Assembly (NCBI RefSeq): GCF_000266885.1
Contig: NC_018020.1
Coordinates: 2,356,001-2,420,000, forward strand
Direction of reading: 5' to 3'
Source of the DNA: Turneriella parva DSM 21527
GTDB lineage: Bacteria > Spirochaetota > Leptospiria > Turneriellales > Turneriellaceae
DNA length: 64,000 nucleotides
Both the position numbers and the translations under genes were made by a program. Below are positions 1-64,000 of this stretch, one piece after another. Numbering within the stretch: position 1 is the stretch's first letter; each line of letters begins with the position of its first letter. The notes beneath the pieces were generated by a model, which worked only from the letters and a program-made list of their open reading frames with translations, searched no databases and had not been told where the DNA came from.

Positions 1-229
1 AAGCCACCATGCCGGGTAAATGCGCTGCGCCACCGGCGCCTGCGATGATCACTTGAAATCCTGCTTGTTTCGCAGATTTGGCAAACTCAAACATTTTCTC
101 GGGGGTGCGGTGTGCCGACACGACTTCGGCATGTGCCTCGACCCCGAGTTCTCTAAGTACGTCGTGCGCGGCCTGCATGACCTTCCAGTCAGATTCAGAA
201 CCCATGATGATCGCGACTTTGACAGCCAT
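1..229 (-). CDS. purE: PurE, N5-carboxyaminoimidazole ribonucleotide mutase (3' part cut by window edge)
   Basis: Reading leftward from an ATG at 229, the protein begins [18 protein letters not shown] and continues with [16 protein letters not shown] and [16 protein letters not shown]. The N-terminal GSxSD phosphate-binding loop, the SAHRTP motif and the [10 protein letters not shown] motif are the hallmarks of class I PurE, which moves the carboxylate of N5-CAIR to C4 in purine synthesis. About 76 codons are visible; the family is about 160 residues, so the rest lies left of the window. purK follows upstream on the same strand at 718-1833, but a plus-strand gene separates the two. Confidence 0.95.
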
Positions 230-312
230 GCGAGATTCACTCAGGGGAGCGCGCTGCGGCGTATAGTGCAAATTGGTTTGACCGTAGCGCTGAAGCTTGT
301 TATCCTTGGTAC

Positions 313-681
313 ATGGGCACTTTCAAAATAGGTCTCAAAGTTGAAAATATTACTGATCGCTCACATTCGGCGATTGTTAAGAATGTGCTCGTAGACACTG
401 GGAGCGAATACACTTGGCTGCCCGAAGCGGTCTTGCGAAGGGTAAAGATTGCCGTCGAAAAGAAAGATGTCCCTTTTGTCATGGCAAACGGCCAGAAGAT
501 TACCCGCTCATTGGGGTTTGCACTTATCCGTGTCGGTCAGGCGTTCACGGTCGATGAAGTTGTCTTTGCTCAACCCGGAGATTTGCAGCTCTTAGGTGCT
601 CGAACCCTCGAAGGCCTCAATCTGGTAGTGAATAGTCGCGATAAGAAACTCGCGGCTGCGGGTCCGATTGTCGTGGCTTAG
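313..681 (+). CDS. Retropepsin-like (clan AA) aspartic protease, 122 aa
   Basis: A small protein with the clan AA pattern: [13 protein letters not shown] near residues 26-38 gives the catalytic D-T/S-G triad, and [12 protein letters not shown] near residues 92-103 matches the hydrophobic-hydrophobic-G flap-partner motif. There is no signal peptide or membrane segment, so a cytoplasmic single-domain (dimeric) protease is expected. Its substrate cannot be inferred. It lies on the plus strand between purE and purK, which read the other way, and has no evident operon partner. Confidence 0.75.
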
Positions 682-717
682 CTGGTCGCTGAAATAACAA
701 ATGCCTAAGATTTTTTA

Positions 718-1833
718 TCAAGATTGCCAGGTCAGAGTCTCGTATTGCCTGATCAGCGTATTGCGGTCGCCGACAAGCGTAATATGGCCAAGTTTACGAA
801 AAGGTCTCATGTCTTTTTTGCCATACAGGTGCACGTGCGCGTTCGGCATCTTTAGCGCCTTTTCAATCATTGCATTGTAGACGCCCTCTTTGCCTACTTC
901 AGGGCCGAGCAGATTCAGCATCAGCGACGGCGCGGTCGTTTCGGGTGAACCCAATGGCAGGTCGGTCAGAATGCGTACCAAATTTTCGTATTGGCTTGTC
1001 GCTGCGGCTTCAATCGTGTGGTGACCGCTGTTGTGCGGTCGCGGTGCCATTTCATTGATGAGGATATCACCCTGTTCCGTGAGAAACATCTCAACGGCGA
1101 CAAGCCCCACGATACCGAGGGCCTTCGCCGCCGACAGTGCGAGCTCGGTGGCGCTCGTCGCGACTTCGGCGCTGATTTCGGCCGGGCATAGCTGGTATTT
1201 CAGAATGTTGCGCTGCTTGTCGAATACCATTTCGACGGCGTCGTACGCGACGCGGTTGCCGTGTCGGTCAGAGGCGACGATCACTGCGATCTCTTTGGCG
1301 ATCGCTATTTTTTCTTCAATGAGTGACTCGCCGTCGAACGCCATTTCAATATCATGGGCGCCAGACAAGAGCCGCACGCCATAACCGTCATAACCAGACG
1401 TCGCCGTTTTTTGCACAACGGGAAATTGCAGCTGCAGGCTTTTAAGCGCCGCTTTGTTTTGAGCGACCTGAAACTTTGCAGTGGGAAATTTGCCTTGTGC
1501 AAGAAATTCTTTCTGGCGGCACTTGTTCTGGATGATTTCGAGAACCTTGCCCTGAGGTGCAACGAACTTGCCCGCCGCCTTTAGCGACTCAAGAGCCGCG
1601 GCGCTGACGTGTTCAGAGTCGATGGTGACTGCGTGTGCGTGCGCTGCAAAACCCAAGACGGTTTCGGCGTGCATTGGGTCGCCCTGCACGAAATATTTTG
1701 TGAACGCAGCGGCAGGGGCTTCGGCGTTTTTGTCGAGCACGTGGCAGCGCACACCCAGGCGCATCGCTGCCTCGATCGTCATGCGGGCGAGCTGGCCGCC
1801 GCCCAAGATCGCAATGTCATTCAGAATTTTCAT
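718..1833 (-). CDS. purK: PurK, N5-carboxyaminoimidazole ribonucleotide synthase
   Basis: 371 aa, the usual PurK length. The N-terminus IAILGGGQLARM is the pre-ATP-grasp Rossmann loop; an ATP-grasp domain follows (KTATSGYDGYGVR, IEEKIAIAKEIAVIVA), and the signature RPHNSGHHTIEA lies near residues 260-271. It makes N5-CAIR from AIR, bicarbonate and ATP, the substrate for PurE. Its ATG overlaps the stop codon of the upstream namZ-like gene by four bases, so the two are probably co-transcribed although their pathways are unrelated. Confidence 0.95.
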   Translation of the reverse strand: MKILNDIAILGGGQLARMTIEAAMRLGVRCHVLDKNAEAPAAAFTKYFVQGDPMHAETVLGFAAHAHAVTIDSEHVSAAALESLKAAGKFVAPQGKVLEIIQNKCRQKEFLAQGKFPTAKFQVAQNKAALKSLQLQFPVVQKTATSGYDGYGVRLLSGAHDIEMAFDGESLIEEKIAIAKEIAVIVASDRHGNRVAYDAVEMVFDKQRNILKYQLCPAEISAEVATSATELALSAAKALGIVGLVAVEMFLTEQGDILINEMAPRPHNSGHHTIEAAATSQYENLVRILTDLPLGSPETTAPSLMLNLLGPEVGKEGVYNAMIEKALKMPNAHVHLYGKKDMRPFRKLGHITLVGDRNTLIRQYETLTWQS

Positions 1834-3152
1834 TTGTACAGCCTGTATTTTTGCATCGCTTTGGTGAAATCTGCGATGCGAGTTTTCTCTTGTGCCTGCC
1901 AGTCTTCGTAACTTTTGCCCGCGACGAGCGCAGCGCGGTAGCTGGTCGTGCCGGTTTGCGCATCGAGCCCCTGTTTTTCAGCGAGCCATTTTTTCATGAA
2001 ACCGTTCTTGCCATTTTTCACATGCCATAAGAAGAATTCATACGCAGCGCGCGTCGGGTTGACGGTCGTCTCGCCGAATTCGAGCTTATAACCGGCAATG
2101 AGTTTACCCTTATGTTTACCCGAAGCCGCGTAAAATGGGTATGGATAAAACTTTACCCCGCCCATTTTCGGCAGAGTGCGATTCTCAAATTCAGCGTGCC
2201 CGATCTGGCAGAACGGGTCTTTCGTGATGCGCCCCTCTTCAATCGAAGTGGCTTCGAAGTAGACTGAGACCCAATAGCATTGGTTGGCGCGTAATGTCGG
2301 TAAGTTGGGCGACGGCGGGTAGAAAGCCGATGCGCGCTTTGAATGCGGTTCTTTCGGATTATACTTTGCCATTTTCTGAATGTGTACCTTGATCTTTAAC
2401 TTGCGATCGGCAATGTATTTGCGCGCAAGCTCTGCGTGCGTGAAGCCGGGCATGAACGGAATTTCTTCTTCACCGACGTAAGAGAAGTCTGATTTCTGTG
2501 CCACCGGGCCCTGTGGCCCAAGATGCGAAGCCGGGTTCGGCACGTCGATGAGGTAGAGCAGCTGTCCTTTTTCGGCCTGGTGTATCGCGCGCATGATGCG
2601 GTTTAGAACTGTGCGGTAGGTATAGGGGCGCACGCCCGAGTCGGGCAGGTCGAATACAATCGCTTCGCAATTTTTCAGTTTGTCTTGCAGCTTCTCGACC
2701 GTGGTCAGGTAGATTGTTTCGGGTGAAGTGGGGGCACACGATGTGCCCGCAGGGGCCGACTGACACGAAGTCATCTTTGTCGGCACCCGGCCTTTTGTGT
2801 TGCCATGGTCTTCTTCTTGCGCAGTGAGGCCGTGTTCGGGCGTGAACAGATGCGCGATCTTGATTTCGTGTTTCGCGAGGCGGGCGCGAACGTGTTTGTC
2901 TGTATCTTCCATCGCTTCGTAGAGAAAGAATCTGCCGAGGCCCGAGGCATTGGTGACGAAGCAGGTGTCGAGACCCTTGAGGCGCTTTGCGCCTTCGGTA
3001 AAAAATATCTCGGCAGGCGAAGTTGATTTGGGTGCGGATTTAGTCTTCTTCTGTTTTGCGGCGGCAAGAGCCGTCGGCCCGCCTGCGAACGCGAGCATTG
3101 GTAACAGCATCAGCCATCTAAGGCTGCAAAGAATAAGAGCCCGGCGTTTCAA
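1830..3152 (-). CDS. NamZ-like exo-beta-N-acetylmuramidase (DUF1343)
   Basis: 440 aa with an N-terminal signal sequence (MKRRALILCSLRWLMLLPML, then AxA-type residues). The mature part carries the DUF1343 pattern TPEHGLTAQEEDHGN near residue 104, a conserved VFDLPDSGVRPYTYRTVLNRIM segment near residue 170, and a C-terminal PNLPTLRANQCYWVSVYFEATSI stretch. This family includes NamZ, which releases MurNAc from the non-reducing end of peptidoglycan fragments. A periplasmic role in wall recycling is inferred. It overlaps purK by 4 bp. Confidence 0.85.
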   Translation of the reverse strand: MKRRALILCSLRWLMLLPMLAFAGGPTALAAAKQKKTKSAPKSTSPAEIFFTEGAKRLKGLDTCFVTNASGLGRFFLYEAMEDTDKHVRARLAKHEIKIAHLFTPEHGLTAQEEDHGNTKGRVPTKMTSCQSAPAGTSCAPTSPETIYLTTVEKLQDKLKNCEAIVFDLPDSGVRPYTYRTVLNRIMRAIHQAEKGQLLYLIDVPNPASHLGPQGPVAQKSDFSYVGEEEIPFMPGFTHAELARKYIADRKLKIKVHIQKMAKYNPKEPHSKRASAFYPPSPNLPTLRANQCYWVSVYFEATSIEEGRITKDPFCQIGHAEFENRTLPKMGGVKFYPYPFYAASGKHKGKLIAGYKLEFGETTVNPTRAAYEFFLWHVKNGKNGFMKKWLAEKQGLDAQTGTTSYRAALVAGKSYEDWQAQEKTRIADFTKAMQKYRLYK

Positions 3153-3205
3153 GGCTGACGCAAACCCGAAGCCGTGACACTGCGACGATCAAGTTTTCAG
3201 AATAA

Positions 3206-3865
3206 TCAGCGTGTGCTGCCGCTCGGTGGTTGGGCCTTGAGTGCCGCTTTGTCGCGCTCAGCATCGAGCTGGCGCAGGTGCTCACCGAGGCGCCTGCCCT
3301 CGACAAATATTTCAGTACCCTTGATGCCAGAATTTGCCAATTCTGCGAAACCCTCAGAAAATTCGGTGAGCGCGCCCTCGTCGGCGGCGAGAAACAAGAA
3401 GTCGCGGTTGAAATGTAATCTCAGCTTGCTGCCCGCGGTGACCTCTGCGCTCTCAAGATGAAGGCCGGGATAAGCAGCGAACACAGTTTTCTCGTTGTTC
3501 GCCATGATAGCCGAGAATTTTTCCTTCACGGCATTTTGCTCTTCGGCGCTGAATTGACTAGGGCCAAAACTAATCTGCGCGCCTGATCTTTGAGCGGGTG
3601 GCGTCTGGGCGCAGCCGCCAGCTTTTGCCTCGCACTGCGCATCACCCGTGAAGGGAATGCCTTTGGCGACCAGTTGGTTCAAGAGTTCGGCATCGCTGGG
3701 CAAAGAACCATCGGCTTTGCGAAATTCAGCCCGATAGCTCTCGAAACTGCGCGGCGTCGGCCTTTTCACGGCTTCTTCGCTATCATGAGTGAGATAGATC
3801 CCCACTGTTACTGCGATCACCGCCAAGGTGGCTGGCAGAAGCAGTCGCTTCTGCTGGCTACTCAA
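3206..3865 (-). CDS. Uncharacterised membrane-anchored protein, possibly GerMN-like
   Basis: 219 aa. An N-terminal membrane anchor (LLLPATLAVIAVTVGIYLTH) is followed by a soluble domain. Near residues 150-205 it reads LRLHFNRDFLFLAADEG and later GIKGTEIFVEGRRLGEHL, which faintly recalls the GerMN fold (a strand ending in 'EFL' and a late 'ILVDG' strand); this is a weak resemblance only. Its start overlaps the end of the amidase lipoprotein gene by 8 bp, so it is the last gene of a three-gene envelope operon (7213 to 3206). Confidence 0.6.
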   Translation of the reverse strand: MSSQQKRLLLPATLAVIAVTVGIYLTHDSEEAVKRPTPRSFESYRAEFRKADGSLPSDAELLNQLVAKGIPFTGDAQCEAKAGGCAQTPPAQRSGAQISFGPSQFSAEEQNAVKEKFSAIMANNEKTVFAAYPGLHLESAEVTAGSKLRLHFNRDFLFLAADEGALTEFSEGFAELANSGIKGTEIFVEGRRLGEHLRQLDAERDKAALKAQPPSGSTR

Positions 3866-6469
3866 AGTTCACCAGCATCTTTTCGATGAGCGATGCGCGG
3901 TTGGCAGCCCCGACGACGATTTCAAGCGGAAAGCCGAGCGAGAAGAGTCGGTAAGTGCCCGCATAGTGCAGAATCGCGCAGCGCGAGGCCGTGTTATAGA
4001 CCTGCACGCAGGTCGAGCCATTGACTGCTGTGTAATAGTCGGGAAAGAGATTCTGGTAACCACCCGCAAGGCCGTTGTCGAGACTGAATGCAGCGACACC
4101 CGCTAGCGCACCGCTGCCGGCGAGCAGCGTTGAAGTGCCGGCATCATCGCCTGCAAAGCGCGTGCGCAATGTGCTTTCGAGAAACGAAAGATCGTTGCTG
4201 TGCGTGTTGCCGATTGTCTGCGAGGCGAGATCCCACCCGATTTCTGAGCCGGTGGCGATAAGTTTGCCGCCGGCGGCAAGGTACTGCGCGACCAACTGCT
4301 GCTCGGCATAACTGAACGTCTCATCTGACCAGCTTTCGCGGCCGACATACCAGATGACCGCGTCGTAGTCGGCAAGTAAAACAGCGCCCGAGACGACCGC
4401 TTCGTTCGCACAGCTGGCTATAGACCACGGGCGGTTGCTGTCGACAACTGCTTGTGAATACACTGGCGTGTGGTTGAAGTTGTTTCCGCGTTCGACCTGC
4501 GGGCCAACGGCACGCTTGTCGTAGTTAGTCACGAAATTGATGCGGTTGTCGAGCCGGTCAAAGCCGTTGACGATCAGCAGCTTCTTGTCGGCGGCATTGA
4601 CGGGCACGCGCACGCTGGCAACTTCTGAGGCCAGACTCAAGCCATGTTCATTGCCTGCCTGTACCGTGAAATGGTACACTGTGCCCGCAGGGACATTCTG
4701 AAAGGTAGCGCTCGTGGTGCTGGCGATTCTGCCCGAATCGAACGACACGCCGTCTTTTGACGTGCGCACCAGATAATAGGTTGCGGCCGTGCCGGTGGCG
4801 GGGGCCTGCCAGTTCAACGTGAATTCGCCGCTCGCGGTATTGCGCACTCTGAGGCCCGTAATCTCTTCGGGTGAATAGCCCGAGCTAAAAAACTCAGCGA
4901 TGCCCATGTAGATGCCACGCGCTGCGATACGATAGAACTTTTCATTTGAGAGGCTCACGAGTTCGGTCGGGTGCGTAAAGAAGCCCACTTCAATGAGCGC
5001 CGCTGGCACAGAGGCAACGCGCGTTTCGCCGTAGTCGCCGTCGAAGCCGTCATCACCCCAGGTGATGTTTGTCCAGCTTGAATCCCATTTGGCGCGAATG
5101 TGGTCGAGCATGCGGTATTTCACCTTGAGACCCAGGCTGCGGCTGATCTCGTCGAGCGCCTTATAAGTCGAACCTGCCGTTCCGTATTGGTAGATAACCA
5201 TTGTACCCTTTCCCGACGACGAAGAGTAAGGGTAAGTGCCGCTACCGGTGGCGTTGTTGTGCACCGAGATAAAGGCATCGGCAGCCTCATAGTTGGCTGC
5301 GTGCGGCCGCGTCGTCACATCTTCATTGTAACCGCTTGATAGCCTGGCGACAGTCGAGGGGCGCCCAAGAAATTTCTGGTGCTGCCACGCGCTGCTCTTG
5401 TACCGCTCTTCATTCGTTGGCGTGCCGTCGATCGGCAGCGTATCGATGCCGCCGCCGAGTCTCAACGTATCGATTGCGGCGATTTTGTCAGCGGCGAAGT
5501 TATTCTGAAATTCAACGACAGCTGCGGCAGATGTCTTGAAATAATATGTGCCTAGATAAGCGACACGGTAGCGCAGCCCCTGCGAACCATACGCATCGGC
5601 CGCTGTAGCGCGCGACAGCTGGTTCATGTAGGTGCGCGCAGTGCCGCCCGCATGCGTGATCGTCACGGGTATGGCAGATGCCCTGTCGGTGCCGTCGCGG
5701 TAGTGAAAATAAACCGGATACATGCCGCTGACAGGCACAGTCGCCGTGTACGTGAACTTGCCTGTGCCCGTACCGTCGCCATAAACGTAACGGTACTTTG
5801 TACCTGCAACGCAGAGCGACGCCGCCATCGCCGAGTCGTTCGCCGAGGTGTAAAATGTCGCACCCGTCTGCGCATAACCGGCAGCACCGGGGCACACGAC
5901 GACCTGCGGGCGCGTGCGCGCCTGTTCGCGCACGAGTGTCACCTCTGCGCCCGCGTTGCGCAGATACTGCAGCACGTAGTGTGTGATCTCAGAGTTCAGA
6001 TAATCTTCAACGATGGCGAATGCATTTACCGGTGAGGTGGATGCAGAACTATATGCAAAGCCCCCGCTGGACCAAACCCACGGCCGTTGCAGACGTGCAC
6101 CGGCCGATTCGGCGCTCGTGCGCCCGCGCCAGCCATGGCCCGCGCCGAGTGCAATTGTTTTTCCGCGCAGGCCCGCAACCTGCGAAGGAATATACACGCC
6201 CTCTGCGCCGATTCTGTCGGGCACGATGTCGGTGAGTGTCGTCGTTTCAACTGCCGGGCCGCCGGTTTCACCGGTATCACCCGGCGGCGGAGTCGGGGTT
6301 GTGTCGCCACCGCCGCCGCTGTCACCATTGTCGAGCGGTACGCTGCCGTCACCACCCGTACCTGAACTGGCAGGCGCCTTTTCAAGCAACGCCTTATCCA
6401 TATTTTTGCCGCAGGCAACAAAGAAGAAAGCGGCGAGCGAAGCGACTAAGAGTTGTTGCATCAGATTGT

Positions 6470-6473
<4 letters not shown>
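3858..6473 (-). CDS. Multidomain N-acetylmuramoyl-L-alanine amidase lipoprotein
   Basis: 871 aa. A lipoprotein signal peptide ends in a FFFVAC lipobox, followed by a Gly/Pro/Thr-rich linker. The amidase_3 fold is recognised by GKTIALGAGHGW near residue 105 (zinc His), SVHNNATG near 408 and EVGFFTHPTE near 497. A long insertion between the first and second motifs (about residues 200-345) resembles a golvesin-type/CBM-like beta domain (YRYVYGDGTGTGKFTYTATV). An FN3 domain follows at about 545-635 (EITGLRVRNTASGEFTLNWQ), then a C-terminal domain of about 230 residues with a glutamine-amidotransferase-like look (YDAVIWYVGRESW, AAGGKLIATGSEIGWDL). A surface or periplasmic peptidoglycan amidase is likely. 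Confidence 0.85.
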
Positions 6474-8361
<1,888 letters not shown>

Positions 8362-8375
8362 TTTATCCTATGTAG

Positions 8376-8398
8376 CTCTGCCGTGTCCGACGGCAGAG
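8376..8398 (+). terminator. Hairpin after ilvC, possible terminator
   Basis: CTCTGCCG and CGGCAGAG form 8-bp perfect arms around a 7-nt loop, 14 bp after the ilvC stop codon. There is no clear T-run after it, so factor-independent termination is uncertain. Confidence 0.5.
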
Positions 8399-8459
8399 TA
8401 CAACTGAATACAATCTTGCGTTGACCGCTTAGGACGTTAGTGAATGTAGAACCTCTGCG

Positions 8460-9896
8460 ATGTCCGAAACGACTCTTAAGCCGTTCAATTTTTCTCCCGA
8501 AGTGATCGCGCGCATGCGCGACACGCAGCAGATTCCCGTCAACTTCTATAACGCCAACGGGCAGGTTCTGATTCCCCGTAAAGAACAGGCGAGCGGCGAC
8601 ATGATCAATAAGCTGTTGCAGCATATTGGTTCGGGCATTTTTTACCGTGAGGGCGACGAAGACAAGCTCGGCATCAAATCGGGCGCGCGGGCAGACCTCG
8701 AAGGCCTCAGCGATACCAAACTTCTTACCGAAAAGCGCGTCGCCGAACTTAGCCAGGCGACCGAAAGCCTTTTTAATGAGCTTAAGTTCGCGGCATTCGG
8801 CGCGGTGCACTCGCAAAAGATGCACACTCAGGTGAACTCGTTTATCACCGACTTTGAGCAGCAGCCCGACATGATGGTCGGCGTTATCAATATTCTCGAT
8901 ACCGTGAAGGGCACAACCGGTTCAGATTTGTCCAAACAAGCGGTGAAGCGCGCGGTTGTCGCGATGGCTCTGAAGTCGCGCAGCATGAAGGCGATGATTT
9001 CGAAAGACCGCGGTCGCGGCTCAGAAGCCGTGCAGCCCCTGATGATGGGGGGAATGCTCTCGCAGATCGGCAAGACCAAGATGAACCTGCCCGAGGGCGA
9101 AAAACTCACCCCAGAGCAGCGTTCATACGTGCGCAAATTTCCACTGCTTTCATATTTGATGGTCGCGCACGAAGCGACGGTGCCGTTTGAGGTGAAGCGC
9201 CTGATTCTCAACCAAAAGCGCACGCTGCCCGAAAACACACCTTCGAATAATTATCCCGAATTTCGCTGGATGACGGCGACGCTGCAGAATCTCGTTCAGG
9301 AGAATGATAAACGCGGCAAGAAAGAAGTAGCGGGTGATATTCTGCGGCAGCTCGCGAGTCTTAAAGAATTTGTCGTGTATGAAGAAGACGTGAATATTCT
9401 GAGCCTCGCAACTGATTTCGCCGCGCTCACGACCGATTCAGAATGGCGTGAGGCGAAAGACCCGATCATGGCGATCAAGCACATACTCAATTCTTCTTTT
9501 TTTCAGTATGGCCCGAAAGTCATACGCGATTTTCTCGATCATATTTCAATGTCGCTGAGCCACAACCAGAAGATTATCAAATCTGATGACCTGCTGATTC
9601 TGGCGATGACGATGCAGAGCGGGCAGACGTACTTTGAAGTCGTCAAGGTGCTCGATGTCGGGCGCTACCAGAGCAGGGCGACGGTGCAGCGTCTGGGCGT
9701 TTTGCATATGGTGTCTTTAAACGCCGACGGCGTCAGGCAGGGAGTCTTTCAGCCAGAGACGTTCAGGGCAGACCCGCGAAAAATACATATCAACCTCGCT
9801 CAGGATTTTCTTCGCCGCATTATTTACGTGCTCGACCCGATCATTGACCCCGAGCTCTACGACAAGATTTCGAAGAAGATCAATTCAGCGGCGTGA
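8460..9896 (+). CDS. Uncharacterised protein related to HD/HD-GYP domain proteins but lacking the catalytic motifs
   Basis: 478 aa, soluble, no signal peptide. The N-terminal third (FYNANGQVLIPRKEQASGDM, FYREGDEDKLGI) is like the small domain that precedes HD-GYP domains in spirochaete proteins. The rest is helical with the general HD-GYP layout (MGGMLSQIGKTKMNLPEGEKLTPEQ, LSYLMVAHEATVPFEVKRLIL, ILNSSFFQYGPKVIRDFL), but the HD pair and GYP motif are not seen. I infer a degenerate, probably non-catalytic, signalling protein, perhaps a nucleotide receptor. Its 3' end overlaps the convergent dxs gene by 12 bp. Confidence 0.7.
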   Translation: MSETTLKPFNFSPEVIARMRDTQQIPVNFYNANGQVLIPRKEQASGDMINKLLQHIGSGIFYREGDEDKLGIKSGARADLEGLSDTKLLTEKRVAELSQATESLFNELKFAAFGAVHSQKMHTQVNSFITDFEQQPDMMVGVINILDTVKGTTGSDLSKQAVKRAVVAMALKSRSMKAMISKDRGRGSEAVQPLMMGGMLSQIGKTKMNLPEGEKLTPEQRSYVRKFPLLSYLMVAHEATVPFEVKRLILNQKRTLPENTPSNNYPEFRWMTATLQNLVQENDKRGKKEVAGDILRQLASLKEFVVYEEDVNILSLATDFAALTTDSEWREAKDPIMAIKHILNSSFFQYGPKVIRDFLDHISMSLSHNQKIIKSDDLLILAMTMQSGQTYFEVVKVLDVGRYQSRATVQRLGVLHMVSLNADGVRQGVFQPETFRADPRKIHINLAQDFLRRIIYVLDPIIDPELYDKISKKINSAA

Positions 9897-11813
9897 TGCC
9901 TTGAGGCTGCGGCGAATGCGCGCCGCAATCGCCTCAGGCGTAAGCCCGCAGGCCTTTTCGATATCCGCAATGGTACCGTGCGGCACAACTTCATCGGGAA
10001 AAGCAAAGGCCTCGTGGCGAATCTGCACGCCGTGCTCACGCAGCTGCTTAGAAACGAGGTCGGCGAGGCCGCCGGTGACGCCGTGATTTTCGAGCGTAGC
10101 CAGAAGCTTCTTGCCCTTGAGCGATCGCAGAATCTGCGCCATCGGCAGCGGATGCACCGAGCGCACGTCTACAACTTCGGCAGATATTTTCGCGTTTGCC
10201 AGAATCTCGCGGGCAGCGAGCGCCTTTTCGGCAAACACACCTTCACTCAAGATCAGAACCTGTGAACCCGCAGCAAGTTTTTCAGCGTTAAACGGATTAT
10301 AGTTCTTCGCCCGGGCGGCCTTGATTGCCGCCTTCAGGTCGAATGGTGCAAATTCTTTCTTCGGAAACCGAACGGCAATCGGCCCCTTGCTGTCGTGTGT
10401 CAGGTACGCGAGCATTCGAACGAGTTCGCCCGCATCGCGTGCAGAAAGAATGCGCATGTGCGGCAAAGCGGCCATGAAAGCGATGTCATAAAACCCCTGG
10501 TGCGTTTCGCCGTCTTGACCCACACAACCTGCACGATCGATAATGAGGCGTACCGGCAGGTTCATGAGCGCGATATCTTGCACGAGCTGGTCGTAGCCCC
10601 GTTGCAGAAATGTTGAATAAATACACAGATAAGGTTTTAGTCCGGCGCTCGCGAGTGCGCCCGCGAACGTTGTCGCATGCTGCTCGGCAATGCCCGCATC
10701 GAAAAATCGTTCGGGAAAAGCTTCGGCGAACGGGCCGAGGCCCGACCCTTCTTTCATAGCAGGAGTGATAACCACCAGCTTTCTTTCAGCTGCGGCGAGC
10801 TGAGCGAGAGTTTCACCGACGAATTTGCTGAGGCCCCATTTTGTCGCTGGCTTTTTTTCAATACCGGCATTTGGGTCGAAAACCGAAACGCCGTGGTACA
10901 GAATCGGGTCTTTCTCTGCCAGCGGATAACCATAGCCCTTTTTCGTGACGACGTGCAGTAAGATCGGCTCTTCGATAGGCGGCAGGCTCTGCAGCACATG
11001 AACAGTGCGCACGACGTCGTGGCCGTCGATGGGCCCGAGATAACGAAAGCCGAGTTCGCCGAAGAACTGGTGGTCGGTTGCGAGCGACTTCATCGACATA
11101 CGAAATCTTTTTGCCAGGCGGTTGATGACCTTGCCGATCAGCGGAATTTTCGCCATCAGATTGACAAAGCCGCGTTTGCTTTTGCGGTAGAGTCGGGTGT
11201 TGATGAGTTTCGTGAGATGGTAGCTGATAGCGCCGACATTCTTTGAGATGCTCATCTCGTTGTCGTTGAGCACGACGAGCATGGGGGTGCGCTCGTAGCC
11301 GACATGGTTCATCGCCTCAAAGGCCATGCCTGTCACGATCGAAGCGTCGCCGACGATCGCGACGGCAGTAGGTATTTTTTCGCCAGGTTTGGCCTGCAGC
11401 CGCGCAGCCACAGCTTCACCCATTGCCTGTGAAATCGCCGTGCCGGCATGGCCTGTGTTATAAAGGTCGTGTTTTGATTCAGAACGTTTGGGAAAACCAG
11501 AAAGGCCGCCGGTCTTGCGAATCGTGTCCATGAGGTGCTTGCGGCCGGTCAGAATTTTGTGCGCGTAGCATTGGTGGCCGACATCCCACATAAAACGATC
11601 GTGTGGAGAATCGAAGACATAGTGCAGGGCGACGGTTAGTTCTATCGAACCGAGGTTTGAAGAAAGGTGACCTCCGCTCGCAGAAACACTCTGCAGCACA
11701 AATGCGCGCAGGTAATTGCAGAACGCGGGCAGCTCGGCGATGGGTAGCCGGCGCAGCGCCTCGGGGCTTTCAATCGCTGCGAAATCGGCGCGCTCTGTTC
11801 TTGCGGATGACAT
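9885..11813 (-). CDS. dxs: 1-Deoxy-D-xylulose-5-phosphate synthase
   Basis: 642 aa, close to the family length of about 620-640. Visible signatures: SSNLGSIELTVALHYVFDSP near the N-terminus, thiamine diphosphate motif GDASIVTGMAFEAMNHVG through LNDNEMSISKNVGAIS, VVTKKGYGYPLAEKDP, and the pyrimidine-binding domain motif AGIAEQHATTFAGALASAG. It condenses pyruvate with glyceraldehyde 3-phosphate as the first step of the MEP isoprenoid pathway. The Trm112-like gene lies 22 bp upstream and may be co-transcribed. Confidence 0.97.
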   Translation of the reverse strand: MSSARTERADFAAIESPEALRRLPIAELPAFCNYLRAFVLQSVSASGGHLSSNLGSIELTVALHYVFDSPHDRFMWDVGHQCYAHKILTGRKHLMDTIRKTGGLSGFPKRSESKHDLYNTGHAGTAISQAMGEAVAARLQAKPGEKIPTAVAIVGDASIVTGMAFEAMNHVGYERTPMLVVLNDNEMSISKNVGAISYHLTKLINTRLYRKSKRGFVNLMAKIPLIGKVINRLAKRFRMSMKSLATDHQFFGELGFRYLGPIDGHDVVRTVHVLQSLPPIEEPILLHVVTKKGYGYPLAEKDPILYHGVSVFDPNAGIEKKPATKWGLSKFVGETLAQLAAAERKLVVITPAMKEGSGLGPFAEAFPERFFDAGIAEQHATTFAGALASAGLKPYLCIYSTFLQRGYDQLVQDIALMNLPVRLIIDRAGCVGQDGETHQGFYDIAFMAALPHMRILSARDAGELVRMLAYLTHDSKGPIAVRFPKKEFAPFDLKAAIKAARAKNYNPFNAEKLAAGSQVLILSEGVFAEKALAAREILANAKISAEVVDVRSVHPLPMAQILRSLKGKKLLATLENHGVTGGLADLVSKQLREHGVQIRHEAFAFPDEVVPHGTIADIEKACGLTPEAIAARIRRSLKASRR

Positions 11814-11835
11814 TTCTGCAGTGGCTGCGCGATCG

Positions 11836-12081
11836 CTATTTCAGCTCGACCGCATTTTCGTAGATGAGAACTGGTATATCGTTTCGCACGAAGTAGAAGA
11901 TACCGGTTTCTTTTTGCCAGAGTCCTTCGCTGACGGGTTCGTTTACGGGTGTACCGGCAATATCGCGGCACTTTGCCGATTTGATGAGGCTGTTGACCCG
12001 ATCGAGAGTCGCCGTGTCTGCGAGTTGCAGTTTCTTTTTTGACCGGGGACAGACGAGAATTTCGAGCAGCTCGGGAGTCAC
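11836..12081 (-). CDS. Trm112/UPF0434 family small protein
   Basis: 81 aa, beginning MTPELLEILVCPRSKKKLQL and ending FVRNDIPVLIYENAVEL, which is the Trm112/UPF0434 pattern (an 'LLEILxCPxxKxxL' start and a 'DIPVLL' end). Only one Cys remains of the usual zinc-ribbon set. Family members include activators of methyltransferases in translation; the partner here is unknown. It sits directly upstream of dxs on the same strand. Confidence 0.85.
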   Translation of the reverse strand: MTPELLEILVCPRSKKKLQLADTATLDRVNSLIKSAKCRDIAGTPVNEPVSEGLWQKETGIFYFVRNDIPVLIYENAVELK

Positions 12082-12206
12082 ACTGGCAATAACTATGGCC
12101 GAAACACTCCGTCAACGCGACCGCGACTCCCCGGGTAACCTGGTACCTCTGGTTAACTTCGGCTAATCCCGCGTGACGCGCTGTTGCGGCTTTCGATCTA
12201 AGTGCA

Positions 12207-12905
12207 ATGCTCAGGTTTACCGGTCACAGGGCCGCTATCTTTTCTATATGCCGACTGTCGTTTACCGCGGTGGTTTTTTCGTGTCTGGGCAGCATCTGGG
12301 GCCTCGGCGCGTCATTCGATATGCCGGGCAAAACACCGGAGCAGGCGGTCGAAGTAGCCAAACGGTCGCTTGCGCGCCTCAACGTGAACTGCATCGACCA
12401 AGAGGTCACCCTCGGCGCGCACTGGCGCTGCAAGACGTCATTCTTTTCGATTATTGGTCTCGATGTGTTCGTGTCGACGATTCCAGAAAAATCGATCATT
12501 CGCGCCGACTCGCGTAACCGCCAGAGTTATGCCTTTATCGACCTCGTTGCCAACGAGACAGGGCAGCCGGCATATGAAAAAACCTATGGAGAGAAATCGT
12601 TGCTTCTGAGTACCGGCGCAACCCTAATATCGCCGGCATTCGGCTATCTTTATGTAAATTCAAACTCAATGGTGAAGAACAAATCAGTGTTCTTGCCATT
12701 TCTCGGGTACCTGTTTGGCGACCTCGCGCTCTTTTGGGTCAGCTCAAAAATCTGGTTCACCAATGGTTTTGATCCGTTCGAAGTCGGGCTCACCTCGATG
12801 CTGATTGCGATGGGAACGTTTCGTGCTATCATGCTCGTTCCGTTTTCCATTCAGGTAATGGCGCATAACCGTTTCGCCGGCCTGCAGATTACCTACAGGT
12901 TCTGA
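12207..12905 (+). CDS. Uncharacterised membrane protein
   Basis: 232 aa with an N-terminal hydrophobic segment (ICRLSFTAVVFSCLGSIWGL), a hydrophilic domain with two Cys (NCIDQEVTLGAHWRC), and further membrane segments near residues 130-150, 160-180 and 190-220. I recognise no family. It is followed after 33 bp by the ArsR-methyltransferase gene. Confidence 0.55.
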   Translation: MLRFTGHRAAIFSICRLSFTAVVFSCLGSIWGLGASFDMPGKTPEQAVEVAKRSLARLNVNCIDQEVTLGAHWRCKTSFFSIIGLDVFVSTIPEKSIIRADSRNRQSYAFIDLVANETGQPAYEKTYGEKSLLLSTGATLISPAFGYLYVNSNSMVKNKSVFLPFLGYLFGDLALFWVSSKIWFTNGFDPFEVGLTSMLIAMGTFRAIMLVPFSIQVMAHNRFAGLQITYRF

Positions 12906-12938
12906 AAGGCACATGCCCATCATGGCAGCATAGGTTCC

Positions 12939-13784
12939 ATGGCCGGAGTGCTGCCACTCATTAAGGCGCTGGGCGAGCCTGTGCGCATTCGGCTCTATCT
13001 GTTGCTGAAAAAAACGCCGCTGACAGTGTCTGAACTTTCACACGTGCTCGATCTCTCGCAGTCGAACACGAGCCACCACGTCAAGGCGCTGCGCGAACTC
13101 GATTTGCTCACTGCCGAAAAAACCGGGCAGCATACCTATTACGCCCTGAACCAGGCGCAATGCGGCGAGCCCAATATCGCCGCTGCGCTCGCCCTGCTTG
13201 AAGAGGCAAGCGTTGAAATCTCTGAAGTGCGCAGTGACGCAGTTAGGCTGCGCACGATACTCGCCGAAAGGTCGGCCGACACGTTCACGCGTTGGCGCAT
13301 GGAGCAGCCCGACCTGCCGTATTCAGATATCTTCGCGCATCTCGCGGGTGGCAGGCGAGGTGTCGTAGCCGACATTGCCTGCGGTGAAGGCGATTTTTTT
13401 GAGAACCTCGCGCTGTCGTTTGAGCGTGTCATCGCAGTCGACATCGACGCGGCGCACGTGCTGCGCGCAGCAGGCCGGCGGGGCAGCGACCGCGTTCAGG
13501 TTTTACAGGCCGATGCGCAGACGATGCCGCTTGCAGCAGAGAGCTGCGATGCAGTGATTCTGCGTATGGCGCTGTCGCAGATTCCCGAGCCGGCGACCGC
13601 GCTTGCCGAAGCACTGCGAATTCTCAAAAGAGGGGGTTACCTGAGTGTCATCGATTCTGATAACCCTCAGGGCAAAAGCCTCAGAAAAATTCTGCAAAAT
13701 GCGATCGCCGAAAACCGCGGTATTCGCCTCGACGTCGAAAGACAGTTGCCGCGGCTTTTTATGCTGCGCCTGCAGAAGATTTAG
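12939..13784 (+). CDS. ArsR-type HTH fused to a SAM-dependent methyltransferase
   Basis: 281 aa. Residues about 1-75 form an ArsR winged helix (LIKALGEPVRIRLYLLLKKT, LSHVLDLSQSNTSHHVKALR), with no metal-binding Cys pair. Residues about 125-280 form a class I methyltransferase (GVVADIACGEGDFFENLAL, VIAVDIDAAHVLRAA, LQADAQTMPLAAESCDAVIL). This fusion is common in bacteria and is often found near methionine metabolism or metal handling. Nothing in the neighbourhood fixes the substrate. Confidence 0.85.
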   Translation: MAGVLPLIKALGEPVRIRLYLLLKKTPLTVSELSHVLDLSQSNTSHHVKALRELDLLTAEKTGQHTYYALNQAQCGEPNIAAALALLEEASVEISEVRSDAVRLRTILAERSADTFTRWRMEQPDLPYSDIFAHLAGGRRGVVADIACGEGDFFENLALSFERVIAVDIDAAHVLRAAGRRGSDRVQVLQADAQTMPLAAESCDAVILRMALSQIPEPATALAEALRILKRGGYLSVIDSDNPQGKSLRKILQNAIAENRGIRLDVERQLPRLFMLRLQKI

Positions 13785-13890
13785 CAGGGTAGGGAAGTTC
13801 TGAAAAAGTCATGCGCGTCGAAGGCCGCGCGAGAGAATGCGCAAAAATGAAGACATTTGCGCTGTTGATTTCTGCTTTTTCAAAACTTCG

Positions 13891-14247
13891 TTACTGTCTT
13901 TTCAGATATTCGACGAGGCTGCGCCGGTCATTTTCTGAAATCAGCAAAAAGGTTTCATGGCGCTTGTCGTTCTGCAAGAAATCGATGAGCGTCTTTTCAT
14001 CTTTGCGCACCCTGATCAGCCCCGGTTCGCCCTTAGCGCTTTTGGCCCGCAAAACATGTGCGGCCAGATGGCAATCGGTGCAGTCATGCGATGCATAAAC
14101 TTCTTCACCCTTCTCAGAGTCTGAAGCATCGTCGCCCGTTTTGGCCGGCCTCAAAACGCCGGCGTACCAGAGCATGCCGACAAAGGCGACGATTAAAAGT
14201 AAGGCAAATATTCTCAGCGCCTGCCGCTCTGTGAATGGCATAGCCAC
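13891..14247 (-). CDS. Membrane-anchored cytochrome c-like protein
   Basis: 118 aa. One N-terminal membrane segment (ALRIFALLLIVAFVGMLWYA) is followed by a heme-binding motif CTDCH at about residues 57-61. There is only one CxxCH. The C-terminal part (DKRHETFLLISENDRRSLVEYLKRQ) has the helical 'L-x-x-Y-L' ending seen in small monoheme c cytochromes, although no clear axial Met is visible. A periplasm-facing electron carrier or sensor is inferred. Confidence 0.7.
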   Translation of the reverse strand: MAMPFTERQALRIFALLLIVAFVGMLWYAGVLRPAKTGDDASDSEKGEEVYASHDCTDCHLAAHVLRAKSAKGEPGLIRVRKDEKTLIDFLQNDKRHETFLLISENDRRSLVEYLKRQ

Positions 14248-14329
14248 CAGGCATGTGCAATTTTTCAGGGGGTAAACCGCAATTCACTTCTGGTTTGTCG
14301 CGCCGTCTCGCTTCACCCGAGCGTCTCTC

Positions 14330-15652
14330 ATGAGAATTGGCGCAGCTGTCACGCTGGCTCTGTTACTTTCTGCATCCGCATTTGGCTACCGCGTGGTGCT
14401 CGACCCTGGGCATGGTGGCCGTGACCAGGTACCGCATTCGCTCTATGGCGACAAATTCGACCGCCGCCTCGGTATCTACCTCGACAAATTTCGCGAGGGC
14501 GCGCGCCACCGCGGGGTTTGGGAATTCGAAGTCATGCACGACATTGGTGTTAAAGCAAAAGCGCTGCTCGATCTGACGCAGACCGCTGAAGGTCGTGAAA
14601 AGTTCGGCAAGATTCTCGCGCGGTATGGCAAAATTTCAGGGTCGGTGCAGCAGATTGAAGCCTTCATGTCGCGTGAGGCGGGTTATACCGAAAATTACTT
14701 CGAGCGGCGCGACGACCTGAATGCAGCCTACCGTCTGTATGATTATCCCGACCAGAAGACCGGGGCGCTTCAGCCCGGCACGATCTCGCGCATCAACGCA
14801 CTCGCGCCCGAACTCGTGATCACGCTGCACCTGACGCATACCGAAGCACCTGCTTCGGGAGGCATGGCGGCCGTAATCACGCCCGGTTACCGCACGTATT
14901 CGCTCGCGCACCGCTATGCGCGCGCCAACGCAGAAGGCAGGCAGGCGATTCGCGCCACGTTCGGCAAAACTGCGTGGAACCGCTGGTTTATTTCAGACGA
15001 TCGCTACAAGGTTTTCCCGAGCTTTATGGCCGATGCCTTCATCTATTACATCGGCTTCTGGTCGAAGGCCGACGGGCTGCACACTGACTTCACGCGGTTT
15101 CGCGGGCACCGGCATAATTTGATAACCTGGCGTTACGCTGATTCTGATTCAATCGTCGAATCACTCTATGGCAAAGCCGGCGAGCGTTATGCGACTTCGC
15201 TCGCCGCGTTCGAGCCCCTAGGCCCCTTCTGGGAAAGGGAGAAGGGCGAGCCCGAAGACTGGCGGCGCGAAGGCGGCGAAGAGGGTTTTGGCGGCGACAA
15301 CCATTTCGCGGGCACTGAAGTTCTGCGTTATACGCGGGCCGCATTCATGGTAAATGGCTTTGACACGGCAAACACCGCGCCCAAAATTCTGGCACCGTAC
15401 CTTTCGACGTGGGCGGTGCCGACCTATGTGAATGCGATCTCTGCCTTCGTCGAGCTTGCCCACACGACCTCTAAACGCGACCACCTGCGCATGGCCAGAT
15501 ACCGCCACATCTACGCCGAGGCGATTGCGGTTTCTGCCTATTCACTGCTCTACGGCCTCGGCGATGCGCGCGTGGCAAAAGGCAAGCCGATAAATCTCGC
15601 GCGCTACCAAAACCTCGCCGGTGGTAACTATTTCAAGAGAGTGAAAAAGTGA
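14330..15652 (+). CDS. N-acetylmuramoyl-L-alanine amidase family protein
   Basis: 440 aa with a signal peptide (MRIGAAVTLALLLSASAFG). The mature protein begins YRVVLDPGHGGRD, the amidase_3 zinc-site start, and has PELVITLHLTHTE near residue 165, where the family normally reads 'SIHxN'. The glutamate strand is less clear, and the C-terminal half (about residues 270-440) is longer than usual. A wall hydrolase is likely, but the altered second motif leaves activity uncertain. Its stop codon overlaps the start of the next gene, a heptosyltransferase. Confidence 0.75.
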   Translation: MRIGAAVTLALLLSASAFGYRVVLDPGHGGRDQVPHSLYGDKFDRRLGIYLDKFREGARHRGVWEFEVMHDIGVKAKALLDLTQTAEGREKFGKILARYGKISGSVQQIEAFMSREAGYTENYFERRDDLNAAYRLYDYPDQKTGALQPGTISRINALAPELVITLHLTHTEAPASGGMAAVITPGYRTYSLAHRYARANAEGRQAIRATFGKTAWNRWFISDDRYKVFPSFMADAFIYYIGFWSKADGLHTDFTRFRGHRHNLITWRYADSDSIVESLYGKAGERYATSLAAFEPLGPFWEREKGEPEDWRREGGEEGFGGDNHFAGTEVLRYTRAAFMVNGFDTANTAPKILAPYLSTWAVPTYVNAISAFVELAHTTSKRDHLRMARYRHIYAEAIAVSAYSLLYGLGDARVAKGKPINLARYQNLAGGNYFKRVKK

Positions 15653-16743
15653 GCATGGCGCAAAAATCAAACTTGCGCCGCGACACTGACGCAATGGCAC
15701 CCGCAAGGGTGCTTGTGCATGCGCCGAACTGGGTAGGCGACCATGCCATGGCGTTTCCCTTTTATGCGGCACTCAGAGAACTTCTGCCTGAAGCAGAGCT
15801 CGTGCTCGTCGGCCGCCGCTGGGTGTCAGATCTGGCACCGCCCTGGTTTGATGAAATTATCAACCTTGAAGGTAAAGAGCTGCGCAAAGAGGATCTCAAA
15901 GCCTTACGGGCTCTGCGCTTTGACGCGGGCTTCACGCTTTCACCCAGTTTTCGCTCGGCGTGGCTTCTAAAACGCCTGGGCATCACACAGCGCTACGGTT
16001 TTGCGTCAGATTTGCGGTCATGGCTGCTCACGCGCTCGAAAAACCGCCAGCGGCACGAGCCATATAACCGGTTTGAGCACCGCGCGCTCGCATACCTGCG
16101 ACTCTTGAATATCTGGCTGCCCGCAGGCATAATCGCCGAAGATCTGTTCGAGCGCTTTCGCGATGTCAGGCTAGAGGCGACGCCACTTGCCGCAGTGGAG
16201 AAAAAATTTGCGTTGCCGAAAGCCGCAGAGCGCATCGTCGTTTGCCCAGGCAGCACCGCCGCTTCGAAGAAATATCCGGCGGGGCATCATGTGCGGGCGC
16301 TCGAACTCATGAGGGAGAAAAATCCTCATCTTCAGATTGTACTGCTTGGTGCACCGATTGACCAGAACGACGCCGATGTTATCTTGCGGCATTTTGCTTC
16401 TGACAAGAAGCCGGCGGTTTTTTCGCTCTGCGGTAAAACGACGCTGACCGAAGCGCATGCCCTGATCAGTTCGGCACGCTTTGTAATCGCGAACGATTCG
16501 GGCCTGGCGCACCTGACTTCGCTGACAGCAACGCCGCTCATCACATTCAATGGAATGGGCCGCCGGCAAGAGACCGGGCCGCTGACCGCGAGCAAGGTAA
16601 TGTTTGACCTTGATCTGCCTTGTTCGCCCTGTTTCGCGAAAGTCTGCCCGCGCCGCGATGCGCCGCTCGAATGCCTCACGGGTATTTTGCCAGAGCGGGT
16701 TGCTGCGGCGGGGGTTCAGCTTCTGAAAGCGAAACGGCGATAA
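15649..16743 (+). CDS. waaF: Lipopolysaccharide heptosyltransferase II-like glycosyltransferase (GT9)
   Basis: 364 aa from a GTG at 15649 (ATG at 15655 is an alternative). Family marks: PNWVGDHAMAFPF near the N-terminus, FDAGFTLSPSFRSAWL, VCPGSTAASKKYPAGHH with the phosphate-binding Gly/Ser region, ARFVIANDSGLAHLTSLTATPLI, and a Cys-rich end PCSPCFAKVCPRRDAPLECL typical of WaaF. It should add heptose to the lipopolysaccharide core at the inner face of the cytoplasmic membrane, which implies an LPS-bearing spirochaete. Confidence 0.9.
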   Translation: MSMAQKSNLRRDTDAMAPARVLVHAPNWVGDHAMAFPFYAALRELLPEAELVLVGRRWVSDLAPPWFDEIINLEGKELRKEDLKALRALRFDAGFTLSPSFRSAWLLKRLGITQRYGFASDLRSWLLTRSKNRQRHEPYNRFEHRALAYLRLLNIWLPAGIIAEDLFERFRDVRLEATPLAAVEKKFALPKAAERIVVCPGSTAASKKYPAGHHVRALELMREKNPHLQIVLLGAPIDQNDADVILRHFASDKKPAVFSLCGKTTLTEAHALISSARFVIANDSGLAHLTSLTATPLITFNGMGRRQETGPLTASKVMFDLDLPCSPCFAKVCPRRDAPLECLTGILPERVAAAGVQLLKAKRR

Positions 16744-16784
16744 ATTTTAGCGTCCGGTTATTCGCCGCGCGCGCTCTTATACGC

Positions 16785-17573
16785 ATGAGAAGTACTCAAT
16801 TCGCGATGCTCGCGATCTTTGCGGGTGTGGCTTCGTGCGCACAGGTTCAAGACGACGATGACATGGCCGATGCGGCTGCGGCAGAGCTCAACAAGCTGAG
16901 CTTGTACCAACCGGCGGCGCTGCCTGCGCCACAAACTCAGGGTTTACCCTCAGAATATCTGCAGGTCGGTGAAAACCTGCTGATTAACGGTTCTTTTGAA
17001 ACGCCGGTTTTGCAGACGCTTTGGTCAGACCTCGCGAATGCAGACGTGCCTGGCTGGCATGGCAGCTGGGTCGACGAAACCTGCACAGCAGCGGTGCGCC
17101 TTGAGCTGCAATCAAAAGATTTATATTCGCTCTCGCCCGATCTGAATCAATATGCCGAACTCGATTCTGAGAATGCATGCACGGCTGATGCGCGGCTCAA
17201 GTTAACGCAGACTTTTTACACGCAGCCCAACCACATCTATCGCCTCAGCTTTTGGATGCGCGCTCGCGATGCCGAACATGCAATGGGGCTTAAGGTTACT
17301 ATCGGCGGCGCGCAGACTTTCGATTATGTGCCGACGGCAGACACATGGCAGGTGGTCACCATCAATTTTGAAGCGACTGCTTCAACGACAACGCTTTCTT
17401 TTACCGATACGGGTGCAGGAGATACTTACGGTACGCTGCTCGATGCCGTGGCCGTAAGTGAAATCAGCGTCAACACTGAGGCGATGCCTAAACCCACGGG
17501 CAAAAAAGGTAAGCGCGGCAAGCGCAGGCACTCTTTCGAGGGCGGCCGCCGCCACAAAGACTGCCGCAAATAG
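16785..17573 (+). CDS. Lipoprotein with a carbohydrate-binding-like domain
   Basis: Start chosen at the ATG at 16785, which gives a lipoprotein signal MRSTQFAMLAIFAGVASC with a VASC lipobox; the open frame extends upstream into waaF without meaning. The 262-aa product contains ENLLINGSFETP near residue 62 and TDTGAGDTYGTLLDAVAVSEI near the end, the pattern of DUF642/galactose-binding-like beta sandwich domains. The C-terminal tail is very basic (GKKGKRGKRRHSFEGGRRH). A surface lipoprotein of unknown ligand. Confidence 0.7.
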   Translation: MRSTQFAMLAIFAGVASCAQVQDDDDMADAAAAELNKLSLYQPAALPAPQTQGLPSEYLQVGENLLINGSFETPVLQTLWSDLANADVPGWHGSWVDETCTAAVRLELQSKDLYSLSPDLNQYAELDSENACTADARLKLTQTFYTQPNHIYRLSFWMRARDAEHAMGLKVTIGGAQTFDYVPTADTWQVVTINFEATASTTTLSFTDTGAGDTYGTLLDAVAVSEISVNTEAMPKPTGKKGKRGKRRHSFEGGRRHKDCRK

Positions 17574-17623
17574 AACATGAATTATTCTCGTCGCGGCACG
17601 CAGCGTTGAGTATTTTGGTTACG

Positions 17624-17989
17624 ATGAGAATCTACCTCTCATTCGCTCTGGCCGCGCTGTTTATGGCTTCGGCCGTCAGTGCTGAAAAATGCGGGCCGCT
17701 GCATGGCTGTGCGCCAACGCCACAAAAGACCACCGTCTCTGACCATTGCAAGAAGGCCGCGAAGAAGATTGTGGCTGCCCCCGCTGCGGCCTGTGATTGT
17801 GCGCATTTCGAAAAAGCTGCGGCAGACATCAGCCCACGCGTCGACGTGTCGGCCGTCGAGCCAATCTACCGGGCCCAAATGCCGGTCTTCGATACAACAA
17901 TTGCGACACCCTTAATTTCTCAATCCGTTCTGCAGGCACCGCCCGACCGCGACGGTATCTACCTGCGACAGCATCGCCTGCTCATTTAG
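17624..17989 (+). CDS. Small exported Cys-containing protein, first gene of the copper module
   Basis: 121 aa from the ATG at 17624. A signal peptide (MRIYLSFALAALFMASAVSA) leads to a short mature protein with five Cys (CGPLHGC, DHCKK, ACDCAHF) and a C-terminal DRDGIYLRQHRLL. I know no named family, but small Cys/His proteins like this often head heavy-metal efflux gene sets. The next gene starts 90 bp later. Confidence 0.55.
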   Translation: MRIYLSFALAALFMASAVSAEKCGPLHGCAPTPQKTTVSDHCKKAAKKIVAAPAAACDCAHFEKAAADISPRVDVSAVEPIYRAQMPVFDTTIATPLISQSVLQAPPDRDGIYLRQHRLLI

Positions 17990-18079
17990 CCACCGCTCAC
18001 CCGACGTCGGCAATCTCTGCATTTTTTGCGGATTGCTGTAATAAATGCGCCTGCCGCGCATCTTCATGAAAGGAGAGCT

Positions 18080-18436
18080 ATGAAAACCAGATTCCATTAT
18101 CAAATTTCGCGTATGCTACTCGCAGCCAACCTGCTCTTGCCTCTGGCATGCGCCTCGTCGACGAATTTGCCGCCAGTGACCGCGGTCGGTGCGCTGCAGC
18201 GCAGCGCCGTAGCCGAAGGGGCACCATACGCTTCGCAGATTTTGCACCTTGATGCACCTGCTGCGAAAAGCAGCGAACCTGCCGCCAATGAACACGAGCA
18301 TGGCGAGTTCGCCTATGTCTGTCCGATGCACCCTGAAGTGCAAAGCGACAAACCGGGAAAATGCCCCAAGTGCGGCATGAAACTCGTGCCGCGCGAACCC
18401 AAAAAAAACAAGGAGCCATCGCATGAGCACCATTAG
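18080..18436 (+). CDS. Lipoprotein with a heavy-metal-binding domain
   Basis: 118 aa from the ATG at 18080, preceded by AAAGGAGAG. A signal peptide ends at a PLAC lipobox. The C-terminal part reads [20 protein letters not shown] followed by GMKLVPRE, the heavy-metal-binding domain found in CusB-like adaptors and CopA-type ATPases (CPMHP and CPKCGM ligands). His clusters flank it (NEHEHGE, EHH at the end). It probably binds Cu(I)/Ag(I) in the periplasm or at the outer membrane. It overlaps the following TolC-like gene by 14 bp. Confidence 0.8.
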
Positions 18437-18883
18437 AGCAGACGCCTTAACACTCGCCTACGCAGTCACCTGCTCGCGCGTATGGCGAATTTCTTTGGTA
18501 CTCGTTCTCGTCGTGCTGCTTCTGGCCAGCTGCAGCTCGGCACCGAAGCGCGACGACATGACAAGGCTGAATGTGCTTGCTGAAGAGCGCACTGGCAGCG
18601 GCGTGCGTTGGCGCACGAATGAAACGGCCGACAGTGAAATTCGCAAAAAAGTCAGAACTCTTCTCGCGCGTGAGCTATCGGTCGCCGATGCCGTCAAGGT
18701 TGCATTGCTGAATAATCCCGGCCTACAGGCTGAATTTGACAGGTTGGGTGCGGCCGTCGCCGATGTCTGGCAGGCGGGTCTGCTGAAGAACCCAACGCTC
18801 GCGCTTTCGCCGCGCCTGTCGACAAAATCGGGAAACCCGACGATTGAGAGCGGTATCGATCTCAACCTGCTCGATTATTTTAT

Positions 18884-18897
18884 GCGCTCTGCGCTCT
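18884..18897 (+). repeat. 7-bp tandem duplication causing the TolC-like frameshift
   Basis: GCGCTCT occurs twice head to tail. A 7-bp insertion shifts the frame by one, and deletion of either copy rejoins the two halves of the efflux protein. Confidence 0.9.
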
Positions 18898-19824
18898 GCG
18901 CGCAAGCGCATCGCAGAAGCCGAAGCGCTTGAGGTGCAGCATGCAGCCGCGCAGGCGATTCAGAACCTGGCATTCGAGACGAGTACAGCGTACTTCGCTC
19001 TGCAGACGGCATTGCACAAGTATCAGGTCGAGAAACTCAATTTTGAGACTGCCGAAGATTCAGTGGTGATGCACCGCCGCCTGCATGAAGCCGGCAACAT
19101 CAGCGATCTTGAACTCGCCATCGAAGAGGCTAGCTTCTCTGAAATACGAGTCTCGTTGCAGAAAGCCGAAATTGAAGCTCATCTGCTGCGTGAGAACCTT
19201 AACCGGCTCCTGGGCTTGTGGGGCAGTGACACGCAATGGAAAATTGCCGCAGTTGTGCCTGCGATACCCCAAGTAGACGGGCCGCTCACAGAACTCGAAG
19301 CCACCGCGATCAAGAACAGGTCAGACATTCAGGCAATGATGGCTGGGCTCGATTTCTACCGCGAGCAGCTGAAGGCTGCCGAAAGCGTGCGCTGGGTGCC
19401 ACAGCTCGAAACAGGTGTCGACGTGGCCTTTGAAGAAGATGCCTACAAGATCGGCCCGCACCTGCAGTACGAGATTCCGATATTCGACAGGGGCGAGGCG
19501 CGCATTGAAAAACTTGTGAACCTCTACCGCATGCGTCTGAGGCAACTTGAGAATCTTGCCGTGCATGTGCGTGCCGACGTGCGCAGCGCGCGCGACAAGA
19601 TGATCGCCGCGCGCCAGCGCGTGCATTTCTACCACCAGCAGATTTTACCGCAGCGCGCGAAGGCGACGGAACTGATGCAGGTGCAGTACAACGCGATGCT
19701 CGCCGGTATCTTTCACCTGATCGCAGCGCGGCAGAATGAACTGAAGGCAGAAAAAGAGTATCTCGACGCGCACCGCGACTATTATACCGCGCGGGCCGAA
19801 CTCGAACGGGCGACGGGAGCAAAC

Positions 19825-19865
19825 CTCACCCCCCGACCCCCTCTCCTGAAAGGAGAGGGGGAGAA
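19825..19865. repeat. Palindromic repeat, family A, copy 1
   Basis: CTCACCCCCCGACC followed by CCCCCTCTCCT-GAA-AGGAGAGGGGG. It forms the end of the TolC-like coding frame, which reads NLTPRPPLLKGEGEK, a translation typical of mobile GC-rich palindromes. Other copies are at 32388, 35205 and 36236. Confidence 0.85.
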
Positions 19866-19877
19866 GAAGGAGACAAA

Positions 19878-21176
19878 ATGAAAAATTTATCACGACTCAA
19901 TTTCTTGCAGAAGTCGGGCGCGGCGCTTGTCGGCGCGCTGGCGGCCGGGCGGCTCATGGCGGCCGAAGGCCATGGAGGCCATGCGAGCCCCAAACCACAG
20001 AACGATACGGGAGCCGGCGGCGAACACGAATCGGTCGATGAGAACCTGAATACATCCCACCGCGTGATTACACCCAATGTCGCATCGCTCGGTTTTACGA
20101 TGGAGAACGGGTTTAAGACCTTTCGCCTCACGGCCGAGAAGGTGAAGCGCGAGTTTGCGCCTGGCATGGTCGTCGACTGCTGGGGCTACAACGGCTCGGC
20201 GCCGGGGCCGACGATCGAAGTCTCTGAGGGTGACAAGGTGCGCATTTACGTGACGAATAAGCTGCCCGAAAAAACTTCGGTGCACTGGCATGGGGTTCTG
20301 TTGCCGTGCGGCATGGATGGCGTCGCGGGCCTCAACCAGCCGCACATTATGCCGGGCGAGACATACAAGTATGAGTTCGCGATAAAACAAAAGGCCGCGA
20401 CGCTGATGTATCACCCGCACTCTGACGAGATGGTGCAGATGGCGATGGGAATGATGGGCTTTTTTATCATTCACCCGAAAAAGCCCGAGCGTAAAATCGA
20501 CCGCGACTTTGCGATCATGCTGCAAGAGTGGCGTATAGAACCTGGCACGTCGAAACCGAACCCTCTGATCATGTTGGATTTTAACATCTTCACATTCAAC
20601 CACCGTGCTTTTCCCGGCACCGACCATTTGGTCGTCAAAACCGGCGACCGGGTTCGCATTCGGCTCGCAAACCTGAGTATGGATTCGCACCCGATTCACC
20701 TTCACGGCCACTACTTTCATGTCACCGGTACCGACGCCGGGCCGATACAGAAAACCGCGTGGGTTCCCGAGGTGACGGTGAATGTGCCGGTGGGTTCAAC
20801 GCGCGACATCGAGTTTATCGCCGACAACCCGGGTGACTGGGCGTTTCACTGCCACAAGTCGCACCATACGATGAACGCAATGGCGCACGACATACCGAAC
20901 ATGATGGATGTCAAACGCGACAAGGCACACGAAAAGCGTGTGCGCAAACAGTTGCCGAACTATATGGAGATGGGTAACGAAGGCATGGGCGAAATGGCTG
21001 AGATGGAAATGAAAATACCCCGCAACACGCTGCCGATGATGACGGGCACGGGCCCCTTCGGCCCGATTGAAATGGGGGGAATGTTTACCGTGCTCAAGGT
21101 GCGTGACAAGTTAAAGAACTATGATGACCCGGGTTGGTATAAATACCCGAAAGGTTCGGTTGCAAGTAAGGTATAA
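19878..21176 (+). CDS. Multicopper oxidase
   Basis: 432 aa, exported: a Tat-like N-terminus (LNFLQKSGAALVGALAAGR) but without a clear twin Arg. All copper-site motifs are present: VHWHGVLLP, MYHPHSDEM, HPIHLHGHYFHV and the type 1 site AFHCHKSHHTMNAM. The C-terminal region is Met-rich (YMEMGNEGMGEMAEMEMK), as in CueO/CopA-type cuprous oxidases. It probably oxidises Cu(I) in the periplasm. Its ATG is just inside the end of the TolC-like gene (4-bp overlap), and the sigma factor gene starts 2 bp after its stop. Confidence 0.93.
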   Translation: MKNLSRLNFLQKSGAALVGALAAGRLMAAEGHGGHASPKPQNDTGAGGEHESVDENLNTSHRVITPNVASLGFTMENGFKTFRLTAEKVKREFAPGMVVDCWGYNGSAPGPTIEVSEGDKVRIYVTNKLPEKTSVHWHGVLLPCGMDGVAGLNQPHIMPGETYKYEFAIKQKAATLMYHPHSDEMVQMAMGMMGFFIIHPKKPERKIDRDFAIMLQEWRIEPGTSKPNPLIMLDFNIFTFNHRAFPGTDHLVVKTGDRVRIRLANLSMDSHPIHLHGHYFHVTGTDAGPIQKTAWVPEVTVNVPVGSTRDIEFIADNPGDWAFHCHKSHHTMNAMAHDIPNMMDVKRDKAHEKRVRKQLPNYMEMGNEGMGEMAEMEMKIPRNTLPMMTGTGPFGPIEMGGMFTVLKVRDKLKNYDDPGWYKYPKGSVASKV

Positions 21177-21178
21177 AT

Positions 21179-21700
21179 ATGCACGCGACGCGCTCTGATC
21201 AAATCGTCACTTACCTCGACCGCCTGACTGCGTATGCGCAGAGTCGTGTCGCCGACAAAGAGCTCGCGGCAGACGCGGTTCAAGAGGCTATCACCAAGGC
21301 CGTGAAGGCGTCGGCCCAGCTCAAAGACGAAGAGAAATTGCTGCCATGGCTTTACGCAATTCTCAGAAATACGATCGCCGGGCTGGCGCGGCGGCAGGGC
21401 CGGGAGATCGCGACCGCAGATTTCGCCGAAGTCGCCGCCCCAGAGCCGCATGATGACGATGCCGTCTGTGAATGCTTTAAGCCTCTGATCGCGACGCTGC
21501 CTTCAGATTATGGTGACGTGCTTCAGGCGCTTGATCTCGACGAGACACCGCGCGAAAACCTGGCTGCCAAAATGGGCATATCAGTGCTGAACCTGAACGT
21601 CAAGCTGCACCGGGCGCGCGAAAAACTGCGCGAAGCCATCGAATCGACGTGCAAGATGTGCGCGAAGCACGGTTGCCTCAATTGCACGTGCGGTCAATAG
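21179..21700 (+). CDS. ECF-type RNA polymerase sigma factor with a Cys-rich C-terminal tail
   Basis: 173 aa. Region 2 (LAADAVQEAITKAVKASAQLKDEEKLLPWLYAILRNTIAG) and region 4 (LQALDLDETPRENLAAKMGISVLNLNVKLHRAREKLREAI) are clear. After region 4 comes STCKMCAKHGCLNCTCGQ, five Cys and one His in 16 residues, resembling the Cys-rich domain of copper-responsive CorE-type sigma factors, which sense metal without an anti-sigma factor. Position at the end of the copper module supports metal sensing; that role is inference. Confidence 0.85.
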   Translation: MHATRSDQIVTYLDRLTAYAQSRVADKELAADAVQEAITKAVKASAQLKDEEKLLPWLYAILRNTIAGLARRQGREIATADFAEVAAPEPHDDDAVCECFKPLIATLPSDYGDVLQALDLDETPRENLAAKMGISVLNLNVKLHRAREKLREAIESTCKMCAKHGCLNCTCGQ

Positions 21701-21703
21701 CTG

Positions 21704-22048
21704 TCAGGTAAGCCTTGCATTGCCCGACAGCAATTCACGGTTAAGAATTTCTTGTACGTAGCCGCGGTCGTCATCGGTCATTTTCAGAATCTTACCGCCC
21801 GCTTTTTTGCCGATCAGGTTTGTGACTTCAAGTTCAGCCGTAACGGTACGTTTTTCAAGCACGAAGCGCACCTCAATCTTGTCACCCGCATAGAAAGACT
21901 GTTTGCCACCGAGCGCCATGCCGCTGGGGCTGAGATCAAAAATGGTACAGTTCTGCCATTCAGGCTCGCCTGCGAACCGGTATTGGCCGTCGATTGCTAC
22001 CCGCAGACGGCCCTGCTGCCGTTTCTGTTCTGACTTCTTGTTTTCCAT
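21704..22048 (-). CDS. PilZ domain protein
   Basis: 114 aa from the ATG at 22048. A basic N-terminus with KRQQGRLRVAI approximates the RxxxR c-di-GMP motif, and FDLSPSGMALGGKQSFYAGDKIEVRF matches the D/NxSxxG motif and following strands of PilZ. It ends 4 bp from the sigma factor gene and is convergent with it. Confidence 0.8.
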   Translation of the reverse strand: MENKKSEQKRQQGRLRVAIDGQYRFAGEPEWQNCTIFDLSPSGMALGGKQSFYAGDKIEVRFVLEKRTVTAELEVTNLIGKKAGGKILKMTDDDRGYVQEILNRELLSGNARLT

Positions 22049-22126
22049 AGGCGGGTGTGTATACAATATCGGAATCTTGCGCAGGCGACTAAAAATTTAC
22101 CCGCAAGCCGCGTCAAAAAAACGATT

Positions 22127-24166
22127 TTAATTTACCTGAATGCGCATGAGCGAAAGATCGTCGGTGCGGCGACCGTAACTGTCGATTATCTTTACAATTT
22201 CGGCTAATTTGCCGCCGCTTCGTTCGACAATCTCCAGAAAACGTGTCTCATCAGAGTCAATTTGCGCCGCAATTTCGATGTCGTCGCGCCCGTCTGACCC
22301 AAGCACCAGAGTGTCGCCCGGGTTTAACTGCATGCGGCGCACGAGCAGCCGCTCTGCCTGCATCGGCATGCCCAATTTGCGCATCGTTAGCTCGTTCTCG
22401 ATAAAGGTCGCCTTGCCGTCTCTCAGTAAAACCGACCAGGGATGTTCGCAGTTGAAATAATACATGGTGCCCGTCTGTGCATGTATCAGGCCGCATGCGG
22501 CCGACATCAGCATCGAAGAATCGAACAGCGAGAAAATATGGTTGAGCTCATGGTATACCATCGACAGGTACTGCCCCGGTTTTGTGGGGATTCGGCTGCG
22601 CTTTGAATTGCGCGAAAAAATTGAGTGTAGGGTAACTCCGCAAATGAGCGCGCCCGATGCGCCTTGGGTTGATTTGCCCATTGCGTCGCCGTTGAAGAAA
22701 AATAGCCATTCGCCGTCGCTGTCTTCAAATTGCAGCGACGAAAGCAGACAATAGTCGCCGCCGATGTCGCCGGTTTTACCCTTGAAGTTGTATTTCTTTT
22801 TCTGCTCGATGAAGATTTCAGCCTGTAGCCGGCCAACACCGTAGGCATGGCCCGAGAGTGGTCTGATCAGAAGGTCTGTCAAAAGATAGTCGCCCTCTTG
22901 AATTTCTTTAAGCGAGGTGATGTCGGCAAGCGCACGGTTCAGATCTTTCGTACGCACGACGACCTTCTGTTCGAGATTCTCATTCGCTTCTTGAATCTCG
23001 GCAATCTTCTTTTGCAGCTCAGAGGCGAGATGGTTGAAGCCGGCCGCAACCCGCCCGAGTTCATCGTTCGCAAGGCGAGACATGCGTTGGTTGAGATCGC
23101 CTTCTGCGTAGTCAGTCATTGCTGTCGAGATCGAAGCGGCGTAGTTGGCAATATTGTGGCCAATCTTGAGTGCGAGCAGAATACCAAAAAGGACAACTGC
23201 CAGGCTAAACGCGAAAGAGCCCCAGATGAGGGCGTAGAGCGCCACACGCGAGAACGGGGGCTGAATCGCCACCGCGATACCTGCCTGATGTATTTCTGGT
23301 GAAACGCGTTCGGTCACGACCGGTAAATAGCGCAGGTCAAGTGACAGCGAGCGCTTCTTATTGTTTTCTGTGGTGTAGACCGTTCGGGTGACAGACCAGG
23401 TGTTATTCAGTTCATCGTAATCTTGTCGGTTGCCGGCGTTTGCGTAGTCGGCAAATGACGAGGCGATAATCTTGCCATTCAGCACGAAAAACACCCCGGC
23501 CTGTGTCAGCTCTGAAATCGACCTTGCGAAGCTGTCGTTCAGCACGTACCCTGCAGTTATCGCGCCGACCGTCTCACCTTCAAAATAAACGGGCACGGTA
23601 TTCTGCAGAATTAACTGGCCGTTTTCATAAGCCAATAGGGGAGTGTTTTCACCCTTTTTGAGCGCATTTGCAATTTCGGGTCTGCTGATTTCGTTGGCGC
23701 CGAAATCAGAAGTGTTGTGGCTGTGTACCACGACCGAACCTTTACGATCGTGAACCGTAATGCGGTTCAGATAAACGCTCGATTGAACCTGATTGCAGAC
23801 GCGCAGAATCGGGCCGACGTTGATCGTTTCAGCCAGCAGCTCTTTTTTCACGTAAGGGTTTTCTGCCAGCATCTTTGCATAAACGAGTGTCGTGCGTTCA
23901 TAGTAGTTAAATGCATTTTTGGTCGCAATCTTCTTCTGAATCAGCGTCGCATCGAGCTGGCCTTTGAGCTGAATATAGAGAAACAAGAAGAGCAGGCTCA
24001 GCAGCAAGAACATCGGCACCGCGGCGGCGAGCACGATGAAATTGATTTTTCCCGTCAGGGTATAGTTTTTGATGCGCTCGTAGATGCCCGCAGGCACGAG
24101 CTGCTTTGAAGCGAGCGTCTGCACTGCAGACCAGACCGATTCTTGAATGCGCGCAAATCGTTTCAT
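22127..24166 (-). CDS. Membrane-bound SpoIIE/PP2C-type phosphatase with sensor and HAMP domains
   Basis: 679 aa. Two membrane segments (about 38-65 and 315-340) flank a periplasmic sensor domain. A HAMP domain follows (ISTAMTDYAEGDLNQRMSRL), then a coiled coil (QKKIAEIQEANENLEQKVVV), then a PPM phosphatase domain: GDIGGDYCLLSSLQ, FFNGDAMGKSTQGASGALI and TLVLGSDGRDDIE supply the metal-binding Asp residues. Such proteins dephosphorylate anti-anti-sigma factors. The ATG overlaps the stop of the PhnD-like gene by 4 bp, so sensor lipoprotein and phosphatase are co-expressed. Confidence 0.88.
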   Translation of the reverse strand: MKRFARIQESVWSAVQTLASKQLVPAGIYERIKNYTLTGKINFIVLAAAVPMFLLLSLLFLFLYIQLKGQLDATLIQKKIATKNAFNYYERTTLVYAKMLAENPYVKKELLAETINVGPILRVCNQVQSSVYLNRITVHDRKGSVVVHSHNTSDFGANEISRPEIANALKKGENTPLLAYENGQLILQNTVPVYFEGETVGAITAGYVLNDSFARSISELTQAGVFFVLNGKIIASSFADYANAGNRQDYDELNNTWSVTRTVYTTENNKKRSLSLDLRYLPVVTERVSPEIHQAGIAVAIQPPFSRVALYALIWGSFAFSLAVVLFGILLALKIGHNIANYAASISTAMTDYAEGDLNQRMSRLANDELGRVAAGFNHLASELQKKIAEIQEANENLEQKVVVRTKDLNRALADITSLKEIQEGDYLLTDLLIRPLSGHAYGVGRLQAEIFIEQKKKYNFKGKTGDIGGDYCLLSSLQFEDSDGEWLFFFNGDAMGKSTQGASGALICGVTLHSIFSRNSKRSRIPTKPGQYLSMVYHELNHIFSLFDSSMLMSAACGLIHAQTGTMYYFNCEHPWSVLLRDGKATFIENELTMRKLGMPMQAERLLVRRMQLNPGDTLVLGSDGRDDIEIAAQIDSDETRFLEIVERSGGKLAEIVKIIDSYGRRTDDLSLMRIQVN

Positions 24167-25146
24167 TCTTTTGGCGGCTTATAGTTTTTCACGAGTCGGC
24201 TCGTCTGTCTCACGACGTCATAGACCTGTGGCTTGTGCACCACGTAACCCGTGTACGGGAAACCGAGTTCTTTGTTCAGAACCTTTTCACCACTTGCGGT
24301 CGTCGTTTTTGTATCGATCGATAGCAGGTGTTGCTGCACCTTGCGCGCAAACTGCGGCCCTTTTTTGCGGTAGACGAGAATAGCATCATAGGGTATCGGC
24401 TGTGTTTTGAAAAGTGTGGCAATTTTCTTGTCACGGTACGCCGGGGTTTTTTCTGCGTAGCCATCCCATGTGGCGCCTGCATCCGCCTTGCCATTTGCGA
24501 CCGCTTCAACCACATGCGCATGTGAACCCAGATAAAACACTTTTGAAAAATATCGGTAAGGATCTATACCCTTCTGTAACAGCAGCGCCAACGGAAACTT
24601 GTAGCCCGACGAACTGCCTTTCTCGACGAAGGCAAAAGTTTTTCCCTTCAGTTCTTTGAGTGATTTGTACTGAGGCCTGCTGATGACGAGACCCCGGTAA
24701 TGGCTGTTGCCGCTATCTTGCGTCGAAGCGACGTAAACCGCTTCGCGTTCAATACCCTGGTCGAGGGCGTCGCTGTAGGCGCCCGGTGAAAACGCGGCGA
24801 TGTGAATGATGCCGCGTTTCAGGTCGGCGACCAGATCGTTGTACTCTTGCGCCACGACAAAGCGTACGCGCAGCTTAAGGCGTTCGCTGAGGTGCGCGAT
24901 AAATGGCGCGTACATGCGCTTCAATTTTTCGGGTTCATCCCATGGAGTAATGCCGAAGTTGATTGCCTCGGCAGGCTGGCTTTCGCTGAGCGAACCTTTG
25001 GCGCTGATCTCGTGTTTGCCGTAAACTTCGTCGCGCTGGCCTGCAACCAGTGAGGTCTCGTCGACCGAAACCTTTTCACTGCAGCCCGTCAGCAGTGCAA
25101 GGCCCGCGATGACGAAAAAAATCTGAATCGCCCGCCGCGCATTCAT
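24163..25146 (-). CDS. PhnD-like phosphate/phosphonate-type binding lipoprotein
   Basis: 327 aa from the ATG at 25146 (MNARRAIQIFFVIAGLALLTGC), a lipoprotein signal. The body is a PhnD-type periplasmic binding protein: INFGITPWDEPEKLKRMYAPF, VAQEYNDLVADLKRGIIHIAA, YRGLVISRPQYKSLKELKG and AVANGKADAGATWDGY. No ABC permease or ATPase is adjacent. Instead it is overlapped by a SpoIIE-type phosphatase gene and preceded by an anti-sigma-type kinase gene, which argues for ligand sensing rather than uptake. Confidence 0.85.
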   Translation of the reverse strand: MNARRAIQIFFVIAGLALLTGCSEKVSVDETSLVAGQRDEVYGKHEISAKGSLSESQPAEAINFGITPWDEPEKLKRMYAPFIAHLSERLKLRVRFVVAQEYNDLVADLKRGIIHIAAFSPGAYSDALDQGIEREAVYVASTQDSGNSHYRGLVISRPQYKSLKELKGKTFAFVEKGSSSGYKFPLALLLQKGIDPYRYFSKVFYLGSHAHVVEAVANGKADAGATWDGYAEKTPAYRDKKIATLFKTQPIPYDAILVYRKKGPQFARKVQQHLLSIDTKTTTASGEKVLNKELGFPYTGYVVHKPQVYDVVRQTSRLVKNYKPPKE

Positions 25147-25208
25147 ATCTCGACCATGCGGCAATGCGCCTGCCTTTTGCAAGACTTTTCTGGTTAGCGG
25201 TTTCTTTG

Positions 25209-26852
25209 TCAGGAAACTGCCAGGTTCTTGATCAAAACTACCGAATTGCCTTTCTGGTTGTAGCGAACAATGTCAAATTCTTGCAGTGTCATGACAATGC
25301 CCCGCCCATGCGCTGTTTCATTTTTTTCACGCGTCAGTTTCTCAAGCATTTCGCGGTGATTAAAACCCTGGCCTTCGTCGGTGATACGAAACGCCAGCTT
25401 ATCGGCGCTGATCAGCGCATCGACAAGAACTGAGCGATCGCGGTAGGGTGGCTGCCTGCGCCGTTCGTCGATAAGTTGAAAGTACGACTCGTGCATCAGC
25501 GACGTGGTCTTGGTGTCAAAATCGATCTCGAGATTACCATGCTCGATCGCGTTTAGCAACATTTCGCGCAGCATAATGCGTAGCGTCGTTGCCTGTGATT
25601 CGTCGACGTAGCTGCGCGCAATCGCAGCCAGAAAAGTGGCAAGCTCTTCTGTCAGCAGCAGCGAGTTGGTGAGCCGAAAGCTAAAGCGGCTGCGCTCGAT
25701 GATCGATGCCACTGCCATTTCACTCGTCGCCACGGCGCGGCCGATGTAACCGGCGGCAGAATTTTCGCCGCCTGCAGCGACCTTCTCGATGAGAATGCGG
25801 TATTGCTTGGCGTCGCCGGTCAGAGCCGATTTCAGCGCGGCGCTGAGATTCACTTTCTCGTTCGTATCTCTGAGCGCCGCAAGAGCAGCGTGCAAAAGCT
25901 GTGGGTCGAACAGATAGTCGGGTGCGTCGGCTTTGTCTTTTTGGCAGAGTACATCGACGATGTGCATGCCCTGCGCTTCGGCAGGGCTAAAGCCCAGCTG
26001 CCGGCGCACTGCCGTGTTGATTGAGGCCACGCGAAACTGCGGGTCGAGCAAGAAAACAATGTCGGTGCTCGATTCGGTCAGCGTGCGATAGGTCGAGGTG
26101 GATTTTTCAAGTTCTTGCAGAGTCGCTTTGAGCTCGGCATTTGCTTTCGTTGTCTTGCGGGCGGCGTTTAAAAGCAGCAACACCGCGGCTACACTCAGCA
26201 ATATCACGGCGAGGCTTGCAATGAGTGCCGGCATCAGGCGCATGCGTGCAGCCCGCTGCACTTCGGTGATCTCGCGTGCGACTTCGACCACGCCAATCAC
26301 CTGACTTCGGTAGACAATCGGAGCATAACCCGAAATCCATTCGCGTTTTGAGGCGGTGCTGAGGTAAATGCCGCTGAAGCCGGGTTTGCCATACGCGACA
26401 ACCAGATTCAGCGCTTCGGGGGCCGCGTACCCTTCACCGCTAAAGGGTTTAGGGTGAAGCATAACTCCCCACTTGATCTCGTCGCTCTTCAGGTCGCGCA
26501 CAAACGTGTAGATATTCTCTTCACCCAAAGCCAGATCAGAATAAAATGCTGTCGTATTCTTCAGCTGCGACTTGAACGCGAGAAATTCACTGCTCTTTTC
26601 AATCGCCTTGAAATCAGATTTCAGCCGATCGTTCTGAAAAAACAACCGGTAATAACCAGAGGGCTCGATGTGGCTTGCCGCGTGCGACGCAATCGCCCTC
26701 AGCTCGACACCGATCGCTTCTTGTGTCTGTCGGGCGTTGCTCACAATCAGCAGAGCGCCAATGCCAATCGCCGAGAGCGCAAACACTGCGATCGCCAGCG
26801 GCATCAGGTAGCGTCGATTGTAGGCCATGGGCCAGCCTACAGAAGCCGACAT
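25209..26852 (-). CDS. Membrane PAS sensor with an RsbW-like (anti-sigma type) ATPase domain
   Basis: 547 aa (or 539 from the ATG at 26828). Membrane segments near residues 15-35 and 205-225 bracket a periplasmic sensor. A PAS domain follows (YRTLTESSTDIVFLLDPQFRVASINTAVRR). The C-terminal ATPase has LREMLLNAIEHGNLEI (N box) and FRITDEGQGFNHREML (G1 box) with HGRGIVMTLQEFD, the HATPase_c_2 form used by anti-sigma kinases; there is no phospho-accepting His box. With the PhnD-like and SpoIIE-type genes downstream it completes a partner-switching set. The ATG at 26852 lies in the 14-bp palindrome GCCGACATGTCGGC. Confidence 0.82.
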   Translation of the reverse strand: MSASVGWPMAYNRRYLMPLAIAVFALSAIGIGALLIVSNARQTQEAIGVELRAIASHAASHIEPSGYYRLFFQNDRLKSDFKAIEKSSEFLAFKSQLKNTTAFYSDLALGEENIYTFVRDLKSDEIKWGVMLHPKPFSGEGYAAPEALNLVVAYGKPGFSGIYLSTASKREWISGYAPIVYRSQVIGVVEVAREITEVQRAARMRLMPALIASLAVILLSVAAVLLLLNAARKTTKANAELKATLQELEKSTSTYRTLTESSTDIVFLLDPQFRVASINTAVRRQLGFSPAEAQGMHIVDVLCQKDKADAPDYLFDPQLLHAALAALRDTNEKVNLSAALKSALTGDAKQYRILIEKVAAGGENSAAGYIGRAVATSEMAVASIIERSRFSFRLTNSLLLTEELATFLAAIARSYVDESQATTLRIMLREMLLNAIEHGNLEIDFDTKTTSLMHESYFQLIDERRRQPPYRDRSVLVDALISADKLAFRITDEGQGFNHREMLEKLTREKNETAHGRGIVMTLQEFDIVRYNQKGNSVVLIKNLAVS

Positions 26853-26861
26853 GTCGGCAAA

Positions 26862-28040
26862 TTAAACCGGGGCGGGGTGGGTTCTGTTTTCGCGGGCGAT
26901 GACCTGCGCTGCGACAACAATTTCGTGTTCGCTTGAAAAGCGGCCCAAGCTGATTCTGAGCGCACCCTCTATCAGGTCTTTCGGCAACCGCATCGCTTTG
27001 AGCACTTGCGAAGGCCGCTCAGAGCCCGAGCTACAGGCGGCCCCCGTTGAAATTGCGATTTCATCGCGTATACGGGCAATAAGCTGCTTATTGTTCAAAC
27101 CCGGCAACGAAACATGCAGGGCACCCGCTACGCGATTTTCTAGATCGCCATTGACTACCAGCTGCGGCAATTGCGAGGCGAGTTTGTTTTGCAGCAGGTC
27201 ACGTAACGACCTAGTGCGGTGTGCTTCAATTTCTTGCTCTTCGCACGCAATCTGCAGCGCGAACCCAAGGGCTGCAATGAGCGGAGCGTTGATCGTGCCC
27301 GGCCTGAGTGACCTCTGCTGGCCGCCGCCGAAGAAGAGCGGCTTTACCGGAATCGATTTGTCGGCGACGAGCACACCAATACCTTTTGGTGCGTAGAACT
27401 TGTGCCCTGAAAAAGCGACCACTGTATCGGGCAAGCTGGCGAGTGAAAATGGAATTTTGCCAATCGCCTGCGTTGCATCGCAGAAGTAGAGAGCGCGGTG
27501 TTCACTTGCGATTGCCGCGATACGATCGGTCGGGTAGATGTTACCGGTTTCATTGTTCACCGCCATATTGCAGAAGAGATCCACACCCGATTTTGCGAGA
27601 TTTTCTAGCTGGTGTAGATTGATGCGGCCATGCTGGTCAACATCCAGAGTTGCGAGGTCAATTGAGCCTGCAGCTTGAAGCGCGTGAAGATTCTCGAGCA
27701 CTGCCGGGTGCTCGATGGGTGAGGTGATTACTTTAAGTTTGCGCCCCAAACGAACCAATTGAGCGGCGGCAAAACCCTGCAGAAACAGGCTGATACTCTC
27801 GGTTGCTCCCGAGGTGAAGGTGATTTCGCCAGGGTCGCAGGCAATCAGGTCGGCGATCTTTTCTCGGCTCGCTTTCACGAGCCTCGCGGCCGCGCTGCCG
27901 AAGTCATGGTCGACGCTCGAAGGGTTGCCGTAGTTTTCTTTAAGTATCTGGCAATAGTAGTCGAGCACGCGTGGATCGACCGGGGTGGTCGAGAAATAGT
28001 CTAGATATATGCCATGTCTGACAGCTTCGCTGTCAGACAT
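26862..28040 (-). CDS. sspA: Cysteine desulfurase of the phosphorothioation operon (SspA/DndA type)
   Basis: 392 aa class V PLP enzyme. It has YLDYFSTTPVDPRVLDYY, TFTSGATESISLFLQ, the PLP lysine in VAFSGHKFYAPKGIGVL, and the catalytic Cys loop STGAACSSGSERPSQVLKAM. It supplies sulfur to the SspD/DndC-type protein. The start overlaps the sspD stop (ATGTCTGA) and the initiation region is a perfect 14-bp hairpin. An IscS/NifS housekeeping role is possible, but co-transcription with sspBCD argues for the modification pathway. Confidence 0.88.
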   Translation of the reverse strand: MSDSEAVRHGIYLDYFSTTPVDPRVLDYYCQILKENYGNPSSVDHDFGSAAARLVKASREKIADLIACDPGEITFTSGATESISLFLQGFAAAQLVRLGRKLKVITSPIEHPAVLENLHALQAAGSIDLATLDVDQHGRINLHQLENLAKSGVDLFCNMAVNNETGNIYPTDRIAAIASEHRALYFCDATQAIGKIPFSLASLPDTVVAFSGHKFYAPKGIGVLVADKSIPVKPLFFGGGQQRSLRPGTINAPLIAALGFALQIACEEQEIEAHRTRSLRDLLQNKLASQLPQLVVNGDLENRVAGALHVSLPGLNNKQLIARIRDEIAISTGAACSSGSERPSQVLKAMRLPKDLIEGALRISLGRFSSEHEIVVAAQVIARENRTHPAPV

Positions 28041-28043
28041 GGC
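28011..28043. other. Perfect hairpin covering the sspD stop / sspA start
   Basis: Arms of 14 bp (GCCATGTCTGACAG and CTGTCAGACATGGC) around a 5-nt loop. In the minus-strand mRNA the sspA start codon lies in the 5' arm and codons 1-10 of sspA make up the rest, so folding would compete with initiation unless ribosomes arrive from sspD. Confidence 0.85.
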
Positions 28044-28878
28044 AAACTACACAGCCTTCTTCTTGATCTTCGCCGTCGAGAACGCCCTCGAGTACTTCGG
28101 CGAGAGTTTTGTTAGGTTTGCGCTGCTTCTGCAGCTTCACGCGCTTTTCGTGCTCTGCAATGATCTGGTCTTTGCGGGCAATAAGTTCATCGAGTGATTC
28201 ATCCTGGCTCCAGGTATAGCGACGACCATCGGGTAAAACTTTTTCGAAACTCTTGGCCTTTTCGAAAAGTCCCGGGTGATTTTCTGCCAGCCTCACCCAT
28301 TCAATCTTGCGCTGAAAGAAACAAAAATAGCAGCCCGAGCGTGATCGCCAGCTGTAATATTTGGGCATGCCGATGCCCGACTCTTCGAGAATGCGTTCGA
28401 CGTCGGGTTTGGTGATACCGGCGTCTTTAAAGGGAAATACAACCTTAATCGTGTCTTTGGTGGCAACGTAACCGCTACGGTCTTCGTCGGCGCGTATGGC
28501 GACGTAACTGATCGCCTCGTCATCGCCGATGAATTCTTCGAGTGGCTTAATTTTCATCTGCACCGTGCACCAGCGCGATTGCGGCGAAGGCAGAAAATCG
28601 TTGTATTTTTCGAGAAAGTGTTTAAAACCCTGAGTTGCGGCGAGGCGTTGCACCTTAATACCAAGCCGGGCCTCGAGGCGGTCGATAAAATCATACGTTT
28701 CAGTCAGCTCTTCGCCGGTGTCGCAGAAGAAATATTCGATATCAGGTACCCTGTCACGCATGTAGACGGCGAGGGCGGCTGAGTCTTTGCCGCCAGAGAT
28801 GCCCAGAATGTGTCGCACTTTTCTCTCAGGCACAATGCCTGACATAGATTTTTGAACAGTGGTGGTTTTGCTAGCCAT
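28033..28878 (-). CDS. sspD: PAPS reductase-like ATP pyrophosphatase, SspD/DndC type
   Basis: 281 aa from the ATG at 28878 (MASKTTTVQKSMSG); this start overlaps the sspC stop by 8 bp. The PP-loop HILGISGGKDSAALAVYM near residues 24-41 binds ATP. Cys residues in RSGCYFCFFQRKIEW and at the extreme C-terminus (EEGCVVCHV) provide four candidate ligands for an iron-sulfur cluster, as in DndC. It is expected to adenylate the DNA backbone phosphate and pass sulfur to it from the desulfurase. Confidence 0.88.
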   Translation of the reverse strand: MASKTTTVQKSMSGIVPERKVRHILGISGGKDSAALAVYMRDRVPDIEYFFCDTGEELTETYDFIDRLEARLGIKVQRLAATQGFKHFLEKYNDFLPSPQSRWCTVQMKIKPLEEFIGDDEAISYVAIRADEDRSGYVATKDTIKVVFPFKDAGITKPDVERILEESGIGMPKYYSWRSRSGCYFCFFQRKIEWVRLAENHPGLFEKAKSFEKVLPDGRRYTWSQDESLDELIARKDQIIAEHEKRVKLQKQRKPNKTLAEVLEGVLDGEDQEEGCVVCHV

Positions 28879-31800
28879 GTTTGTTCTTGTTTCGCACGAT
28901 GTTAATATGCTTATTTTGAGGTGAAGCGGCAATATCCAGATTGCTGCCATTGCCCTGAATCAGCGACCGCAGCAGGTCTGCCAGCACGGCTTGTTTGACT
29001 TTTATTGAGGCCTCTGCCCAAAGCGAAGAGCTGGTAAGTTCTGTTTTAAAAGCTTCTGTGAGCTTCTGCTCGCCTGCATCGACCCAGACAACTTCACGGG
29101 CTTCGCCGCCGTCAGGGGTAGTTATGCTGACGAGCCGCGCATCAAACTTGCCATTGCCGGCTGCCTGTACCTTGGCTGCGAGCTGGTGCAGGTTGAGAAA
29201 TTTTTGCGCCAGCGTCGCGAGGTTTGCTTCAAAGGTATGTCTATCTTCATCGCGCCAACTTTCGGCGGGTTTGTCGGCTACGACCATGATAATGCCTTCA
29301 AGCCAGGTATCGTCGCTCTTGTCTTTTTCGGCGACGGCATTCATAAAGCGTTTGAGCACCGGATCAAGTACTTGTCCTGACAGCAGACCTGCCATCGCTG
29401 AGAGGTATTGGCGCGGCGGCGTTTTATCGGGCATACGCAAAGACACAATAAAGGCTGAACGGCATTCTTCTAGCAGCTTCAAGTAAGCATTTTGCAGTTC
29501 GTTCAGCGCGTGTGATAGCGCCTTGGTGATGGAACGAACCTTATCAACCTCGGTCTTCTTGCCATCGAGAGTGATGCCCAACGCATGAGGGATTTCTTTA
29601 AATATTAACGCATCGGGTTCTTTCGCATTGAGCAAAGCGAAGCGCAGCCGCTGCGCTTTTTCGCTGACGTGGCGCGTGTTTTGGGTGTAGCGAGGCAGGC
29701 CCCTGGCGAAGCGAATGAGTGGTTTGATGACAGCGAGAACTGAGTGGCGCTTTGGCCCAGTGCCGCCATAAGCTTTGACCAACTCTTCAAAATACTTGGC
29801 CTCAAGCCCTGAGACCACGAACTTTTTTAGCGCGAAGCGCTCGGGGCGGCGCACGAGAATATCGAGAATTTCAGGAGTTATTTCGGGTATGAAACTGCCT
29901 TCTTGATAGAGGCTCACCGACTCTTCGTGTTCAAGCAGGTATTGCACGAGCAAGAGCGGTATCACACCCGCCCGAATGCCGTAGGGTGGTTCGGTCAGCT
30001 CGCTGAAAAGCAGCGCAAGAGGCCGCGCTTGTTTTGCCTTATGCGCGAAAGCCTCTATGACTTTACGCGCAGGCTCAAGACCCTTTTGGTATTGTTTCTC
30101 AGTCAGCACGCGGTAGATAGAAACTTCTGGCCCGTTGCCGATGAAATGTTCGCCCGCGGCATCGCGGTATTTTAATAGCCGTGCAACAATGTCGCCTCGT
30201 GCTTTGGCGATCTGCGTCGAGATCGACTGGCGGTTGATGAGCTCATTCTTGAGTATGAATTTTGATCTATAGACACGGTCGCAGAGTCTTGACGCGATCT
30301 GGTTGAGGGTGCCCCCCGTGTCTGCGACAGCAGGATTGCAGATGATTTCTGTACCTTTGCCCATGGCAGTGAATTCACGCTGGATCATTTCGCGCAGGCG
30401 TTCTGCCATCAGATAATAGCGCTCGCTGACCTCGCGTTTGGCGACGTTATCGAGTGTGAGAGCACTTTTGCCCGACATGAGCGAGCGCAGGGCTAGCACC
30501 TCGCGCGCCAATTGCCGCAGAGCATGCGTTTTCCAAGATTTTATTTTTATTGTGGGTAGATTCGCCGGCACAGAGGCGGTCGAGTCTGGGGCTTCGGCGA
30601 ACAGACTCGCTTCGCCCGCGATTGTACCGGTTTTTTTAAGCGCCGATTTACCCTCGGATATGTCATAGAACACGTAGCCATCACCCTTAGGTAGGGGCGT
30701 ATTCAATATGCGGCCGTTGTCGATAAACAAGGCGGGAAAAAAACGCAGAGTGCCAGTTTCATAGCTGTGGCGCGAGGCGACGACGGTGCGCAGGCGAAAG
30801 TCGATGTTGAGTGTCTCGGCAAGGTTCTTCGGAACCTTTGTGAGTTCGAGCTGAATCAGAGCCTCGACGTCGGCTTCGCTGCCCGCCCAAAGACGGTATT
30901 CGTCGGCCTGCCTGCGGTAGGTGATAATTCGGCGGGTGATGAGTTCATTCAGCAAGCGCTCGGTCTCTTTGCTATTCGCACCCGGCGTATCGGCCATCGC
31001 CTGCACGATGGCTTTTTGCGAGGCCTTGATGCTGCCCATCGACAGCGCATTCAGCACCGCTATTGTCTTCAAAATATCGGTCAGGTGGCTGTCGAGGTGC
31101 GCATTCGCATGAATGCGGTCTCGCAGCTCAATGAGGCGCGACTGCCTCTCGCCCGAGGCGAGGCTAGCCGCTTCGATAAAATAATCGTACAGGTCTGCTA
31201 TCCGCAATAACTTTGGCTGCTTTTCGTCGAGAGTGTGTTCTTTCAGAAATGCTGAAAAGGCGTGCGGTTCGTGGCTCGTCAGGTAGTTAAAGAGAGAGCG
31301 TTCATTCTGGCCAAAACGGGCGCAGAGCTGTGGCAGAGCGCGCGCAGCGAGCGGATGCAATGGAAAGAGCTGCGGCCACAAATCGTTCGGTACCGGCAGC
31401 TCGGCCTGCCATAGTTTACCGACTCGGACTGCGACCTTCTCAATAGCCGGTTTCTGTTCGATCGCAGCGGCGATCAGCGCGAGCGTGCTTTCGCTCGAAT
31501 CGAGAAATGGAATATCTTCAAAACGACCTTGTATTTTCTGCCACTCAGCTTTTTCGCGCGCGCCCAAGCGACCGCCATAATCGGTGAATGCCGAATGCAA
31601 CAGGCCAAAGAAGAAAACGGGATATTTCTGCTGCGGCAGCTCGGCGATGAGCTGCAACAGATAGACGTCGTTTTCCCCGACGGCTACCTGCTCGAGATTT
31701 TTCCCGAGCTCGTCGATTGCGATGATTACTGGTCGATCGGCGGCGAGCACCGTAATCGCCTCGATGAGCCGACTGTTCTTGCCACCCTTACCCGATTGCG

Positions 31801-32287
31801 TCTGCCGTATGAACTCGAGCGCGCATAGATGCGCATATTTTTCGGCCTGACCGAACTCTTTTAATGTGGCATCTTGTATCGCCCGTGCCAGCGTCATGCC
31901 GATGCTTTCGCTGCGCGAAACAGCGACTGCGCGCAAGAATGGTTTCTTGAGCGCAGACAGCTCGTCAAAAAAGCGGCGTAAAGAATTGTCAGCTTTCTGG
32001 TTCTTGAGCAGCTGTGCAGCCGCAGCGTACATAGCCGACTTCTGCGGTGATAGCAAGGACAACAAGAAGTGCATGAAAGCCGATTTGCCGGCGCCATAAA
32101 CAGCGGTAATGGTAAATGCCCTGACGCCATTTTGTGCAGCAAAACGTTCTTGAAACAGGGCAAGCGTTTCACGCCCGCGCGGGGTCAGTACATAGCCATC
32201 GAGCGAGGCCCTGTCGGCCAGGTCGCGCTCGAGGTTGATCGACCGCGCATACCGGCGCCGGGTGGCGATGCCGTCAAGATAGCGCAT
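28871..32287 (-). CDS. sspC: Large P-loop ATPase of the phosphorothioation operon (SspC type)
   Basis: 1138 aa. The Walker A motif VYGAGKSAFMHFLL lies near residues 62-75 and the Walker B PVIIAIDELGKNLE near 185, with AAA-like helical regions after. The middle and C-terminal parts (VIPLLLVQYLLEHEESVSLYQEGSF, LYQEGSFIPEITPEILDILVRRP) resemble large ATPases of BREX/Ssp-like defence operons. It is the energy-providing partner of the modification complex by analogy with SspC. Start overlaps the end of sspB by 14 bp; stop overlaps the start of sspD by 8 bp. Confidence 0.8.
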   Translation of the reverse strand: MRYLDGIATRRRYARSINLERDLADRASLDGYVLTPRGRETLALFQERFAAQNGVRAFTITAVYGAGKSAFMHFLLSLLSPQKSAMYAAAAQLLKNQKADNSLRRFFDELSALKKPFLRAVAVSRSESIGMTLARAIQDATLKEFGQAEKYAHLCALEFIRQTQSGKGGKNSRLIEAITVLAADRPVIIAIDELGKNLEQVAVGENDVYLLQLIAELPQQKYPVFFFGLLHSAFTDYGGRLGAREKAEWQKIQGRFEDIPFLDSSESTLALIAAAIEQKPAIEKVAVRVGKLWQAELPVPNDLWPQLFPLHPLAARALPQLCARFGQNERSLFNYLTSHEPHAFSAFLKEHTLDEKQPKLLRIADLYDYFIEAASLASGERQSRLIELRDRIHANAHLDSHLTDILKTIAVLNALSMGSIKASQKAIVQAMADTPGANSKETERLLNELITRRIITYRRQADEYRLWAGSEADVEALIQLELTKVPKNLAETLNIDFRLRTVVASRHSYETGTLRFFPALFIDNGRILNTPLPKGDGYVFYDISEGKSALKKTGTIAGEASLFAEAPDSTASVPANLPTIKIKSWKTHALRQLAREVLALRSLMSGKSALTLDNVAKREVSERYYLMAERLREMIQREFTAMGKGTEIICNPAVADTGGTLNQIASRLCDRVYRSKFILKNELINRQSISTQIAKARGDIVARLLKYRDAAGEHFIGNGPEVSIYRVLTEKQYQKGLEPARKVIEAFAHKAKQARPLALLFSELTEPPYGIRAGVIPLLLVQYLLEHEESVSLYQEGSFIPEITPEILDILVRRPERFALKKFVVSGLEAKYFEELVKAYGGTGPKRHSVLAVIKPLIRFARGLPRYTQNTRHVSEKAQRLRFALLNAKEPDALIFKEIPHALGITLDGKKTEVDKVRSITKALSHALNELQNAYLKLLEECRSAFIVSLRMPDKTPPRQYLSAMAGLLSGQVLDPVLKRFMNAVAEKDKSDDTWLEGIIMVVADKPAESWRDEDRHTFEANLATLAQKFLNLHQLAAKVQAAGNGKFDARLVSITTPDGGEAREVVWVDAGEQKLTEAFKTELTSSSLWAEASIKVKQAVLADLLRSLIQGNGSNLDIAASPQNKHINIVRNKNKHG

Positions 32288-33299
32288 GGCGGTAAACCCC
32301 TTTCAAAAGTTTGTGCGCTAACTTCAACGGGTCACTCTTAAACGCGAGCTGCTTCACGCCAGCGGTGTCAGAAAGATAAAGGTCTTTCTCCCCTCTCCCC
32401 GCGGGAGAGGGGCCGGGGGTGAGGGTTCGCTCAAGCGCTTCATAGAGGCTGTTTTCAGTGAGGCGAAATGCCTTCACGGGCGACAAGTCACCTTGCATGA
32501 GCTGGGTGAATGAGATGGATTTAGAGCCGGTGTGTGCGTCGCGCTTCGACGGGCTCAGCGTGACACCGGCGTAGTCAAGGCAAGCCGCCGCGATAATGGC
32601 ATCGGGCAAAGTTGGTTTTGCGCCGATCACGAACGTGTATTCTTTGCCACGTTTTTGTAGCAGGCCGAGTTCAATGAAAGGTGAGTCGATGCTGTCTTCG
32701 CTAAACGTTGAAGATTCATCAAACGCATACATCCTCAAAAAAAGGTGCACGTCTTTGGCGAGCGATGAGTCGGCGATTTTATGGTCGCTGTAATGGCTGC
32801 GCACGTAGGCCCTGAGGTCGTGCTCGAGCTCGTCGGCGGTGAACGTGGTGCGACCAAAATGGTCGATCGCGAAGTTCCAGGTTGTTGCCTTCTCGGTCTT
32901 CAAAAGCTGGTAGTGCAACCACCACAGCGTCGCGGTGCTCTCGATGTAAGGGTCGAGCGCCTGCGCGCCGGCAATCAGATCGCGCGCGGCGTGGGTGAGT
33001 TGGTGCAGAGCCCGCTTTGTGTGTCCCCCTCCGCCTTCGGCACCTCCCCCGCTTGCGGGGGAGGATGGGAGGGGGACGATCAACCCAAATGCTTCGCACC
33101 AATACCTGATCGCGTGCGCCATGTTTTTACCGACGCCGAGGTTCATGTGTACATCGTCACTGGCAAACGCGACGGGGTCGTGGTCGACGAGGTCTACACC
33201 CTTCTTCAGCCAGCCGTAGCGGGGGTGGAATGTCTCATGGCGGGCGAAGGTGGCGGTGTATGAATTCGCGCCGCTCGACCATGCACCGCCTGACCGCAT
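32274..33299 (-). CDS. sspB: DUF4007 family protein, SspB-like
   Basis: 341 aa from the ATG at 33299; an ATG-containing extension to 33341 would run into the operator palindrome and lacks family resemblance. The N-terminal ATFARHETFHPRYGWLKKGV followed by DDVHMNLGVGKNMAHAIRYW is the DUF4007 signature; SspB is the strand-nicking member of SspBCD. Two palindromic repeats are read in frame: near residues 90-107 (PLPSSPASGGGAEGGGG) and near residues 295-308 (LTPGPSPAGRGEK). They lie in presumably exposed loops and the frame stays open, but whether the protein still works is unknown. Confidence 0.82.
   Translation of the reverse strand: MRSGGAWSSGANSYTATFARHETFHPRYGWLKKGVDLVDHDPVAFASDDVHMNLGVGKNMAHAIRYWCEAFGLIVPLPSSPASGGGAEGGGGHTKRALHQLTHAARDLIAGAQALDPYIESTATLWWLHYQLLKTEKATTWNFAIDHFGRTTFTADELEHDLRAYVRSHYSDHKIADSSLAKDVHLFLRMYAFDESSTFSEDSIDSPFIELGLLQKRGKEYTFVIGAKPTLPDAIIAAACLDYAGVTLSPSKRDAHTGSKSISFTQLMQGDLSPVKAFRLTENSLYEALERTLTPGPSPAGRGEKDLYLSDTAGVKQLAFKSDPLKLAHKLLKGVYRHALS
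32388..32423. repeat. Palindromic repeat, family A, copy 2 (inside sspB)
   Basis: CCCCTCTCC-CCGC-GGGAGAGGGG followed by CCGGGGGTGAG. It is translated in frame in sspB as TLTPGPSPAGRGE. Confidence 0.85.
33021..33078. repeat. Palindromic repeat, family B, copy 1 (inside sspB)
   Basis: Flanks GTCCCCCTCC and GGGAGGGGGAC surround the core CTCCCCCGCTTGCGGGGGAG. It is translated in frame in sspB as a Pro/Ser/Gly-rich insert. A related, larger copy is at 55561-55650. Confidence 0.8.
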
Positions 33300-33320
33300 C
33301 GCTGTGGTTGCTGCGACTAG

Positions 33321-33429
33321 CACCGTAATTATACGGTGCATCGACTGCCACAGAAAACGTCAAGAATAATATCACCGTATATGTGCGGTGTTCTCGCTGC
33401 AATACGGAGTCGACCTTATATGTACGGTG
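33321..33429. promoter_or_regulatory. Three operator-like palindromes in the sspB/XRE divergent region
   Basis: Three 18-bp sites share CACCGTA-N4-TACGGTG. Site 1 (33321-33338) has perfect 7-bp arms with spacer ATTA. Site 2 (33373-33390) is CACCGTA-TATG-TGCGGTG. Site 3 (33412-33429) is GACCTTA-TATG-TACGGTG. They fill the gap between the start of sspB and the XRE regulator gene, and are the probable binding sites of that regulator controlling both directions. Confidence 0.82.
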
Positions 33430-33708
33430 TCGAGAAACTCACCCATCAACCAGAAGGTCAGAGCGCGCATCAAGGCATTGCGGGGAACACACGGATTGAC
33501 GCAGGCCGAGCTGGCAGAGCGTTCGGGAGTAGACTACAAGCACATACAGTTGCTTGAGGGCAAAACAGCCCCCTCCGTGCGTCTGGATACGCTCGAAAAG
33601 ATATGCCTCGGCTTTGCTCTCAAGCTGCACGAATTCTTCGACGACCCGGTGTTTACGCATGCTGACAGAATCGCCATTTCCGGAAAAACAAAAACTGCTC
33701 GAAAATGA
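33427..33708 (+). CDS. XRE-family HTH regulator
   Basis: 93 aa if begun at the GTG at 33427 (SRNSPINQKVRARIKALRG); a GTG at 33388 would add 13 residues. The HTH is textbook: THGLTQAELAERSGVDYKHI followed by QLLEGKTAPSVRLDTLEKICLGF. Its start lies within or just after the third palindrome, which suggests autoregulation. The 3' end overlaps the HIT gene by 50 bp in another frame, so the two are translationally linked. Confidence 0.85.
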   Translation: MSRNSPINQKVRARIKALRGTHGLTQAELAERSGVDYKHIQLLEGKTAPSVRLDTLEKICLGFALKLHEFFDDPVFTHADRIAISGKTKTARK

Positions 33709-34024
33709 GTTAGCCTATGCGATCTACGATGCGTTTCCCGTGTCACCGGGACATACGCTGATCGTACCCCGCCGCATTGTTGCCGACTACTTTGATTTAG
33801 AAGCAACCGAAAAGCGAGCGATGTGGAAGCTGGTCGATGACATGCGGGAATATTTGCGGGCAACGTTCAAAACCACCTACTTCAACATCGGGGTCAACTG
33901 CGGCGAACCTGCGGGGCAAACCATCGCCCATGTGCACATCCACCTAATACCCCGGTATCCGGGCGACACGCCAAATCCGCGAGGTGGGGTGAGGGGAGTG
34001 ATACCGGGAAAGCAGGCGTACTAG
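33659..34024 (+). CDS. HIT-family nucleotide hydrolase
   Basis: 121 aa from the ATG at 33659. The histidine triad IAHVHIHLIPRYPGD is near residues 92-106; ENELAYAIYDAFPVSPGHTLIVPRR and the C-terminal GGVRGVIPGK are also conserved in HIT hydrolases of the Hint/Fhit branch. It acts on nucleoside phosphoramidates or dinucleoside polyphosphates in characterised relatives. In this operon a role against an adenylated or nucleotide by-product is conceivable but unproven. The stop overlaps the convergent HNH gene by 3 bp. Confidence 0.88.
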   Translation: MLTESPFPEKQKLLENELAYAIYDAFPVSPGHTLIVPRRIVADYFDLEATEKRAMWKLVDDMREYLRATFKTTYFNIGVNCGEPAGQTIAHVHIHLIPRYPGDTPNPRGGVRGVIPGKQAY

Positions 34025-35145
34025 CGGTAAACCCAGCTCGGCTGAAAGCCCATATTGGCCGCGATCTCGTATTGGGGTTTTATCGTCCGCTCTAAGATAC
34101 CTGTGAAGGTCTGTTCATCAGTTTCCAAAATATCAACACCTGCCTGACCGGTGACAAGGATTTGGTAGTCTTCGAGCATCTTTGTTGTTTTCTCACCCTT
34201 CAGCCTCGCAACCTTGCGCATAGCTGCGTATTGCCTGACAGCAAATGGTAACAGGTACTTTTGCAGATCGGGCAACGAGTCGCTTTTTGCCCGGTTGGCG
34301 GTCGCAGCAACTGGGATGATATTCCACAGCAAATCGTGCGCAACGAAACTCCATGGCAGAAAATGGTCTAAGTCGGCATCTTCGATTCGTATTTCTTGCC
34401 CAGTGTAAATACACTGCGTAGCCCCGACGACAGACCAAAAAGACTTAGCCAAGGATAGGTTGCGCTTCTCGGGAGCGAATAGCTTGTTGGGAATACCGGG
34501 GACATTGGGATTCAATTTCTGGACATATTGCACCAGATGCCAATCGACGAAGCTCTGGAATATAGAAAGATGACGCCGCAGGTATCCCCGCCACCTCGGC
34601 TGGATTTCGATTTCGCGACCTGATGCCGAGAATCTATAAAGCGGCAGACTTTCATGGCGCTGAAAATTCTGCGCTGCCAGTGCCGCGACTTTCTTATTGA
34701 ATTCTGAATCGTTAAGACCGCTCGTCTCGCGCGAAAACCACGGGCCTAAAAATCTATAGGGCACATACTTCGCCCGCGCCCTGAGATCATAGTATGCAGC
34801 TGAGCCAGAGCCATCTGCCAAAACACGTAATGCCGTGGCCGCAATCTTCTCCATCTTTTCGTTCGTCGGCAAGCCCGATTCTTTCTTTAAAACCGCAACA
34901 CAATGGGCCAGCTGGTCTGCCTTGCCAAACGACAGGCGAAAATAATTACTCGGATACCAGGCGAGCGCCACCATGCGCGAGAGCAGATGATCGAACGGTA
35001 TCGGCGACGGTACCTCATGGCGAATGGCATCCAGTATTGCCAGAAACCAATAGAACTTGTAAGAGGCAGTAGTACTCTTGAGTGTCGCAACCAGATGTTG
35101 CACCGGCAAGTTGTCTGCTTCAGGTAGATCTTGTTCCAGCAACAC
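34021..35145 (-). CDS. HNH endonuclease domain protein
   Basis: 374 aa. The N-terminal segment VATLKSTTASYKFYWFLAILD marks a family of stand-alone HNH proteins. Near residues 250-290 it has CIYTGQEIRIEDADLDHFLPWSF and NIIPVAATANRAKSDSLPDL, a clear HNH core with the D-H pair and the later Asn. No DUF262 domain is present, so it is not SspE. Lying beside the sspBCDA operon, it is the best candidate for a restriction or nicking effector. A broken second copy of its 5' part lies upstream at 35247-35297 and 36110-36215. Confidence 0.82.
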   Translation of the reverse strand: MLLEQDLPEADNLPVQHLVATLKSTTASYKFYWFLAILDAIRHEVPSPIPFDHLLSRMVALAWYPSNYFRLSFGKADQLAHCVAVLKKESGLPTNEKMEKIAATALRVLADGSGSAAYYDLRARAKYVPYRFLGPWFSRETSGLNDSEFNKKVAALAAQNFQRHESLPLYRFSASGREIEIQPRWRGYLRRHLSIFQSFVDWHLVQYVQKLNPNVPGIPNKLFAPEKRNLSLAKSFWSVVGATQCIYTGQEIRIEDADLDHFLPWSFVAHDLLWNIIPVAATANRAKSDSLPDLQKYLLPFAVRQYAAMRKVARLKGEKTTKMLEDYQILVTGQAGVDILETDEQTFTGILERTIKPQYEIAANMGFQPSWVYR

Positions 35146-35204
35146 GGCAAAAGCAAAAAGTCTTGCTGGCTTTAGCCGGCAAGGGTTTTTGAAGAACCAC
35201 TCTA

Positions 35205-35244
35205 ACTCCCCCTCTCCTTCAGGAGAGGGGGCCGGGGGGTGAGG
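35205..35244. repeat. Palindromic repeat, family A, copy 3
   Basis: ACTCCCCCTCTCCTTCAGGA then GAGGGGGCCGGGGGGTGAGG. With the adjoining GGCAAGGGTTTTTGAAGAAC-like spacer it precedes the intact HNH gene, and the same arrangement precedes the broken copy at 36236. Confidence 0.85.
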
Positions 35245-35246
35245 TG

Positions 35247-35297
35247 CCCCACCAGCGCCACCATTCGCGAGAGCTGAAAATCAATCGGGACTGGCTG
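35247..35297 (-). pseudogene. Remnant of a second HNH gene (internal fragment)
   Basis: The minus strand reads QPVPIDFQLSRMVALVG, matching SPIPFDHLLSRMVALAW of the intact HNH protein (about residues 46-62). It is bounded on one side by the NYN gene and on the other by a palindromic repeat, and has no start or stop of its own. Confidence 0.7.
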
Positions 35298-35322
35298 CGA
35301 CTTGTCTTGCCGTAAATGCAGC

Positions 35323-35949
35323 CTACCAAGTCCCAGGCTTGCGAATTTCACCCGCAGGCACGGTTAACGGGTCATCAAATTGATATTTTTCATAAGTATC
35401 TTTTTTGATTTTAAACTGCTGGTCTGTGACCGAACTAAAAGCTGCGTTAATTCGCTTGTACGGAAAAATTATGGATATTGGTTTCTGGTATAGCCGCCGA
35501 GCTGTTACAACCGCAGGTATCAAATCGGTATCGCCGGTCAGCAGAACGATCTGGTCACAAAGATTCTGCTGGAAAAGTTCAAAAATCTTAACCGCAATGG
35601 AAACATCCGTCTCTTTCTCTTCGTATTTCGTAAATTCGCGATGGCAGTGGTGGCATTTTACCCGCTTCGCCTTAAACATACCAAGTTGAATTTTTACACC
35701 GGTTGATTGAAGAGCACGGATATAGACTTGATGCCGGTTCACAACATTCGCGTCGCGGGTCGTCATATGCGTGGCGTGAGCAGAGAAATAATAGAACTCT
35801 GCAGGTGTGGCACCCCGGCCAAGAGATGGTAAATAAGACTCACAGAGTCGACGTAGATTCAGCCATTTGACTTTTTGCTTAAATTCAGATTCTACGTCGG
35901 CAAGAGAATGGTATACGTTGAAACCATCTACCAGAAAAGAAACACGCAT
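35323..35949 (-). CDS. NYN-domain protein (LabA/PIN-like predicted nuclease)
   Basis: 208 aa. MRVSFLVDGFNVYHSLADVE opens with the NYN 'DGFN' acidic residue, KETDVSIAVKIFELFQQN and IVLLTGDTDLIPAVVTAR supply the other acidic positions, and a CHHCHREF segment near residue 99 is a likely metal-binding knuckle inserted in the fold. NYN/LabA proteins are predicted or shown ribonucleases, and they recur in defence loci. The gene sits between two fragments of a broken HNH gene, as if inserted there. Confidence 0.85.
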   Translation of the reverse strand: MRVSFLVDGFNVYHSLADVESEFKQKVKWLNLRRLCESYLPSLGRGATPAEFYYFSAHATHMTTRDANVVNRHQVYIRALQSTGVKIQLGMFKAKRVKCHHCHREFTKYEEKETDVSIAVKIFELFQQNLCDQIVLLTGDTDLIPAVVTARRLYQKPISIIFPYKRINAAFSSVTDQQFKIKKDTYEKYQFDDPLTVPAGEIRKPGTW

Positions 35950-36109
35950 GATGGGAAGTATGATGCCAAAACCTCCCGGCCGTAACCGAGGAGGGAGCTA
36001 GTCGGCGAACCTTCTAGCGTTGACAGAGACAGTATCGGCATTTTTAGGGCGGCTGTCCAGTATTTTTGCATCGCCTGTGGTTTGTTTGGTTTCCCCGGCG
36101 CCTGAAGCG

Positions 36110-36215
36110 CCAGAAACCAATAGAACTCGTAAGACGCCGTAGTGCTCTTGAGTGTCTCAACAGATGTACCGGCAAATTGCCTGCCCTGAGCAAGCGCAGC
36201 GCGTCGAAGGGGCAA
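36110..36215 (-). pseudogene. Remnant of a second HNH gene (5' fragment)
   Basis: The minus strand encodes GTSVETLKSTTASYEFYWFL followed by AL, matching VQHLVATLKSTTASYKFYWF in the intact HNH protein. Similarity stops just past this point and the frame continues into unrelated sequence (QAPGKPNKPQAM). The rest of the 338-bp gap from 35950 to 36287 shows no other gene. Confidence 0.75.
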
Positions 36216-36235
36216 GGGTTTTTGAAGAACTACTC

Positions 36236-36280
36236 TAACTCCCCCTCTCCCTGCGGGAGAGGGGGCCGGGGGGTGAGGTC
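36236..36280. repeat. Palindromic repeat, family A, copy 4
   Basis: CCCCCTCTCCCTGCGGGAGA then GGGGGCCGGGGGGTGAGGTC. It shares its flanking ACTCTAACT and GGCAAGGGTTTTTGAAGAAC sequence with copy 3, so repeat plus HNH 5' end were duplicated together. Confidence 0.85.
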
Positions 36281-36287
36281 GAGCCGT

Positions 36288-36518
36288 CTATGCCGCCTGA
36301 TACCGCTTAATCTCAACCTCAGCGCCGCTTTTCACCGCTGCTTCTGCAATTTCCAAAACGCGTTTGGTTGCTGGTTCATCGAGGTAGTACTCCCCACAAT
36401 TATCACACACATTCGCAGGAACCTGCTTGATAATGACGACAGTCTCACCCCGGTTCAAGTTCACGTTGGCATGGCTTGGGTGCAGCACACCGGTTTTGCA
36501 GATCTGGCAACCCTTCAT
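36288..36518 (-). CDS. MqsA/YgiT-type zinc-ribbon antitoxin
   Basis: 76 aa. CQICKTG near the N-terminus and NVCDNCGEYYLDE near residue 37 form the zinc ribbon of YgiT-type antitoxins, and the tail (TKRVLEIAEAAVKSGAEVEI) is short with no HTH. Its ATG overlaps the stop of the upstream DUF4258 gene by 4 bp. Confidence 0.85.
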   Translation of the reverse strand: MKGCQICKTGVLHPSHANVNLNRGETVVIIKQVPANVCDNCGEYYLDEPATKRVLEIAEAAVKSGAEVEIKRYQAA

Positions 36519-36793
36519 CGGCGTGTCCTCATGTCATCATTCCATAGCGCCGGGTCTGGCCTGTAAACAGAAATTATGATCTCGCATTGAAGTGCGCTAT
36601 CGAATGCCGCGACGACGTGCAAGACCTCCAGGCCAGAACGCCACAGTATAAGCCTGCTCGCAAGTGGCCTGTCATCAGGGTATTCGGCGATGACTTCGCC
36701 ACTTGCAACTGCGGCTTTGACAGCCTCAATGGCAATTTCACGCTCAAACATACGTTGTAAGGCGTGACCGGAAAATTCGAAAGTGACCGCCAT
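36515..36793 (-). CDS. DUF4258-type toxin of a toxin-antitoxin pair
   Basis: 92 aa. FEFSGHALQRMFEREIAIEA and a later VLHVVAAFDSALQCEIIISV YRPDP pattern match the DUF4258 family, small RelE-like proteins commonly paired with YgiT-type zinc-ribbon antitoxins. The toxin precedes the antitoxin, as in MqsRA. It lies between the NYN and methyltransferase genes and probably helps keep the accessory region. Confidence 0.8.
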   Translation of the reverse strand: MAVTFEFSGHALQRMFEREIAIEAVKAAVASGEVIAEYPDDRPLASRLILWRSGLEVLHVVAAFDSALQCEIIISVYRPDPALWNDDMRTRR

Positions 36794-36847
36794 CGAAATC
36801 CGGTTTCAACTCCCTGCTGGGGTGACAATGGATTTTGTATGCCACGC

Positions 36848-38281
36848 TTAGATGGGCATTAGCGAATGCCCATCCACCCGCATGCCTCTGGCAGCTAACA
36901 ACTTCAGCCACCCCTCCACCGTCCCGATATCATTGCGCCCCAACAAACCCGCTTCTTCCTCCGCACGCGATAGCTGGCTAAAAGTCTCAAACAGCGGGTG
37001 CCCGCTGTGAATGAACAGTTCCTTGCGGTGCAGAATCGGCGGGTTCTCACGCGTTCGGTAGTCCCGATAATCCAACTTGTTCTTGTGCAATAGCACTTTC
37101 ATCGCACCCAGCAGCCGTGGATGCGCGTCTTCATAGAAATTGGCGTATTCCATGAAAGTCACGTGGTATGAGTTTCGGGCGATTTTGGCGATGTTCCATT
37201 CGACATCAGGCGGCAGAATCGTCTTCGCTAGCTCAACCAATAGCTGCAGCATCTCGGGCGCGTACTCAAGCGAATCGCGGTGTATATAGATATCGTCGGG
37301 CAGCACTTTCCCGACGCTCGACTCATTGATGTATCGGCTCACCTGTGCCAGGTCGCCCAGCTCTTTGAGCCGCACTAGTGCTGCAGTCTTCGCGGCATCC
37401 CACTTGCCATAATAGAGCCTGACCTGCTGCGCCGTTTCATCCTTAAGGTCTGAAGGCTTGAGGCGCGTGTCGGTGCGTATCAGCTCGCGACTCAAAGCAA
37501 TGAGTAGGGCGGATTTATGCCGTTCTGCGGCCTGTTTGACAGTCTCGGGGTTTAGCTCCGCTCTGAGCGCCTCAGCCGCGGCTTCGGCTGAACCAAAGAT
37601 GCGTTTGATAGTTCCTAAATCAGCAAACTCGGTCTTGTCAGGCGCGCGGCCGAGCTCGTGGTAGAGAGACACCCAGCGCGAAATCGTCTCTTGCACAATC
37701 TGCTGCCGCAGTGATTCTGCAATCCCGGCCTTTGAGTTCGCAAAGCGGTTCTGTAAGAATTGCTGCTGTAGTTCAGCATTTTTGAAGACATAGGCTATAC
37801 CAGGCGACACCAAGCGGGCTTCGACGCCGAGCGTTGACTCGAGGTATTCGCGAAATTCGCGCGGTGAAAAATATTTCTGAAAAGTATGCCAAGATGTCAG
37901 AATGCCATCACCGAATGCAACCTCCGTCGCGACGAGCGGGCCTGCCGCACGAATCATGACCGCGACGACGAGCAGATTCTCCGATAGATCGAAAGCAGCC
38001 TTGAGCGTTTCTTTGCGCTCCGCAGCATTCTCGATAACATTCAGAATGTAGCCGAGATTGACAATTTGTGCCCCCTTCTTTGGTTTTTCAGGGGCAAAAT
38101 GCGGGTCCCAACCGGCCGCCTCGAACTGCATCTTTTTCAGAAATTTGACGTCTTCACCGTAACCACAGCCATAGTCGAAGAAGCTCGTCTGTGTCGTCAG
38201 CAGCCCGTCATCGAGCAAAAGCTGCACCGGCCCGGAAAATCGGCGGCGCAACAAGGCGGTGCGGTGCCGCAAGATCTGCAT
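36848..38281 (-). CDS. DNA phosphorothioation-associated putative methyltransferase
   Basis: 477 aa. The N-terminus HRTALLRRRFSGPVQLLLDD precedes a SAM-binding motif FFDYGCGYGEDVKFLKK and AAGWDPHFAPEKPKKGAQIV then NLGYILNVIENAAERKETL; this combination is the family annotated as phosphorothioation-associated methyltransferase in Dnd and Ssp islands. A helical C-terminal half of about 300 residues follows. Its substrate is unknown. It is the outermost gene of the island on the right, next to the transposase. Confidence 0.88.
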   Translation of the reverse strand: MQILRHRTALLRRRFSGPVQLLLDDGLLTTQTSFFDYGCGYGEDVKFLKKMQFEAAGWDPHFAPEKPKKGAQIVNLGYILNVIENAAERKETLKAAFDLSENLLVVAVMIRAAGPLVATEVAFGDGILTSWHTFQKYFSPREFREYLESTLGVEARLVSPGIAYVFKNAELQQQFLQNRFANSKAGIAESLRQQIVQETISRWVSLYHELGRAPDKTEFADLGTIKRIFGSAEAAAEALRAELNPETVKQAAERHKSALLIALSRELIRTDTRLKPSDLKDETAQQVRLYYGKWDAAKTAALVRLKELGDLAQVSRYINESSVGKVLPDDIYIHRDSLEYAPEMLQLLVELAKTILPPDVEWNIAKIARNSYHVTFMEYANFYEDAHPRLLGAMKVLLHKNKLDYRDYRTRENPPILHRKELFIHSGHPLFETFSQLSRAEEEAGLLGRNDIGTVEGWLKLLAARGMRVDGHSLMPI

Positions 38282-38361
38282 TGTTCTCTGCTCTGGGTGG
38301 CGCAGCTGCTGCCAAGCGAATAAGACTGATCGTTGTCGGGGGGTGATTTGGCGAGAAAATC

Positions 38362-38384
38362 AGGGTTAGTAAAGTGCTCCCGAA
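38362..38384. repeat. 23-bp direct repeat, left copy (tRNA-Asn 3' end duplication)
   Basis: Identical to 39474-39496. It begins AGGGTTAG and ends CTCCCGAA; the last eight bases equal the discriminator and acceptor 3' end of the tRNA-Asn gene (complement). Attachment-site-like. Confidence 0.85.
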
Positions 38385-38399
38385 ATTTTTTTTCACCAA

Positions 38400-39473
38400 T
38401 CCTCGCAAACCAGTACCCATGCCCTTCGGGCGGGGATGGCAGTCCAGGTAGATACTGAATACTATACCAGGCTTACTGATCAGTTACTGGATGACTTCTA
38501 CCCTAAGTTCTGCTGTAATGAAAGACTGACTGCCGTGGACGGTAAAAGGGAAACCGTGCTCCGGTGCCCCCGTTGTCATAAGCAGGCATCCCGGTTGGCC
38601 GGTACGCCTTTGCATCATTTGAAGTTACCGCGATGGATGTTTGGTTATCTGTTGAAAGAGAACCAGTTACAGTACCCGAAAGTATTGACCTCTACGGAAA
38701 TCAGTAAAAGAGTAGGAGTAAGTATCCCCGCCGCGATCCGGTTAAAGCGTAGATTGCAATTGTTTGCTGCGGATACTCTCCCCCGAATGCAGCGTAAGTT
38801 TTATGAAACCCAGAAGCTCCGGTTTCAGGGCTTCCGGTTTCCTAAAGACAGAGAGACTGATCTGACTCCCCTGATTGCTGATAAGCCAGTACCCCAGGCG
38901 GATACAGTAGTGTTGTACTCCTGCAAAGGTACTGCAAATAAAGGCCGAAAGCGTTATCGCCGCAGCGGACAGACTGCTTCAATTTACCGGAGTGAATCTT
39001 TAGGCGGGGATCAGATCGGGACTCTTGTCCATACAATCGGGACAAAGCAAGGTCCGGTATTCTATGACTCTATCCCCAACCAGAAAGCGGAGACCATCTA
39101 TCCGATTCTGGGTAAATACAATCCCCACCACGGTCCCTTGTTTACTGACATGGGATACCGCGGCTTCCCCAGCATGAATCACCGGATGGTGAATCACTCC
39201 CGCAAGAGTTCTGACAAGAGGTATAAGTGGGCCAGGAATCGGTGGAGTAAGAACGGGGTTCACTGCAACGTCGCGGAGGGTAAGAACGGAATCCTGAAGC
39301 GGTCATTCAGTTCCTATGTCTGGATAAACCCGAAGCACTCTAACCTGTACTTACAGGAATATGCCTTCAATGCCAACCTTAGGCATTTTGACCTGGGGGA
39401 TTTGTTACCGGAAGAGAGTAACCCGAATCCCGCCCCGGTCTATCAGATGGATGACAACTGGGCAATGCGAGGA
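38400..39473 (+). mobile_element. IS1595-like insertion element
   Basis: Imperfect terminal inverted repeats start TCCTCGCA at 38400 and, on the other strand, TCCTCGCA at 39473, each followed by a CCAGT-containing stretch. The element contains one transposase gene. The sequences immediately outside the terminal repeats are not a matching short target duplication; instead a 23-bp repeat lies 15 bp outside on the left and directly adjacent on the right. Ends are therefore approximate. Confidence 0.65.
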
Positions 39474-39527
39474 AGGGTTAGTAAAGTGCTCCCGAAGCAG
39501 GATTCGAACCTGCGACACGGTGATTAA
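38436..39527 (+). CDS. IS1595-family transposase (ISXO2-like)
   Basis: 363 aa. An N-terminal zinc ribbon (FCCNERLTAVDG, LRCPRCHKQASRLAGTPLHH) is followed by an HTH-like region and a DDE domain with LFTDMGYRGFPS and VHCNVAEGKNGILKRSFSSY. The frame leaves the element at its right end and terminates inside the tRNA-Asn gene on the opposite strand, giving a foreign tail (SKVLPKQDSNLRHGD). So the native stop may have been lost on insertion. Confidence 0.85.
   Translation: MAVQVDTEYYTRLTDQLLDDFYPKFCCNERLTAVDGKRETVLRCPRCHKQASRLAGTPLHHLKLPRWMFGYLLKENQLQYPKVLTSTEISKRVGVSIPAAIRLKRRLQLFAADTLPRMQRKFYETQKLRFQGFRFPKDRETDLTPLIADKPVPQADTVVLYSCKGTANKGRKRYRRSGQTASIYRSESLGGDQIGTLVHTIGTKQGPVFYDSIPNQKAETIYPILGKYNPHHGPLFTDMGYRGFPSMNHRMVNHSRKSSDKRYKWARNRWSKNGVHCNVAEGKNGILKRSFSSYVWINPKHSNLYLQEYAFNANLRHFDLGDLLPEESNPNPAPVYQMDDNWAMRGRVSKVLPKQDSNLRHGD
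39474..39496. repeat. 23-bp direct repeat, right copy (overlaps tRNA-Asn 3' end)
   Basis: Identical to 38362-38384; its last 8 bp are the 3' end of the tRNA-Asn gene, so this is the copy attached to the functional gene. Confidence 0.85.
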
Positions 39528-39561
39528 CAGTCACCTGCTCTACCGACTGAGCTATTCGGGA
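39489..39561 (-). tRNA. tRNA-Asn (anticodon GTT)
   Basis: Read on the minus strand it has acceptor TCCCGAA/TTCGGGA, D arm GCTCAGTCGGTAGAGC, anticodon loop CTGTTAA with GTT at 39526-39528, and T arm CAGGTTCGAATCCTG, with G as discriminator. CCA is not encoded. The gene marks the right limit of the accessory region. Confidence 0.96.
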
Positions 39562-39591
39562 ATGATAGGCCACCCTTCGGCAGCCAGATGG

Positions 39592-39623
39592 CCCGAATAG
39601 CTCTGCTTCCAGTGCTATTCGGG
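39592..39623 (-). other. tRNA-Asn-like remnant hairpin
   Basis: CCCGAATAGC and GCTATTCGGG form perfect 10-bp arms around a 12-nt loop. Read on the minus strand it starts TCCCGAATAGC like tRNA-Asn, continues with a D-arm-like GAAGCAGAGC, and then returns through the acceptor complement. It lies upstream of the tRNA gene. Confidence 0.55.
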
Positions 39624-39745
39624 AATAGTTAACGGTCGGAGAAATCGGCATTTTTGACAATGCGTCAACTGTTTTCAAAACCAAATGGCAGTGTGTCCGG
39701 GGCGATCAAGGCGCGGCGGAGGGTGTAACGGATCGGGCTTTATTT

Positions 39746-40639
39746 TCAGGTCTTCAGCGCGGTCGATTTCTTGATGCCGAGCGATTGGTAGATTTTGAGC
39801 GTTGCCTTTGATTTGTTCAGGGTGTAGAAGTGAATGCCGGCGGTGCCGTGGTCGATCAGGTCGCGCACCTGTTCGCTTGCCCAGTGTATGCCGACATTCT
39901 CGGCGTATTCGTCGTCTTCGGCGCGGGCGAGCGCGCGCAAGAGTTTCGCGGGAAAACGCGAGCCGAGCGACAGCTCGGCCATGCGCTGCATGCCCTTGCG
40001 CGAGGTGATCGGCATAATGCCCGCGATAATCGGCACGTTAATGCCGGCCAGCGCGCAGCGTTCGCGGTAGTCGTAGAAGTCATGGTTGTCGAAAAAAAGT
40101 TGAGTACAGATATAATCCGCACCAGAATCGATCTTCGCCTTCAGGTAGCTGATTTCTTTGAGGCGATTGGGCGTCTCGGGGTGGCCTTCGGGAAAACCGG
40201 CAACGCCGACACCCATCTGGGGAAAATGCTTCTTGATGAACGCGACGAGTTCGGCCGCGTACGCGAAGCCGTCGGGGTGTTGCTGCCATCTGCCGTGCGC
40301 TTCTTTTGAAGGGTCGCCCCGCAGCGCCATGATGTTATGAATGCCGCTCTCTGCATAGCGTTCAAGAATCAGGCGGATTTCATCTTTACTGGCACCTACG
40401 CACGTGAGGTGAGACACGATCGTGAGACCGAGCTCACGGCTGAGGCGCACGACAAGATCGTGCGTGAGCTGGCGGGTTGAGCCACCGGCACCGTACGTGA
40501 CACTCACATAAGCCGGCTCGAGTGGTGTGAGGTCGCTGATCGTCTGAAACAGGGTCTCAGCACCCTCTGGCGTCTTCGGGGGAAAAAACTCGAAACTCAG
40601 CGCGGGCTGGTTTTGCTTTAATACATCCGCAATATGCAC
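39746..40639 (-). CDS. metF: 5,10-Methylenetetrahydrofolate reductase
   Basis: 297 aa from a GTG at 40639, preceded by the strong ribosome site AGGTGGG. Family marks: ALSFEFFPPKTPEGAETLF at the N-terminus, VSVTYGAGGSTRQLTHDLV, HLTCVGASKDEIRLIL, NIMALRGDP, and AKIDSGADYICTQLFFDNHDFYDY near residue 170. It reduces methylene-THF to 5-methyl-THF for methionine synthesis, using FAD. Confidence 0.96.
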   Translation of the reverse strand: MHIADVLKQNQPALSFEFFPPKTPEGAETLFQTISDLTPLEPAYVSVTYGAGGSTRQLTHDLVVRLSRELGLTIVSHLTCVGASKDEIRLILERYAESGIHNIMALRGDPSKEAHGRWQQHPDGFAYAAELVAFIKKHFPQMGVGVAGFPEGHPETPNRLKEISYLKAKIDSGADYICTQLFFDNHDFYDYRERCALAGINVPIIAGIMPITSRKGMQRMAELSLGSRFPAKLLRALARAEDDEYAENVGIHWASEQVRDLIDHGTAGIHFYTLNKSKATLKIYQSLGIKKSTALKT

Positions 40640-40640
40640 C

Positions 40641-40733
40641 CCACCTGCAATGCAGGTTCTGCTGCGCCGTAAAGGAGAATCGGTATCTGCAGCGCAAAAA
40701 TGCGTTGGCGACGCCCGGCCGTTTTGCAGGTGG
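40641..40733. promoter_or_regulatory. Divergent intergenic region with an inverted repeat over both ribosome sites
   Basis: CCACCTGCAA (40641-40650) and TTGCAGGTGG (40724-40733) are perfect complements 73 bp apart. Each arm contains the Shine-Dalgarno sequence of the gene it adjoins (metF to the left, the zinc-ribbon membrane protein to the right). A local hairpin CCTGCA-A-TGCAGG (40644-40656) can also form beside metF, so two structures compete. Confidence 0.55.
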
Positions 40734-40737
40734 TTTC

Positions 40738-42774
40738 ATGCGGTATTTATGGCTGATGATTGCAAGTATGGCTTGCGCTGCTTCTGTTGGGGCCACGGAG
40801 AAGAAGATCGGCGCGGCCAGGGTTCACTTCACCGGCGAGCTGAAAGGCAGTGACCTGCGCATGACCGAAGAGCACGCACTCGATCTCACCGAGGCCTGGC
40901 AGTACCCTGCGCGCACCTACTACCGCAGCTTCCTGGCGGGGCGCTTTCCCTGGTCGCAGGACCTCACCGATTTTCGCGCGAGCGTCGATGGCCAGCCAAT
41001 GAAAACTGATCTCTACCGGTACGGCTACGACAAGGTCATGCTGCGCCTGCCAGCTCTCGCGGCGGGCAACTACCGCCTCAAGGTCAGCTATACAATCCGT
41101 GACATCCGCGGATTTCCCGAGGCAACTCTGCCAGAGCTGCGCTTCTGGGATTACCCTCTGCATATCGAAGAAGTCACTGCTCAGCTTACTGGCTTGCCGC
41201 GGGGCGCAGAGTTCGCGCTGATCGAACGCTACAACCGCGAGCAATTCGCGCAGAAACGCGCCGATGGCATTCAGGCGCTGGCGTACGGTAAAGATCACGA
41301 CACCACGCCATCACCGGTTTTGCTCATCAGCAATAGCGCGCTGCGCTACGATGAGGGCATCGTCGGTTACATGCGCTATTTCGCGCAGCAGAGCAGGTTA
41401 CTGCCATTTGTAGGATTTCTTATTGTTCTGATGCTCTTGCTCCGGTTCATGCCGGCACGCATCGTTCTGGGTTTTATTTCGCTCTACATGTTTATACCAC
41501 TCACCTTCTGGCTCTCGCGCATTCCGGGTTGGCTAAGCTACTTTGCCGCACGCAAAGAAATTGAACCGCGCGCAGAGTACATCGAACACTTCTACGGCGA
41601 GCTGGCGGGCGACATTGCTGTAGCAGCCATCTTGTTCTTGCTGGCACTGCGTGTCGTGCGCGGCATCTGGCGCGGCGAAATCAGCGATTATTACCTGCCT
41701 TACGGCGGCCTCGTGAGCTTTTTGGTGCTACTGCTCTTCATGGGGCAGGACCCCGAGGCCTTGCTGATGCTGCCGCTCGCAGCACTTTTTCCGCTGATGT
41801 ATTCAGGCAAACAGGTCACGCGTTTCTTCGGTGCCGATGCGCACGTGTGGATCGAAAAGGTTATCTCGGTCGGCAAGATGAGTTTCGATGAACTGAGCCA
41901 GGCTTCAGGACTTGCGGTTACGCGACTCAACCGTATCTTTGCCGCTCTGCCCACGCACCCGGTTGCGATCGATCATGACAACCGACAGTACCTTTCGGCT
42001 GATGCGCTGGCGGCGCTCGAGCAAAACCAATTTTGCAACAACTGCGGAGGTACTCTCAAGGTTGAACACAGCGACCTTCTACAGTGTCCGTATTGCCGCA
42101 GCGATTACGCCGTGGCGCTCGGAAAAAAATCCAAAGCAAAAAACACTCCGCCGCTGGTCGTGAGTACGCTGGCAAATTTTCTCAAGGCAAGCGGAATCAT
42201 GCTCATGATTGTGTTTGTCTTTCTCGCAGCCTTCGGTGCCATCACCGAACTTTATGCGCGTATGCATCGCAAGGGTGGCACCAGCGGCGACTGGGCAGTG
42301 GTCATCACCATTGCCATTCTGGGTGGCGCGGCGTATGGTGGCTTTGCCGCACTCGCGACCCGGCTGCTTTCCGGTAAGGGTTACGCCCTGGTTTCGGCGG
42401 TGCTTGCAACTCTCGCCCCTCTCGTCTGGCCCATCTTTGCGCTGCGCGCGCTGATGTCGCCGCGCAGCAAATTCTTTTTCGGGCAGTTGGATTTAGCCCG
42501 CATACGCGAGTGGCTTGCAGAAAAAAAGTACATCCCCCTTACTGAATTTGCCCGCCGGCTGCGCGCGAGCGAACTCGATGCAATGAACCTCGCGCATTAC
42601 CTCACGTCCTCGGGTGAGCTCGACGCGGTTTACGACCGGCGCAACAACACGCTGACAGAACGCTCGCTCTTTCGTGCCAAGGCCGGCGCCAATTCATGCC
42701 AATCTTGCGGGGGAGTGGTCTCGGTGCTGAACGGTGCCCGCGTTTGCCGGTATTGTGGAACCAAGGCCACGTAA
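40738..42774 (+). CDS. Exported/membrane protein with two zinc ribbons (DUF2207-like N-terminus)
   Basis: 678 aa from the ATG at 40738, five bases after AGGTGG. A signal peptide (MRYLWLMIASMACAASVGA) leads to a beta-rich domain (VMLRLPALAAGNYRLKVSYT) like DUF2207. Several membrane segments follow (about 220-260, 290-315, 320-350, then near 485-510 and 530-580). Zinc ribbons FCNNCGGTLKV...LQCPYCRSDY lie near residue 430-455, and a second, CQSCGGVVSVLNGARVCRYC, is at the C-terminus. No known function. Confidence 0.65.
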   Translation: MRYLWLMIASMACAASVGATEKKIGAARVHFTGELKGSDLRMTEEHALDLTEAWQYPARTYYRSFLAGRFPWSQDLTDFRASVDGQPMKTDLYRYGYDKVMLRLPALAAGNYRLKVSYTIRDIRGFPEATLPELRFWDYPLHIEEVTAQLTGLPRGAEFALIERYNREQFAQKRADGIQALAYGKDHDTTPSPVLLISNSALRYDEGIVGYMRYFAQQSRLLPFVGFLIVLMLLLRFMPARIVLGFISLYMFIPLTFWLSRIPGWLSYFAARKEIEPRAEYIEHFYGELAGDIAVAAILFLLALRVVRGIWRGEISDYYLPYGGLVSFLVLLLFMGQDPEALLMLPLAALFPLMYSGKQVTRFFGADAHVWIEKVISVGKMSFDELSQASGLAVTRLNRIFAALPTHPVAIDHDNRQYLSADALAALEQNQFCNNCGGTLKVEHSDLLQCPYCRSDYAVALGKKSKAKNTPPLVVSTLANFLKASGIMLMIVFVFLAAFGAITELYARMHRKGGTSGDWAVVITIAILGGAAYGGFAALATRLLSGKGYALVSAVLATLAPLVWPIFALRALMSPRSKFFFGQLDLARIREWLAEKKYIPLTEFARRLRASELDAMNLAHYLTSSGELDAVYDRRNNTLTERSLFRAKAGANSCQSCGGVVSVLNGARVCRYCGTKAT

Positions 42775-42796
42775 GGGTAAATGCCTTCGCCTAACA

Positions 42797-43096
42797 GGCT
42801 CCTGAAAAAGGAGCCAAAAGCAGGTTCCGGAAACCGAACAAGGCTGCAGACAGGCCATATATGGCCGTTTTGCGAGCGATTTCGGTACGAAATCGCGGCG
42901 TCTGCGCCGGCCTTCGGCCGGGCAACGCCCGGTCAGGGAGTATTTCCGGAACCTGCTAAGCCGACAGCCGGGAACCCGCAGCGGCTGTCGTCGGTCAATA
43001 AGATGTTAACCAAATGGTTAAAAACTGTTCTACGGGGTGTCTAGCCAACCAGCTGCGGTAACGCGTGGCTGTGAGTTTCCATAGCTGCTATGGAAA
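42797..43096. other. Densely structured intergenic segment
   Basis: The 368-bp gap from 42775 to 43142 has no convincing gene but many perfect hairpins. These are GGCTCC/GGAGCC (42797-42815); a 14-bp outer pair GCAGGTTCCGGAAA (42820-42833) with 42943-42956; palindrome GGCCATATATGGCC (42853-42866); GCGATTTCG/CGAAATCGC (42876-42896); overlapping alternatives CCGGCC/GGCCGG (42907-42921) and CCGGGC/GCCCGG (42918-42932); CGACAGCCG/CGGCTGTCG (42962-42990); and a 21-bp palindrome TTTCCATAGC/GCTATGGAAA (43076-43096). It could be an untranslated leader RNA of the ABC operon or a mobile palindromic element. Confidence 0.75.
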
Positions 43097-43142
43097 TCCG
43101 TAGCAGTGCGAGAAATCCGCCGCACCGCCGCAAAGGAGAACT

Positions 43143-43853
43143 ATGCATATCATCTCGATGACCAACGTTCGCAAAGATTACCCGCTCGGCGAAACCACGG
43201 TCAGCGCGCTCAAGGGTGTTAACTTCGCGGTCGAGGCGGGTGACCTGCTCTCGGTGGTGGGGCCCTCGGGTAGCGGCAAGACGACTCTGCTCAACATCAT
43301 CGGCTGTATCGACCGCCCGACGAGCGGCAAGGTTTCAATTGCAGGCCAGGACATCACGACGATGAGCGACGATGCGCTCACCGACCTGCGCCTTTACACG
43401 GTCGGGTTTATTTTCCAGACGTTCAACCTGATCCCGGTGCTCGATGTGCTCGAGAACGTGGAGTTCCCGATGCTGCTGATGAAAGATAACAAGTTCTCGA
43501 AAGCTGAAATCAAAGAGCGTGCCGAGCACCTGATCGAAGAGGTGGGCCTGACCGCACAGCTGAAGCAGCGCCCGGCGGAGCTCTCGGGTGGGCAGCGGCA
43601 GCGCGTCGCGATTGCGCGTGCGCTCGTGACCAACCCCAAGATCGTGCTCGCCGACGAGCCGACGGCCAACCTCGATTCAGACACGGGCCACAAGATTCTC
43701 GAACTGATGCGCCGACTGAATGAACAGCATAAGACGACGTTTGTATTCTCGACGCACGACCCCGACGTGCTGCAGTATGCTCGCCATGTTGTAAAAATTC
43801 GTGACGGGCTTGTCGTGGCCGACAAGCCCGTCACGAAAAAAAGAAAAAAATGA
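43143..43853 (+). CDS. ABC transporter ATPase, LolD/MacB type
   Basis: 236 aa. Walker A VVGPSGSGKTTLLNIIG, the family-typical DLRLYTVGFIFQTFNLIPVL Q-loop, signature LSGGQRQRVAIARAL, Walker B KIVLADEPTANLDS, and H-loop FVFSTHDPDVLQYA. It powers the two FtsX-type permeases encoded next. Strong ribosome site AAAGGAGAA. The stop overlaps the permease start (ATGA), and the end of the gene is a long hairpin. Confidence 0.95.
   Translation: MHIISMTNVRKDYPLGETTVSALKGVNFAVEAGDLLSVVGPSGSGKTTLLNIIGCIDRPTSGKVSIAGQDITTMSDDALTDLRLYTVGFIFQTFNLIPVLDVLENVEFPMLLMKDNKFSKAEIKERAEHLIEEVGLTAQLKQRPAELSGGQRQRVAIARALVTNPKIVLADEPTANLDSDTGHKILELMRRLNEQHKTTFVFSTHDPDVLQYARHVVKIRDGLVVADKPVTKKRKK
43798..43837. other. 18-bp-arm hairpin at the end of the ATPase gene
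   Basis: TTCGTGACGGGCTTGTCG (43798-43815) and its exact complement (43820-43837) around a TGGC loop, followed by an A-rich stretch and the next start codon at 43850. It encodes IRDGLVVADKPVTK at the ATPase C-terminus. Confidence 0.85.
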
Positions 43854-45373
43854 AGATCGCGTTCACCATCGCGGCACGCAACCTGCTCCGCCACAAGGGC
43901 AAGAGCCTGGTGATCGGAGCGATTCTGTTTTTGGGAGCGCTGATCATGACGCTCGGCAATGCCGTGATTGGCGGCATGAACCGCGGCCTCAGCGAAAACA
44001 TCGTCGAGCGTTTTACCGGGCATATCGTCGTGATTTCCGACACGCAGGAAAATCCTAATATTCTCTTCACCCCGATGGGCAAGGACATCGCCCTGATTAA
44101 ACATTTCGACCGGGTCAAGGGTGTGCTCACGGGCCAGCAGCAGATTGCCGGCTACGTGCCAGCGGGCCGTGGCTTTAGCCTCGTGCTCACCGAAGAGGGC
44201 GATATCGACTTCGCGATGCTGTTGGGCGTCGACTTTCCTGCCTACAACGCTATGTTTAAAGAAAACGTTAAGCTCGTCGAGGGCAAGCTGCTTGGCCCTG
44301 AGGAGCGCGGTATGCTGGTGAGCCAGGGGCGCCGCACGCGTTTCTTCAATGACCAGAATATCTGGCTGAAGCCTGCGGGTTTTGCACTCGAAGAAAAGAA
44401 CTTTTCCGACGAGGCGAAGAAGTACCGCGACAAGATGATCGTCAAAGATTCGCTCGTGCTCATGGGTGCTTCGGGCGATTCGACGGCGTTCGATGTGCGC
44501 GCCGACATCAAGGGTATCGTGCGCTACGAGTTTCTCGACGACTACTGGAAGTTCTTCAACATCATGGACATCGAAACTTTTCGCGAATGTTTCCAGTGGG
44601 TGACATCGAGCGATGCTGCGCAGAATATCAGGGCCGATACCAAGGCGCTCATGGCGCAGAGCGAAAACCTCGATGCCCTCTTCAATGAAGCAACCGTGGT
44701 GTCGTCAAACGTCGGCAAGGCTGAAATCTCGAAGAGTCTGAAAAAGCTCAAACAGAAATCCGCCGCGCAGAAGGTGCTCACCGACGCGGGGGCATACAAC
44801 GTCGTTTTTGTAAAACTCAAAGACGGCTATGACATCGACAAGGGCGTGCGCGAACTCAACGCTGCGTTCAAGGCCGCGGAGGCCCCCGCGCAGGCGGTGA
44901 CCTGGCAGAAGGCCATTGGCCAGCTGGGCGACATGGCAGGTATCATACGCGGTGCGCTCATCGGTTTTGTCTTCTTTATCTTCTTTGTCGCGATCATCAT
45001 CATCATGAACACCCTCTCGATGGCGGCGCTCGAGCGCACTGCCGAGCTGGGTATGATGCGCGCGGTGGGGGCGCAAAAGCGCTTTGTGACCTGGATGTTC
45101 CTGGTCGAAACCGCCTGCCTGGCGCTGCTCTTCGGCGGCGCCGGCATTGTCCTGGGTTCGCTCGCAGTGCCGGTGCTCAAGGCCATGAAAATTACCGCAG
45201 AAAACAACATTCTGCAGTTGCTCTTCGGAGGCAAGACGTTCGCGCCATACCTCAGCGCCGGCGACATTGTCTTCGGCGTGGCGGAGCTCGCCTGGGTTAC
45301 AGTCATGGCAGCGATTTATCCGATTATTGTCGCGCGGCGCATTACACCGCTCGATGCCATTTCGAGGGATTGA
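43850..45373 (+). CDS. FtsX-type ABC permease (LolC/E-like), first of two
   Basis: 507 aa. One N-terminal membrane segment (LVIGAILFLGALIMTLGNAV), a large periplasmic MacB-type domain of about 340 residues, then three membrane segments (about 365-395, 415-440, 475-500), the FtsX topology. A RNLLRHKGKSL start is typical. It pairs with the second permease and the LolD-like ATPase, presumably to extract lipoproteins or drive another outer-membrane delivery step. Confidence 0.9.
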   Translation: MKIAFTIAARNLLRHKGKSLVIGAILFLGALIMTLGNAVIGGMNRGLSENIVERFTGHIVVISDTQENPNILFTPMGKDIALIKHFDRVKGVLTGQQQIAGYVPAGRGFSLVLTEEGDIDFAMLLGVDFPAYNAMFKENVKLVEGKLLGPEERGMLVSQGRRTRFFNDQNIWLKPAGFALEEKNFSDEAKKYRDKMIVKDSLVLMGASGDSTAFDVRADIKGIVRYEFLDDYWKFFNIMDIETFRECFQWVTSSDAAQNIRADTKALMAQSENLDALFNEATVVSSNVGKAEISKSLKKLKQKSAAQKVLTDAGAYNVVFVKLKDGYDIDKGVRELNAAFKAAEAPAQAVTWQKAIGQLGDMAGIIRGALIGFVFFIFFVAIIIIMNTLSMAALERTAELGMMRAVGAQKRFVTWMFLVETACLALLFGGAGIVLGSLAVPVLKAMKITAENNILQLLFGGKTFAPYLSAGDIVFGVAELAWVTVMAAIYPIIVARRITPLDAISRD

Positions 45374-45374
45374 T

Positions 45375-47147
45375 ATGCAACGCCTGAAACTCCTCTTCTC
45401 GCTCGCGTTTCGCAACCTGGTGCGCCAGCGCCGGCGCAACATGCTGTTGGGTGTAGCCCTTGCTTTCGGTACCATGATCCTCGTGGTCGCCAATGCGTTC
45501 TCGAGCGGCATCACCGACACGCTGCTGAACAAGATTGTCGTGCAGATGACCGGCCACCTCGAACTCGCGGTGATTGAGCGCGCACGGGCGCAGAACCTGC
45601 TGATACGCGACCGCGAATTCTACCTTAACCTGCTCAAGACCAACCTGCCCGAAATTCGCGAGGTTGCCGAGAATGTTGCCGTGTTCTCGCGCGCGATCGG
45701 TGTGGGTAAGGGCGAAAACGTGATCGTGGTTCCTGTCGATCTCGGTGAGAAAGCTGACCCTGCTACTTCAGCTGATGCCGAGTACCTGGTGAGCCGCGCG
45801 GTCGAGGGCAACGTGGCCGACCTGCTTTCGCCGCAGTACGAAAATCCAGTCGCGGTTTTTGCCGATAAGGCCAAGGCACTCAATATCAAACTGCTCGATA
45901 CACTTAAGATGCGGCTCAAGACCGTGAGCGGGCAGGAACAGAGCGCGCGGTTCACCGTCGTGATGCTGCTTAAATCAGAGAGCATGTTTGAAAGTGGCGC
46001 ACTCTTCTTGCCGCTAAAGAACCTCAAAGACCTGCGCGGTATTCGCGCGAATGAAACAGGGTCGCTGCAGGTGACATTCAAGAAGTTCGATTCGCCGCGC
46101 TCGGTCATTCGTATGGCCGACAAGCTGCACAGCCTGCTGAAGCCGCAGGTGGCCGCGATCGGCGGTGAGCTTGTGGCAGGTAAGAAAAGTGCGCCGGTTA
46201 CAGTAGGGGGATTTACCCAGGAATTTGCGAAATCTCCACAGGTACAAAAGTCTTTCACACTCACCGCGGGTGATTGGTTCAAAGATCGCGACACTGACCA
46301 GGTAGCGCTGAACGAGAGTCTCGCCGAAGCGTTGGCAGTCAGCGAAGGTGATTCTGTAGTCCTGCGCTACCGGTCGATACATAGTGGAGAACCCGTCGAG
46401 CAAACCTTCAATATCGCGGCTGTTCTTTCCGCACAGGACGCTCCGCCGGCCGTAAATGCCTGGCTACCCGAAGCCGGGTTTTACCGTGTTTATCTCGGAG
46501 ATTTGCCAAAAGTGCGCGTGCTACCGGGTGCTGAAAGTCTCAGTGCCGAATGGAAGGCCGTGCTCGCTCCTGATTTCAAAGTGCTGCCGCGCACTTCGAC
46601 CGGCGATGACTTGATGAAGAAGAACCAAGAGTTGCGCAAGACAAACTTCTACGGGCCGGCGATAGATGTGCGCACGATGTACGAGAGCGCAAGCCAGGTG
46701 CTTGAGCTCGAAGGAGCGCTCAACCTCATCACGCTCATTGCCGTGCTGATACTCTTTTTGATCATTTTGACCGGGGTTGTGAACACCCTGCGCATGACCA
46801 TACGTGAGCGCACGCGCGAAATCGGCACGATGCGCGCGATCGGCGTGCGTTCGGGCGATGTGCGCAACATCTTTTTGATCGAGACTTTTCAGCTCGCGTT
46901 CTTTTCGGCGGTGACGGGCGTGGTGCTGGCATTCATCGTGATGGCAGTACTGTCTTCGTTTCGTATCGAAACACAGAGCGTGCTGGGTATCTTCTTGAGC
47001 CAGAAGAAGCTCTACTTTCTGCCGCAGGCCGGTGACATATTGCGGAATATCGTGATGATCTTGCTGGTGTCTACCGCGACCGCATACTTTCCATCAAGGA
47101 GAGCGGCCAAGCTCGACCCAGCTGAGGCTTTGAGACACTTCGAGTAG
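45375..47147 (+). CDS. FtsX-type ABC permease (LolC/E-like), second of two
   Basis: 590 aa from the ATG at 45375 (MQRLKLLFSLAFRNLVRQRR), immediately after the first permease; the longer open frame into that gene is ignored. N-terminal membrane segment MLLGVALAFGTMILVVANAF, a long periplasmic domain, then three C-terminal segments (LITLIAVLILFLIILTGVV, ETFQLAFFSAVTGVVLAFIV, NIVMILLVSTATAYF) with TRREIGTMRAIG-like coupling sequence (RTREIGTMRAIGVRSGDV). Confidence 0.9.
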   Translation: MQRLKLLFSLAFRNLVRQRRRNMLLGVALAFGTMILVVANAFSSGITDTLLNKIVVQMTGHLELAVIERARAQNLLIRDREFYLNLLKTNLPEIREVAENVAVFSRAIGVGKGENVIVVPVDLGEKADPATSADAEYLVSRAVEGNVADLLSPQYENPVAVFADKAKALNIKLLDTLKMRLKTVSGQEQSARFTVVMLLKSESMFESGALFLPLKNLKDLRGIRANETGSLQVTFKKFDSPRSVIRMADKLHSLLKPQVAAIGGELVAGKKSAPVTVGGFTQEFAKSPQVQKSFTLTAGDWFKDRDTDQVALNESLAEALAVSEGDSVVLRYRSIHSGEPVEQTFNIAAVLSAQDAPPAVNAWLPEAGFYRVYLGDLPKVRVLPGAESLSAEWKAVLAPDFKVLPRTSTGDDLMKKNQELRKTNFYGPAIDVRTMYESASQVLELEGALNLITLIAVLILFLIILTGVVNTLRMTIRERTREIGTMRAIGVRSGDVRNIFLIETFQLAFFSAVTGVVLAFIVMAVLSSFRIETQSVLGIFLSQKKLYFLPQAGDILRNIVMILLVSTATAYFPSRRAAKLDPAEALRHFE

Positions 47148-47159
47148 TCAGGAGAAAAT

Positions 47160-47915
47160 ATGAAAAAATACATCATTGTGGTATTGTTCTTCACGCAATA
47201 TGGCATTCACGCCAAAGGCGTGAATGCCATATTGCAGGAAATCGACAAACGCATGTCGCAGATCAGCGACTTCTCTGCAAAGGTTGCCCTGACGCAGCAG
47301 AAGGTCGGGCAGGGCGTGAAGAACTTTGAAACACTGTTCTTTCGCCGCGACGAGGGTGACGAGTTCCTCATGGTGACAACCGCCCCGCAGTCAGAGAAGG
47401 GTAACGGCTACCTGCGTACCGGCAACAACTTCTGGATGTACCGGCAGAACACGCGCACGTTCCAGCACATCAACCGCGACGAGAGCATCAACGGTACCGA
47501 CACCAAGGCAGGCGACTTCGAGCGTAAAAAAACCACCGAACTCTACAAGCCATACGTCGATGCCAACGGCAAAGAAGACATTACCGAAGAAATGCTCGGC
47601 AACAAGAAGGTGTGGAAGTTTACCGTGGTGGCCAAGGTGCGTGACGTCACCTACCCGAAACAGGTCTACTGGGTCGAGCAGGGCACTTACCTGCAGCTGA
47701 AGGTGCAGTCGTATTCACTATCCGGTACGCTCATGCAGACGGCGTACTTCATCAAGTACACGCAGATCGAGGGGAAGTACATTTTGCTCAAAGGTATGTT
47801 CGTCGATGAATTCGAAAAGGGCAACAAGACGGTGCTCGAAATCTCGGGTGTTTCGCTCAAGAAGCTCGATTCGAAGATATTCACGAAGGCTTACCTCGAG
47901 AACCTGAGTAAATAG
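47160..47915 (+). CDS. LolA-like outer-membrane lipoprotein-sorting protein
   Basis: 251 aa. Signal peptide MKKYIIVVLFFTQYGIHAKG, ribosome site AGGAGA. The mature part (FSAKVALTQQKVGQGVKNFE, FWMYRQNTRTFQHI, VYWVEQGTYLQLKVQSY) is the COG2834-type LolA-like fold used as periplasmic carrier. As fourth gene of the operon it should accept substrate from the LolCDE-like transporter. The signal-peptide end is encoded by a perfect 19-bp-arm hairpin. Confidence 0.88.
   Translation: MKKYIIVVLFFTQYGIHAKGVNAILQEIDKRMSQISDFSAKVALTQQKVGQGVKNFETLFFRRDEGDEFLMVTTAPQSEKGNGYLRTGNNFWMYRQNTRTFQHINRDESINGTDTKAGDFERKKTTELYKPYVDANGKEDITEEMLGNKKVWKFTVVAKVRDVTYPKQVYWVEQGTYLQLKVQSYSLSGTLMQTAYFIKYTQIEGKYILLKGMFVDEFEKGNKTVLEISGVSLKKLDSKIFTKAYLENLSK
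47195..47235. other. 19-bp-arm perfect hairpin across the signal peptide cleavage codons
   Basis: GCAATATGGCATTCACGCC (47195-47213), loop AAA, and its exact complement (47217-47235). It encodes QYGIHAKGVNAILQ of the LolA-like protein. Confidence 0.9.
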
Positions 47916-47916
47916 C

Positions 47917-49257
47917 GTGCGGCGGAGTTTATTTGTGTTTTCAATTTTATCCACTTGCGCGTACGCGCAAGTGGATAAAATTGATGAAAACCAGTTGTTC
48001 TCCGAAGGTGAAACCGTCACACCGGTTGAAAAGGTGACCGACGACAAACTGCAGGATTCTACCGACAAAGAATCGGTCTCTTTTTCCGGCGCAATCAACA
48101 GCCGAAACTCTTACTCGATGAACCGCGACTGGCTGACAGGTAACAACGCGTCGACGGCGCAAAATAACCTGAATAACCAGATACAGACCAACATGCTGCT
48201 CGAGGCCCGCGCGCGCCGCAGCACCAAGGCCGTGGTCAACGTGGTCAATAATGTCTATGCACAGGGCCGCAGCGAACAGCGCACCTTCCAGGACGTTACC
48301 ACCGGTGCGACCACGCGTGTGAATGAGACTGTCTATTATGACTTTCGTTTTACTGAGGCCTTCGTTGATACCAACATCGCGCGCGCGGTGTATTTTCGCG
48401 CGGGTAAGCAGGTGCTCGTGTGGGGACGTGGATTCTTCTGGAATCCTTCTGATGTTATCAACGCCGAGCTGCGCAGTGCCACCGACGCGTTCCAGTTTCG
48501 CGAGGGTACGTACGGCCTGCGCGCGCACGTTCCGATCGGCAGTAGCCTCAACTTCTATTCGTTCACCGGCGTCGGTCGCAGCAACCGGGCTGAAGACATG
48601 CTGCAGGCGTTCAAAGCCGAAGTCGCCTTCAGGCGTGCCGAGGTTGCGACGGGTGTGATCATGGGCCAGCGCAAGGTACCGACATGGCTTGCCGAAGCGA
48701 GTACGCGTTTTCTGACGCTCGACTGGCGAGCCGAGGTTACGTATGCCTACGGCGACAACGCTTACCGTATCGACCCCAACACTTTCAACCCGCTGTTGCC
48801 GGTAACCTACCAGCTGCGCGAGCAGCACGTGTTCAAAGGCGTGCTCAGTTTCGGGCGGAGCTTCGAGGTTTTCGACGTCGCCGACCGTCTAGGCATCAAC
48901 TTCGAATATTTTTACAACGGCGCCGGCTATAAAGAAAATGTGTTTGAGCAGAACCCACTGGTACGCGCGTACTTCGTGCAGAACGGCCTCTACCGCCCTA
49001 ACTTCTATGGTATGCACTATGCGGGCCTCTTTGTTACTTACGCACGTTTCTTTGTGCAAGATTTGACTCTCGGTCTGAATGCGCTCAGCAACCTCAGCGA
49101 CAAGACCATGATTCTTTCGCAGCTCTTCACCTATAACCCGCTCTTTAACCTGACGCTTACTTGGCAGAACAACATTTTTACCGGCAGGCCGAATGGCGAA
49201 TATACGGTCAGCGGTTTAGGGTGGTACACCGAATTTTCGGCACGAGTAAGCTTTTGA
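47917..49257 (+). CDS. Outer-membrane beta-barrel protein of the LolCDE-like operon
   Basis: 446 aa from a GTG one base after the previous stop. A short signal (RSLFVFSILSTCAYAQVD) precedes a barrel-like body of alternating strands (VNETVYYDFRFTEAFVDTNI, ARAVYFRAGKQVLVWGRGFF) ending in WYTEFSARVSF with a terminal Phe. 'GKQVLVWGRGFFWNPSDVIN' resembles DUF1302-type porin-like proteins. It may be the outer-membrane end of the export route or its cargo. Its signal peptide codons are a 44-bp perfect palindrome and its 3' end is a terminator hairpin. Confidence 0.8.
   Translation: MRRSLFVFSILSTCAYAQVDKIDENQLFSEGETVTPVEKVTDDKLQDSTDKESVSFSGAINSRNSYSMNRDWLTGNNASTAQNNLNNQIQTNMLLEARARRSTKAVVNVVNNVYAQGRSEQRTFQDVTTGATTRVNETVYYDFRFTEAFVDTNIARAVYFRAGKQVLVWGRGFFWNPSDVINAELRSATDAFQFREGTYGLRAHVPIGSSLNFYSFTGVGRSNRAEDMLQAFKAEVAFRRAEVATGVIMGQRKVPTWLAEASTRFLTLDWRAEVTYAYGDNAYRIDPNTFNPLLPVTYQLREQHVFKGVLSFGRSFEVFDVADRLGINFEYFYNGAGYKENVFEQNPLVRAYFVQNGLYRPNFYGMHYAGLFVTYARFFVQDLTLGLNALSNLSDKTMILSQLFTYNPLFNLTLTWQNNIFTGRPNGEYTVSGLGWYTEFSARVSF
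47941..47984. other. 44-bp perfect palindrome in the signal peptide codons
   Basis: Left half TCAATTTTATCCACTTGCGC then GT, right half its exact complement with no loop (centre between 47962 and 47963). It encodes SILSTCAYAQVDKID, spanning the predicted AYA cleavage site. Confidence 0.92.
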
Positions 49258-49292
49258 GCGTTTCCCGTTAGGGAATCGCTCAAAAGCTTACT
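49245..49292. terminator. Bidirectional terminator hairpin
   Basis: AGTAAGCTTTTGAGCG (49245-49260) pairs with 49277-49292; an inner TTCCC-GTTA-GGGAA extends the stem after one mismatch. It overlaps the stop codon of the barrel gene and lies between two convergent genes, with a T-rich stretch (GCAATTTT) on the right side. Confidence 0.8.
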
Positions 49293-49298
49293 GCAATT

Positions 49299-49586
49299 TT
49301 ATGCCGGCTCAAGAATTGTCTCAATCGCCGCGGCGAACTCGGTGTCTTTCTTCGTGAGCCCACCCTTATCATGCGTCATGAGCGTGATATGCACGCGGTT
49401 ATAGGTGTTGTTCCAGTCGGGGTGGTGGTCGAGCCTCTCGGCAATCAGCGCAACTCGCGTCATGAATGCAAACGCCTCGCTGAAATTCTTGAACACAAAG
49501 TCTTTCGAGAGTGCCCCTTCATGCAGATGCCAGCCATGCAGTTGTTTGAGCGCGGTCACCATCTGCTCGTTGTTCAAGAGTTGCAT
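49299..49586 (-). CDS. phhB: Pterin-4a-carbinolamine dehydratase
   Basis: 95 aa from the ATG at 49586 (MQLLNNEQMVTALKQLHGWH). The catalytic signature HHPDWNNTYNRVHITLMTHD followed by KGGLTKKD is that of PCD/DCoH. It dehydrates 4a-hydroxytetrahydrobiopterin; no aromatic amino acid hydroxylase is nearby, so a role in folate or molybdopterin recycling is also possible. Confidence 0.93.
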   Translation of the reverse strand: MQLLNNEQMVTALKQLHGWHLHEGALSKDFVFKNFSEAFAFMTRVALIAERLDHHPDWNNTYNRVHITLMTHDKGGLTKKDTEFAAAIETILEPA

Positions 49587-49707
49587 GCGGCAGAAAATCA
49601 GGTTGTCATCGGTGGTCAATGCAGAAGAGACTGATGTCAGCCACAACCTGACATCGGTGGCAAAAGCAATTGACAGATTATCGGCACCCATACAGTCCTT
49701 GACCGCG

Positions 49708-50679
49708 ATGAATCGTCTCAAGCCGGTTTATTCACGCTCTTGAGTAGCCGCAATTTGCCTTTGTGCAGCTTCGGCGTGCAGCAACTTCAATTGGCCACCC
49801 GACAGCATGGCAAAAGATGCTGCGGCCGCTGCGTCGGGTATTCCGCAGGCTATTCTCGCCGTCAATTTTAACGGGCAGGTGCAACTGACCTGGGAAACAG
49901 TCAACGGCGCCACAGGTTACCTAATTTACTATTCATCGACGCCTGGTGTCACGAAGGCCACCGCTACGGCGCTCGCGGCTGCGAGCAGCCCCTATTTGCA
50001 CACTGGCCTCACGAATAACGTCACGCTCTATTATGCTGTGGCAGCAACCAACGCCGGTGCTGAGAGCGCACTTTCCATAGAAGTGTCGGCAATGCCAACG
50101 GCTGCGCGCAAGATTTTCATTTCGAGCACCGCTTATACAGGCAATATGGGTGGCATTGCCGGCGCGAACACCAATTGCCAGAGCCTGGCCACAGCCGCAG
50201 GTCTGCCGGGAAAATTCAGGGCGTACATTTCGACGCAGGTGACAGACGCCGCATGTAACATTCTGGGGCTTTCAGGCAAGAAATCGGCAAACTGTGGTTT
50301 GCCCTATGCGCCAACATTTGATGCCGCAACTCCCGTGCAGAACACGCAGGGCCAGACGATTCAGACAAGCCTTTACAACCTGCTGAACGGAGATGGGGGT
50401 GCGGTTAACTGCGGTGCGGGCAATGCCATATGCACGGGCGTTGCGTATAACGAGACGGGAATTACAGCCTCAACGACCGCGCGCACAATAACGACGACAG
50501 GTGGTGTGTTTGCGACAGACCCACCCGGCAATACCGGCTGCCAAGATCTTACCCTTGCGACAAACGACGGCATCGGCACGCTCTACGGCACATCATACGA
50601 TATCAATAACTGGTGGTATTCGGCTGGCTGGAGCGATAACTGTGCCAGTGCACTGCGCATTTATTGCCTGCAGCAATAG
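49708..50679 (+). pseudogene. DUF1554 (Leptospira lectin-like) lipoprotein, in-frame stop in the signal peptide
   Basis: An ATG at 49708 starts MNRLKPVYSRS, then TGA at 49741-49743, then in the same frame VAAICLCAASAC, a classic hydrophobic core and lipobox, and on into SNFNWPPDSMAKDAAAA. The stop thus splits an otherwise intact lipoprotein signal. The remainder has an FN3 domain (VQLTWETVNGATGYLIYYSS) and a DUF1554 domain (KIFISSTAYTGNMGGIAGAN, NWWYSAGWSDNCASALRIYC with paired Cys). The ATG at 49807 would give an unexported protein. Confidence 0.8.
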
Positions 50680-50701
50680 GTGTGAGCCACCGGGTATCGG
50701 G

Positions 50702-53200
50702 CTAACCGAAAAGCCCGGCTTGCTCTTGTGTGTCTTTCTTTTTTCGCCCGTCTGTTTTTGGCTGTGCGAATGCCGCACCGCTGGTGACGATCACTCCCGA
50801 CTTCTTCTCGAGATCTTTGAGAATTTGCGCCGCTCGCTCCGTCACGGCTTTCGGCATGCCTGCCATCTGCGCAACATGAATGCCAAACGATTTTTCGGCG
50901 ACTCCCTCAACAATCTTGCGCATAAACACCACGTGTCCGTCTTTTTCGACAACCGAAACAGTGAGCCCGGCGATGCCGCGTTCTTGTGAAATCAGGTGAG
51001 CGAGTTCAGAGTAATGTGTTGCAAACAGGGTTTTGGGGCGGCCGGTTTTGGCGTCGTTTAGCGATTCAATCATCGCCTGCGCGATGGAGATGCCGTCATA
51101 GGTAGATGTACCGCGTCCGACTTCATCGAGCAATATCAGTGAGTCTGCCGTGAAGTTACGAAAAATGCGCGCGCATTCTGCCATTTCGACGTAGAACGTA
51201 CTCTCTCCGTGAGACAAACGATCTTGCGCGCCGATGCGCGTGAAGATGCGGTCGACCACGGGCAGCGTCGCCGAAGTCGCCGCAACGAACGCTCCGGCCT
51301 GGGCCATGATTTGCATAATGCCGATTTGCCTTATGTATGTACTCTTGCCCGCCATATTGGGCCCCGTAATGATTGCGAGGTGGCGGTCGGTATTGTTGAG
51401 GTGCACATCGTTGGGTATAAACATCTCGCTGCGAAAATAGGCTTCGATTACAGGGTGTCGCAGCGATTCGGCGCTGAGGGTCTTCTCGGTTGTCATGCGT
51501 GGCCTGACATGGCGGTGAATGACCGCAGTGTGCGAATAAGCGAGCAGCACGTCGAGGCGCGCGAGCCTCTCGGCCCAAAGTTTCAGCTGGTCGGCCGCGG
51601 CGAGCACCTGCCCGCGAATATCTTCAAACACACCCTTCTGTATGCGCAGCACTTCTTCTTCGGCTGAAAGTATTTTGGTTTCAAGTTCTTTGAGCTCGGC
51701 CGTCGTGTAGCGCTCTGCGTTTGTCAGCGTCTGCCGGCGCGCAAAATGTTCGGGTGCTTTGTTCGCCTGGCCTTTCGAAATTTCGATAAAGTAACCGAGC
51801 ACGTTGTTGTGCTTCACGCGCAGCGTGTTGATCTGGTGCTCGGTCTTTTGCCGTTCTTCATAATCGGTGAGGTGTTTAACGGCATTCTGGCTGAGTTCAA
51901 TAAACTCGTCGAGAAGCGGCATATAGCCGGGTTTTACAAAACGGCGGCTGTCTAAAAGCGGCGGTAAATTTTCACTGAGAATCGCCTCTTCGAGAAATTG
52001 CAGCAGTTCGACAGGAAACTCACGCAGGTCTTGCCAGCCACGACTCAGAAACGGCGCCATGCGATTGTCGTCGATAATCTTCTGCAGGCGTATGATCGCC
52101 TTTAACGTGGCAGCGACCTGACCGAGGTGCCTCACCGTGGGGTTGTTGCTGAGCCCCGTCAGCACACGTTCGAGATCGGCGACGTTCTGCAGCTCTGCCG
52201 TTATCAGTTGTCGGTAAGCATTGTGTTTCGCGAGAATTTCAACGGCGTCGTGACGGCCTTCAATTTCTGCGTGGTCGGCAGAGGGGCGCGATAACCAACC
52301 GGCGAGCAGGCGCGAACCCGCCGAAGTCTGGCAGTGCGCGAAAAGGCCCATGAGGCTCGGGTTGAGCTTACCTTCAGCGCTGGCGAGAATCTCGAGCGTG
52401 CGCAGGGTCGACGCGTCCAGAATCATTGACTTGCGGCGGTATTCGCGCTGCGGCGATGACCAGTGCATTTTCAAGACGGGAGAAATTTCCCGTAAGTATG
52501 CGAGTGCCAGCGCAAGCGCGCAGGCTTCTTCAACGTCGAGCTCCCAAATGGCGAGATTCTTCGTCTGCAGCGCGTCTTTCAGCACCCGGGCACGAAAGGC
52601 TTCGTCATTCACCGGGTAGCGCCGGGTCTGTAAAATTCCTGCGGCCGGAGGTGTAAACGCCTCGGCGTCGAGTGCAACCCACTCGCGAATGCCAAATGCA
52701 GCGAGCGCTTCAGCCATTGTCTCATCGTCTTTGCGATCGAACCAGATTTGCCCGGTTGCCACTTCAATGATCGCCAGTTGCCAATACGCTTTGCCGCGGG
52801 TAACGCCGCAGAGTCGGCGTGAATCTTTGCCGTCGATAAGCGCTTCTTCAAAAAGACTGCCAGGAGTCAGAATGCGCGTCACACCGCGTCTCACGATGCG
52901 CCCCTGCGCTTCAGCCGGGTCTTCGAGCTGCTCGCAGATCGCAATGCGTCGACCCTGCTCGAGAATCGGGTGCACGTACTGGCTCATCGAATGGTACGGT
53001 ACGCCGCACATCGGCACCTTGTCTTGCCGGCGCGTCAGCGCAATATCGAGCACCCGCGCCGCATAAACCGCGTCTTCGAGAAACATCTCGTAGAAATCGC
53101 CCATGCGAAAGAAAAGAATGTCGTCGGGGTATTGTTTCTTGATTTCAAGAAACTGCCGCATCATGGGAGTATCCAGGTTCTTCTGGTCGACCTCGCTCAC
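50702..53200 (-). CDS. mutS: DNA mismatch repair protein MutS
   Basis: 832 aa. Mismatch-binding N-terminus TPMMRQFLEIKKQYPDDILF followed by FRMGDFYEMF (the Phe-x-Glu motif), Walker A TGPNMAGKSTYIRQIG, Walker B LILLDEVGRGTSTYDGISIA, and the ATPase His in LFATHYSEL. A short hydrophilic C-terminus. Typical MutS1 length. The intergenic space to trpF (53201-53285) shows no gene. Confidence 0.97.
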   Translation of the reverse strand: MSEVDQKNLDTPMMRQFLEIKKQYPDDILFFRMGDFYEMFLEDAVYAARVLDIALTRRQDKVPMCGVPYHSMSQYVHPILEQGRRIAICEQLEDPAEAQGRIVRRGVTRILTPGSLFEEALIDGKDSRRLCGVTRGKAYWQLAIIEVATGQIWFDRKDDETMAEALAAFGIREWVALDAEAFTPPAAGILQTRRYPVNDEAFRARVLKDALQTKNLAIWELDVEEACALALALAYLREISPVLKMHWSSPQREYRRKSMILDASTLRTLEILASAEGKLNPSLMGLFAHCQTSAGSRLLAGWLSRPSADHAEIEGRHDAVEILAKHNAYRQLITAELQNVADLERVLTGLSNNPTVRHLGQVAATLKAIIRLQKIIDDNRMAPFLSRGWQDLREFPVELLQFLEEAILSENLPPLLDSRRFVKPGYMPLLDEFIELSQNAVKHLTDYEERQKTEHQINTLRVKHNNVLGYFIEISKGQANKAPEHFARRQTLTNAERYTTAELKELETKILSAEEEVLRIQKGVFEDIRGQVLAAADQLKLWAERLARLDVLLAYSHTAVIHRHVRPRMTTEKTLSAESLRHPVIEAYFRSEMFIPNDVHLNNTDRHLAIITGPNMAGKSTYIRQIGIMQIMAQAGAFVAATSATLPVVDRIFTRIGAQDRLSHGESTFYVEMAECARIFRNFTADSLILLDEVGRGTSTYDGISIAQAMIESLNDAKTGRPKTLFATHYSELAHLISQERGIAGLTVSVVEKDGHVVFMRKIVEGVAEKSFGIHVAQMAGMPKAVTERAAQILKDLEKKSGVIVTSGAAFAQPKTDGRKKKDTQEQAGLFG

Positions 53201-53285
53201 GCTCGGTCTCCCAAATTTTTTATTTTCGAAATACTAAAGGGGATAGCTGCGCTACCCCCTTTGCAACCCCCGCTGAGACTCACAT

Positions 53286-53960
53286 TCATTGCTGCACCTG
53301 CAGCATCTGCGCTGCACGTTTGGCGTTTTCGATAAACCGCCGCACCTTGTCCGCATCTTTGATTCCGGGCGAGGCTTCGGTGCCGCTCGCCACATCAACC
53401 CCATGAGGATCTACCTGTGCCACGATGCTCGCCACGTTTTCGGGAGTGAGGCCACCTGCGTAGAGGTATGGGTGGGTAATGCCGGCGACGTTCGCCGGGT
53501 TGAACGTTTTACCTGTGCCCCCCGCAACCGGTTGCGCGCCCTGAGGTGCTCGAAGGGTGCGCGCTGTTCTATGTGAATCAAACAGCACCAGTGGGTGTTG
53601 TGCCCATGCTGCAATCTCATCAGCCTCTACCTTCTCAGCAGCAGAAATTGAGGGTAGAATATTTTCGGGTGAAGCCAGTTTTAACAGGCGTTCAAGCTCA
53701 GGATGGTCGGCCATGATCTGCAGGCGCGTGCCGGTTTGTGCCAGTAAATTGAAAGTCTCGCTTATGAAATCCGCACTATCGTAACCAAAGACCAGGTAGC
53801 GAGGCTGGTTTAGTTCAAGCGCAAGAATTTCTTTGGCCCGTGCATGCGTCGCGCGGCGTTTGCTCGATTCGGCCATGACTATACCCAAGAAGTCGGCGCC
53901 GGCATCGGCAGCGAAGCGTGCATCGTCGACACGGGTTAAGCCGCAGATTTTGACTTTCAT
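53286..53960 (-). CDS. trpF: Phosphoribosylanthranilate isomerase
   Basis: 224 aa from the ATG at 53960 (MKVKICGLTRVDDARFAADA), which is the conserved TrpF N-terminus with catalytic Cys; GADFLGIVMAESSKRRATHA follows, and PYLYAGGLTPENVASI and HGVDVASGTEASPGIKDADK (catalytic Asp, phosphate-binding loop) close the barrel. Third step of tryptophan synthesis; no other trp gene is adjacent. Confidence 0.95.
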   Translation of the reverse strand: MKVKICGLTRVDDARFAADAGADFLGIVMAESSKRRATHARAKEILALELNQPRYLVFGYDSADFISETFNLLAQTGTRLQIMADHPELERLLKLASPENILPSISAAEKVEADEIAAWAQHPLVLFDSHRTARTLRAPQGAQPVAGGTGKTFNPANVAGITHPYLYAGGLTPENVASIVAQVDPHGVDVASGTEASPGIKDADKVRRFIENAKRAAQMLQVQQ

Positions 53961-53991
53961 GAAAGATGCCAGGAATAAAGAGCGCAGCCCT

Positions 53992-55554
53992 TTATTCGTG
54001 GCGAATCCTCCATTCGAGCAGATCGAGGCCGAGAGGGTAGACATTCACATTCGTGAAGCGTTTGCTTACCGCGATCAGAGCATAACTCGTGTAGAGAAAG
54101 GTGTAGGGCTGTTCGTTGTAGACCAATTCGTGAAAGCGGTGGTAGATCGCGTTACGGGCCTTGTCGTCAAACGTGAGGCGCGCGCTTTCGATCAGGGCAT
54201 CGCTCTCAGCATTGCCAAACCCGGTAAAGTTGTGGCCTTTCTCACGCTGCGAGGTGTGCCACAATTGAAACGGATCAGACTCGATGCCCGACGACCAGCC
54301 CAGCATCACGGCCTGAAAATCGCGCTGGTTAATTTTCGTGAGCATTGTTTGAAATTCGAGCTTGCGCAGATTCAGGGTAATGCCCGTGCGCGCAAAATCT
54401 TCTTTGACCACTGAAGCGAACTGGTCGGCGAAACCGCCACCGGCAGCAATCATCAGTTCAATTTCGAGTGGCTTGCCGTCTTTCGCGAAAAGGCCGTTGT
54501 TGTCTTGCGCATAACCTGCGGCCTTCAGCAGGGCAATTGCCTTCTGCGGATTAAATTCGAGCGGCTTGAGGCTCTTGTTGTATTGCAGGCTCTGTGGTAA
54601 AAAAGGGCCCGTGGTGACTTCGGCCAGATTCTCGAGAATCGTGGTTTTGACGCGCTCCAGGTCCATCAGGTGTGCCATTGCCTGGCGAACGCGCCTGTCG
54701 TTAAAGGGCGGCTTACGCATGTTGTAGCCGACGTAACGATAGCTGGTTGCGAGGTATTTGATCTTTTCAAACTCGCGCTGAAACTTTTCTGAGTTTGTTT
54801 GCCTTGTCCATTGTAAAGGGCGCAGGTTATAGCTGTCGACGTCACCTTTTTTGAGCGCCTGCAGCGCCACGGCATCATTCTTGATGATTGTGAATTCGAT
54901 CTTATCGATCTCGGGCTTTTCGCCCCAATATTTATCGAATCGTTTCAGCACAACGCGCTGGCCGGTTTTCCACTCGCCGAAAGTATACGGCCCACTGCCC
55001 ACGGGCCCGCGCAGATTGCGTTCGTCTTTCATGAAGTCGCCGACGGAGTAGACATGCTGCGGTATTACCTCGAAGCCACCGAGGTGTTCGAGTGCCATCG
55101 CGTAAGGCTTTTTCATCTTGAAGACAACCGTCTGCGAGTCGGGTGCACTTACCGAAAGCACATCTTTGTAATAGACTTTTTTATGCGCATTCGGAATTTT
55201 TTCGCTCATCATCATGTTGTAGCTGAAGAGCACATCGGCCGAAGTCAGCGGTTTACCGTCGTGAAACAGAATATTGCGCCTCAGGTTGAACGTGTAGGTC
55301 AGCTTGTCAGCGCCGATCGTCCATTTTTCAGCGATCTGGCCTTTCATCTTGAGCGTCTTACGGTCGCGCTCGAGCAGGCTTTCAAAGATGCGTGTGCAGA
55401 TGACATTCGAGTAAGCGTCTTCTGAAATTACCGGGTTGAGCAGAATAGGGTCTTGCGGCAGGTGAAAGCGTATCGTCGCAGGTTCTAGATCGTAGCTGTG
55501 TTTGTGGCAGCTAATTGCGTTGAGAAGAATGAGAACCAATACGCAGGCTCGCAT
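53992..55554 (-). CDS. Peptide-type (family 5) extracellular solute-binding lipoprotein
   Basis: 520 aa from the ATG at 55554 (MRACVLVLILLNAISCHKHS), a lipoprotein signal; the open frame continues upstream to 55656 only by reading through a palindromic repeat. The body has the SBP_bac_5 marks: ISEDAYSNVICTRIFESLLE, YTFNLRRNILFHDGKPLTSA followed by DVLFSYNMM, and VRQAMAHLMDLERVKTTIL. Likely the binding component of an oligopeptide ABC importer whose permeases are not in this window. Confidence 0.9.
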   Translation of the reverse strand: MRACVLVLILLNAISCHKHSYDLEPATIRFHLPQDPILLNPVISEDAYSNVICTRIFESLLERDRKTLKMKGQIAEKWTIGADKLTYTFNLRRNILFHDGKPLTSADVLFSYNMMMSEKIPNAHKKVYYKDVLSVSAPDSQTVVFKMKKPYAMALEHLGGFEVIPQHVYSVGDFMKDERNLRGPVGSGPYTFGEWKTGQRVVLKRFDKYWGEKPEIDKIEFTIIKNDAVALQALKKGDVDSYNLRPLQWTRQTNSEKFQREFEKIKYLATSYRYVGYNMRKPPFNDRRVRQAMAHLMDLERVKTTILENLAEVTTGPFLPQSLQYNKSLKPLEFNPQKAIALLKAAGYAQDNNGLFAKDGKPLEIELMIAAGGGFADQFASVVKEDFARTGITLNLRKLEFQTMLTKINQRDFQAVMLGWSSGIESDPFQLWHTSQREKGHNFTGFGNAESDALIESARLTFDDKARNAIYHRFHELVYNEQPYTFLYTSYALIAVSKRFTNVNVYPLGLDLLEWRIRHE

Positions 55555-55560
55555 AACTGA

Positions 55561-55650
55561 ATGTCCCCCTCCCGACCTCCCCCGCTTGCGGGGGAGGCGG
55601 GTCTTGCGCCCCTCCCCGCAAGCGGGGAGGGGAAGGGGGTGGGGACAAGT
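55561..55650. repeat. Palindromic repeat, family B, copy 2 (double)
   Basis: CTCCCCCGCTTGCGGGGGAG and CCCCTCCCCGCAAGCGGGGA (then GGGG) lie side by side within outer GTCCCC/GGGGAC flanks. The element fills the gap between the solute-binding and enoyl-CoA hydratase genes, so an ATG overlapping the hydratase stop now reads through it in frame. Confidence 0.85.
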
Positions 55651-55652
55651 TT

Positions 55653-56417
55653 TCATGGATTCTTATACTTCGGTCGGCGCTTGTCGCGCACGGCCGAGAG
55701 GCCTTCGACGAAACTCTCGGCACCAACAAATGATGACAGTGTTTCGAGTCCCTCGCGGCCCTTGAGCGCCGCAAGGTTGTTAGCGCGCAAGATTTGTTTG
55801 ACTGAGCGTACCGACGCGAGTGGCAGTTCAAAGACGCGTTTGAGGTATCGCTCCGCCTCTTTTAAGGTTGTGCCGTTGTCGAACACCTCGTCGATGAGGC
55901 CCATACGCACAGCGTCGGTCGACTTAATTGCCGAACCCAGCATTGCAATTTCTCGTAGCGATCCGGGGCCGGTAGCCGATTCAATCAGGTTAATGATCGC
56001 CTTGGGTATTGTCAATCCGACGGCGACTTCAGAAAATGAAATGCGGCTCTTCTCGCGGCTCATGAACCGCCAGTCTGAAAGAATCGCCAGCACGGCGCCG
56101 CCTGCCATCGCATGCCCTTCGATGGCCGAAATATGCGGCTTTGAGAACGCATAAACTTCGAGCACCATTTTCAGCAGCACCTCAAAAACTTCGGCGCGGC
56201 CTTGCGTGTCTCGGCTGAGCATCATCGCGGGGTCGAGACCGTTGGAAAAATAGCCGTCGACGGTCGAATGCACAATCACCCCCCAGACTTCGCTGTTCTT
56301 TTCGAGGTCTCGGTGCGCCTCGGCGAACGCCTGCATGAACGGAATATCCATGAGGTTCATCGGCGCGCGGGTGAGCGACACATAGCCGATGTGGTTTTCG
56401 ACGCGTGTTTCAATCAT
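55653..56417 (-). CDS. Enoyl-CoA hydratase/isomerase family protein
   Basis: 254 aa crotonase fold: YVSLTRAPMNLMDIPFMQAF, oxyanion-hole region STVDGYFSNGLDPAMML and AIEGHAMAGGAVLAILSDWR. The usual second catalytic Glu position is occupied in ...SFSEVAVGLTIPKAIINLIE. Precise reaction not assignable. Probably in an operon with the solute-binding protein before the repeat was inserted. Confidence 0.85.
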   Translation of the reverse strand: MIETRVENHIGYVSLTRAPMNLMDIPFMQAFAEAHRDLEKNSEVWGVIVHSTVDGYFSNGLDPAMMLSRDTQGRAEVFEVLLKMVLEVYAFSKPHISAIEGHAMAGGAVLAILSDWRFMSREKSRISFSEVAVGLTIPKAIINLIESATGPGSLREIAMLGSAIKSTDAVRMGLIDEVFDNGTTLKEAERYLKRVFELPLASVRSVKQILRANNLAALKGREGLETLSSFVGAESFVEGLSAVRDKRRPKYKNP

Positions 56418-56483
56418 CGCTGTTGCCCCTGCACATGGCGCAAAGGGAGCAAAACGAACAGGCGGACAACTAAAAGTGCGGGC

Positions 56484-57032
56484 TTATTCTGGCTCGTCAG
56501 CCAGCGGTTTGGGCGCGGGCGCCTTGACGAGCCGCACCAGCCGCGCGTTGCCGCCGCTGTCGATCGCGACTTCGGCATACACGAGGCCCTGGCGCAGTGC
56601 GTTTTCCCAGTCTTCGGCGGCTTCTTTCGGAGCAAAAAACGATTCGAGGCCGCTGGCGAGTTCAAGCGTCTTATTCGCTGCGCTGAGCGTGTAGCGCGGT
56701 TGCACCTTCAGGCGGATTGTCTTCGTTGCCGGTTCTTTGTCGCTGAGCGATAAGGCTCGCAATTTTCCCTCACGGTTTTCGAATTCAAGGTAGAGCCTGT
56801 CGCCGAATCGGTACTCGCGTTCGGGGTGCAGCCTGATCTTGATCGCCGACGCTGTGAGCGTGCTGAACTCGTATTGCAGATCGACATAGTTGCCCCTGAA
56901 AAAATCGCGCGGGTCGCGCGGCTTCACCGGCAGCAGATATTTGTCGCCGCGGTAGATCGGCAGGTACGCACCCAGAACCATGCCGGTGAGAATCAGCCAG
57001 GGAGTGACGAGCAGAATTATTCTAGTTTTCAT
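56484..57032 (-). CDS. GDYXXLXY domain membrane-anchored protein
   Basis: 182 aa. An N-terminal membrane anchor (IILLVTPWLILTGMVLGAYL) is followed by RDPRDFFRGNYVDLQYEFST, the GDYXXLXY motif (here GNYVDLQY) and later FRFGDRLYLEF-like strand (YRFGDRLYLEFENREGKL). Family members are usually encoded next to DUF2157 proteins, as here (11-bp overlap). Function unknown. Confidence 0.85.
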   Translation of the reverse strand: MKTRIILLVTPWLILTGMVLGAYLPIYRGDKYLLPVKPRDPRDFFRGNYVDLQYEFSTLTASAIKIRLHPEREYRFGDRLYLEFENREGKLRALSLSDKEPATKTIRLKVQPRYTLSAANKTLELASGLESFFAPKEAAEDWENALRQGLVYAEVAIDSGGNARLVRLVKAPAPKPLADEPE

Positions 57033-58269
57033 ATTTTTTCTCCCACAGCTTGTTGAGCAGAACGAGTGCCACTGCCGAAAGCGCGAAAATCAGCGCGGTA
57101 ATCAGGTAATTCGAAAACAGATCGATATAACGAATCAGAGTCCACAGCAAGAAGGCCATGACAGCTGCCATGAAGAGCGGCTTTTCGCGTATGGCGATCG
57201 CCCGAAAAAGCAGCACGGCGACCGAGCCCAGGTAGACGATGTTTGCGGCGATGCGCACGAGGTAATACCCTTCGTGGCCTTCGGTTACGGGCAACGCGCG
57301 CTGTGCGAGCAGCGTGACGACCGTCGCTGCAATATTCGCGACAATGAGCCAGGTCAGCTGCGGCTCTCTGAGTGACCTGCGGTAGAGAGCAATGGAGGCT
57401 ATCGCCACCGCTGCCATGACCCATGCCGCGACCGAGGCAGAATGTTTCGTGGCCTCGTGGGCAAAAAATCTGAAGGTCAGCAAAATATTGATGAACGCGG
57501 TAAATCCGAAACTCAAATAAAGAAGGCGGCGTGCCCAGTCGCCCGTGATGCGGGTAAACTGCTGAATCAACGCGACCGAAAACAGAATCATCGCGAGTTC
57601 CCAGTTGATGCCGGTAGAACCCATTTGCCAATGAGCGAGAATTGTCAGCAAGAACATGTAGATGATCACCAGCAACGGCACAAGTGTTGTGACTCGCTGC
57701 AGCGACCAGGCAAACCAGGCGAGCGTGCCGAGGGGCAAAAATGACAGCACAGAAAACTGGTGGTGGTCGAGCTGCATGACGAGGTACACGAAAAACAACA
57801 GCGCGGCGAGCAGGTAGTTGATATGGCTGCCGCGAAAGATGAGTATGGGCAAAATGCCCATAACCCAGAAAAGTACACCGTTCGGGTAATACGCGCTGAT
57901 ATGAAATATCTGCGCCTGAATCATGATGTTGGCACCCAGAGCGAGCGAAGCCAGAAACCAACCAAGTTCTGCGCCCAGGTGATTGTCTTTACGCTCTTGC
58001 AAGACGGCCCACAGCTGTGCGGCAATCAGCGGTACCAGTGTGATCGACGACTGTGCGAACCAGTTCAGGTGCTGCCAGTTTTTTGAAATCACGAGTAGCA
58101 GCGCTAAACCGGCCAGAGTTGCGGCGAGGCACTGCAGCCAGAAACTCATGCGTTTATAAGCCGGTACAGTCGCGCTGTAACGGGCGAGAATCTGCTCGGC
58201 TTGAGATGTGCTGATGATCTTCTCATCGACCCACGCGGCGACCTCGGCTTTGAGTTTATGGAAATTCAT
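57022..58269 (-). CDS. DUF2157 polytopic membrane protein
   Basis: About 415 aa from the ATG at 58269 (MNFHKLKAEVAAWVDEKIIS); an ATG nine codons upstream is an alternative. The N-terminal helical DUF2157 domain (WVDEKIISTSQAEQILARYS) precedes ten or more membrane segments. Companion of the GDYXXLXY gene that follows. No transport signature recognised. Confidence 0.85.
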   Translation of the reverse strand: MNFHKLKAEVAAWVDEKIISTSQAEQILARYSATVPAYKRMSFWLQCLAATLAGLALLLVISKNWQHLNWFAQSSITLVPLIAAQLWAVLQERKDNHLGAELGWFLASLALGANIMIQAQIFHISAYYPNGVLFWVMGILPILIFRGSHINYLLAALLFFVYLVMQLDHHQFSVLSFLPLGTLAWFAWSLQRVTTLVPLLVIIYMFLLTILAHWQMGSTGINWELAMILFSVALIQQFTRITGDWARRLLYLSFGFTAFINILLTFRFFAHEATKHSASVAAWVMAAVAIASIALYRRSLREPQLTWLIVANIAATVVTLLAQRALPVTEGHEGYYLVRIAANIVYLGSVAVLLFRAIAIREKPLFMAAVMAFLLWTLIRYIDLFSNYLITALIFALSAVALVLLNKLWEKKYEN

Positions 58270-58389
58270 GGCTGCCGCCATGGTGCCCGACCGCATTGAA
58301 AAGGCAATCGCAATCTCAGGCGCCGCACAAGTTTCCTTTCTTAAGAGACTCCGGGCTTTACAGCGCCACTCGCCGTTGCAGGCGGGTTT

Positions 58390-60309
58390 ATGTCCGGGTC
58401 TTTGCGTCTGCGCCTCGCGCCGATGCTGCGTATTTTCGTTGTCATTTTGGTGCTCAGCAACCTGGGGCGACTGGGTTTTCTCTTTTTGTTCAGCAATGAA
58501 GCAGTCAGGTGGGATACCCCAGCCATCGTGCGTTCGCTCGCAGCCGGGTTACGATTCGATCTCGCGGCTTTTGCCATCGTTTTCTTGCTGCCGCTCTTTG
58601 TGCTCGCACTGCCGCGACTGCCGAATGCGGTGCGCCGCTCGGTATGGATTCTGATTCTGGTGCTGCATTTTCTCTGGGTTGCCATTACGTTCGGAGACCT
58701 GGTCTTCTATTCGATTGCGCACCGCCGCGCGGCTGCTGAATTTGTCGCCGTATTCGCCTCATTCAAAGATTTCTGGTCGTTTCTGAAGGGCTCTGCGCTC
58801 TATGTTCTTATTGGCCTTCCCGTCGGATCTCTACCGTTTTACCTGATGTACCGCAGGCAAAGCCGTCAGGCTGCTCCCGAGCTGGGTCGCTACGCGACCC
58901 TGCTGTTGCCCGTTTTGCTGCTTTTCTGTGGTGTCATCGCGATTCGCGGTGGCCTGCAGGGGCGCCCGCTCAACGTCACGCATGCGTTCGTCGTCGGCGA
59001 TTATTTTTGGGGCAATGTAACGCTGAACCCCGTCTTTGCTACGGTTAAGCTAGCTTACACCGGTGACGCAATGCCGACCAATCGTGCCCAGGGTGATCTG
59101 CCCGTTGAGCAGGTGCGCAAAATGTTTGTCGCTGAGGGAGAGAAGTTTTTGCGCGATGACTACACGTTTTACCGGCAAAGCGCGCCCGCATCGGCAAAAT
59201 CCCTAAAGAAGAACGTTGTCATTTTCATAATGGAAAGCTGGTCGGCCGCAGATCTGGGCTGGTTTGGCAATGAGCGCAAAGCTACCCCGGTGTTCGACGC
59301 GATTGCCGCTGATTCGCTGAACTACACGAACGCGTTTGCTCTTGGCAACCGCTCGATTACCGCGATACCGACGATTGCGAGCTCAATCGTCGGCATGTTC
59401 GGCAGACCCTACACAACTTCGTCATATGCCAACAACAAGCAGCGTGGCATGGGTTCCATTTTCGCAGAGCAGGGATACGCGACCTATTTTGTCACCGGAT
59501 ACAAGGCCGGCGCGCAGGGTTTTTCAACTTACATGCAGGTCGCAGGTTTCGAAAAAATTATCACTCGCGAGAATCTGGGCCTTGGCCTCGACAAATCAGA
59601 CGGCGTCTGGGGCATTTACGATCACCACACTTTTTCGCGCCTGCACGAAATTCTCGATGCCGAAACAAAGCCGTTCGTCGCCATCGTGCCGAGTCTGCAT
59701 CCGCATCACCCATACAAGCTGCCCGACGATTATGCAGAAAAAGAATTCTACAAAGGGTTCGCCCGCGCGCCACACTTTAATGCCCTGCGTTATTCTGATT
59801 TCGCACTCGGCAAATTTTTTGAGCGCGCGCGCAAATCGCGATATTTCATGAACACGGTATTTATCATCACTGCTGACCACACCTACACGCAGAACGGCGT
59901 CATTGCGAAGTACAGAATTCCGCTGACGTTTTACGCACCTGGTTTTCTCAAGCCAGAAAAAAATGCGACTCTCGCATCGCAGCTCGATATTCTGCCGACG
60001 TTAATTTCGATGCTGTCGGTCGATACCAGGCACGCGAGCATGGGCAAATCTCTGTGGGGTAAAGCAACCCAGCCCTGGGCTATCATCGATCTCGACGGTA
60101 GCATGGGCTATCTTTCGGGCAATACCGCCGTGATGGTGAACCGTGAAGCAGCACTGGGTGCCTATGATATTCAAAACGATGAGGATTTCTCACGCAACCT
60201 GTTGCCGGCACGGCAAAGCGAAATTCAGCCGCAGATTCGCGAATGGTTTTCGTATATGAATGCAGTCTCAGACAGTATCAGCAAGAATCGTATCGCACCG
60301 GCAGAGTGA
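58390..60309 (+). CDS. LTA synthase-like membrane phosphotransferase (sulfatase fold)
   Basis: 639 aa. Five or so N-terminal membrane segments, then an extracytoplasmic sulfatase-fold domain: VVIFIMESWSAADLGWFGNE (metal Glu), NRSITAIPTIASSIVGMFG (Thr/Ser nucleophile), IVPSLHPHHPYKLPDDY and FIITADHTYTQNGVI (metal Asp-His). Relatives move glycerol phosphate or phosphoethanolamine onto glycans or lipids. It ends one base before the convergent phosphonolipid-type gene, so it may act on the same envelope lipids. Confidence 0.88.
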   Translation: MSGSLRLRLAPMLRIFVVILVLSNLGRLGFLFLFSNEAVRWDTPAIVRSLAAGLRFDLAAFAIVFLLPLFVLALPRLPNAVRRSVWILILVLHFLWVAITFGDLVFYSIAHRRAAAEFVAVFASFKDFWSFLKGSALYVLIGLPVGSLPFYLMYRRQSRQAAPELGRYATLLLPVLLLFCGVIAIRGGLQGRPLNVTHAFVVGDYFWGNVTLNPVFATVKLAYTGDAMPTNRAQGDLPVEQVRKMFVAEGEKFLRDDYTFYRQSAPASAKSLKKNVVIFIMESWSAADLGWFGNERKATPVFDAIAADSLNYTNAFALGNRSITAIPTIASSIVGMFGRPYTTSSYANNKQRGMGSIFAEQGYATYFVTGYKAGAQGFSTYMQVAGFEKIITRENLGLGLDKSDGVWGIYDHHTFSRLHEILDAETKPFVAIVPSLHPHHPYKLPDDYAEKEFYKGFARAPHFNALRYSDFALGKFFERARKSRYFMNTVFIITADHTYTQNGVIAKYRIPLTFYAPGFLKPEKNATLASQLDILPTLISMLSVDTRHASMGKSLWGKATQPWAIIDLDGSMGYLSGNTAVMVNREAALGAYDIQNDEDFSRNLLPARQSEIQPQIREWFSYMNAVSDSISKNRIAPAE

Positions 60310-62094
60310 TCAGAACACTGCACTGACGGCAAGGCCCATGCCGCCTTCTTGCTGGCGGGGCATCACATACCATTCGAGTTTCTTTTTGTCGGCGCTCGTT
60401 GTCACGTCACCCTGCGACTTATTGTACATGCGCCTGAAGTTTCTGCCGACGGTGTAGCCCGATACCGTGCCGATAATCGCCCCGGCGGTGACGTCAGATG
60501 TCCAGTGGTACTGGCCGTTGATCATGGCGAACCCCATAATCGTGGCGAGGGGGTAGGTAATCAGGTGTAGCCAGAGTTTGTCGGGATAAAACCCATGAAA
60601 CGAAGCTGCCATCGCAAACATCGAAGAAGTGTGGCCTGAGGGCCAGCGCCAGCGATCTGAGGTCACCGACTGTTCGGCAATATTGAAATTGAACTCTTTG
60701 TCGCGCGGAGTGTCATCGAGGCGCGCATCGTATACAGGCCGTGGTCTGCCCGCGGCCCATTTCCAGAAAAGAACGATGCCCCCATTGATACCGAGCGCCT
60801 GAAGGCCTGCTGCCCCGGCTGCAGCTGCCTCGTGCGTGCCCCAGAAATAGCCGTGAACAAAAAGCACAGTGTGGGGCACCGCGGCGACAAAATTGCCGAC
60901 CTGCAAGAAGCCGACATCCACCGGCCGCGACCAGACCGGGCTTCTGCCGACAGCATTGTTGATGTTGCGGTCGAGATCGGTGTTGACGATGATGCTGGTC
61001 GAGCCGGCTACCGTAAACCATGCGGCGATATTGGTGGGTGAACCCCAGACTGTGTCGGCGACGTTATCCCACAACCCTGAAAAGAAGTGCAGTTTGGCCC
61101 CGCTGGGTTTTGACGGGGTCGCTGTCGCCTGTGACGCCAGTTCTGCGGGTAAGAAAATGGCGAGCAGCAGCGCGATGCAACTGATTCGTGCCGGTTCGGC
61201 TTTACGGTGAAAAAAGTAATTCATCGTGATAGCTGCAATGGCGAGCATACAGACGCCATAGGCGAGGTTCGCATAAAGGCCATATTCGGGTTTGTCTGTC
61301 AACAGGCCCAAAGTGATGACGAATACAGCATTGTCGCCCGACATCATTGCGGTGATAAACATCGCGAGCTTGAGTCTGGGGCTATCGGTATTTGTTCTGA
61401 TTTTCTCGACGTCGTAGCGGTACTCTTCGGGTTTTTGGCTGCTGCGAATATGTTGGCGCAAGTGCCGCAGCGAGGCCGGGGCAAAAACCAAGATCTGAAA
61501 CCAGTCGTTGGCATAACCCCACCACAGCAATGGTGAACCGCCACCTGCGCGCAGTACGTGGTGCTTGCGGCTGATCTCTTCTGAAATAATATCGCGGTCT
61601 TCTCTCAGCGCATACGAGAATTTGCGCCGGTAAAAGTCGGTGCCCTGCGCCATGATTCCCGATACGAGTACGGTGAGAAAGATGAGTGCGAAAATTTCAA
61701 GCCCTGTGAAGCGGCCAGAGCGCAAAAAGTAGACGGTAAAACCCGACATGAGGCAGAGAAATCCGATTGCGTCGCCCAGATTGTCGATGATGCGGCCAAT
61801 TTCAGAAGACATGTTCTTGCGGCGTGCGAGCGTGCCGTCAAGGCAGTCGAATATCGCCCGAACCTGAAAGAGCACAAAGGTAATCAGAATGTCGCCGGGC
61901 TCGCCGCGTATCAGAAACACCGTGCCCGCGATCGCGCAGAGTATATGAGCGATCGTAATCTGCGTCGGCGTCACCGGCGTATGAGCTACCGGGAAATAAA
62001 GCAGATGCGCCAGCGGATAATAGATAAACTTATTCGGAAAATCTGTCATCAATGACAGCAGGTGTTCACCTTTCGCGACAGCTTTTGTGCTCAT
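60310..62094 (-). CDS. CDP-alcohol phosphatidyltransferase fused to a PAP2-type phosphatase
   Basis: 594 aa. The N-terminal half has the CDP-alcohol phosphotransferase motif DCLDGTLARRKN...GRIIDNLGD (residues about 84-110) with its membrane helices. After about residue 345 there is a PAP2 domain: KWAAGRPRPVYDARLDD, WRWPSGHTSSMFAMAASFHG and GQYHWTSDVTAGAIIG carry the three phosphatase motifs. So one protein could both attach an activated headgroup to a lipid and remove a phosphate. It is directly downstream (4 bp) of the aminotransferase gene of the phosphonate set. Confidence 0.88.
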   Translation of the reverse strand: MSTKAVAKGEHLLSLMTDFPNKFIYYPLAHLLYFPVAHTPVTPTQITIAHILCAIAGTVFLIRGEPGDILITFVLFQVRAIFDCLDGTLARRKNMSSEIGRIIDNLGDAIGFLCLMSGFTVYFLRSGRFTGLEIFALIFLTVLVSGIMAQGTDFYRRKFSYALREDRDIISEEISRKHHVLRAGGGSPLLWWGYANDWFQILVFAPASLRHLRQHIRSSQKPEEYRYDVEKIRTNTDSPRLKLAMFITAMMSGDNAVFVITLGLLTDKPEYGLYANLAYGVCMLAIAAITMNYFFHRKAEPARISCIALLLAIFLPAELASQATATPSKPSGAKLHFFSGLWDNVADTVWGSPTNIAAWFTVAGSTSIIVNTDLDRNINNAVGRSPVWSRPVDVGFLQVGNFVAAVPHTVLFVHGYFWGTHEAAAAGAAGLQALGINGGIVLFWKWAAGRPRPVYDARLDDTPRDKEFNFNIAEQSVTSDRWRWPSGHTSSMFAMAASFHGFYPDKLWLHLITYPLATIMGFAMINGQYHWTSDVTAGAIIGTVSGYTVGRNFRRMYNKSQGDVTTSADKKKLEWYVMPRQQEGGMGLAVSAVF

Positions 62095-62098
62095 AAAA

Positions 62099-63175
62099 TT
62101 ATTTGAAGAAGTCTTTGAGTAATTGCAGCAGTTTGTTCATCTCGTCAGTTCTGATGTCGCCCATCACGGCAATACGAAAAATTTTACCCGAAAAATTGCC
62201 CTGGCCGGCGTAGATCGTGTAACCCTCGGCTTTTAACGTATCGTGCAAAGCGTCATAGTCACGGCCTTCGGGCAACAAGAACGAGGTCAGGTATGACGAA
62301 AAGGCACTGCGATCAATCAGGGTTTTGACGCCTGCTGCCGCGAGCGTATCGAGCACACTGTCGCGCCGATCGCGGTACGTCTTGAGGCGTGCTTTCTGTC
62401 CACCGAGATCAAAAAATTCACGCAACGCCTCGTGCAGAGCATAGATGCCCTGTACTGATTGCGTAAACGGCGAAAAGCCGGTCTTCTGCGCCTTGTAATA
62501 TTCAAACAGGTCAAGGTAGAGGCTGCGCGCTTCACTTTTGCCCGCTTCGAGAACATCGGTGCGTGCCAGTACAAACGAAATCGCGGGTATTGCGTGTACG
62601 CATTTGTTGCCGGTTGCCGCGACGGCGAGCACGTTCTTAAAATCAAGGTCTTCTGCCGCAAAGCTTGAGACAGCATCGACCAGAACCGGCACTGAGAATT
62701 TTTCGGCGAGGGCTGCGAGAGGTGAAATATCATTCAGGCGCCCGGTTGTCGTCTCATGGTGTACTGTCGCGACGGCCGAGTACGCACCTGGCGAAGCCGC
62801 CAGAGCCGCTTCGGCAGCTTTCAGATTCAGGCCCTCAGTCCATTCGCCCTTGATGAGTTCAAAAGGTTTGCCCTGTTTCGTGAGCATCGTCGCCATACGC
62901 TCGCCATACACGCCGTTCGCAACAATGAGCGTCTTTTTTGATGCGGATGCAAAACTTTGCAGCATGGCTTCGACTGCAGCGGTGCCAGAACCCGTGAGCA
63001 GCACAGGGCGAAAATCCTTGGCTTGCGGATAGATCTTGCCGATCATTTCGAGAATTTCGAGGCTCAGCGATGCAAATTCTTTTTCGCGGTGGCAGAGGTC
63101 GCTGCGCTGCAGCGCAGCACGCACGCGATCTGAAAGGGTGACCGGGCCCGGGTTAAGAAGAATTTCTCGTTTCAT
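62099..63175 (-). CDS. 2-Aminoethylphosphonate-type aminotransferase (PhnW-like, class V)
   Basis: 358 aa. MKREILLNPGPVTLSDRVRA, LLTGSGTAAVEAMLQSF, VATVHHETTTGRLNDISPLA and VLVDAVSSFAAEDLDFKN are PhnW-like motifs; the PLP lysine is in VAATGNKCVHAIPAISFVLA. Class V alanine-glyoxylate aminotransferases are close relatives, but location between phosphonopyruvate decarboxylase and a CDP-alcohol transferase indicates amination of phosphonoacetaldehyde to 2-aminoethylphosphonate. Confidence 0.88.
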   Translation of the reverse strand: MKREILLNPGPVTLSDRVRAALQRSDLCHREKEFASLSLEILEMIGKIYPQAKDFRPVLLTGSGTAAVEAMLQSFASASKKTLIVANGVYGERMATMLTKQGKPFELIKGEWTEGLNLKAAEAALAASPGAYSAVATVHHETTTGRLNDISPLAALAEKFSVPVLVDAVSSFAAEDLDFKNVLAVAATGNKCVHAIPAISFVLARTDVLEAGKSEARSLYLDLFEYYKAQKTGFSPFTQSVQGIYALHEALREFFDLGGQKARLKTYRDRRDSVLDTLAAAGVKTLIDRSAFSSYLTSFLLPEGRDYDALHDTLKAEGYTIYAGQGNFSGKIFRIAVMGDIRTDEMNKLLQLLKDFFK

Positions 63176-63176
63176 A

Positions 63177-64000
63177 TCAGCCTTGCAGATACTGGCGAAA
63201 GCGCTCGGCCACCTGAACAGGCGTGACTTTGGGGCGCGGTAGGTTCGGGTTCTCGCCCGGCGCCGTTTTAATGTGTATCAGAGTCAGCTCATTGCCAGCG
63301 AGCGCCTGCTTTAGCTGCGCCGCAAATTCAGCGATCGTCGCACAGCGATAGACCTGAGGGTAGCCGCACGCGTGCGCGACGAGGCTTAGGTCAGCTGTAC
63401 CCGAAACCGTTGCCTGCGCACCGGTAGAGTCGTGCACTTCGTTATCGAGCAGAACATGCACGAGGTTTTGTGGCCTCTCAAAGCCGAGCGTCGCCGCCGA
63501 GCCCATGCGCATGAGGTATGCACCGTCGCCGTCGAGCGCGATCACCTTGCGGTCAGTTTTCGCACGCGCGATACCCAGCGCAAAACTTGAAATACAACCC
63601 ATCGAACCTACCATGTAGAGCTGGTTCTCAAGGTCAGAGAGCGCATAGAGCGCCCTGCCGGTAAAGCCGGTTGTGGCCACCACTGCGTGGGGTTTCACCG
63701 CCTGTTTCTGCACCTCGGCGAGCACTTCACCACGGGTTGGTCGCGCCAAGGCGGCATCTTGCCACGCCGCGGGCCGCGCGTTGATCGCGCCCTGCGGTTT
63801 ATTGCCGGCGCGCGTTGTCAACGCATGCGGGGCGACCACATCTTTTTTCATGATCAACCCATAAGGAGTTCCCGTTTTCTGCATGTGTGCGACTGCCCGT
63901 GCAAGCACGGGTTTCACTTCGCTTTCTTCTGACGGGAAAAGCTCCCACGGAATGCGCATCAGGTCAAACAGTTCGCCCGTGATCTGGCCCATCAGCTCAT
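63177..64000 (-). CDS. ppd: Phosphonopyruvate decarboxylase (5' part beyond window edge)
   Basis: The frame is open to the window edge; about 274 codons are visible against about 370-390 for the family. MGQITGELFDLMRIPWELFP, TRGEVLAEVQKQAVKPHAVV, MVGSMGCISSFALGIARAKT, ALDGDGAYLMRMGSAATLGF (thiamine diphosphate-binding GDG...) and VLLDNEVHDSTGAQATVSGT are diagnostic. It decarboxylates phosphonopyruvate to phosphonoacetaldehyde, which pulls the PEP mutase equilibrium forward. PEP mutase is expected upstream, outside this window. Confidence 0.92.
   Translation of the reverse strand, partial: ELMGQITGELFDLMRIPWELFPSEESEVKPVLARAVAHMQKTGTPYGLIMKKDVVAPHALTTRAGNKPQGAINARPAAWQDAALARPTRGEVLAEVQKQAVKPHAVVATTGFTGRALYALSDLENQLYMVGSMGCISSFALGIARAKTDRKVIALDGDGAYLMRMGSAATLGFERPQNLVHVLLDNEVHDSTGAQATVSGTADLSLVAHACGYPQVYRCATIAEFAAQLKQALAGNELTLIHIKTAPGENPNLPRPKVTPVQVAERFRQYLQG

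Follow-up and report, generated by a model that had tools for sequence, protein, structure and literature searches.

Between a gene for a 689-residue protein and an operon that opens with a LolD-like ABC ATPase gene, the chromosome of Turneriella parva DSM 21527 carries some 300 nucleotides unusually rich in perfect stems. Is this stretch a leader RNA with alternative folds that serves the envelope-export operon, or is it palindromic DNA that arrived there from elsewhere? We address this question in the 64,000-nucleotide window that contains it (contig NC_018020.1, positions 2,356,001 to 2,420,000 of the forward strand), using the numbering of the window throughout. It is likely that the feature is a landed, non-coding and non-autonomous MITE/REP-like repeat of about 167 bp, moving as DNA and found in the genus Turneriella and one near relative. 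The stretch before the lipoprotein-export operon is probably, for the most part, a copy of this repeat and not the operon's own switch.

The strong structure claimed for 42797-43096 in an earlier note was borne out. On the + strand the interval folds at -146.1, against a mean of -105.2 for shuffled sequences (sd 5.4, n=200; z -7.5), and on the - strand z is -6.8. It is also, as had been proposed, more structured than nearby gaps: among the 13 spacers of the window of at least 100 nt, taken over their first 300 nt each with 40 shuffles, it gave the lowest value (z -7.7; next -4.7 and -4.6). The perfect stems 42876-42884/42888-42896, 42962-42970/42982-42990 and 43076-43085/43087-43096 are present, the predicted fold adds 42797-42803/42809-42815 and an AGGCC...GGCC hairpin, and the mutually exclusive GC-rich stems 42907-42921 and 42918-42932 are evident from the sequence itself. 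The outer pair exists as well, not with the 14 bp first given but as 15 nt that are 100% complementary. The idea of a single 300-bp element did not hold: the interval is a composite of four parts, namely the repeat, a small hairpin, an operator-like palindrome and a set of short dispersed palindromes (Table 1). The last of these, of the CTATGGNNNNCCATAG type, was found at 18 genome sites against 0 for a reversed control, the imperfect window copy at 43085-43106 not being counted; its loci include L004, L009, L227 and L228, and at least one copy (L009) lies, by eye, apparently inside a protein gene.

Table 1. Features of the repeat copy and of its surroundings, in window coordinates
Feature	Position	Strand	Basis
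Upstream gene, 689 aa; stop 42772-42774	40705-42774	+	ORF
Whole repeat, unit A hairpin and unit B three-way-junction element, left TA to right TA	42792-42958	+	
Unit A hairpin, GGCTCCT-gaaaa-AGGAGCC	42797-42815	+	fold; BLAST
5' arm of the outer stem (P0) of unit B	42819-42833	+	
P1 5' arm, GCAGAC; partner GTCTGC at 42900-42905	42846-42851	+	sequence; alignment with L176
P2 hairpin, GGCC-atatat-GGCC	42853-42866	+	sequence; fold
Junction segment CGTTTTGCGAG; family consensus CGCTTTAGCAG	42866-42876	+	
P3 hairpin; differs from L176 in two base pairs, each changed on both sides	42876-42896	+	
GC-rich insert of 21 nt, missing from the closest relative (L176); overlaps the mutually exclusive stems	42905-42925	+	
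3' arm of the outer stem (P0); right TA at 42957-42958	42943-42957	+	
Separate hairpin CGACAGCCG/CGGCTGTCG	42962-42990	none	perfect stem, outside the repeat
Operator-like palindrome TTAACCAAATGGTTAA	43006-43021	none	16 bp
Two overlapping CTATGG...CCATAG-type palindromes, 43076-43096 and imperfect 43085-43106	43076-43106	none	
LolD-like ABC ATPase, first gene of the operon	43143-43853	+	Pfam PF00005

When 42775-43142 was compared with its own genome, its left part recurred at other places, several of which share one plan: a leading hairpin (unit A) followed by a unit B that combines a long outer stem with inner hairpins. With a canonical copy as query, BLAST returned 59 matches at E<=1 from the T. 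parva genome, a number that includes both strands of some single places. We then used a covariance model, R1, built from 17 unit B copies of this genome without the window copy. At E<=1e-3 it detected at least 45 distinct places, a figure that includes the 17 training copies; the search returned 72 rows at E<=10 and scored 150 of 2944 candidates, so that 45 is a lower bound. The copies are dispersed chromosome-wide.

Pairing is kept in this family while the arms change. Among 62 copies aligned to R1, 95.4% of 2201 cells were paired against 35-46% with the partners slid, and 34 of 38 pairs showed changes on both sides; over all 115 rows, opposite-strand rows included, the corresponding values were 94.8%, 35-50% and 36 of 38, both alignments being fitted to the tested structure, with which the matches had also been found, a circumstance that favours it. 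The helices counted were P0, P1, P3 and a 2-bp mini-helix, while P2, which varies in length, was left uncounted and is visible in single folds. The 62 copies were retained from 87 sources after dropping 25 that were weak or degraded, were one of each shared pair or matched on the opposite strand as well (L071, L072, L077, L098, L108-L112, L114-L117, the window copy L001, L151, L152, L154, L160, L162, L163, L166-L168, L182 and L188). Their unit B consensus starts with GCAGGC and covers about 120 positions, with the near-invariant junction bases GC-AGC ... GCGCTTTAGCAG ... CGAG-GC. The architecture comprises an optional hairpin A, a closed P0, a 3' bulge, a P1 of 16-17 bp and a three-way junction with side hairpins P2 and P3. 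In 56 divergent copies that were folded and inspected by eye, the arms were wholly replaced in many and still paired, and a few copies looked degraded (e.g. L116, L117, L163 and L182). The outer arms pair as terminal inverted repeats in canonical copies, and their sequence is not conserved in divergent ones. In L154 (1609-1765), the sister orthologue of L086, a 30-nt insertion splits the core between GCTTTA and GCAG. Rfam covariance models run on the window and 9 copy-bearing loci returned only tRNA, tmRNA and weak chance matches, and the literature searched yielded no mention of these Turneriella repeats.

Is the window copy itself a member of this family? Its unit A and the start of its unit B have BLAST matches elsewhere in the genome (E 4e-7 and 3e-5), and its outer stem and end, GGGAGT-TTTCCGGAA-CTGCTAA, agree with the family. 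A copy in the sister genome G002 (L176), itself recovered by R1 at 51.5 bits, is identical to it at 125 of 149 aligned letters. Compared with L176, the 60 pairs predicted in the window copy comprise 41 that are the same, 1 changed on one side, 3 changed on both sides, 5 broken and 10 unaligned; the unaligned pairs involve the insert 42905-42925 and the broken ones lie among the GC-rich bases directly 3' of it. R1 scored the window copy weakly (E 0.7 genome-wide), and within the window gave it 19.5 bits, less than the 21.5 bits of a non-family stretch at 7786-7911; the copy was not recovered at E<=0.01 in the R1 search that collected the 115 rows from 87 sources. With R2, a second model built from the 62 copies and hence trained on a set that includes L176, the closest relative, the window copy ranks first in the window (E 0.002; next 0.42) with a fit that covers only 42825-42923. 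The covariance models alone do not prove membership. Judged by its letters, with unit A, P0 and the likeness to L176 as grounds, the window copy can be assigned to a divergent subfamily together with L176.

The search in related genomes found a family nearly restricted to one genus. Among 41 genomes, R1 at E<=1e-3 found it in T. parva, in 6/6 other members of the genus, in 1/6 other genomes of the family and in 0/28 beyond; among 296 genomes of the phylum, R2 at E<=1e-5 found it in 7/7 genomes of the genus, in 1/6 other genomes of the family (5 matches) and in 0/283 others, both searches having used stricter filters under which weak copies may be missed. A scan for the unit A pattern across genomes gave 7 stretches; the one that was read, in a Spirochaetota MAG (L065), is a true copy, and the other six are probably chance matches.

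Mobility was tested by joining the flanks of 14 T. parva copies without the element and searching for them in six sister genomes. Colinear empty sites were found in G003 for four copies (L097, L077, L089 and L084), with the gene stopping at the same codon; the stop contexts at these sites are CTC-TAA, CGC-TAA, TTT-TGA and GAT-TAG. Two further copies (L074 and L073) align in G003 with extra unrelated bases, and less similar empty sites occur in G002 for L081, L077 and L084. At L087, G003 has a short variant of the element, and in G002 and G001 the position of the gene's stop codon is unchanged, as seen in left-side alignments only. Both flanks of L072 match a single G003 contig, where 43 nt more separate them than in the joined query. 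For L071, L075, L078, L083 and L085, no junction-spanning site was found in the six sister genomes. The window copy is without a clean empty site because the gene upstream of it has no match in any of the six other genomes of the genus; the product of that gene shows a weak, below-cutoff match to a zinc ribbon. Like a MITE, the repeat is short and non-autonomous, occurs in many copies and has empty sites in sister genomes. As regards the ends, a right-side TA was present in 7/14 of the copies listed, and the left ends had been located by a pattern that contains TA.

Not all sites differ between genomes. Five are occupied in both T. parva and G003, and a nucleotide search of 49 T. parva loci against 57 other loci, some of them overlapping, gave 4 shared sites (L080/L152, L086/L154, L100/L160 and L109/L162). 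At 4/4 shared sites compared, identity is 90-98% for units A and B against 77-94% for the flanks, with gaps ignored (31 gap columns in unit B for the L086 pair and 23 for the L109 pair). On average over these four sites the element is better conserved than its flanks, which suggests a kept function. The copies move, yet old copies look constrained.

The copies are placed at gene ends. Neighbouring genes were called with a simple codon-usage gene caller, and a stop was taken as abutting when it lay at most 48 nt before unit B or at most 15 nt after it. An abutting stop was found in 33/48 T. parva copies with both flanks called (49 given), 11 of them with stops on both sides, and in 15/32 copies from other genomes (36 given); by these criteria, 15/48 and 17/32 copies, respectively, have none. 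Exact coincidence of the stop with the end of the element was seen on the unit A (left) side in 10/33 cases (9 with a second caller) against 2.1 expected, and on the right side in 7/31 (five TAG, one TAA and one TGA) against 2.0 expected, the expectation being a rough one from uniform placement in the spacer. The neighbours are convergent for 22/49 copies, against 9/50 gene pairs in the window. The window copy is not at a stop codon; 17 nt separate it from the one that ends the upstream gene. In 3/49 T. parva loci the element lies within about 40 nt of a tRNA gene, in one case between two tRNA genes. Copies close to tRNA genes are L103 (1501-1585, between tRNA-His and tRNA-Leu in a tRNA run), L109, L114, L184 and L188; one of these, in a sister genome, lies between tmRNA and tRNA-Phe. 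Such positions argue against a strong terminator there.

We looked for a partner that could mobilise the family. A PF01797 search detected three Y1_Tnp genes in the genome (L068, L069 and L070), each flanked by perfect palindromes of its own whose sequence is unlike the repeat family, and it is on those other palindromes that R1 scores highest at each locus (24, 18 and 15 bits). A near copy of the L068 palindrome adjoins an RND pump gene in L223. Composite transposons were considered for three stretches with inverted copies and rejected, since the genes read there appear by eye to be ordinary host genes; in L219, by eye, a transposase-like ORF (4083-5081) lies between the second and third copies along with several host-like genes. 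Among the three Y1_Tnp loci and the three inverted-copy stretches, no insertion sequence or transposase could be tied to the family. The window has an ORF at 38436-39527 (363 aa) whose product looks like an IS1595-type transposase.

The closest known systems can be likened to the Turneriella repeat by description only. The TA-flanked MITEs RUP, ERIC/RU-1 and Correia/NEMIS are repeats of about 100-200 bp that form stem-loops and end in TA (PMC2229807). The Turneriella repeat is like them in size, repetition, stem-loops and TA at its termini. It differs in that conservation is highest at its centre, the three-way junction, with variable arms, and in having the right TA in only half of the copies listed. 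YPAL/RU-2 of Yersinia, which it resembles in general features, is palindromic and about 168 bp long, has targets that span or adjoin dyad symmetry, with empty and filled sites, ends without TA and makes target duplications of 3-26 bp (PMC2229807). GTAG REPs are hairpins of 20-40 bp with a GTAG tag, palindromic, often supplying a TAG stop with their ends and favouring convergent and unidirectional spacers (PMC3733652). The Turneriella repeats share with them the palindromic nature, the ends that supply stops and the convergent spacers, and the supply of a stop by such an element is thus not new (PMC3733652). Unlike GTAG REPs, they measure about 100-170 bp and have a three-way junction, and the resident Y1 genes go with other palindromes. 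The consensus of the family is not a 20-40 bp GTAG-tagged hairpin, and its copies do not flank the Y1_Tnp genes at the three loci.

These results bear on several other explanations. A REP/BIME-like element moved by resident Y1 transposases of the REP-associated type would draw on the three Y1_Tnp genes of the genome and on the known ability of GTAG REP termini to supply stop codons (PMC3733652); a RAYT mobiliser was nevertheless rejected after the three loci had been rescored with R1 and their flanks read. Each locus has its own palindromes, which makes the resident enzymes poor candidates, and we rate the explanation as very unlikely. The preferred explanation of a mobile repeat is weakened by the low scores of the window copy in the models, its position past a stop codon instead of on one, its want of a clean empty site, the partial occurrence of the right TA, the many copies without abutting stop, the five sites occupied in both genomes, the higher conservation of the element than of the flanks at the four sites compared and the lack of a transposase tied to the family. 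A rival explanation is a class of functional structured RNA with a conserved three-way junction, such as a 3' UTR element, a processing or stability element or even a ribozyme, selected at gene ends and only occasionally copied. The near-invariant junction nucleotides on one strand, the strong covariation of the stems and the conservation at the 4/4 shared sites speak for it, as does the position of the stop on the unit A side in 17/22 T. parva copies with a one-sided stop, a bias that the unequal search windows favour. Both orientations occur, however, relative to codirectional genes (11 ++, 9 --), sister genomes have empty sites, one copy (L103) lies within a run of tRNA genes and Rfam offers no relevant match, so that such an RNA seems unlikely to us. 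Pairing might instead be kept by DNA repair, with template switching perfecting palindromes and no use made of the structure. By eye, the 3' arm of the unit A hairpin in L094 and L099 repeats the last part of the adjacent gene as its reverse complement, and unit B of L073 occupies the centre of a palindrome that the flanks form. In L073 (1501-1632), unit B stands alone at the central TA of this flank palindrome, GAATGAGTGTT-TA-AACACTCATTC. Template switching leaves the near-invariant unpaired junction bases and the constant architecture unexplained, and we think it quite improbable.

That the interval acts in cis as a leader RNA or riboswitch of the LolD-like operon is suggested by its location upstream and by the two mutually exclusive stems. 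These alternative stems overlap the insert that L176 lacks, and the other copies are spread over the whole chromosome; many copies unrelated to the operon had been named in advance as the outcome that would count against a leader. At four lolD orthologues that were read in sister genomes (L141-L144), the region of the gene start is in common and the element is missing from all, which disfavours the leader reading. R2 run without filters gave no better than E 0.3 at six sister lolD loci, these four and two more distant ones (next 0.98; one short stretch of L144), against E 0.0007 at the T. parva locus. A scan found no sigma-70 promoter in 42760-43160, and one terminator-like site turned up against 0.6 expected. 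Of the two possibilities raised at the outset, the mobile palindromic element has gained support from the dispersed copies, the empty sites and the near one-genus range, while the leader has not, and we now give the latter hardly any credence.

Another part of the interval is a better candidate for control of the operon. The palindrome TTAACC-N4-GGTTAA at 43006-43021 is retained upstream of lolD in 3/4 of the orthologous loci read. In the T. parva genome, TTAACC-N4-GGTTAA / TTAACCNNNNGGTTAA has 6 sites, against 1 for a reversed control. They lie at or before genes for a TetR-family protein (its gene in L224), an outer membrane efflux protein, an AcrB-type (RND) pump, a LolA-like protein, a TonB-receptor-like protein (called by eye) and lolD (window 43006-43021, L222, L223, L224, L226 and L030). 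From its sequence, the site looks like a TetR operator, and the simplest reading of the six sites is probably an autoregulated TetR regulon for envelope export. The repeat copy having landed before this probable control site, lolD is probably controlled by the site and not by the structure of the repeat.

For the mobile repeat, the observations at gene ends suggest how a gene could tolerate insertion. TA plus a purine at the end of the element often reads as the stop codon of the neighbour. Insertion would take place at or beside TA, and as the element starts with a purine (RCAGG), insertion at a stop codon would rebuild TAA or TAG; the gene would survive because the first purine of the element regenerates its stop. 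An enzyme acting in trans and reading the folded strand or the junction could leave the sequences of the arms free to drift with pairing kept. The window copy would have landed 17 nt past the stop of the upstream gene, ahead of the probable control site of the operon. More speculatively, and with considerable doubt, the family could represent a new class of structure-defined mobile element, in which machinery or a ribozyme-like activity recognises the folded, near-invariant junction, the arms are free as long as they pair and insertion at gene ends rebuilds the stop.

Small bacterial repeats of the MITE kind usually conserve their ends and vary in the middle. In the Turneriella family the pattern is inverted: the junction is fixed, and the arms are free but mostly paired. 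The family is thus well suited for testing whether mobile DNA can be recognised through its structure, or whether an undescribed RNA is involved. It further illustrates how a parasite of about 160 bp can occupy stop codons while doing the gene little harm. As to the operon, interest moves away from the hairpins and towards the operator-like site of 16 bp, which may run a regulon for envelope export.

Follow-up and report, generated by a model that had tools for sequence, protein, structure and literature searches.

Why a long perfect palindrome should lie among the signal-peptide codons of a bacterial gene is the question raised by a 64,000-nt stretch of the Turneriella parva genome (referred to below as the window). 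The initial annotation described a loop-free palindrome of 44 bp across a signal-peptidase site, and this description was confirmed. The sequence (TCAATTTTATCCACTTGCGCGT/ACGCGCAAGTGGATAAAATTGA) is composed of two 100% complementary arms (22+22 nt), which abut with a spacer of 0 nt; it is the sole palindrome of such length within the window and spans the predicted cleavage site AYA/Q, from codon 9 onward. Folded as RNA, it forms a 20-bp stem with a GUAC loop and a fold energy of approximately -34 kcal/mol (z = -9.4; equalled by 0 of 200 shuffles). The hairpin begins 24 nt inside the gene that starts at 47917 and 25 nt beyond the stop at 47915.

The surrounding operon and its hairpins are listed in Table 1. 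The gene that carries the palindrome has no Pfam family and, judging from its sequence, probably encodes an outer-membrane protein. The initial annotation also held that two consecutive genes contain such structures at equivalent sites, which proved correct for their position (the companion hairpin occupies the corresponding site of the LolA-like gene) but not for their form, as the companion has a 3-nt spacer and is not loop-free. The tight packing of the genes, with gaps of 1 and 12 nt, is what brings both hairpins into signal-peptide codons. Each of the four hairpins of the operon (43798, 47195, 47941 and 49245) folds approximately 9-10 SD below shuffled sequences. Elsewhere in the window (28010-28044), a perfect 16-bp stem of the same class as the focal hairpin lies over the stop/start of two adjoining minus-strand genes. 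A G/C-rich imperfect inverted repeat of low-complexity type (CCCCTCCC.../...GGGGAGGGG; 55565-55642), found also at L058:15891 and in the relatives G003 and G002, looks like a separate dispersed repeat.

Table 1. Genes and hairpins of the operon (window coordinates)
Feature	Position	Strand	Remarks
ABC transporter ATPase (ABC_tran, LolD-like)	43143..43853	+	
Same-class hairpin	43798..43837	+	18-bp perfect stem, 4-nt loop; ends 16 nt before the ATPase gene end and 12 nt before the next gene start
FtsX-type permease	43850..45373	+	
FtsX/MacB-type permease	45375..47147	+	
LolA-like outer membrane lipoprotein-sorting protein (PF17131)	47160..47915	+	Signal peptide ...GIHA/K, assigned by eye
Companion hairpin	47195..47235	+	19-bp perfect stem, 3-nt AAA loop; in signal-peptide codons of the LolA-like gene, at the IHA/K site, 35 nt into the gene and 47 nt past the upstream permease stop
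Probable outer-membrane protein	47917..49257	+	Signal peptide ...CAYA/Q; GTG start one base past the LolA-like stop, start position kept in relatives
Focal hairpin	47941..47984	+	Codons 9-23 of the outer-membrane-protein gene; 25 nt past the LolA-like stop
Same-class hairpin	49245..49292	+	22-nt arms, one mismatch, 4-nt loop; across the stop of the outer-membrane-protein gene

Within 464 kb of the genome, 40 stems of at least 12 bp were observed, compared with 0 in first-order Markov resamples of the same dinucleotide make-up; long stems are therefore a property of this genome and require a cause. The shared cause that the initial annotation proposed for the two hairpins is borne out in so far as both fall within this genome-wide class. 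The focal sequence itself is single copy (whole-genome matches of the region are limited to itself and its own reverse complement), which rules out a dispersed repeat (REP, RPE or similar) or a mobile palindrome at this site. A known RNA family was rejected as well: the Rfam matches were all sub-threshold and mostly microRNA-like, as is expected for any long perfect stem.

The genome contains other palindromes of various types. Two are dispersed and perfect: (i) GCCCCCGAATTAATTCGGGGGC, with 8 exact copies and one containing a mismatch (e.g., L034:2120-2155, L034:8641-8676 and L083:4800-4835), whose flanking complementary bases vary by copy, and (ii) GTAGGGGTAGGTTTAAACCTACCCCTAC, with 12 exact copies and one containing a mismatch (e.g., L020:3444-3493 and L026:8805-8850). 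The arms of the latter (25 and 23 nt) run past the shared core with locus-specific complementary bases and are thus not explained by a plain repeat. A family of numerous 34-nt imperfect palindromes (TTTTGACTTGCTGCGAAGACACAGCAAGTCAAAA and its kin) in L106-L108 (C1, approximately 3.50-3.66 Mb) and in L133 of the relative G006 has the look of attC sites belonging to a large integron cassette array. The stem GTTCAGCTCGGCTAAGCCGAGCTGAAC at L113:12301-12327, whose surroundings resemble a tmRNA gene, shows a paired change in G006 (L122).

The survey for the location of the stems covered 1.664 Mb (38%) of the T. parva genome, which comprises 4,409,302 bp in two contigs, in agreement with the published size for strain H (PMC3746428). 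The 167 stems of at least 12 bp found there have their 5' edges clustered near stop codons, between positions -20 and +40, with 44 in the bin from -20 to -1, 44 from 0 to 19, 15 from 20 to 39, and at most 6 per bin beyond, a hairpin between convergent genes being scored for both. Where convergent genes lie 10-200 nt apart, 20-27% of the stops bear such a stem; the values are 2-13% for codirectional stops and 2-8% for starts, all as defined by a simple script-based gene caller that placed some starts wrongly (the focal gene at 47935). An equal frequency at random coding positions, which would have refuted the initial annotation, was not observed: such stems were found in only 7 of 5363 mid-gene windows, compared with 7/340 gene starts (first 130 nt) close behind a same-strand gene, the value for the other starts being 3/820 (Fisher p = 0.009).

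The suggested link to the signal peptide was not upheld. None of the 234 signal-peptide genes lacking a same-strand gene directly upstream has a stem of at least 12 bp in the first 130 nt, which, together with the enrichment at stops, ties the stems to the stop of the gene before and rules out a signal-peptide-specific role. Further signal-peptide genes arranged alike carry hairpins at L094:3170-3208 and L031:6060-6090 (14 and 30 nt past the preceding stop, respectively). The signal-peptide cases of L058 and L083 are dispersed or low-complexity repeats and have to be set aside; when these are omitted and the focal gene is scored as a signal-peptide gene, the contrast weakens to 4/121 versus 0/234 (p ~0.013), and it becomes 2/119 versus 0/234 (p ~0.11) when the two focal genes are omitted in addition. 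Divergent intergenic DNA is also fairly rich in long stems (21 in 29.7 kb), so that the position at stops is not the full account.

No T-run is present downstream of position 47984 (the sequence 3' of the focal hairpin is TGAAAACC), and the focal hairpin thus lacks the U-run of an intrinsic terminator. The stop-associated stems as a class are likewise devoid of a U-tract, with a mean of 2.25 T in the next 8 positions. At the convergent stops of T. parva, U-tract hairpins amount to 4.1% (2.1% in control stretches), and U-less stems of at least 10 bp to 15.5% (0.3% in control stretches). In a small, 150-kb control sample of Escherichia coli, U-tract hairpins were found at 21% of convergent stops, compared with 4% in T. 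parva; U-less stems of at least 10 bp occur there too, at 18%, so that only the shortage of U-tracts sets T. parva apart.

The relatives used for comparison (G001, G002, G003 and G006) are fragmented metagenome assemblies. In the closest of them, G003, the outer-membrane protein and the LolA-like protein share 92 and 88% identity, respectively, with those of T. parva, and the focal and companion sites read ATTTTTTCTGTCGGCGCGTATGCGCAGACAGAAAAAAT and GCAGAATCTGGTGCACGCTGTCGGGGTGAACCAGATTCTGC. For the focal hairpin, 14 pairs are the same in both species, 5 are changed on both sides, 1 has become G-U and 2 are broken; the respective numbers for the companion are 10, 6 (including a run of 4 adjacent pairs), 1 and 2. 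Both hairpins thus keep their pairing through changes on both arms, in agreement with the retained RNA element envisaged in the initial annotation. If the changes of one arm were scattered at random, such pairing would have p ~1e-5 for each of the two hairpins. In a scan of 42,910 aligned columns (126,282 candidate windows), outside which the companion lies, the focal site ranked top for double changes, with 5 compared with at most 3 elsewhere. A strand test of G-U versus A-C mismatches gave 10 versus 6.

The focal arms differ from those of T. parva in both G003 and G002. In the latter, a third species, the focal stem consists of 10 bp plus 4 bp around a mismatched stretch, and pairing and covariation are lost when the partner is slid by 1-3 columns. 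Pairs 38-55 and 39-54 (alignment A1) are mismatched in G002, with one side resembling each of the other species. Within the inner stem, the apparent side of fixation is the right for pair 38-55 and the left for pairs 39-54 and 40-53; the inner pairs hence seem to have been fixed from both sides, with the ancestor of the arms not firmly set by so few species. At the focal site of G001 and G006 the hairpin is absent or unrecognisable. In G002 the hairpin at the end of the ATPase gene is matched by a 16-bp stem of other sequence, and in G001 by a weaker stem of 9 bp.

Other members of the class behave in various ways in G003. The stem of the third signal-peptide hairpin (L094:3170-3208) is kept with 2 double changes, and the G003 contig ends short of the orthologue of the L031 one. 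The stem at L029:7955-7991 is unchanged and that at L062:3559-3600 is unchanged apart from one repaired mismatch, while their flanks differ by 14-22%. Double changes were found at L029:6389-6433 and L056:5435-5472, and the hairpins at 49245-49292, L062:1079-1117 and L056:3697-3737 are not conserved.

Taking these observations together, we regard the focal palindrome, with a probability of roughly 0.55, as an RNA hairpin of the operon transcript that belongs, as a 3' hairpin, to the LolA-like gene upstream and putatively protects it from decay. The hairpin would fall within the first codons of the next gene since only 1 nt parts the two genes, and the signal peptide would merely be a codon stretch loose enough to accommodate it. 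Its best reading is a structure that would block 3'-to-5' decay or partly terminate transcription after the upstream gene. Most likely, transcripts ended by Rho or cleaved by an endonuclease further downstream would be trimmed by 3'-to-5' exonucleases that are halted at the hairpin, and the upstream part of the mRNA would then outlive the part coding for the outer-membrane protein; the companion hairpin would do likewise for the permease genes. Genes encoding Rho and PNPase are present in the T. parva genome. Some termination of transcription at the focal hairpin is possible, as is cutting of the 20-bp duplex by RNase III.

The same stems could instead be functionless products of template switching, i.e., of quasipalindrome correction during replication, in which one arm is copied onto the other and the result is tolerated in signal-peptide codons, gene ends and intergenic DNA, the apparent paired changes being arms corrected separately in each species. 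Template switching is indeed able to give rise to perfect stems, to preserve them and to imitate compensatory change (PMC8794818), and several of its expected traces were found here: perfect inverted repeats with arms that differ from those of G003 at both the focal and the companion site, the 4 adjacent paired changes of the companion, such as a single multi-base event gives, and the two mismatched G002 pairs, which fit an imperfect ancestor corrected differently in each species. The long stems of divergent intergenic DNA are also in line with it. Taken alone, however, neutral switching leaves unexplained why stems cluster at stops over starts and why none occurs in the 234 signal-peptide genes without a close upstream gene; moreover, the inner focal pairs appear to have been fixed from both sides and not in one direction, and in G003 certain stems have stayed the same or improved despite the divergence of their flanks. 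As a complete account it is possible but rather unlikely. As the generator of the stems, the repeated template-switch events named in the initial annotation stay plausible: template switching is a likely source of the stems, the dense stems of divergent intergenic DNA suggesting a mutational supply, and selection, aided by such switching, is the likely reason why pairing has been kept at stops.

A U-less intrinsic terminator or attenuator, at which some transcripts would end once past the LolA-like gene so that the outer-membrane-protein gene is expressed less, seems improbable. It would suit the very stable fold and the position, which is of the same class as that of hairpins at the ends of convergent genes, sites of expected termination, and hairpins without a U-trail, termed "I-shaped" (PMC5335608), have already been proposed as terminators; the focal hairpin nevertheless lacks the U-tract, a defining part of ordinary intrinsic terminators, and Rho is encoded. 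Least credible, in our view, is an element serving the downstream gene, whether by slowing translation or helping export as a hairpin among the signal-peptide codons, or by offering a protein an operator or recombination site. The signal-peptidase site is spanned in two successive genes, and dimeric proteins may bind palindromic DNA, but signal-peptide genes distant from an upstream stop bear no such stem (0/234). The protein-binding or recombination site considered in the initial annotation is unlikely because the focal sequence is unique in the genome and both of its arms differ between species (G003 and G002), unlike a fixed binding sequence.

The reading of the focal palindrome as a 3' hairpin of the LolA-like gene may be extended, although only tentatively, to the whole genome: T. 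parva and its nearest relative may use long, perfect hairpins that lack a U-tract, rather than U-tract terminators, to mark the ends of genes, template switching may keep the stems perfect amid sequence turnover, and even signal-peptide codons may be rewritten for the preceding RNA end. If the 3'-hairpin reading is right, the codons of an exported protein answer to what the preceding gene requires of its RNA, a clear natural case of overlapping information, and a free-living spirochaete would have an unusual route to mRNA 3' ends. The fast paired turnover of the arms in close species also provides a system in which template switching can be tested against two separate mutations.

Among known systems, intrinsic (Rho-independent) terminators share with the T. 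parva hairpins a stable fold near the stop codon and frequent occurrence at convergent gene ends; the focal hairpin differs in its long stem, the absence of a U-tract and its location within an operon and a coding region. Template-switch products (PMC8794818; for bacteria, PMC7202029) are similar in their perfect inverted repeats, arms differing between relatives and runs of adjacent paired changes, but template switching predicts no stop-codon preference, which the T. parva stems show. Perfect inverted repeats within protein-coding genes are also described for Nematomorpha mitochondria (PMC6649704), where, unlike those at bacterial gene boundaries in T. parva, they reach 284 bp. The closest parallel is differential decay of E. 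coli operons (PMC5927463), with malE-malF as the paradigm, in which 17 of 26 structures that shield the upstream part of an operon from 3'-to-5' decay are located inside the next coding sequence, at a mean of 107 +/- 56 nt past its start, and are mostly conserved in relatives. The T. parva hairpins resemble these structures in lying just past the upstream gene and inside the next coding sequence and in lacking a terminator U-tract; both are also kept in G003, and the focal one, in shorter form, in G002, with none found at the focal site of G001 or G006. They differ in their position (24 and 35 nt into the downstream gene) and in their perfect stems of 19-22 bp, whose arms turn over fast while the pairing stays.
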